From NCBI GenBank assembly GCA_905234525.1, contig CAJOIL010000016.1:1-32247 (forward strand): a stretch of DNA of 32,247 nt, read 5' to 3'. Under the pieces are notes generated by a model, which ran no database searches, was not told the origin of the DNA, and saw nothing but the letters and a program-made list of their open reading frames with translations. The position numbers and the translations under genes are program-made. Positions 1-32,247 of the stretch are shown piece after piece (position 1 is the first letter of the stretch; the number at the start of each line of letters is the position of its first letter). The stretch comes from an uncultured Lachnospiraceae bacterium. GTDB lineage: Bacteria; Bacillota; Clostridia; Lachnospirales; Lachnospiraceae.

Positions 1-33
1 TATAATTAGTTATTAGCATAATTTAATTATACC

Positions 34-70
34 AAAAAGCAGCTATGAGCGCGAGCTCATAGCTGCTTTT
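34..70 (-). terminator. Rho-independent terminator downstream of the pyruvate:ferredoxin oxidoreductase gene
   Basis: Perfect hairpin AAAAGCAGCTATGAGC-tcgc-GCTCATAGCTGCTTTTT on the minus strand, just 3' of the stop at 127, with a T-run. Confidence 0.8.
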
Positions 71-126
71 CCGTTAGGGGAGTTTTTTTACAGCCCCTTA
101 AATAATATCTAAACTTTAGGAGTTGA

Positions 127-3100
127 TTAGTCTGCCTTGTATAGGCTAACAAGCTTCTGCAAATAAGCGTAGCGCTCCTCTGCAATCTGCTCTGACTTAG
201 CAAAGAGCTCTGCTGCTCTCTCAGGATTGAACTTAGCAAGTGATGCATATCTGTTCTCACCCTTAAGGAAGTCTTGATATCCTTCGAACTTAGGTGTCTT
301 AGAATCAAGGCTGAATGCATCCTTACCTTCAGCGGCAAGTGCAGGATTGTATCTGAAGTTGAACCAGTAACCTGACTCTACAGCAAGCTTCTCTTCTGTC
401 TGAGCCTTAGACATACCCTTACGGATACCATGATTTATACATGGAGCGTAAGCAATGATGAGTGAAGGTCCCGGATAAGCCTCTGCTTCTGCAATAGCCT
501 TAACACATTGATTCATATCAGCACCCATTGAAATGTGTGCTACATACACATAACCGTAGCTCATTGCGATTCCGGCAAGATCCTTCTTCTTAGTCTCTTT
601 ACCGCCGGCAGCGAACTGTGCAATAGCACCAACCGGAGTAGCCTTAGAAGACTGTCCACCTGTGTTAGAATAAACCTCTGTATCGAATACCATAATGTTG
701 ATGTCCTTACCGGAAGCAAGTACATGGTCAACACCACCGAATCCGATATCATAAGCCCATCCGTCACCACCGAAGATCCATTGTGACTTCTTAGCAAGAT
801 AATCCTTCTCTTTGAGAATCTCATTACCTCTGTCACAGTTGCAATCCTCTAATACCTTAACAAGCTTATCTGTAGCCTCTCCGTTAGTTACGCCGGAATC
901 AAATGTATCATTCCATTCCTTGATAGCGTCCTTAACTTCCTGCTTCTCAGCCTTCTCACAGATATCATTAAGCTCATCTCTTAATCTGTCACGAATAGCA
1001 CGCTGTGCAAGTAACATACCGTAACCAAACTCAGCCGCATCCTCGAATAATGAGTTAGACCAAGCAGGACCGTGACCTGCCTTATTAACTGTATAAGGTG
1101 TAGAAGGTGATGAGTTAGCCCAGATTGATGAACAACCTGTTGCATTAGCAATATACATTCTATCACCGAATAATTGTGTGATTAACTTAGCATAAGGTGT
1201 CTCTCCACATCCACCACAAGCTCCAGAGAACTCAAGAAGTGGCTGTCTGAACTGAGAACCCTTAACTGTATTAATCTTGAACTTAGCGATAACATCTTCT
1301 TTATCATCAAGAGATACTGCATAGAAGTACTTTTGCTCTTCTTTATTATCTTCAAATGACTTCATTGTGATAGCCTGTACCTTGTCAGGACATACATTTA
1401 CACAAGAGCCACATCCTGTACAGTCATATGCTGATATAACAATGGCAAATTTGTAGTCAGGCATTCCTGTCATATCCTTAGACTGCATACCCTCAGGAGC
1501 ATTAGCTACTTCATCAGCTGTCAATGCTACAGGTCTTATAGCTGCATGTGGACATACATATGAACACTGGTTACATCCAATACACTTAGTAGCATCCCAT
1601 ACAGGAACGTCTGTTGCTACACCACGCTTCTCGTATGCTGCTGTACCTGATGGAGTCCAACCTGTCTCATACTCTCTTGTAACAGATACAGGAATTGTAT
1701 TACCCTGCTGTCCGTTAACCTTAACCTGAATATTCTTAACGAAGTCAACAACTTCTTTACGTCCGCCTTCAGGAATAGCTTCTCCAAGCTCATCATCCTT
1801 GCAGTTCTTCCAAGACTCAGGTACATCAACCTTGATATAAGCCTTAGCACCGGCATCAATAGCGTCATGATTCATCTTAACGATGTCATCACCCTTCTTA
1901 GAGTATGCCTTAGTAGCGGCATCCTTCATAAGACCGATAACCTTCTCTTCAGGAATAAGCTTGGTAATTGAGAAGAATGCTGATTGAAGTACAGTATTGA
2001 TACGATTGCCAAGACCGATTTCTTTACCAATCTTAACACCATCAATAATATAGAATTCAATATTGTTCTCCGCAATATATCTCTTAACCTGACCAGGTAA
2101 TTTCTCATCTAATTCATCAACTGACCATTGTGTATTGAATAGGAATCTTCCACCCGGTACAAGCTCTTGAACCATATTATACTTATAGATATAAGCTGTA
2201 CAGTGACAAGCAACGAAGTCAGCCTTGGTAATAAGATATGTGGATCTGATTGGTGAGTGTCCAAAACGAAGATGTGACATTGTAACACCACCTGACTTCT
2301 TAGAGTCATAATCAAAATATGCCTGAGCATACATATCTGTATTATCACCGATAATCTTGATAGAGTTCTTGTTAGCACCAACAGTTCCGTCAGCTCCAAG
2401 ACCCCAGAATTTACAGTTAGTTGTTCCCTCCGGTGTAGTAACAGGATTCTCTGTAACTTCAAGAGACAGATTAGTTACATCATCGATAATTCCAAGTGTG
2501 AAATGCTTCTTAGAATCATTATTGAATGCTGCAATAATATCACCGGGCTTTGTATCCTTGGCACCAAGACCAAATCTACCGCCGAATACAGGTGTTGTCT
2601 CGAACTTAGTTCCCTTAAGAGCTGCAACTACATCTAAGTAAAGTGGCTCACCATGTGAACCCGGCTCCTTGGTTCTGTCAAGAACAACGATTCTCTTAGC
2701 CGAATCAGGAATAGCATTAACAAATGCTTCTTCTGAGAACGGACGATATAATCTAACCTTAACAAGACCTACCTTGCTTCCGTTAGCATTCATATAATCA
2801 ATTGTCTCTTCAATTGTCTCATTAACAGAACCCATAGCAACCATAACAACTTCTGCGTCAGGCGCACCATAGTAGTTGAATAGCTTATAGTTAGTTCCGA
2901 TCTTCTCATTAACCTTGTCCATGTACTTCTGAACAACTGCAGGAAGCTCGTTGTAAGTTGTATTACAAGCTTCTCTTGACTGGAAGAATATATCAGGGTT
3001 CTGAGCCGAACCTAATTCCTTAGGATGATTTGGATTAAGTGCATTAGCTCTGAATGCATCAACAGCATCCATATTAACCATATCCTTAAGGTCTTCATAA

Positions 3101-3660
3101 TCCCAAGTCTCAATCTTCTGAATCTCATGTGATGTTCTGAATCCATCGAAGAAGTTCATAAATGTCATACCGCCCTCAATTGCAGCACAATGTGCAACAG
3201 GTGTTAAGTCCATAACCTCTTGTACTGATGATTCACAAAGCATTGCAATACCTGTCTGACGACAAGCCATTACATCGGAATGGTCACCGAAAATGTTAAG
3301 TGCATGTGAAGCCACACAACGAGCAGATACGTTAACTACGCCCGGAAGTCTCTCACCTGCCATCTTATACAAGTTAGGAATCATAAGGAGTAAGCCTTGT
3401 GATGCTGTAAATGTTGTTGTGAGTGCACCGGCTGTTAATGAACCGTGAACAGAGCCTGCCGCACCGGCTTCTGACTGCATCTCAGTTACTTGAACTGTCT
3501 GACCGAAAATGTTCTTACGGCCGGCAGTTGCCCACTCATCAGTATGCTCAGCCATAACTGATGAAGGAGTGATAGGATAGATAGCAGCAACATCGGTATA
3601 TGCATAAGAAGCATGAGCCGCTGCCTGGTTACCATCCATAGTTTTCATCGATCTTTTCAT
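127..3660 (-). CDS. nifJ: Pyruvate:ferredoxin (flavodoxin) oxidoreductase
   Basis: 1177 aa single-chain PFOR. Contains YPITPSS, two ferredoxin motifs (CIGCNQCSYVCPHAAIRP and CTGCGSCVNVCP), GACGGCGETPYAKL and the TPP motif GDGWAYDIGFGG. RBS AGGAGG upstream. Confidence 0.97.
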   Translation of the reverse strand: MKRSMKTMDGNQAAAHASYAYTDVAAIYPITPSSVMAEHTDEWATAGRKNIFGQTVQVTEMQSEAGAAGSVHGSLTAGALTTTFTASQGLLLMIPNLYKMAGERLPGVVNVSARCVASHALNIFGDHSDVMACRQTGIAMLCESSVQEVMDLTPVAHCAAIEGGMTFMNFFDGFRTSHEIQKIETWDYEDLKDMVNMDAVDAFRANALNPNHPKELGSAQNPDIFFQSREACNTTYNELPAVVQKYMDKVNEKIGTNYKLFNYYGAPDAEVVMVAMGSVNETIEETIDYMNANGSKVGLVKVRLYRPFSEEAFVNAIPDSAKRIVVLDRTKEPGSHGEPLYLDVVAALKGTKFETTPVFGGRFGLGAKDTKPGDIIAAFNNDSKKHFTLGIIDDVTNLSLEVTENPVTTPEGTTNCKFWGLGADGTVGANKNSIKIIGDNTDMYAQAYFDYDSKKSGGVTMSHLRFGHSPIRSTYLITKADFVACHCTAYIYKYNMVQELVPGGRFLFNTQWSVDELDEKLPGQVKRYIAENNIEFYIIDGVKIGKEIGLGNRINTVLQSAFFSITKLIPEEKVIGLMKDAATKAYSKKGDDIVKMNHDAIDAGAKAYIKVDVPESWKNCKDDELGEAIPEGGRKEVVDFVKNIQVKVNGQQGNTIPVSVTREYETGWTPSGTAAYEKRGVATDVPVWDATKCIGCNQCSYVCPHAAIRPVALTADEVANAPEGMQSKDMTGMPDYKFAIVISAYDCTGCGSCVNVCPDKVQAITMKSFEDNKEEQKYFYAVSLDDKEDVIAKFKINTVKGSQFRQPLLEFSGACGGCGETPYAKLITQLFGDRMYIANATGCSSIWANSSPSTPYTVNKAGHGPAWSNSLFEDAAEFGYGMLLAQRAIRDRLRDELNDICEKAEKQEVKDAIKEWNDTFDSGVTNGEATDKLVKVLEDCNCDRGNEILKEKDYLAKKSQWIFGGDGWAYDIGFGGVDHVLASGKDINIMVFDTEVYSNTGGQSSKATPVGAIAQFAAGGKETKKKDLAGIAMSYGYVYVAHISMGADMNQCVKAIAEAEAYPGPSLIIAYAPCINHGIRKGMSKAQTEEKLAVESGYWFNFRYNPALAAEGKDAFSLDSKTPKFEGYQDFLKGENRYASLAKFNPERAAELFAKSEQIAEERYAYLQKLVSLYKAD

Positions 3661-3760
3661 AGTTAATTCCTCCTAAAGAATATAATCTCACGTATGAAAT
3701 ATTCTACTATATTATGTATACAAAATGCAATAGTATATTATGTTTTTAATTAGGTACTAG

Positions 3761-4933
3761 TTACAATTTCGCCTTGACATCCTCCATAATATCATCTATG
3801 ACAGCTTGGGCGTTATCGCGAAGCTCCACCCACTCATACTTCTTGATAGAATCAAGCGGAACTGTTGCCGACTCTGTAGGATTCGTTTGTACCGTAGTGG
3901 GATGAACATTACCGTCAAAATACACCTGTCCTATTAATGACCCATCTTTATATGCTTTAAGTCGTTTAATTTGAATATCATAACCGTCATCTACCTTCTC
4001 ATAACTAAAGACTCCGTCTCCTGAATACACATTTCCATCCTTAGTATTATAGACAAAGCTAAAATCTATATAGCTTGCATACAGATAGTCTCCTCGTCTG
4101 GTTGCGGTAATTGTTAAATGCTCATTATCGGGAAGCGCCGACTCCACAATAACCGTACCTAATGCAAATCCATCCACTGTCACCACTGTGTCATCAACAT
4201 ATTTACTGATATCCACCACAATGCGTCTTATCTTACACATCTTGGAAATATACATGCTAAATGTAATATCATCCTCCGGCATATCATATCCCAACAAATC
4301 CCAAATAAATTTGCCCTCGCCGACAGGAATTGTAATCTTATACTCGTCACTTACCGTTCCATCTTCATCTTCAAGCACTTCTCCTGTTTTGTCAAAGGTA
4401 ATGGAATTGGCAAAATCAATAAAATTACCGATATTACTCACAAACCAATCTACACTCAAGTTGCCGTTAAGATCCGGTGCCGTCATGAATAAGTCCACAC
4501 CCGTATCCAAGGAATATGCCAAATTATCAAAGCTTGGCACAATCATATACACAGTTTCGTCCTTTGCAAAAACATCAACTTCTCCTACATCAAGAAACAA
4601 TACTTTAGCCTGAGCCGTAGCACCAAGCTCTCGCTTTTTAGGGCATCTGACTCCATGTACTTTGGCACTTGAAGTATATCCGAAGCCTTTTATATCGCCG
4701 GCTATAACATCACCCTCAAACTCTATGTCACCATTCAAATAATTCCTGCACACATCCATTATGTCAAGATTATAAATTATAAAATAAGGATCGCCTAACG
4801 ATTCTGTCGCCACTCTAACCTGCGATGCCAAAAACTTAGCTCTGGGACTTACGACAACAAAAATAAGGCTGCCGATAAACGTAACAACCAAAATCGCCAA
4901 TATTACAATTAATACCTTAGTTCGTTTCTTCAT
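3761..4933 (-). CDS. Hypothetical membrane-anchored extracytoplasmic protein
   Basis: Single N-terminal TM segment (MKKRTKVLIVILAILVVTFIGSLIFVVV) then a long acidic extracytoplasmic-like domain. The track start at 4984 is probably too early; MKKRTK at 4933 is the better start. Confidence 0.7.
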   Translation of the reverse strand: MKKRTKVLIVILAILVVTFIGSLIFVVVSPRAKFLASQVRVATESLGDPYFIIYNLDIMDVCRNYLNGDIEFEGDVIAGDIKGFGYTSSAKVHGVRCPKKRELGATAQAKVLFLDVGEVDVFAKDETVYMIVPSFDNLAYSLDTGVDLFMTAPDLNGNLSVDWFVSNIGNFIDFANSITFDKTGEVLEDEDGTVSDEYKITIPVGEGKFIWDLLGYDMPEDDITFSMYISKMCKIRRIVVDISKYVDDTVVTVDGFALGTVIVESALPDNEHLTITATRRGDYLYASYIDFSFVYNTKDGNVYSGDGVFSYEKVDDGYDIQIKRLKAYKDGSLIGQVYFDGNVHPTTVQTNPTESATVPLDSIKKYEWVELRDNAQAVIDDIMEDVKAKL

Positions 4934-4974
4934 ACTACACTCTGTTCTAATATGATGCCAACAATAATTCACAA

Positions 4975-5039
4975 GAACTCTCAAGTTACCGGTCCACCTC
5001 TTACAAGGTGGACATACGACATTTTAGTCAAGGAGAGTT
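4975..5039 (-). repeat. Intercistronic nested hairpin
   Basis: Outer arms AACTCTC/GAGAGTT (4976-4982/5033-5039) and inner stem CCACCT-cttaca-AGGTGG. Lies 2 nt beyond the stop codon at 5042. Confidence 0.6.
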
Positions 5040-5041
5040 GC

Positions 5042-6070
5042 TTATGAATTATTGCCAGCCACACACCCTGTCTTAATATAATTATCATAATATGCGGAGT
5101 GCTTAAACTCTTCTTCAATATCTTCGCTATCCAAGCTACCGTACACTTTAACAATCTCATCAAATGCGTATTGCACATCATCTGTACCATTACTGAAGCC
5201 GTGTTGATATAAATCTCCGCCTTTACTCTTAAAGCTTTCTCTCACATCTGATTCATACAAAGTCTCAATATAGCTTGCGATATTAGCCGCAACCGCAACA
5301 GCCGGATATTTATTCTCAGCCTTTGCTTCATAAATCATCCTAACACCGCTTGTATCAAGCTTATATTTCTCATTGGTCGTATAAAGAGCATAATTGGTTG
5401 CCGCATTACTCTTACTCATAAAATTATCAATTACAACATCCTTAATTATAATATCCTTTTTTGCAAGATATGAACACAGCTTATATCCGGCTCTATTATG
5501 CATAATAGCAAGAATCTTATTGCCGTTCATTCTCTTATCCTGTGCTCTAAGCTCATTATAATAACCATTACTTATTGAATAAACAGAATATGTAATTCCA
5601 AGCTTCTCATTCTCGTAAACTTCATTATTCACTTCTTTAAAGCTTTTAAAATGTGTAAGCTCCCTGCCAAGCAATACACATTTGTCAGTATCAATTCCGT
5701 AGCTCTTGGAATCTCTGAGTGCACCGATTCTCTTAAGCTCATCATTATGTGAACCATCCAAATAAGCCGACACCGCTATTATTCTTCGAAACGGTTCAGC
5801 TCTGCCCACTTCATCTTGACCAATATAGTCCTCTGATAAGATATGTCCGTTTATTGGGACATCATTTGTCAGCGTGCCACTTACATCTCCAATGCTTAAT
5901 TGCTTCGGCTTAGCAGAGCCACCATAGTACTCCTCCGCTTCCATAAGCGTAGCAAAGCCCTTATACTCAGCGCCGGGAAATCCCTTAACATTAGCCTCGC
6001 ATTCTGCCCATGTCTCATATATGCCCGGAGTTAAACCCTTTTTTACTGCGTAATATTTCTTCTTAGCCAT
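5042..6070 (-). CDS. Viroplasmin-domain protein fused to an RNase HII/HIII-like domain
   Basis: N-terminus KKYYAVKKGLTPGIYETWAECEANVKGFPGAEYKGFATLMEAEEYY is the caulimovirus viroplasmin/RNase H N-terminal signature. The C-terminal part has IGQDEVGRAEPF, LRDSKSYG, NGNKILAIMHNRA, VVIDNFMS and AENKYPAVAVAANIA, resembling RNase HIII. Confidence 0.75.
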   Translation of the reverse strand: MAKKKYYAVKKGLTPGIYETWAECEANVKGFPGAEYKGFATLMEAEEYYGGSAKPKQLSIGDVSGTLTNDVPINGHILSEDYIGQDEVGRAEPFRRIIAVSAYLDGSHNDELKRIGALRDSKSYGIDTDKCVLLGRELTHFKSFKEVNNEVYENEKLGITYSVYSISNGYYNELRAQDKRMNGNKILAIMHNRAGYKLCSYLAKKDIIIKDVVIDNFMSKSNAATNYALYTTNEKYKLDTSGVRMIYEAKAENKYPAVAVAANIASYIETLYESDVRESFKSKGGDLYQHGFSNGTDDVQYAFDEIVKVYGSLDSEDIEEEFKHSAYYDNYIKTGCVAGNNS

Positions 6071-6085
6071 TACTACCTCTATATA

Positions 6086-6112
6086 GCAAAAGCATGCATC
6101 TTAAGATACATG
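6086..6112 (-). terminator. Putative terminator 3' of the SufB-like gene
   Basis: AGCATGtATCTTAAGATgCATGCT hairpin followed by TTTTG on the minus strand, downstream of the stop at 6147. Confidence 0.5.
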
Positions 6113-6146
6113 CTAAATTTCAAATATATTCTGAACAGTCACCCTT

Positions 6147-7064
6147 CTATTTCAAAAATCCATTAATAATCTGCTCTTCAGCCTCTTCTTCCGTAAGTCC
6201 CAATGTCATTAGCTTGATAAGCTGTTCACCTGCTATCTTACCGATAGCCGCCTCATGAATAAGGCTTGCGTCAATATTATTGGCGTTAAGCGCAGGAGAC
6301 GCATTTACCACTGCATCATCCATAATAATTGCATCGCACTCACTATGTCCGTGACAAGCATTATTACCCTCTATTGTCGACTTGAAATCCTGCACGGAAT
6401 GATCCCTGGCAACAGACCTTGAGATGACATTAGTCGAAGAATTCTCACCGTTAAGCTTCACATCAAAGTCAGTCTTGGCGACCTGCTTGCCATGAGTCAT
6501 AATGCTCTCTCTAACCTCAAAGTAAGCATCCTTCTTAAGCTCTCCCTTAGTTACTCTGTTAGTGGAATCAATGCCCTTAATCTGAGCCGATTCCATAATC
6601 ATGGACGCTCCTTCTTCCAAGTAACAAATAGTCTCGGGATTCATGACATTCTCTCCGTTGCCATCGCCCTCGCCATAATGCTTCTCATAGTATCTGACCT
6701 TGGCGTTCTTGCCAACATGAAATGTATGAATGCCCGCATGCTCTGAAGTATCAACACCGCAGTTATGGATTCCGCAGCCTGCCACAATAGTAACATCAGC
6801 GTCTTCTCCGACAAAGAAATCATTATAAACACATTCCTGCAATCCGCTCTCGCTTAAAACAACAGGAATATGAACACTCTCACGCTTTGTTCCGGGCTTG
6901 ATGATTATATCAATTCCATCCTTATCATCTTTGGTAACGATATCAATATTAGAAGTTGTATTACGAGAATCAAGCTTGCCGTTAGCCCTGATATTATATG
7001 CGCCTGACGGTACATCATGTAAGTCGGCAACTTCTCTTAATAGACTTTTTTGTACTGCATCCAC
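6147..7064 (-). CDS. sufB: SufB/SufD-family Fe-S scaffold (short, SmsB-like)
   Basis: 305 aa with SufBD core features (GENSSTNVISRSVARDHSVQDFKSTIEGNNACHGHSECDAIIMDD, SPALNANNIDASLIHEAAIGKI). Adjacent to SufC. GTG start preceded by AGGAGGG. Confidence 0.85.
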   Translation of the reverse strand: MDAVQKSLLREVADLHDVPSGAYNIRANGKLDSRNTTSNIDIVTKDDKDGIDIIIKPGTKRESVHIPVVLSESGLQECVYNDFFVGEDADVTIVAGCGIHNCGVDTSEHAGIHTFHVGKNAKVRYYEKHYGEGDGNGENVMNPETICYLEEGASMIMESAQIKGIDSTNRVTKGELKKDAYFEVRESIMTHGKQVAKTDFDVKLNGENSSTNVISRSVARDHSVQDFKSTIEGNNACHGHSECDAIIMDDAVVNASPALNANNIDASLIHEAAIGKIAGEQLIKLMTLGLTEEEAEEQIINGFLK

Positions 7065-7113
7065 GTGGATCCCTCCTGTTATACCAACATTTCGCTTCGC
7101 GTGCCATCGCCTT

Positions 7114-7137
7114 GTCTTAAGATTTCCTCCTTAAGAC
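7114..7137 (-). repeat. Perfect 8-bp hairpin immediately 3' of sufC
   Basis: GTCTTAAG-gaggaaat-CTTAAGAC on the minus strand, a few nt after the sufC stop (7143). No T-tract. Confidence 0.6.
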
Positions 7138-7142
7138 CTTAT

Positions 7143-7880
7143 CTAACCGATAGCATTTGCCAACGGCTCACAAGCAATCACGGCACTTGTTGTACCGAGA
7201 AGCTTAGGTAATACCTCATCCTTGGTACCGTAATGCTTAAGATTACCGTCTGCAAGCACTATAATCTTATCAGATATATTAAGTATCCTCTCTTGATGCG
7301 ATATGATAAGAATTGTACCGTCAATATCATCACACATTTTCTCAAATACATGAATAAGACTCTTAAAGCTCCATAAATCAATGCCTGCTTCAGGCTCATC
7401 AAATATTGATAGCTTAGTACCTCTTGCACGAATCATCGCTATCTCAATCCTCTTCATCTCGCCACCGGATAACTTATCATTAAGCTCTCTGTCAACATAA
7501 TCTCTGGCACAAAGTCCAACCTCAGACAAATAATCACAGACCTCATTTATTTTAAGATTAGTTCCTGCCGCAAGACTTATCAGATCCTTGACCTTAAGTC
7601 CCTTAAATCTGACAGGCTGTTGAAACGCAAATGACACACCCTTCTTAGCACGCTCTGTAATAGACAGATTAGTAATATCCTCTCCATCTAAAATAATCTG
7701 ACCGCTTGTAGGTGTTATTATACCCGCAATAATCTTAGCCAATGTTGACTTACCACCACCGTTAGGTCCCGTTATCGCTACAAAATGATCGTCTATTGTA
7801 AGATTAATATCATGAAGTATTTCTCTTCCTTCATCTACCTCATCATTAACTTCATATGAGATATTCTTAAGCTCCAGCAT
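7143..7880 (-). CDS. sufC: Fe-S cluster assembly ATPase SufC (ABC ATPase)
   Basis: Walker A GPNGGGKST, signature KLSGGEMKRIEIAM, Walker B SIFDEPEAGID. Adjacent to the SufB-like gene. Confidence 0.93.
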   Translation of the reverse strand: MLELKNISYEVNDEVDEGREILHDINLTIDDHFVAITGPNGGGKSTLAKIIAGIITPTSGQIILDGEDITNLSITERAKKGVSFAFQQPVRFKGLKVKDLISLAAGTNLKINEVCDYLSEVGLCARDYVDRELNDKLSGGEMKRIEIAMIRARGTKLSIFDEPEAGIDLWSFKSLIHVFEKMCDDIDGTILIISHQERILNISDKIIVLADGNLKHYGTKDEVLPKLLGTTSAVIACEPLANAIG

Positions 7881-7916
7881 AAATAAGCTCCTTAATATGT
7901 TACTAATAAATTCCGC

Positions 7917-8981
7917 TTATAATTCAACGGTCCAATTGTATTTGTCTTCAATCTTACCCCATTGGATACCTGTAAGGGTATCATATAGCTTCTGGGTAAG
8001 CTCACCCGTCTTGGAATCATTAATTACAACAACATCATCCTTATACTTAAGTTCGCCAACAGGGCTGACAACTGCCGCTGTACCTGTACCGAATACTTCT
8101 TCAAGAGTACCGTCATGACCTGCCTTCATAATTGTATCAATGGCAATCTTCTCTTCATGAACCTTATAACCCCAATCCTTAAGAATTGTAATCATCGAAT
8201 CTCTTGTTACACCCGGAAGAACCGTTCCTTCGATTGGCGCTGTGTAAATCTCACCGTCAATCTTAAACATGATGTTCATAGTGCCAACTTCTTCTACATA
8301 TTTCTTCTCTTCACCATCAAGCCAAAGTACCTGTGTATACCCTTGCGCTTCAGCCTTAACTTGACCGAGTATTGAGCCTGCATAGTTGCCGCCACATTTA
8401 GTAAATCCTGTACCACCCTTAACGGCTCTTACAAGTTCATCCTCAACCATAATCTTAACAGGATCTAAGCCTGTCGGATAATAAGCACCAACAGGGCAAC
8501 AAATTACGATAAACTTATAGCTAATAGCTTGGTGAACACCAAGCGTATTCTCTGTTGCGAACATAAATGGACGAATGTAAAGTGAAGTATCAGGTTCATC
8601 AGGCACCCAATCCTTCTCAACCTTAACAAGTTCTTCAACTGCTTGTACAAAATCCTCTACGGGAAATGCCGGCATACAAATCCTCTCATTAGACTTAATC
8701 ATACGCTTAGCATTCATATCAGGACGAAATAGCTGAATCTTACCTTCAGCAGTCCTATACGCCTTAAGACCCTCAAATGTCTCTTGTGCATAATGTAGCA
8801 CCATACATTCCGGACTAAGCTCAATCGGATGTATAGGAACGATTCTTGCATCATGCCATCCCTCATCCTTATCCCAATCACATTCATACATGTAATCTGT
8901 CATATATTTACCAAAACCTAACTGTCCCTTCCAGTCCGGTTTTTCTTTAAGTGTAGTTGCTTTCTCGAATCTGATATCCAT
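7917..8981 (-). CDS. ilvE: Branched-chain amino acid aminotransferase
   Basis: 354 aa class IV aminotransferase: LHYAQETFEGLKAYR, KCGGNYAGSILGQVKAEAQGYTQVLWLDG, VEEVGTMNIMF, GTGTAAVVSPVG. Confidence 0.95.
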   Translation of the reverse strand: MDIRFEKATTLKEKPDWKGQLGFGKYMTDYMYECDWDKDEGWHDARIVPIHPIELSPECMVLHYAQETFEGLKAYRTAEGKIQLFRPDMNAKRMIKSNERICMPAFPVEDFVQAVEELVKVEKDWVPDEPDTSLYIRPFMFATENTLGVHQAISYKFIVICCPVGAYYPTGLDPVKIMVEDELVRAVKGGTGFTKCGGNYAGSILGQVKAEAQGYTQVLWLDGEEKKYVEEVGTMNIMFKIDGEIYTAPIEGTVLPGVTRDSMITILKDWGYKVHEEKIAIDTIMKAGHDGTLEEVFGTGTAAVVSPVGELKYKDDVVVINDSKTGELTQKLYDTLTGIQWGKIEDKYNWTVEL

Positions 8982-9062
8982 AGTTTTATACCTCCATATC
9001 TATTAGTAAAATGTCTAGTAATCTTAACTTATTAATTATCTATAAAATGCACAGTTTTGTCA

Positions 9063-9116
9063 AGCGCGACAAAGGACGGGTTTAGTGCGACAGGGGGACG
9101 GGTGCCTTGTCGCGCT
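9063..9116. repeat. Palindromic repeat with two internal GCGACA..GGACGGGT units
   Basis: Perfect 10-bp terminal inverted repeats AGCGCGACAA (9063-9072) and TTGTCGCGCT (9107-9116), with tandem GCGACAaaGGACGGGT and GCGACAggGGGACGGGT inside. Overlaps the prfC stop codon. Confidence 0.75.
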
Positions 9117-10685
9117 AGTTCTCACTAAATTCTTCTAATTCAAGTCCTTCATTCCTATCTAACGTCATCTGTATAGACCACTCCTTAGCGAATAGAAGCA
9201 GCGGCCTCTCCTTCATATCCTTGACCTTCTTCATATCACTCGTACCGTTAATAGAGTCAATATCAATATCATCATTAACAATCCATCTTATATATTCATA
9301 CGGCAAATTTTCCATCTTAATCTCGACATTATACTCATTGTTAAGACGATACTTCAGCACATCAAATTGAAGCACACCCACAACGCCGACAATTATCTCT
9401 TCCATACCTGTATTAAATTCTTGGAATATTTGAATAGCACCCTCTTGCGCTATCTGAGTTATACCCTTCATGAATTGCTTACGCTTCATTGTATCCACTT
9501 GTCTAACCCTTGCAAAATGTTCCGGAGCAAATGTCGGTATACCCTCAAATGCAAATTTATCCTTAGCACTCGTAATTGTATCGCCAATAGAGAAAATACC
9601 CGGATCAAAGACACCGATAATATCACCTGCATACGCTTCATCAATTACCTTTCGACTCTCAGCCATCATCTGCTGTGGCTGTGAAAGTCGCATCTTCTTA
9701 TCACCCTGTACATGAGTAACTTCCATATTAGAGTCAAACTTACCCGAACAAATTCGCATGGCGCCTTATTCATATTTGCCTGAATCTTAAATACAAATGC
9801 ACTGAAATCTTCGGAAAACGGATCAATAACTCCAACATCAGATACTCTCGGAAGCGGAGATGAAGTCATCTCCAAGAAGTATTTTAAGAAAATCTCAACT
9901 CCGAAATTAGTTAAAGCCGATCCAAAGAATACCGGCGACAATTCACCCTTGCTTACTGCATCTATATCAAATTCCGCAGATGCACCATCCAAAAGTTCTA
10001 TCTCTTCAACCAACTGTGTCTGTTGTTCTTCACTAATTTCCCCGGTTGATGCGGCTTCATCAATTGATACAACTTTAGTAGTACCTTCCTTAGTACCCTT
10101 CATAGTGTCGGAAAATGTTGTTATCTTATCCTCTCGCCTGTCATATACGCCTCTGAATTCTTTACCGGAGCCGATAGGCCAATTAATAGGGCAAGTCGGA
10201 ATACCAAGCTCCTTCTCAATATCATCAAGTAAGTCGAAGGTATCATTGGCATCCCTGTCCAGCTTATTAATAAATGTAAATATTGGTATATGGCGCATAG
10301 CACAAACCTTGAATAATTTACGAGTCTGAGCCTCTACGCCCTTAGACGCATCAATAACCATAACCGCAGAGTCAGCGGCCATAAGCGTACGATAAGTATC
10401 CTCCGAGAAATCCTGGTGTCCCGGAGTATCCAGAATATTAATACAATATCCGTCATAATTGAATTGAAGAACAGAAGATGTAACCGAGATACCTCTCTCC
10501 TTTTCAATCTCCATCCAGTCAGATACAGCATGTCTTGCAGTAGCCTTACCCTTAACGGAGCCGGCCAAGTTAATAGCGCCACCATAGAGCAGGAACTTCT
10601 CGGTAAGTGTTGTCTTACCTGCATCCGGATGGGATATTATGGCAAATGTTCTTCTTTTTTCGATTTCTTTTTTTATATCTGACAT
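9115..10685 (-). pseudogene. prfC: Peptide chain release factor 3, frameshifted
   Basis: N-terminal ORF (9666-10685; HPDAGKTTLTEKFLLYGGAINLAGSVK, DTPGHQDFSEDTYRTL) and C-terminal ORF (9115-9759; MRICSGKFDSNMEVTHVQGDKKMRLSQPQQMMAESR) are in different frames. Homology breaks exactly at NMNKA / MRICSGKF. Confidence 0.9.
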
Positions 10686-10743
10686 TGTAGTCTCCTTGTA
10701 TAAATGCTAATCGCCCCTTCCTAAGCAAGTGGCGTACTATATC

Positions 10744-11913
10744 CTACTTTAATTCAAAATACTCCAGAATAGTCTCAGCAATATAACTATAAGAATCCTT
10801 CGTCCCAAGATTCACATTTGACGGCAGTGACTTACCATACATAACAAGCGGCACGCACTCCCTCGTATGATCCGTACCTGTGTAGTCTGGGTCGCATCCG
10901 TGGTCTGCTGTTATCATAAGGATATCTTCATCTCTCATCTTATCAAGTATCTTAGGCAGTCTATTATCAAAATAAGTGAGTGCCTTGGCATATCCGTCTC
11001 TATCACGGCGATGACCGTATATCATATCGTAGTCCACAAGATTGACAAAACATATTCCTTTAAATTCTCTGTCCATCATCTCAAGTGTCTTATTAATTCC
11101 ATCTTCGTTGCCCGATGTTCTGACATATTCAGATATACCCTGACCTGCAAATAAATCATTAATCTTACCGACTGCCAAAGTATCATATCCTGACGCCATC
11201 AATTTATCAAGCATTGTCTCAGCCGGTGGTTTAATTGAAAAATCATGACGATTGGTTGTCCTTAAATATTTCCCTGATGAACCAACAAATGGTCTTGCAA
11301 TTACACGACCGACACCATGCTCACCCGTCAGAAGTTCTCTCACCTTTTCGCAGTAATTATATAGCTTATCAACAGATACAATATCCTCATGCGCAGCAAT
11401 CTGAAGAACGGAATCGGCACTTGTATACACAATTAAGTCTCCTGTTCTCACGTGTTCATCGCCATAATCGTTGATTACTTCTGTGCCGGAATAAGGCTTA
11501 TTACATAGCACTCCGCGACAAGTTATTCCCTTAATATCGTTTATAATGTCTTCGGGGAAGCCATCGGGATAAGTTGGAAGTGGCTTCGGTGATACAACAC
11601 CTGCCATCTCCCAGTGACCGATTGTCGTATCCTTACCGGCGGACGCCTCCCTAAGCCTTGCAACACATCCATCGAATGAATCAGCCTTGCTATTGGCAAG
11701 ACACTTAGGCTCACCTATATCATTCTTGCCCTCAAGCTCTAAGGTCATTCCATCAATATTAAAATAACCCAGGTCCCTCATATTGGGCATAGAAAAATAC
11801 GGACTCTTAGAGCAACTAAGTAGCGTATTCGCTCCTTCATCACCAAAGTCAGCGGCGTCATTCGCTCCGCCCATCCCAACGGAATCTAATACAATTAGGA
11901 ATATACGTTTCAT
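10744..11913 (-). CDS. deoB: Phosphopentomutase
   Basis: MKRIFLIVLDSVGMGGANDAADFGDEGANTL, TTIGHWEMAGV, ADHGCDPDYTGTDHTRE. Confidence 0.96.
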   Translation of the reverse strand: MKRIFLIVLDSVGMGGANDAADFGDEGANTLLSCSKSPYFSMPNMRDLGYFNIDGMTLELEGKNDIGEPKCLANSKADSFDGCVARLREASAGKDTTIGHWEMAGVVSPKPLPTYPDGFPEDIINDIKGITCRGVLCNKPYSGTEVINDYGDEHVRTGDLIVYTSADSVLQIAAHEDIVSVDKLYNYCEKVRELLTGEHGVGRVIARPFVGSSGKYLRTTNRHDFSIKPPAETMLDKLMASGYDTLAVGKINDLFAGQGISEYVRTSGNEDGINKTLEMMDREFKGICFVNLVDYDMIYGHRRDRDGYAKALTYFDNRLPKILDKMRDEDILMITADHGCDPDYTGTDHTRECVPLVMYGKSLPSNVNLGTKDSYSYIAETILEYFELK

Positions 11914-11930
11914 TATTTATACCTCATAAC

Positions 11931-12067
11931 ACATGAATCAGCCAAGGCCTATGGCAAGCATCTATGGATTGAGGATCTGCTAAGCGACATTTCGTCATGA
12001 GCGTGCAGGTCCTCAATTCATAGATGCGCGAATAATACTATGCGTTTAGACCCTTGGTTCTTCATGT
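11931..12067. repeat. Long nested hairpin element between rpsU and deoB
   Basis: Outer imperfect stem ACATGAA..CCAAGG / CCTTGG..TTCATGT. Inner 23-bp stem GCATCTATGGATTGAGGATCTGC (11958-11980) / GCAGGTCCTCAATTCATAGATGC (12005-12027). Confidence 0.8.
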
Positions 12068-12087
12068 AATTCCAGTTACAATAGAAA

Positions 12088-12110
12088 TGCACCACGTAAC
12101 GTGGTGCATA
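12088..12110 (-). terminator. Putative terminator of rpsU
   Basis: ATGCACCACGT-tACGTGGTGCAT hairpin just 3' of rpsU, followed by TTTCT on the minus strand. Confidence 0.6.
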
Positions 12111-12117
12111 TTATTAA

Positions 12118-12294
12118 TTAGTTGTACTTACGTTTTCTGGCAGCTTCCGACTTCTTCTTACGCTTAACAGAAGGCTTCTCATAATGCTCACGCTTACGAA
12201 TCTCCTGCTGGATACCTGCCTTGGCGCAATTTCTCTTAAAACGACGAAGCGCACTATCCAGTGACTCGCCTTCTTTAACTACTACACTTGACAT
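12118..12294 (-). CDS. rpsU: 30S ribosomal protein S21
   Basis: 58 aa translated by hand: [58 protein letters not shown]. Too short for the ORF track. GGAGGG RBS upstream. Confidence 0.97.
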
Positions 12295-12394
12295 ATCTTC
12301 AACCCTCCCTCCAATAATGGATTGTGCGGGGTATTATTCCTTAGCACAAACGCAATTATATATATAAATCACACAATAGTCAAGCAAAAAATAA

Positions 12395-13861
12395 TTATAA
12401 CGCCTCAGACAACGCAAAAATCTTATCAAGGATTTCTCTTGTTGTATCCATACTTTCTACGCAACCCTTGGTAATAGAAAGAGATGTCTCCGCAGATGCA
12501 ACAACCTCTTCCGAAGATGCGGAAAGATTAGATATAGAATCAATAACCTCATTATTGGCATTGGTAGAATCACCCACCTTAGCCTCAATCGCTTCTACGG
12601 CTATTGCTATTTGCTTAACCGAATCATCAATTGCCTTAAACTGTTCATCAGTTACACTTATAAGCCTTGCTTCTTCCTTCGTAGCATCTACTGACTTCTC
12701 CATATTCTTAGATGCAGCCATAATATTATCTACAAGCGTATCAATAACCTCTGCAATCTTCTCTGCCGAATCCTTGGTTGTATCGGATAGGTTACGAATC
12801 TCGTCAGCAACAACAGCGAATCCTTTGCCGGCCTCTCCTGCTCTTGCCGCTTCAATTGAAGCATTAAGTGATAAGAGGTTGGTTTGTGAAGATATCTCTA
12901 GGATTGTCTCAACGACATCCTTAATACCCTTAACACGATCTTGTAATTCGCTTGTCATCTGAGCTGTCTCCCCATTGATATTAGATACAATCTCAGACTG
13001 TTGCATAAGCTTCTTAACTGTCTTATTACCTTCTTCGATTACGCGATATGCTTCCTCACTTGTACTAGCCATATCTCTGGTCTTATCAACAACTTCATTA
13101 AGGGCCTCGGTAATATTCGATGACATAGCAGTCTGTGTCTCAATTGATTCTGCTGTTTGCTTGGTAGAATCGCTAATCTGATTAACAGATGAAGATGATG
13201 ATTCGATATTCTCAGATAAGCTCTCAACCGACTCATTGGCATCACCGAGTAATTCTTTAATCTCACTTGATGTCTGCTTAATCTTCTCGGCAACCTCTGC
13301 CTGTTCTCTTGCCTGTGCTTCGGCATTATCAAGAAGCTCTTTATCTTGTCCCGCAAGCATCTTAACGGCAAAGAAAGCAATCAAGCATCCGATTATTGAG
13401 AACCAATCATTGGTAATTACCGTATATATATTGACATCGGCTCCCGTTATAAGAACAAGCGCCGTATACACAACATTACCTATAATAGCTACAATTATAC
13501 CAATGGTACATGTCTTGACTGATTTATGAAGCATTATTACAAAGCAAATAAGAAATGTAAATGCATACAGATGAGGTGCCGTAAGATTCGTCCACAGCAC
13601 ATCGAAATACGTAATCAAAACACCGATAAACATTACCAGATGTCCTTTATGGGACTTGCCGAATGCAAATTTACCGATTAAGGTAATGATAATACCCACT
13701 ACAACTATTCCGGCACATATTATTACCTTCATCATGCTTCCGGACTTAAGCTGGTACATAATAGTACATACCAGAGCCAGAATATGAATGGCCATTACTC
13801 CTATAAAGGTAAGATTATTCTTCTGAATCAAATGCTTTAGTTCAATATCTTTTTTATTCAT
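12395..13861 (-). CDS. Methyl-accepting chemotaxis protein
   Basis: Membrane-spanning N-terminus and signalling hairpin [46 protein letters not shown] at 13861 is the probable start; the track start at 13945 overlaps alaS. Confidence 0.92.
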
Positions 13862-13922
13862 TATACTCTTCTCCCCTACATAAAATAAATAAGCATTAAA
13901 ACAGCCTACTAATACCCTATTC

Positions 13923-16574
13923 TTAAAGTTGATTTTCAAGTACATCCTTTGCCTTTAAAAGACACTCATCTATACCTGCGGGATTCTTACCGCCGGCTTG
14001 TGCCATATTGGGACGACCTCCACCGCCGCCACCGACATACTTAGCGATTTCTTTAATCAGATTACCGGCATGAGCACCCTTCTTAACAGCTTCTTCCGTC
14101 GCCATAACAACAAGACTAACCTTACCATCATTAGCTGATGCCAGAACGATAACACCTTCACCGATATTCTTCTTAATATCATCACCCACATCGCGAAGAC
14201 CGTTCATATCCACATTATCAAGCTTCGTAGCAAGGAAATTAACATCCTTTACCTTCTCGACCTGAGCTGCGAAATCTCCGATTGCATCCTTCGCTGCCGC
14301 ATACTTAATGAAGTCAAGCTGACTCTTAAGCTTCTTATTCTCCGTAAGAAGAGCATTAATCTTATCCTCAAGATTGTCAGGACTTGTCTTAAGAATTGCT
14401 GACACCGAATTAATCTTCTCCAATGCGTCATTATAAAAGCCAAACACTGCCTTGTCGGTAATTGCCTCTATTCGACGCGTTCCCGCTGCAATGCCACCTT
14501 CTGATATTATCTTAAATGCTACTATAGTTGATGTATTATCTACATGAGTACCACCACATAACTCAATTGAAAAATCACCCATCTTAACAACTCTGACGGT
14601 GTCACCGTATTTCTCACCGAAAAGTGCCATCGCACCGGTCTTACGGGCTTCTTCAAGTGTCATCTCCTCTGTTACTACTTGAAGAGCGTTAGCAACCTTA
14701 TCATTAACAATATCCTCAACCCTCTTAATCTCTTCGGGCGTCATAGCAGAGAAATGACTAAAGTCAAATCTTAATCTGTCCGGGCCAACCTCTGAGCCTT
14801 TCTGCTCTACATGATCTCCAAGCACCTCTCTTAATGCTTTCTGAAGTAAATGTGTTGCAGAGTGGTTCTTGGCGATTCTTGCTCTACGCTCCTTATCAAC
14901 GTCCATCTTAGCCATAGCACCGATATTAACTTCGCCACGCTTAACATATCCTAAGTGAGCAACCTTATCAGCTCCGACCTTAATTGTATCCTCTACTACA
15001 AATTCACTTTGCTTGCCGAGAATTAATCCTGTATCACCAATTTGTCCGCCCATAGTCGCATAGAAAGGTGTACGGTCAACAAATATTGCTCCCTTCATAC
15101 CTTCAGTTAGCTTGTCAACTACGGCATCTTCACTTGTCAGCGCTATAATTGTTGAGTTCACGCTTAGCTTATCATATCCGACAAACTTTGTTGTAATCGA
15201 CGGGTCAAGCTCTTCATAGACATCTGCATCCTTGCCCATGTAATTAGTCTCACCACGTGCATCCCTTGCTGTCTGTCTCTGCTTATCCATGCACGCATCA
15301 AAGCCGTCCTTATCATATGACATGCCTGATTCTTCAAGAATCTCAGCTGTAAGATCTACCGGAAATCCATATGTGTCATAAAGCTTGAACGCATCCTCCC
15401 CCGGGAGTACTTTGCTGTTATTCTTAGTGAGTTCGGCCTTCATATCCTCTAAGATACGAAGTCCTTGGTCTATCGTCTTATTAAATCTGTTCTCCTCTTC
15501 AGTAAGAACCTTAGATATGTATACTCTCTTCTCATCAAGCTCGGGATAGCCATCCTTAGACTCTTCTATTACCGTCTTGCATAATTCTGACAGAAATGTA
15601 TCCTTAATGCCGAGTATCCTTCCATGACGAGCGGCACGTCTGATAAGACGACGAAGCACATATCCTCGCCCTTCATTAGAAGGCGAAACACCATCTGAGA
15701 TTAAAAATGTAGCGCTCCTTATATGGTCGGTAATAAGACGAATGGATACATCATCTTCATCAGATGCACCATACTTCTTACCGCTAATAGAGCATACCTT
15801 ATCTCTAATTGCTTTCATTGTATCAATATCAAATACGGAATCAACCTCCTGCATAACAACAGCAAGACGCTCCAAGCCCATACCTGTATCGATATTCTTA
15901 TTCTCTAATTCTTCATAGTTACCATGACCGTCACCGTCAAATTGTGTGAACACGTTATTCCACACTTCCATATAACGATCGCAATCACAACCGACACCAC
16001 AAGTCGACTTACCGCAACCGTACTTCTCACCACGGTCATAATAAATCTCCGAGCAGGGTCCGCAGGGTCCTGCACCGTGCTCCCAGAAGTTATCACATTT
16101 ACCGGTCTTGGGGTCTCTATAGAACTTAGTAACCTTATCCTCAGGTACACCGATTATATCAGTCCATATCTTAAGTGCTTCATCATCCTCACCGTAGATT
16201 GACGGATATAATCTATCTTCTTCTAAGCCAAGCACCTTCGTTAAATATTCCCATGACCACTTAATAGCTTCTTCCTTGAAATAATCTCCAAACGAGAAAT
16301 TACCGAGCATCTCAAAAAAGGTAAGATGTCTGGCAGTCTTACCTACATTATCAATGTCACCTGTACGTACACATTTTTGACATGTACACATCCTTGTCTT
16401 GGGTGGAATCTCTGCGCCTGTGAAATATGGCTTTAGGGGTGCCATACCGGCGTTGATTAAGAGTAAGCTATTATCATTCTCAGGTACAAGTGAATAGCTT
16501 CCTTTAGAGAGATGACCTTTGCTCTCAAAAAATTCCAGGAAGCTTCTTCTTAAGTCATTAACCTTACTTATCAT
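13923..16574 (-). CDS. alaS: Alanyl-tRNA synthetase
   Basis: 883 aa: [63 protein letters not shown]. Confidence 0.98.
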
Positions 16575-16779
16575 TGTCAGCCTCTCCTTCTATCTCAGTT
16601 ATATTGACATCAGAAGCTGTCTCAAGGGTAGCCTTAGCCGCATCCTTCGCATCCTTCTTATTGCGTGCGATTTTGCCAAGGAATACTCCAAGCAAAGCGA
16701 TACCTACCAAGATAATAAAGATAACTAAATACTGAATAAAGCTTGCAAGAAATGCCATATCTAAATCCTCCATATCCAT
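16564..16779 (-). CDS. Small single-pass membrane protein
   Basis: 71 aa with a TM segment (FIQYLVIFIILVGIALLGVFLGKIA) and a charged C-terminus. Overlaps the alaS start by a few nt. Confidence 0.6.
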   Translation of the reverse strand: MDMEDLDMAFLASFIQYLVIFIILVGIALLGVFLGKIARNKKDAKDAAKATLETASDVNITEIEGEADNDK

Positions 16780-16859
16780 TTATTCGGATAATAATACACA
16801 ACAATCCATATTCTCTACAATTATAAACTATTACGCTTATATTAGCAAGAAAATAAAAA

Positions 16860-16883
16860 GGGGAACAGCATTTGCCATTCCCC
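16860..16883 (-). terminator. Rho-independent terminator at the end of the dehydratase/Ni-accessory cluster
   Basis: GGGGAA-tggcaaatgctg-TTCCCC followed by TTTTTATTTT on the minus strand, 3' of the stop at 16915. Confidence 0.75.
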
Positions 16884-16914
16884 ATAAGTACATAGAAAAA
16901 TGTGATGTAAAATT

Positions 16915-18978
16915 CTAAATCTTCATAGCGACATCCCAAGCGCCCCAAATAACCGAACGTAGGTTGCCAACCTTCTTTGCATCGCCGATAAGGTGTACAT
17001 GACGACCCTTTTCAGCCACCGGCATACTATGATATCCGACTGACATAATAACCGAATCAGCCTTAACCTTCGTTAACTTCTTATTCTTCTCTTCTACAAT
17101 AACGTAGTCCTTACCAATCTCCTTTACGCCACTTTCAAGATATACGGGCACGTTATTAGTCTTGAAGCAATCTCTAAGATAGCTTGAATTAGCAAGACAT
17201 AGATTAGGAACAGCCATAAGGTCATTCTTCATCTCAACGATAACAGGCTTCTTACCCTTGCGGAATAAGTCAAGTGCCATCTCACAACCGGTAAGACCAC
17301 CACCGATAATTACTACATTGTCGCCAACCTGCTGTTTCTCAAGGAGATAATCACAAGCGTCCATAGCATACTCATCTGCTCCCGGAATAGGAATATGGTT
17401 AGCCTCCGCTCCCGTTGCAACAACATATTCGTCAGCATCGATATCCTTGATATCCTTAACCTCTGTATTAAACTTAACAGGAATACCTCTCTTCTTAATC
17501 TGACGCTTGTACCACTCAATCAGCTTCTTATCATTCTCTTTAAAATCAGGAGCTGCCGCAGCGATAAATATACCACCAAGCTCATCTGACTTCTCATAGA
17601 TGGTTGGCTCATGACCGCGAATAGAAAGTATTCTTGCAACCTCCATACCACCGATACCACCGCCGATAACCGCAACCTTCTTAGGATTCTTTGTCTTCTT
17701 AAGCCTGTAATGCTTAGAATTCATTGATACAGGATTAATTGCACAACGACACATATTTAAAGAATCATTAAAGTCTTGGTCATTACCGGTACCTTCATGC
17801 TTAGATAAGTTAAAGCATGCCGCATGACAGCAGATACAAGGACGAATATCCTCTTCGTGACCTCTCATCAGCTTAGTAACCCAAGTAGGATCTGCAAGGA
17901 ACTGACGTCCTACTACCATCGCATCAATATCACCGTTCTTAACTGCCTTAGCACCTGCTTCAGGCTGCATTCTTCCTGCACAAAGTACAGGAATATCAAC
18001 AAACTTCTTAATATGTGTAACGTCCTCAAGATTACAATTGAGAGGCATATATTGTGGCGGATGAGCCCAATACCAAGCATCATATGTACCGTTATCGCAG
18101 TTAAGCATATCGTATCCGGCATCCTGCAAATACTTAGCGGCTTTCTCTGACTCCTCCATGTCACGACCGACTTCGATATAATCCTCACCCGGCATAGCTC
18201 CTTCTCTGAAGCCCTTTGTCTTAGACTCTACGGAATAACGGAGTGATACAGGGTAATCTTCACCGCAGGCCGCCTTAATAGCCTGTACTATCTCTACCGC
18301 AAAACGATATCTGTTCTCAAACGATCCACCGTATTCATCAGTTCTTTGATTACAATACTTGAGTGTAAATTGGTCTAAGAGATATCCCTCATGAACAGCA
18401 TGAACCTCTACACCATCAACACCGGCTTCTTTACAAAGTCTTGATGTCTCTGCAAATGCGTAAACAATCTCATCAATCTCTTTCTTGGTAATCTCTCTTG
18501 CTGTTACATCATCAGCCCATCTGTTAGGTGAAACCGAAGGAGCCGCTGTAAGATACTCAGGATCGATAACAGGCTTTGCAAGGTAATGCAATGGCTTATT
18601 CTTAGCAAGTAATGCAAGCGTATCAGATAACGCCATTGAACGACCAAATCCGGCTGTCATCTGGATAAACAGCTTAGCACCCGTAGCATGTACCTGATCC
18701 ATAAATTCCGCTAACTGCTCGAATTTCTTCTTGTTCTGATATAACCATCTGCGTCCTAAAACATCTCTTACCGGCGCAATACCCGGAATTATAAGACCGC
18801 AGTTATTATCTGCAATCTTCTTAAGCAGCTTAGCCGCTTCCTTATCAAAATGATTCGGCTCCATCCAACCAAACAGACATGTACCGCCCATTGGTGCAAG
18901 AACTATCCTGTTCTTGATTGTAAGATCCCTTATCTTCCATTCGGTAAATAAAGGTTCATACTCTTTGTTCATTGGCAT
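16915..18978 (-). CDS. Old Yellow Enzyme / 2-enoate reductase-like NADH:flavin oxidoreductase
   Basis: N-terminal OYE barrel (KNRIVLAPMGG, VDGVEVHAVHEGYLLDQF, NQRTDEYGGSFENRYRF), CICCHAAC Fe-S region, and C-terminal FAD/NAD domain (VAVIGGGIGGMEVARI, VVIIGGGLTGCEMA). Confidence 0.93.
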   Translation of the reverse strand: MPMNKEYEPLFTEWKIRDLTIKNRIVLAPMGGTCLFGWMEPNHFDKEAAKLLKKIADNNCGLIIPGIAPVRDVLGRRWLYQNKKKFEQLAEFMDQVHATGAKLFIQMTAGFGRSMALSDTLALLAKNKPLHYLAKPVIDPEYLTAAPSVSPNRWADDVTAREITKKEIDEIVYAFAETSRLCKEAGVDGVEVHAVHEGYLLDQFTLKYCNQRTDEYGGSFENRYRFAVEIVQAIKAACGEDYPVSLRYSVESKTKGFREGAMPGEDYIEVGRDMEESEKAAKYLQDAGYDMLNCDNGTYDAWYWAHPPQYMPLNCNLEDVTHIKKFVDIPVLCAGRMQPEAGAKAVKNGDIDAMVVGRQFLADPTWVTKLMRGHEEDIRPCICCHAACFNLSKHEGTGNDQDFNDSLNMCRCAINPVSMNSKHYRLKKTKNPKKVAVIGGGIGGMEVARILSIRGHEPTIYEKSDELGGIFIAAAAPDFKENDKKLIEWYKRQIKKRGIPVKFNTEVKDIKDIDADEYVVATGAEANHIPIPGADEYAMDACDYLLEKQQVGDNVVIIGGGLTGCEMALDLFRKGKKPVIVEMKNDLMAVPNLCLANSSYLRDCFKTNNVPVYLESGVKEIGKDYVIVEEKNKKLTKVKADSVIMSVGYHSMPVAEKGRHVHLIGDAKKVGNLRSVIWGAWDVAMKI

Positions 18979-19009
18979 AAAATCCCCCCTTTACACTTTC
19001 CTTTACATT

Positions 19010-19192
19010 TTAAGCAACCTTGATAATAACCCTATTCTCTTCTAAGTCGATATTCGCAATAGTCCCCTTGATGCGTTCAACCTTACCGAAGAGATCTGTA
19101 AGAATTACAGTGTCACCTTCAATTTCAATTGTCTTGGTATTTTCCATTAATAATTTCTTAGATTTCTCTGCATATGCACTGGCCAGACACAT
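19010..19192 (-). CDS. CooT-family small (nickel-binding) protein
   Basis: 60 aa MCLASAYAEKSKKLLMENTKTIEIEGDTVILTDLFGKVERIKGTIANIDLEENRVIIKVA. Matches the CooT pattern MCLA...V.I.GD.V.L.DLFG....v.G.i..iD...n.v.i. Confidence 0.8.
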   Translation of the reverse strand: MCLASAYAEKSKKLLMENTKTIEIEGDTVILTDLFGKVERIKGTIANIDLEENRVIIKVA

Positions 19193-19221
19193 AACCTATC
19201 TCCTTATAAAATACGGATTGA

Positions 19222-19428
19222 TTATAAACTCTGCTTATATAGCTCTTCTGCCTTCTTAAGCTTATCAACTGCAGCTTGAACATCCTTTGCAGCCTCCTCT
19301 GCAAGACTGGCCGCCTCATCGGCTCCTGCCTCTTTGAGCTTGGATGCAATATCATCAAAATCCTCTGCATGATGCTCATTATGATGTATTGTGTGATCCA
19401 TCAATATAATAATCTTATTATCGTCCAT
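19222..19428 (-). CDS. Small His-rich protein, putative metal-handling
   Basis: 68 aa with N-terminal MDHTIHHNEHHAEDFDD and an Ala/Lys/Glu helical tail. Sits between the CooT-like and ACS-like genes. Confidence 0.65.
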   Translation of the reverse strand: MDDNKIIILMDHTIHHNEHHAEDFDDIASKLKEAGADEAASLAEEAAKDVQAAVDKLKKAEELYKQSL

Positions 19429-19429
19429 A

Positions 19430-20143
19430 TCATTTACCCTTGTTCACCATTCCTAAGTGCATCTCTCTCATGCCCTCAACCTCATCGCAGACAGGCTTAA
19501 AGTCACAATGACCGCAGTCTGTTGCAAGTCCGTCATATATATGGGTAAGAGATTTTGTAATGTCATCTGCTTTCTTAGCATACTCACTTAGAGCATTAAC
19601 AGTATCCATATCTGTGATAAATATTATACGTACATTAAGCACGTGGTCTATTGCTTTATATTTATCCAAGTAAGCCTTACCAATCGCCGAGAAATTAATT
19701 CCCTTAGCCTTAGCCTGCTTACTTATTCTAACCTGCTCCTGATTACTGCCGGCGGACACTCTCACCATATATCCCTTCGGATAAACATGATATCTTGCAA
19801 ACTCCATATCACGGATGGCATTATACGCTTCTTCCGATTCACCAATCTCTTCCGTCTTAATAATGACAATACGCGCAAACGGTGTATCAGAGCTCATCTC
19901 GGTAATATCCTTACCTACCAGAAAAATACCGTCTTCATCCATAATATCCGATGTGGTAACAAGCGTATAGTTGGTAGAGGGATTATTCCCTCCGCCAAGC
20001 TCAAATACGCTGTCCTTCATCATAACAAGTTCACTATTCTCATTCACAGGCCAAGACTTCTTGGCATTATCCGTTATATCAACAATGCCTGCTTTCTTAG
20101 TCTCATCAAGCACAGTATTAATGATGCTGTTATATAACTCCAT
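19430..20143 (-). CDS. Stand-alone acetyl-CoA synthase (ACS/CdhC) central-domain-like protein
   Basis: 237 aa. FELGGGNNPSTNYTLV, VGKDITEM, YMVRVSAGSNQEQVRISKQAKAKGINFSAIGKAYLDKYKAIDHVLNVRIIFITDMDTV and DCGHCDFKPVC resemble the ACS beta central region and the start of the A-cluster Cys motif. Confidence 0.65.
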   Translation of the reverse strand: MELYNSIINTVLDETKKAGIVDITDNAKKSWPVNENSELVMMKDSVFELGGGNNPSTNYTLVTTSDIMDEDGIFLVGKDITEMSSDTPFARIVIIKTEEIGESEEAYNAIRDMEFARYHVYPKGYMVRVSAGSNQEQVRISKQAKAKGINFSAIGKAYLDKYKAIDHVLNVRIIFITDMDTVNALSEYAKKADDITKSLTHIYDGLATDCGHCDFKPVCDEVEGMREMHLGMVNKGK

Positions 20144-20158
20144 GATTATTCTCCGTTG

Positions 20159-20325
20159 CTAGTACACCATTTACCAATTACCTTCACATTCTGCTTGCCA
20201 GAATTCCCTGTTACTGCGTTGCTTTCAATCGACGATGCACACGCATCGCCTCTCTCAAGCGCCTTGTAACCGGGAAATTCTGATCTTCGCAATAATGTAC
20301 AGTTAATTGGTGCATGGTGTACTAG
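20159..20325. repeat. Long nested hairpin element with 12-bp perfect terminal inverted repeats
   Basis: CTAGTACACCAT..ACCAATTA / TAATTGGT..ATGGTGTACTAG outer stem, CAGAATT.CCC.GTTAC middle stem, CGATGC-acac-GCATCG apical stem. Confidence 0.85.
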
Positions 20326-20477
20326 AAATTAAAATCAACCTTCTTGCGGTCAAATATCTCATTAACACGACGATATGCCCACTCCATGAGCTTCTGATCC
20401 AAGTTCCAGAAATAAACCGCAAAGAGTATTAATACTACAGCTATAAGAAAGCAAAATAGTTTCTTAATAATCTTCAT
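20322..20477 (-). CDS. Micro membrane protein (51 aa) 3' of the activator gene
   Basis: Hand translation MKIIKKLFCFLIAVVLILFAVYFWNLDQKLMEWAYRRVNEIFDRKKVDFNF*. One TM. Below the ORF-track cutoff. Similar in layout to the protein at 25276-25503. Confidence 0.65.
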   Translation of the reverse strand: MKIIKKLFCFLIAVVLILFAVYFWNLDQKLMEWAYRRVNEIFDRKKVDFNF

Positions 20478-20480
20478 CAG

Positions 20481-21275
20481 TTACTTCACCGATCCTTTCT
20501 GACGTGCGTACTCAGCTGCACCGAGTGCTCCCATAAGCTGTGGGTCAGTCTTAAGCTCTACAACCTTAAGCTTAAGTACTTGCTCGATTGCTTTCTTAAG
20601 ACCATCATTCTTAGCACAACCACCTGTAAGTGTAACAGAATCTGTTGCACCGGCCTTCTTAGCCATAACGAAGCATCTCTTAGCAACTGACATCTCAATA
20701 CCTGCTGCAATCTCATCCATTGCCTTACCTTCACCAACAAGTGTAATAACCTCTGACTCAGCAAATACTGTACACTGTGCTGAGATAGGTACTACATTCT
20801 TAGCGCTAAGTGAAAGTCTTGAGAACTCAGATAATGACATCTCAAATGATCTTGCCATTGCCTCGAAGAAACGTCCCGTACCTGCCGAACATTTATCATT
20901 CATAGCGAAGTTCTTAACAGTTCCGTCATCATCAATAGCGATACCCTTGATATCCTGTCCGCCGATATCAATGATAGCCTTTGCCTTAGGGTCTGTTACA
21001 TGAACGCCCATTGCGTGACAACTAATCTCTGAAATATTCTCATCAGCGAAAGGAACCTTATTACGTCCGTATCCTGTACCGATAAGATAAGCTAAGTCCT
21101 TAGAAGTCTTAAGACCGTCAACCTTGCCTACTACCTCTTCCATTGCTACTTTGGCAGATTCCTCAGCATTAATCTTAGATTTAATTGTTGTGTCTGCCAT
21201 AATCTTACCATTCTCATCAAGAATAATTGCCTTTGTATAGGTACTACCTACATCACATCCTCCGTAATACTTCAT
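20481..21275 (-). CDS. 2-hydroxyacyl-CoA dehydratase activator (HgdC/FldI/BadFG-type ATPase)
   Basis: GGCDVGSTYTKAIILD, IIDIGGQDIKGI, NDKCSAGTGRFFEAMA, ISAQCTVFAESEVI. Two conserved Cys for the bridging [4Fe-4S]. Confidence 0.95.
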   Translation of the reverse strand: MKYYGGCDVGSTYTKAIILDENGKIMADTTIKSKINAEESAKVAMEEVVGKVDGLKTSKDLAYLIGTGYGRNKVPFADENISEISCHAMGVHVTDPKAKAIIDIGGQDIKGIAIDDDGTVKNFAMNDKCSAGTGRFFEAMARSFEMSLSEFSRLSLSAKNVVPISAQCTVFAESEVITLVGEGKAMDEIAAGIEMSVAKRCFVMAKKAGATDSVTLTGGCAKNDGLKKAIEQVLKLKVVELKTDPQLMGALGAAEYARQKGSVK

Positions 21276-21340
21276 TGTTAACCTCCTGTATTCCTTAAAG
21301 TTATTTTTATTATTATGGCCTGAGCCACATTAAATACTAC

Positions 21341-23119
21341 TTACCAGCTCGCGTCGTCTTCGAAGTCTACAAGTGACGGATCAAGCGGCTCTTCTCTCAT
21401 AACTGTTCTCATATATTCGTTGACCTTCGAGCGCATATCCTTTCTTGATACTGTACGAGGATCCATTAAATCGTGCTCAATCCAGATAAGACGTACGCCG
21501 TGCTCTCTGGCTTGATCATCGAAAAGACCGTTAAGTGTTGACATGTTCTTACAAGATACATGCTGATACATAATTACGATATCAGGCTTCCATATCTCAA
21601 CCTGTCTCCAAAGCTCTGTAAGAACGTGATCGTATCCACCGTTAGTATGGCGTCTCATAACCATTCTCTCATATAGCCTTGCCATATCTCTTAAGGCTTC
21701 TTCCTTATCCTCTGTCTCAAGAGGTCTTGTATAGTTAAGACTCTCCATCTCAACAAGTACGTTGATACCCCAGCAGTTAGCAAGCCAGTTAGAGAAGTTA
21801 GCATAGTAGTGAGCCGGTACTGACCATACGATTGCACGGTGACGCATCTTGCCTCTCCACGGCTCTTCTCTGTTCTCATAGGCTTCCATCATCATCTTGT
21901 CAACCTTCTCGAAGGTATCCATGATACGTGGATCAAGTCCGCCATCCATCTCGTAATTCCACTTGCGGAATAATTCATAACAAGGACCGATAAGCTGTGG
22001 ATAAGGAGTCTGGTTAACTTCCCATTTCTGAAGCTCGTATTGAGTCTCCTTATTGAATCTCTTCATTGCCGTAAAGTATGCATCCCAGTTCCACTTAGCA
22101 CCTGTCTGCTCTTCTATGAACTTGATACAGCCTTTAATATCTTCTACAGCCTCTTCCATGATACTCTCATCTTCATATCTGACAGGAAATGCAAGATGAT
22201 ATGTCGGAAGGTCTTTAAATCTTCTTGATGTATAGCTTGATGCCATAACCGAACCATCACAAGGCATTGAACTTGAAATAAAGCAAGCACCCATATGAGG
22301 TAACGCATCAATAACACATGCTCCCGATTCTGATGTAGGAACCGGACATGTATCTGAAGGAAGTCCATACGACTCAACTGCATCAATATAAGGCATACAA
22401 GCAAGCTGATCAATCTCTGATAATAAGAATACCGGCATAAGCTGATATGGTATTCCGACAAGATCAGGGAAGCCTGCCATAATCTGTGCCATTGTCATCT
22501 CATCAACAAGCACAACCTTCTTAGATAATTCTTCACTGTTACCGCCCTTAACATCAGCCTTCATTAAGAATACAAGATTCTCAGCAACATATCTGAATAT
22601 TGCATAAATAAGCTCGTGATGCATCTTCAGTGCCTTGCCGCGAAGTCCGAGTGTATTCTTGTCCATAAAGCTGTGGCAACAGAAATATGATATCATCCAA
22701 CGATAATGAAGTGCTCCGTTAAGTGCAGGAACTAAGTCTTTGCTGAAGGTTGCAAGAAGCATACCCCACATTCTTGCCCACTCATAGAAATCAACAGCTG
22801 TATCCTTAACACCTCTGAACTCTCTTCGAACGGTTGCCATCTTACCACTTTGATACAATTTACCAAGCTGCTTCTCACCATTCTTAAGAAAATCAACCCA
22901 TTCGGAAGCGTCCATATTCTTGGCAAGATCTGCTTCCTTCTTCCATCTCTTCTTCGTAGCTTTGAAGTCCTTTTTGATATTTGCAGCTACACCGGGCCAA
23001 TCAGTCTCCTTGACCATATCAACAATTATCTTACCGACTTCTTTGAGATTCTCTCCCTGAAGCTTGAAGTTCATATGATCTTTCATTTTGAAAAATTTAG
23101 GATTAGGATATTTGCTCAC
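21341..23119 (-). CDS. 2-hydroxyacyl-CoA dehydratase family protein, large (592 aa) subunit, copy 2
   Basis: GLPSDTCPVPTSESGACV, PCDGSVMASS, NCWGINVLVEMESL, DIVIMYQHVSCKNM. C-terminus MREEPLDPSLVDFEDDASW shared with 25527-27266. Confidence 0.85.
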   Translation of the reverse strand: MSKYPNPKFFKMKDHMNFKLQGENLKEVGKIIVDMVKETDWPGVAANIKKDFKATKKRWKKEADLAKNMDASEWVDFLKNGEKQLGKLYQSGKMATVRREFRGVKDTAVDFYEWARMWGMLLATFSKDLVPALNGALHYRWMISYFCCHSFMDKNTLGLRGKALKMHHELIYAIFRYVAENLVFLMKADVKGGNSEELSKKVVLVDEMTMAQIMAGFPDLVGIPYQLMPVFLLSEIDQLACMPYIDAVESYGLPSDTCPVPTSESGACVIDALPHMGACFISSSMPCDGSVMASSYTSRRFKDLPTYHLAFPVRYEDESIMEEAVEDIKGCIKFIEEQTGAKWNWDAYFTAMKRFNKETQYELQKWEVNQTPYPQLIGPCYELFRKWNYEMDGGLDPRIMDTFEKVDKMMMEAYENREEPWRGKMRHRAIVWSVPAHYYANFSNWLANCWGINVLVEMESLNYTRPLETEDKEEALRDMARLYERMVMRRHTNGGYDHVLTELWRQVEIWKPDIVIMYQHVSCKNMSTLNGLFDDQAREHGVRLIWIEHDLMDPRTVSRKDMRSKVNEYMRTVMREEPLDPSLVDFEDDASW

Positions 23120-24318
23120 TATGCGGCACCTCCTTTCCCTTTACGTATTCTCTTAATCTCAAGTGCTTCAACGAAAGCTTGGAATCTCGTACGAAGCTGA
23201 CCTGAACTACGTACATTGTACGGTCTGTCAATCGAAAGCACGGGCCAATCATATTCTTGCTGTAATATATGAGATGCCAATGCTCTCTCAAATGCCCAGA
23301 AATCACAGAACTTCATCTGCTCATATATGATTCCGTCTGCTTTGTATTCTCTTGCAAGATAATCAGCAGTCTTACGTCTCTGTTGAACCTTCTCTTCACT
23401 CATATATCTTGCACATTCTGATGTCTTCATATAATGACGTACTATCTGCGGCAAGATTTCTTTGTCCTTATCAATAACAATCTCTTCACGACCGGGCTTA
23501 GAGCCATAGCAATATCGATCTGCAACAACAAATGCTCCGGCCTCTTCGATAAGCTTAGTAAAATCAAGATCATCCACTTCAGAGCCAACAACCGCAACTC
23601 TTGCTCGATACCATGGCTTTGGATCAGGCTTACGATTCTTTATCTCTTCCAATGTCTCTTCCAGCTTAGGAAGTATAAGCGATGTCGGACAGCAATATGA
23701 CACAAGAGACAATACGTGAAATTCATATCCTGTAATCGGTGGATTGTCTTTCTTACGCATATCACCAATCTCAGTCATAACACGACACAGCTTATTGTGC
23801 TCTTCTACAGCCTTAAGTAACGCATCATCAGACGTATCTGCGCCACACTTCTCCTCTAATACATCAAGTACGCGAAGACGCATCTGCTTCGTCATAGCTC
23901 TGACTGTATAATCTTCAATCTTATACGGAATGTCCGCATGAGTTACGAAGAAATTCTCCTTATCATTAATCTTAAGAATCTCCATATGCTCATAGCATCT
24001 GTTCATTGCACCGCAAGCATCAACACCGGCAATTCCGTCTAAGAATTGATAGCCGCCTTCAATGCCTCTCTCAAGCAACGTTCTTGCAAATTCACAGGTA
24101 TAATTACTCATGTAATAAGTAGATATATCTATGGATGAAGAGCGTGGTGCACGAAGTCTGACAGAGAAGCAATTATCCACATTAAGAAGAACCTCCGGCA
24201 TGTGGTAACAGGTATAGCCTATTGCTTTCTGCCCATCCTTCTGGGCTTGTCTTACCAGATCATTGTCCGCATTATCAAGTAAATTCTCGAACTCGATCAA
24301 GTATTTTAAATCTTTCAA
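23119..24318 (-). CDS. 2-hydroxyacyl-CoA dehydratase family protein, small (399 aa) subunit, copy 2
   Basis: AIGYTCYHMPEVLLN, CFSVRLRAPRSSS, YYMSNYTCEFARTLLE, DACGAMNRCYEHM, VADRYCYGSKPGRE, DGIIYEQMKFCDFW. Confidence 0.88.
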   Translation of the reverse strand: MKDLKYLIEFENLLDNADNDLVRQAQKDGQKAIGYTCYHMPEVLLNVDNCFSVRLRAPRSSSIDISTYYMSNYTCEFARTLLERGIEGGYQFLDGIAGVDACGAMNRCYEHMEILKINDKENFFVTHADIPYKIEDYTVRAMTKQMRLRVLDVLEEKCGADTSDDALLKAVEEHNKLCRVMTEIGDMRKKDNPPITGYEFHVLSLVSYCCPTSLILPKLEETLEEIKNRKPDPKPWYRARVAVVGSEVDDLDFTKLIEEAGAFVVADRYCYGSKPGREEIVIDKDKEILPQIVRHYMKTSECARYMSEEKVQQRRKTADYLAREYKADGIIYEQMKFCDFWAFERALASHILQQEYDWPVLSIDRPYNVRSSGQLRTRFQAFVEALEIKRIRKGKGGAA

Positions 24319-24337
24319 GTAAAACCCCTCCCCTCTT

Positions 24338-25102
24338 TTAATTAATTATATCAAGACTCTTAAGTGCTTTCCTTGCACCTGTAAGAATCTTAGCATCACT
24401 TGGTAATTCAAAAGAACTCATACCCTCTATGTCATTCTCGACCAAGACATCATCTGCCCCTATTACAGTAAGCAGTGGTATACCGTCAAGCAGACTCTCA
24501 TCAAGTGTCTCGGGATGCAGGATACGATTAAGTACCGCACCGGATTTGTCTGCCATAACGAGCTCTTTGGATACCTTATCTATTGTCTTAATAATCTCAA
24601 TACCTTTGCGGCTCTGGTCAGATACTAACAGTAAATGTGTAACCTTCTCCATTACGCGCCTGTTAATCTGCTCGATTCCGGCCTCGCCGTCAATTACAAC
24701 ATAATCGAATTCTTCAGCAAGCATACTGATAACTTGTCTGAGATATGTATTAATAGCGCAATAACACCCTGCTGCCTCAGGTCGCCCGATTGCAAGAAAT
24801 GCAAATCCCTTATCTTCGTTCATGGCATCAAGCAAACGGAATTTGGCTTCTGCCAATATATCCTGTGTCTCACTCATGCCTTCTGTTACATCCTTGGCAA
24901 CCTTAAGCCTGATATCATCAAGTGTATATTTGGCTTCGACGCCGAGAGCAACGGATAAGCCAATTGCAGGATCGGCATCTATTGCAAGAATCTTCTTATC
25001 CGGAAATTCCTCCGTCAGAATTCTAACAATAGCGGCTGATAAGGACGTCTTGCCTACACCGCCTTTGCCTGATAAGGCAATAACGGTTGATTTATGTCCC
25101 AT
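24338..25102 (-). CDS. CooC-like P-loop ATPase (nickel insertion accessory / MinD superfamily)
   Basis: Deviant Walker A SGKGGVGKTSLSAAIVRIL, IDADPAIGLSVALG, GRPEAAGCYCAINTYLRQVI (CooC CxC), VVIDGEAGIEQINRRV. Confidence 0.88.
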   Translation of the reverse strand: MGHKSTVIALSGKGGVGKTSLSAAIVRILTEEFPDKKILAIDADPAIGLSVALGVEAKYTLDDIRLKVAKDVTEGMSETQDILAEAKFRLLDAMNEDKGFAFLAIGRPEAAGCYCAINTYLRQVISMLAEEFDYVVIDGEAGIEQINRRVMEKVTHLLLVSDQSRKGIEIIKTIDKVSKELVMADKSGAVLNRILHPETLDESLLDGIPLLTVIGADDVLVENDIEGMSSFELPSDAKILTGARKALKSLDIIN

Positions 25103-25132
25103 GTTATTCCCTCCTATTAAGTGTTATTCCGT

Positions 25133-25264
25133 AACTTATGACCTCCTTGCCCTGTATCCTGCACCTACCTTCGATCCAAGCACCTCTGTTCCGGCTGACG
25201 AAAGCCTACACAGAGGTCTTGGCATCTCAGTCCGGAACGTATATTTTCTGCAAGGTCATAAGTT
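25133..25264. repeat. Long nested hairpin element between the micro membrane protein and the CooC-like gene
   Basis: Outer arms AACTTATGACC..TTGC / GCAAGGTCATAAGTT, inner CCAAGcACCTCTGT (25176-25189) / ACAGAGGTCTTGG, apical GGCT-gacgaa-AGCC. Confidence 0.85.
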
Positions 25265-25275
25265 CGTCGTAGTTA

Positions 25276-25503
25276 TTAACCAACTGTCCTCTCCTTGACC
25301 TCCGAGTCAGGCATAACATTAGCCTTATCTGTATACGGCGTCAAGGTGTTATCCTTACGCTTCATCTTATCGTAACGAGCAACTGCGTTAGGCTCCCAGA
25401 CATAATATAGGAATTTGCCGTCAAGGTCAAAATAGAACACCAAAAACAGAACAACATATCCTATTCCGGCAATCAATAACAATTTACCAAGAAACTTCTT
25501 CAT
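25276..25503 (-). CDS. Micro membrane protein (75 aa)
   Basis: MKKFLGKLLLIAGIGYVVLFLVFYFDLDGKFLYYVWEPNAVARYDKMKRKDN... Start at 25503 with AGGAGGG RBS is better than the track start at 25533. Confidence 0.7.
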   Translation of the reverse strand: MKKFLGKLLLIAGIGYVVLFLVFYFDLDGKFLYYVWEPNAVARYDKMKRKDNTLTPYTDKANVMPDSEVKERTVG

Positions 25504-25526
25504 AAATATACCCTCCTTATGACCTA

Positions 25527-27266
25527 TTACCAACTAGCATCATCATCAAAATCAACAAGTGTAGGATCGAGCGGTTCTTCTCCCATAACTGTTGTCATAT
25601 AATCATTAATGATTGAGCGAATCTCTTTCCTTGAAACTGTACGCTTATCAGGCAATGCATGAGGAACCCATATAGCGTGAATGTTACGCTTACGGAATTC
25701 ATCCTCGAACATACCCTTGATTCCCTGCATTCCTTTACACTGAAGCTGGTCGTACATGATAACCATATCACAATTGAACTTCTCCATGTAATCCCATAGC
25801 TGGAATATATGCTCGTGACCACCGACTGCCATGGAACGCATCGGAGCAAGCTCATTATATCTTGCCAAATCGTCTAATGCATGCTCATATGTATCGGTAC
25901 GAATTGTCTTATCGAACATAAGTGAGTCCATATTAATAATTGTATTGATACCCCAGCAATTGTATGCCCACGTACACCAGTTAGAATAGTACAGCGGTGC
26001 ACATGACCAAGCAATGGCACGGTGACGAGTCTTAGGGAATGTCTCAATCTTATTCTCAACACACTTATTCAAAATCTTCTTAACATGCGAATCTACTTCA
26101 TGCCAAATCGGTCTGTCACCATCCTGTGAATAGTAGATACGATAAAGTGCCTGTGCAACACCGTTAATCGGATAATAAGGTGTGTTAGCCGCAACATCCC
26201 ATTTCTCACGTTCGAATTCGGTAAGCTCATTCTGAGCCTCTGCATGCTTCTTAAACTCTTCCCAATTAAACGGTTCGCCTGTCTCCTTCTCAATAAACTT
26301 CCAGCACTGCTCAATCTCTTCCATACAATGCTTATGATTCAAAGGATCATCAAATCTCATAGGCTGCGGCATTGCAAAGAGCGGTCTGTCAAGGAACCAG
26401 TCGGTAATAATAGATGTAGCAACCGAACCGTCACAAGCCTCATTACTTGTAACCATAACAGGACTGTAATCAGGATAATCATCCAATACAAAAATTCCCG
26501 ATTCTGCTTGACACATAGGACAAGGATCTGCAGGAAGTCCAATTGACTGCATTGCATCAATATAATTAAGAACCGTCTTGTTATTAACGTGACATGATAC
26601 AAAGTAAGGTATCATCTGAAGAGCAACATCATCAAATCTATCTCTCCATCCGTAGAATATATTACCGGATACTGTCTCATCATGAGCAATCGTCTTCTTC
26701 CAGTATTGATTCTCTTCACCCATATGCAGCTTCTTATCAGCAGAGAACATACGCATGAACTGACGAATAGTCTCACTAACCATTCCACGATAGTGCCATG
26801 CAGAAGCCTTAAGCGCTTCACCTCTTAAGCCTTCCATTCCACGATCGAACCAGTGCATAACCGAAAGGTATGTCTGGCCCATCCAACGATATCTCCATAC
26901 ACCCTTGAAGAATGTAAGCGGTTCATCGCCCTTAAGAATGTCCATAACCATATGAACATAGTTATACATCCATATCATATGAAAATAATAAAAAGTATCC
27001 TTAACGCCACGCCACTCACGATGCTTATAAAGACCTGTATTACCTAAATATAAATCGCCAAGCCTTCTCTCTTCATGTGGCTTACCATATAAGAAATCAT
27101 TCCAAACCTTATTCCAATCACGATTCTCTCTACGCTCCTGAATATCATTGCGCATATCCATTCTCTTATTATGGATTGTACCGTCATTAGCGTCTCTTAC
27201 AACCTTCTTACCAATTTGAACTGCAGAAAACTGATCCAAAAATCCTCTAAGATTAAATTTCTTCAT
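25527..27266 (-). CDS. 2-hydroxyacyl-CoA dehydratase family protein, large (579 aa) subunit, copy 1
   Basis: GLPADPCPMCQAESG, ACDGSVATS, NCWGINTIINMDSL, DMVIMYDQLQCKGM, MGEEPLDPTLVDFDDDASW. Confidence 0.85.
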   Translation of the reverse strand: MKKFNLRGFLDQFSAVQIGKKVVRDANDGTIHNKRMDMRNDIQERRENRDWNKVWNDFLYGKPHEERRLGDLYLGNTGLYKHREWRGVKDTFYYFHMIWMYNYVHMVMDILKGDEPLTFFKGVWRYRWMGQTYLSVMHWFDRGMEGLRGEALKASAWHYRGMVSETIRQFMRMFSADKKLHMGEENQYWKKTIAHDETVSGNIFYGWRDRFDDVALQMIPYFVSCHVNNKTVLNYIDAMQSIGLPADPCPMCQAESGIFVLDDYPDYSPVMVTSNEACDGSVATSIITDWFLDRPLFAMPQPMRFDDPLNHKHCMEEIEQCWKFIEKETGEPFNWEEFKKHAEAQNELTEFEREKWDVAANTPYYPINGVAQALYRIYYSQDGDRPIWHEVDSHVKKILNKCVENKIETFPKTRHRAIAWSCAPLYYSNWCTWAYNCWGINTIINMDSLMFDKTIRTDTYEHALDDLARYNELAPMRSMAVGGHEHIFQLWDYMEKFNCDMVIMYDQLQCKGMQGIKGMFEDEFRKRNIHAIWVPHALPDKRTVSRKEIRSIINDYMTTVMGEEPLDPTLVDFDDDASW

Positions 27267-28469
27267 CTACACCACCTCCTCTTCTTTCGAGGCATTAATT
27301 TTCTTAATCTCGATACTCTCAATAAATGCTTGGAATCTTGTCCTTAACTGACCAACAGCATTATTGACATATTCCTTCTCGATTGAGCATGTAGGAATAT
27401 TATAATCTCTCGGGAAGATTAGCGTATCAATTGTTCTCTCATAGCTCCAATACTCGCAGAACTTCATTGACTCTACAATAATACCGTCTGCCTTGTATTC
27501 ATCTACGAGCTTGGCGATGTAATCCTTCCTCTGTCTCATCGAGTGCTGTTCCATGAATCTGCAGCACTCATTATATTCTAAGTAATGCCTTGCAACTGCA
27601 CGAAGAGGTGTCTCACCTTCTCTTACTTCAATCTCTTCACGTCCCGGAAGAGAACCGTAGCAATGTCTGTCTGCAACAACAAGTGCACCACAATCCTCTA
27701 TCAGCTTAGTAAAGTCAGGGTCATCATTCTCACTTCCGGCAAGAACAACACGTACACGATACGGATTCTTCTCATCCGGCTTACGTGTCTTAAGATCTTC
27801 TAATGTCTCCTTAAGCATAGGAATTATCAAATACTTAGGACAACACAATGAAACAAGCATAATAAGCTGGAATTCATAGCCTGTAAGAACAGGATTCTCC
27901 TTCTTACGATACTCACCTATCTCCTTAATGATACGACACAACTCATTATGCTCTTCAATAGCCTTAAGTATAGCCTCATCAGAAGTATCTATACCGAAAC
28001 GCTCCTTAAGCGGGTCAAGTACATGAGCCTGCAGCTGCGTCTCGAAATGCTCGATTGAATTTTCATTCTTCTTAAATGGAACGTCTGTGAATTCACAGAA
28101 GAAATCAGGATTCTTAATTACATCCATCATTTGTAAATGTTCTTGAAAACGACAAGTAACCGTACAAGTCTCGGTAGCCATCTGAGCGTCAAGGAAATTA
28201 AATCCTCCTTCCATTGCACGCTCAAGAAGACAACGACCATACATACATGTACGATTGCTCATATAATACGTCGCCATATCGGGGCTTGTGCTCCTCGGAG
28301 CTCGAAGTCTGACGGAAAAGCATCCCGGAAGATCCAAAAGCACTTCCGGCATAAAATAGCAGGTATAACCAAGTGCTCGCTTACCATCCTTCTTCGCCTG
28401 CTGAACCAATTCGTTATTAGCCTCTTGAAGCATATCATCATACTTAAGTAAATGCTTAAGATCTCGCAT
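27267..28469 (-). CDS. 2-hydroxyacyl-CoA dehydratase family protein, small (400 aa) subunit, copy 1
   Basis: ALGYTCYFMPEVLLD, CFSVRLRAPRSTS, YYMSNRTCMYGRCLLE, VADRHCYGSLPGRE, DGIIVESMKFCEYW. Collinear with 23119-24318. Confidence 0.88.
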   Translation of the reverse strand: MRDLKHLLKYDDMLQEANNELVQQAKKDGKRALGYTCYFMPEVLLDLPGCFSVRLRAPRSTSPDMATYYMSNRTCMYGRCLLERAMEGGFNFLDAQMATETCTVTCRFQEHLQMMDVIKNPDFFCEFTDVPFKKNENSIEHFETQLQAHVLDPLKERFGIDTSDEAILKAIEEHNELCRIIKEIGEYRKKENPVLTGYEFQLIMLVSLCCPKYLIIPMLKETLEDLKTRKPDEKNPYRVRVVLAGSENDDPDFTKLIEDCGALVVADRHCYGSLPGREEIEVREGETPLRAVARHYLEYNECCRFMEQHSMRQRKDYIAKLVDEYKADGIIVESMKFCEYWSYERTIDTLIFPRDYNIPTCSIEKEYVNNAVGQLRTRFQAFIESIEIKKINASKEEEVV

Positions 28470-28480
28470 ACAATCCCCCC

Positions 28481-28538
28481 TTTTAACTTGTTAAAACATT
28501 AACCCAATCCTATATATACTAATATATCACTTTTTCAA
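28481..28538 (-). promoter_or_regulatory. Candidate promoter and operator dyad for the dehydratase cluster
   Basis: Minus strand TTGAAA (28538-28533), 16-nt spacer, TATATA (28516-28511), then 7-bp-arm dyad TTTTAAC-tt-GTTAAAA at 28481-28496 before the RBS of the first gene. Confidence 0.45.
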
Positions 28539-28576
28539 AAAATTACTACATTTTTTTGTAAATGTTTCACATATAA

Positions 28577-28612
28577 AGCAAAAAAGAAACTCTCTTTATT
28601 GTGAGAGTTTCC
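28577..28612 (-). terminator. Rho-independent terminator of the amidohydrolase gene
   Basis: GAAACTCTCacaataaaGAGAGTTTC followed by TTTTTTG on the minus strand. Confidence 0.8.
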
Positions 28613-28638
28613 TATTCGCGAAAAATCTATTATTTTCA

Positions 28639-29970
28639 TTAATTCATCCGTCTGATTATCTCATTAGCCTTCTTATATACATCTGCCTTATCAAATCCAA
28701 TATTGAAGCTGCCGTTATCGTAAAGTACTTTACCGTCAACCATAGTAAACATTACATTCCTCTTGCTGCCGGAATATACAATATTCTTAACGATATTATT
28801 AAGCGGTTGCATATTGGGCTCTGACAAATCAATTCCTATGATATCAGCCTTCTTGCCTACAGCCAATTTATTGCAGTCGTTAAGTCCCATACACTTAGCA
28901 CCGTTAGCTGTTGCCATATACAATACTTCCTCAGCCGGAACAATCGCCGCATCACCCTCGCGAACCTTGGCAAGTGCCGTTGTTAAGAACATTTCCCTGA
29001 ACATATCAAGGCAATTGTTGCTGGCAGGTCCGTCAGTTCCGATTGCTACAGGGATACCAAGCTGCAAGTACTTGTTAATAGGCGCAACACCACTTGCAAG
29101 CTTAAGATTACTTGCAGGATTGGTTACCGCATATAATCCCCTCTTCTTAAATATCTCGAAATCAACAGGGTCCATATGTACACAATGATATCCGCCACCA
29201 CCATACTTATACATACCAAGCTCTTCAGTAAGCTCGGTTGGTGTCTTGCCCCATCTCTCCTTGCATTCATTAACCTCGGTAATTGTCTCTGAATTATGCA
29301 TGAACATCGGTGACTTGTATTTCTCTACAAGCTTAGCAATGCCTTCCATATTCTCCATAGATGTCGTGTACTCGGCATGGAATCCGATGATAAATGATGA
29401 TAAATCACTCATCTCGTTAACTATATTATAGTTCTCTTCTACTTGATCAACGCTACCGCCGAAGTTATTAAAGCCCGATGTCTGAACTGTTCTGAATCCG
29501 CAATCAATCGACGCTTGAGCATTCTTAGGCGGGAAGAAATACATATCAAAATTAGATGTAATACCGCTTGTTAAGTACTCCATTATACCAAGTATATCGA
29601 GCCAATATACATCATCTTCCGTAAGCTGTCCTTCCTTGGGAAATACCTTATCAAAGAGCCAGCTTTGAAGCGGTAAATCATCTGCGAACGACCTTAAGAA
29701 TGTCATGGCAGTGTGCGTATGTGCGTTCTTAAAGCCGGGCATAATCAGATTACCCTTCATGTCTCGTTCTTCATCGAATGCGTTTACAGGCGCACCTTGT
29801 TCATAATTGACAGCTTGTGGTATTGCATCAGCACCTGCGCCCACAGGAGTACCCTTGATGTATTGTATAACATTTCCCTCAACATGAAGTTCACCCTTAA
29901 TTAATGTAAATGTCTTATCATCATTGGTGAGTAATACCAAAGCGTTGTAAAACCTTGTATTCATATGCAA
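28639..29970 (-). CDS. Amidohydrolase family protein (SsnA / S-adenosylhomocysteine or methylthioadenosine deaminase-like)
   Basis: MPGFKNAHTHTAMTFLRSFADDLPLQSWL, GYHCVHMDPVDFEIF, VAIGTDGPASNNCLDMFREM, ANGAKCMGL. Confidence 0.88.
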   Translation of the reverse strand: MHMNTRFYNALVLLTNDDKTFTLIKGELHVEGNVIQYIKGTPVGAGADAIPQAVNYEQGAPVNAFDEERDMKGNLIMPGFKNAHTHTAMTFLRSFADDLPLQSWLFDKVFPKEGQLTEDDVYWLDILGIMEYLTSGITSNFDMYFFPPKNAQASIDCGFRTVQTSGFNNFGGSVDQVEENYNIVNEMSDLSSFIIGFHAEYTTSMENMEGIAKLVEKYKSPMFMHNSETITEVNECKERWGKTPTELTEELGMYKYGGGGYHCVHMDPVDFEIFKKRGLYAVTNPASNLKLASGVAPINKYLQLGIPVAIGTDGPASNNCLDMFREMFLTTALAKVREGDAAIVPAEEVLYMATANGAKCMGLNDCNKLAVGKKADIIGIDLSEPNMQPLNNIVKNIVYSGSKRNVMFTMVDGKVLYDNGSFNIGFDKADVYKKANEIIRRMN

Positions 29971-29981
29971 CTCCCTCCTCC

Positions 29982-30803
29982 TTAAATATTGGTAATTATC
30001 TCAGAAACAAGTGCCGTAAACTTCTTGGCAACCTGTCGTCCTGCTTCAAGCACCTCTTCTTCCGTAAGCGGATGCGGACTAATGCCGGCCGCAAGATTGG
30101 CAATACATGATATTCCGATTATATCCATCTTCATATGATTAGCGGCTATTGCCTCACACGCTGTTGACATGCCGACTGCATCAGCACCTATAAGCTTAGC
30201 CATCCTAATCTCCGCAGGAGACTCGTAATTGGGTCCCTGTGTCTGAATGTATATTCCCTCTTTGAGCTCGATGCTAAGCTTTTCGGCGCATTGTTTAGCA
30301 AGCTCTTGAAGCTTTGGATTGTAAATGTGTGACATATCCGGGAAACGAACCCCGAGTTCAGATATATTCTCGCCTCTTAACGGTGATGGCACAAAGAAGG
30401 ATATCTGGTCGGTAATAAGCATTAAGTCGCCTGCATTAAAGTTCGGATTAATACCGCCACTTGCATTGGTGAGAAACAATGTCTTAGCACCCATCATATG
30501 CATAAGCCTAATCGGCAGAACAACGTCAGTCATATCATAGCCTTCATAGTAATGCACTCTGCCTTGCATGGCAACTATCTTGGTATCTTTGACATAGCCA
30601 AACACAAACCGTCCCTTATGACCGGGCGCGGTTGATGTAGGAAAGCCCTCTATGTCCTTATAATCAAGTGTCGCTTCTACCTTCATAGTGTCAGCGAAGT
30701 CACCAAGACCCGAGCCAAGTACAAGCGCAACATCCGGCGTAAAGTCGATTCTTTCCTTGTAGCATTCGTAGCATTTTAATAGTTTTTCGTAAGTCGAACT
30801 CAT
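29982..30803 (-). CDS. punA: Purine-nucleoside phosphorylase
   Basis: VALVLGSGLGDFAD, GHKGRFVFG, MQGRVHYYEGYDM, TNASGGINPNF, GPNYESPAEIRM, VGMSTACEAIAANHM. Confidence 0.95.
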   Translation of the reverse strand: MSSTYEKLLKCYECYKERIDFTPDVALVLGSGLGDFADTMKVEATLDYKDIEGFPTSTAPGHKGRFVFGYVKDTKIVAMQGRVHYYEGYDMTDVVLPIRLMHMMGAKTLFLTNASGGINPNFNAGDLMLITDQISFFVPSPLRGENISELGVRFPDMSHIYNPKLQELAKQCAEKLSIELKEGIYIQTQGPNYESPAEIRMAKLIGADAVGMSTACEAIAANHMKMDIIGISCIANLAAGISPHPLTEEEVLEAGRQVAKKFTALVSEIITNI

Positions 30804-30830
30804 ATAGTACCTCCTCGAACTGTCTCGTAA

Positions 30831-31089
30831 AACTATTCAGAGCCTATTCGAAAATGCTACGCATTTTCTCATGTTGGTTCTCACCAAATAAATTTATATA
30901 GAAATACTCTTACGAATGCAAGCATTCCTCGAGTATTCCTACATGAGGCTGTCCTAAAACTGCTTGTAGTGAAAAGTGCTTCCCAATTTGTCCGAGAATA
31001 AAGCCTAATGAGGGAGGCGATGTGGAACATCGTTGACTGAATTAGGCAAGATTATCGGGCAAAGTGGGGATTAATTTTTCTGAATAGTT
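30831..31089. repeat. Composite intergenic multi-hairpin element between ychF and the PNP gene
   Basis: Outer 10-bp repeats AACTATTCAG (30831-30840) / CTGAATAGTT (31080-31089). Inside: AAAATGC-tac-GCATTTT, TTGGT-tctc-ACCAA, AATACTC..GAATGC-aa-GCATTC..GAGTATT, and a long hairpin 30981-31070. Confidence 0.8.
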
Positions 31090-32185
31090 ACACATTAAAT
31101 CTAAATAAAATCACATCGCCATCCTTAACGACGTACTCCTTACCTTCCATGCCGACAATTCCCTTATCCCTTGCGGCAGCTATGGAACCGCACTCCATAA
31201 GGTCATCATATGCAACAACCTCAGCCTTAATAAATCCACGCTCGAAGTCGGTATGAATCTTACCTGCTGCCTGAGGCGCCTTCGTACCCTTTGTAATTGT
31301 CCATGCTCTGCACTCATCCTCACCTGCGGTCAAGAAGCTGATAAGGCCGAGAAGTGAATAGCTTGCTTTAATAAGCTTATCAAGACCTGATTCCTCAAGT
31401 CCCAATTCTTCCAAAAACATTGCTTTCTCTTCGTCATCAAGCTCTGCTATCTCTTGCTCAATTGCTGCGGAGATAACGAACACTTCACTTCCTTCTTTCT
31501 TAGCATACTCACGGACCTTCTTAACATTTTCATTAGAGTTACCATCATCAGATAAGTCATCTTCTGCTACATTAGCCGCATATATTACAGGCTTAGCCGT
31601 AAGCAAATTGTATTCCTTAAAGTATTCCTCTTCATCCTCATCATTCAAGGTAAATGTCTTAGCAAGATTGCCATCCTCCATATGCTTATAAAGTCGCTCT
31701 TGCATTGCTGCTTCCTTCTGAAGACTCTTATCCATTCTGGCAGCCTTACCTGTCTTAGACATACGACGCTCTAGTATCTCCATATCCGAGAAAAGCAACT
31801 CAAGATTTATTGTCTCAATGTCACGAAGAGGATCGATTGAACCATCTACGTGCACAACGTTGCCATCCTCGAAGCACCTTACAACATGAATAATCGCATC
31901 AACCTCACGGATGTTAGCAAGGAATTGATTACCCAGACCTTCACCCTTGCTTGCACCCTTAACGAGACCTGCAATATCAACAAACTCTATCGTTGCATGC
32001 GTGACCTTCTTGGTATTATACAACTCACCAAGCTTAACAATACGCTCATCCGGCACCTGTACAACACCCACATTGGGGTCAATTGTAGCAAACGGATAAT
32101 TGGCGGCAAGCGCCCCTGCCTTAGTTAACGAATTAAAAAGTGTGGACTTGCCTACGTTGGGAAGTCCGACTATGCCTAGTTTCAT
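31088..32185 (-). CDS. ychF: Redox-regulated ATPase YchF (Obg-family GTPase fold)
   Basis: MKLGIVGLPNVGKSTLFNSLTKAGALAANYPFATIDPNVGVV, FVDIAGLVKGASKGEGLGNQFLANIREVDAI, C-terminal GDVILFRFNV. Confidence 0.97.
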   Translation of the reverse strand: MKLGIVGLPNVGKSTLFNSLTKAGALAANYPFATIDPNVGVVQVPDERIVKLGELYNTKKVTHATIEFVDIAGLVKGASKGEGLGNQFLANIREVDAIIHVVRCFEDGNVVHVDGSIDPLRDIETINLELLFSDMEILERRMSKTGKAARMDKSLQKEAAMQERLYKHMEDGNLAKTFTLNDEDEEEYFKEYNLLTAKPVIYAANVAEDDLSDDGNSNENVKKVREYAKKEGSEVFVISAAIEQEIAELDDEEKAMFLEELGLEESGLDKLIKASYSLLGLISFLTAGEDECRAWTITKGTKAPQAAGKIHTDFERGFIKAEVVAYDDLMECGSIAAARDKGIVGMEGKEYVVKDGDVILFRFNV

Positions 32186-32247
32186 AATATTCCTACTTTC
32201 CCCTATTTTTCAAGGTTTCTTAATTATCATCAGGGAAGTTTGACACC

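Follow-up and report, generated by a model that had tools for sequence, protein, structure and literature searches.

The window, a stretch of 32,247 nucleotides from a gut or rumen Lachnospiraceae bacterium, carries an operon on the minus strand that contains a stand-alone homologue of the central domain of acetyl-CoA synthase (ACS), here called mini-ACS. The gene order is HGD-D small subunit, HGD-D large subunit, small membrane protein, CooC, HGD-D small subunit, HGD-D large subunit and HgdC, followed by a 51-aa ORF, mini-ACS, a 68-aa His-containing protein, CooT and an OYE/BaiCD-like flavoenzyme.

Two HGD-D pairs are present. The pair next to HgdC consists of a 399-aa small subunit (23119-24318; PF06050, E 5e-91; nearest PDB match BzdN, 7e-21) and a 592-aa large subunit (21341-23119; PF06050), which folds as HadB/BzdO/MbdO (E to 4e-12), has three invariant cysteines and carries an N-terminal extension of about 200 aa that is helical in the structure model. 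The HgdC-type activase (264 aa; 20481-21275), an ATP-driven electron donor, matches TIGR00241 (E 4e-63) and the PDB chains of MbdQ, HadI and HgdC (best 3e-62). The cluster cysteines are present in this HgdC/HGD-D set. The second pair, also PF06050, comprises a 400-aa small subunit (27267-28469) and a 579-aa large subunit (25527-27266). A third, similar pair is found elsewhere in the genome (contig C8; L189:18573-19999 and L214:1-1331) with no mini-ACS, HgdC or CooC adjoining.

The second pair is followed by a one-TM protein of about 75 aa (25276-25503), which is kept at the same place in relatives, and a putative 51-aa one-TM ORF (20322-20477) lies between HgdC and mini-ACS, where relatives also have small ORFs. 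Both share a 'YFxLDxKL'-like stretch with a third small protein after an HGD-D pair (L214:1309-1611); their sequences hint at membrane tethering.

The CooC-type ATPase (254 aa; 24338-25102) has a P-loop and a C-x-C metal site. Its nearest PDB match is CooC of C. hydrogenoformans (3kje, E 2e-15), with the CYC motif aligned. CooT (60 aa; 19010-19192; PF10133, E 1.9e-17) starts with MCLA and thus contains Cys2, the position that ligates nickel in the R. rubrum protein. The 68-aa protein (19222-19428) lies 1 bp from mini-ACS; no Pfam family was found for it. It contains a short histidine patch (HTIHHNEHH), whereas in L045, L100 and L101 the related proteins at this position carry runs of His at their N-termini. 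The flavoenzyme, a 687-aa Fe-S protein (16915-18978), begins 31 bp after CooT and is kept in L002-L008, L048, L100 and L152. An Rfam scan near the operon for a nickel or other riboswitch gave nothing relevant. Elsewhere in the window, peptide chain release factor 3 (9115-10685) appears to be split into two overlapping frames of 339 and 214 aa by a frameshift or sequencing error.

Homology of mini-ACS to acetyl-CoA synthase

The mini-ACS gene (19430-20143, minus strand, ATG start) encodes 237 aa ending in C210-x2-C213-x5-C219-x9-H229. The earlier note had read this protein as collinear with the central region of ACS/CdhC, and every comparison agrees. Pfam CdhC (PF03598) matches residues 38-182 (E 1.9e-10), PDB ACS chains align over residues 31-192, and a family profile built from 18 diverse homologues matches 13 full ACS sequences (E 2e-13) and, in the PDB, ACS (5e-13), with ACS/CdhC the only family matched. 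The AlphaFold model (pLDDT 81, pTM 0.81) has 23 structure matches below 1e-3, all of them ACS/CdhC. Since these lines of evidence all point to the same family, homology is secure; mini-ACS is a divergent homologue of the ACS central (A2) domain. It scores far under the cut-offs of full-length ACS models. A zinc-ribbon identity was rejected, as no zinc-ribbon family matched in Pfam or structure comparison.

In a tree of the shared domain, mini-ACS and ACS are completely separated with 100/100 support; mini-ACS is therefore an old, separate family and not a fresh truncation of ACS. A decayed, functionless remnant, which truncation relative to ACS might suggest, is ruled out by this deep clade, by residues invariant across 73 sequences and by the conserved operon.

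The terminal C-x2-C-x5-C motif, also described in the earlier note, is invariant in all 73 complete homologues. A histidine follows ten residues past the last cysteine in 69 of them; the other four have R or Q, so that it is not general as a fixed fourth ligand. The CGC motif of the proximal and distal nickel was found in all ACS loci examined and is absent from mini-ACS; the window protein lacks CGC, as had been noted, and has no later cysteine.

The A-cluster [4Fe-4S] of ACS is held by C506, C509, C518 and C528, while mini-ACS has three cysteines only. In a MAFFT alignment, the C-x2-C of mini-ACS falls on C506-x2-C509 with a 4-residue gap upstream; the supported profile alignment ends before the cysteines. 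The third cysteine falls on C528 with the C518 loop deleted, in an ambiguous register; it may instead fall on C518, with the histidine on C528. The AlphaFold model is poor in this region (pLDDT about 50). The mini-ACS cysteines are thus no more than likely to be equivalent to those of the A-cluster.

Distribution and nickel context

Mini-ACS is found in 18 of 200 Lachnospiraceae genera and in Anaerovoracaceae (Mogibacterium and relatives). HgdC adjoins it in nearly all relatives where the contig allows, with CooC and HGD-D nearby. The same core is seen across Lachnospiraceae, Anaerovoracaceae and clostridia that are less closely related. CooC, HgdC, HGD-D and mini-ACS occur together in two remote subtypes. 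A remote subtype shows the order HGD-HGD-HgdC-HgdC-mini-ACS-CooC, in some cases with two acyl-CoA dehydrogenase-like genes upstream. One MAG contains two mini-ACS paralogues: a CooC-mini-ACS-CooT triad with no HgdC or HGD-D adjoining (L009), and an HGD-HGD-HgdC-mini-ACS cluster with the OYE-type gene and no CooC or CooT beside mini-ACS (L048). In Anaerovoracaceae and the remote subtype, many members have no CooT or no His protein next to them. At 25 loci, the cluster also includes an HtpG/Hsp90-like gene (about 630-670 aa; named by eye from its sequence) that precedes cooC; in Anaerovoracaceae loci such as L010 and L013 it sits about 5-7 kb upstream of mini-ACS.

Protein distances of mini-ACS correlate with those of CooC (r 0.96), HgdC (0.92) and the HGD pair (0.75 and 0.82); these values are indicative only, as the proteins have a species history in common and the pairs depend on one another. 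Inside Lachnospiraceae, partial correlations are 0.57 for CooC and 0.49 for HgdC, versus about 0 to 0.1 for the HGD pair. Because its distances track CooC and HgdC and not the HGD pair, mini-ACS would seem to work between the nickel ATPase and the ATP-driven electron donor. No other protein of the set has evolved as fast as mini-ACS (mean identity 0.49 versus 0.84 for HgdC), which fits an accessory role as well as a catalytic one.

The literature treats CooC and CooT as proteins for the maturation of CODH (PMC6006190, PMC13056359), although no CODH is present here: the window's genome, which is 98.7% complete, contains no CODH, full ACS, NiFe hydrogenase or LarA. Of the 200 genera sampled, 26 have CooT. 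In twenty-two of these, CODH and CooT share a contig; the four CODH-less genomes (the window's genome, G407, G479 and G596) have CooT 53 bp to 6.2 kb from mini-ACS. CODH is present in 12 of 28 mini-ACS genomes, and full CODH or ACS coexists with mini-ACS in some (e.g. G161).

Other nickel users are possible in the window's genome, since it encodes an IsrA-like protein, HypA, two HypB and LarB/LarC. The IsrA-like gene, a putative diene reductase, lies on another contig than mini-ACS with its own HypA directly after it (L273:3029-6363). Two tandem HypB-type GTPases (L250:15447-16774) are located apart from these. A LarB-LarC pair (L206:4560-6496, contig C2) is present, while a whole-genome Pfam search found no LarA; this is the nickel-pincer cofactor pathway minus its known user. 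LarB/LarC neighbours mini-ACS in L010 only, so this signal is not conserved. In L013, CbiM/CbiQ/ABC transporter genes come after mini-ACS, together with genes for a metal-sensing repressor whose N-terminus is His-rich and for two HypB-type GTPases. HypA also lies beside mini-ACS in several relatives; it was downgraded as nickel evidence because it follows the IsrA-like gene, which is paired with HypA elsewhere too.

Function of the gene set

We consider it about evenly balanced whether mini-ACS is a nickel/Fe-S partner protein of the HgdC/HGD-D system, loaded by CooC and CooT, and not an acetyl-CoA synthase by itself; this is the reading we favour. The partner protein would be built on the ACS central-domain fold. 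Its three invariant cysteines would probably hold an Fe-S cluster, for which the histidine of most members may be a fourth ligand. Nickel would arrive via CooC and CooT and be stored by the His-containing protein. The HgdC ATPase would push low-potential electrons into the system, a direction of flow that we infer, and the HGD-D pair would be the probable substrate-reducing enzyme. Mini-ACS would contact both CooC and HgdC.

Nickel binding is suggested by the neighbouring genes; finding CooC and CooT in the operon of a genome that has neither CODH nor ACS supports a Ni/Fe-S role. The domain homology, the invariant cysteines, the His protein, the lack of NiFe hydrogenase and LarA, the exclusive association of CooT, the recurrence in two remote subtypes, the co-variation with CooC and HgdC, and the L009 triad also argue for the partner-protein reading. 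Against it stand the absence of CooT or the His protein beside many members, the four substitutions of the histidine, the fast evolution of mini-ACS and the other putative nickel user in the genome (IsrA-like, with HypA and two HypB).

It is possible, if rather doubtful, that mini-ACS is purely an assembly factor, a non-catalytic scaffold or metallochaperone which together with CooC would assemble a Ni-Fe-S or double-cubane-type cluster for HGD-D/HgdC. Mini-ACS is small, has a three-cysteine site and a divergence high for a catalytic subunit, co-varies most with CooC and is its neighbour in the remote subtype and in L009. However, its inheritance follows HgdC almost as tightly as CooC, and it does not track the HGD pair that it would serve.

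An unlikely explanation is that nickel is not involved: mini-ACS would be an Fe-S or zinc protein for HgdC/HGD-D, CooC would help to assemble Fe-S clusters, and CooT together with the His protein would serve another nickel user such as the IsrA-like reductase. This would account for the IsrA-like and Hyp genes of the window's genome, for the IsrA-like and HypA genes that adjoin mini-ACS in several relatives, and for the members that have no CooT nearby. It does not agree with the occurrence of CooT exclusively with CODH or mini-ACS in 200 genera, with the CYC motif retained by CooC, or with the separate contig of the IsrA-like gene and its own HypA.

The earlier note had offered three options, a metallochaperone, an assembly scaffold or a pared-down Ni/Fe-S enzyme. 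The operon context, with CooC and CooT genes that the note did not mention, speaks for nickel and Fe-S. A pared-down acetyl-CoA synthase is the least supported, because CGC and CODH are absent and a search covering 1.52 of 1.85 Mb (82%) of the genome turned up no genes for a corrinoid Fe-S protein. Within that coverage, the corrinoid result also argues against a canonical acetyl-CoA synthase role in this genome. As such an enzyme, mini-ACS would fill the place of ACS in a non-canonical Wood-Ljungdahl route of Lachnospiraceae that have no CODH/ACS, as in Ca. Galacturonibacter soehngenii, for which CODH activity and labelling of the acetate carboxyl group have been described with no CODH/ACS genes present (PMC7000372). 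Those data, the homology to ACS and the CODH-type maturation genes are in keeping with this explanation, but genomes with full CODH or ACS carry mini-ACS too, and we regard it as quite improbable.

Comparison with known systems

The gene set suggests that anaerobic bacteria have an enzyme system, probably a nickel user, that is new to the literature; a literature search found no description of it. Tentatively, it may be a nickel-dependent, ATP-driven reductase in which the HgdC/HGD-D machinery works with a Ni-Fe-S site held in, or built by, the stand-alone ACS domain, and which could explain CO-dehydrogenase or acetyl-forming activity in CODH-less Lachnospiraceae. The set is a concrete candidate for the activity and acetogenic labelling reported in Lachnospiraceae with no CODH/ACS genes (PMC7000372). 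In this gut or rumen bacterium, one free-standing piece of ACS is present although CODH and full ACS are absent.

Mini-ACS shares with AcsB/CdhC (PF03598) the central A2 sequence and fold, and a C-x2-C close to where the A-cluster motif begins. It has no CODH-binding A1 domain, lacks one of the four cluster cysteines, the CGC nickel site and most of A3, and does not require CODH.

As in the CODH maturation set CooC-CooT-CooJ, a CooC with CYC, a CooT and a small His protein occur together in one operon. CooJ, like CooT, is known in published work as a CODH maturation protein. In contrast to that set, the window's genome has no CODH, and the His protein may be CooJ-like in role only by analogy.

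The IsrA-like putative diene reductases with HypA/HypB (PMC10134865) are likewise redox enzymes accompanied by nickel maturation genes in the absence of a known nickel enzyme, and they adjoin mini-ACS in several genomes. They are, however, unrelated flavoproteins with no ACS domain, HgdC or HGD-D.

HadBC/HadI, BzdNOPQ, MbdONPQ and the double-cubane proteins (DCCP) share with the operon an HgdC-type activase and an HGD-D subunit pair of the same folds. The window's system differs in the N-terminal extension of its large subunit and in the addition of ACS-like and CooC/CooT proteins. If the proposed function is correct, a free-standing ACS domain and ATP-driven low-potential electron transfer would join two metal chemistries known so far apart.
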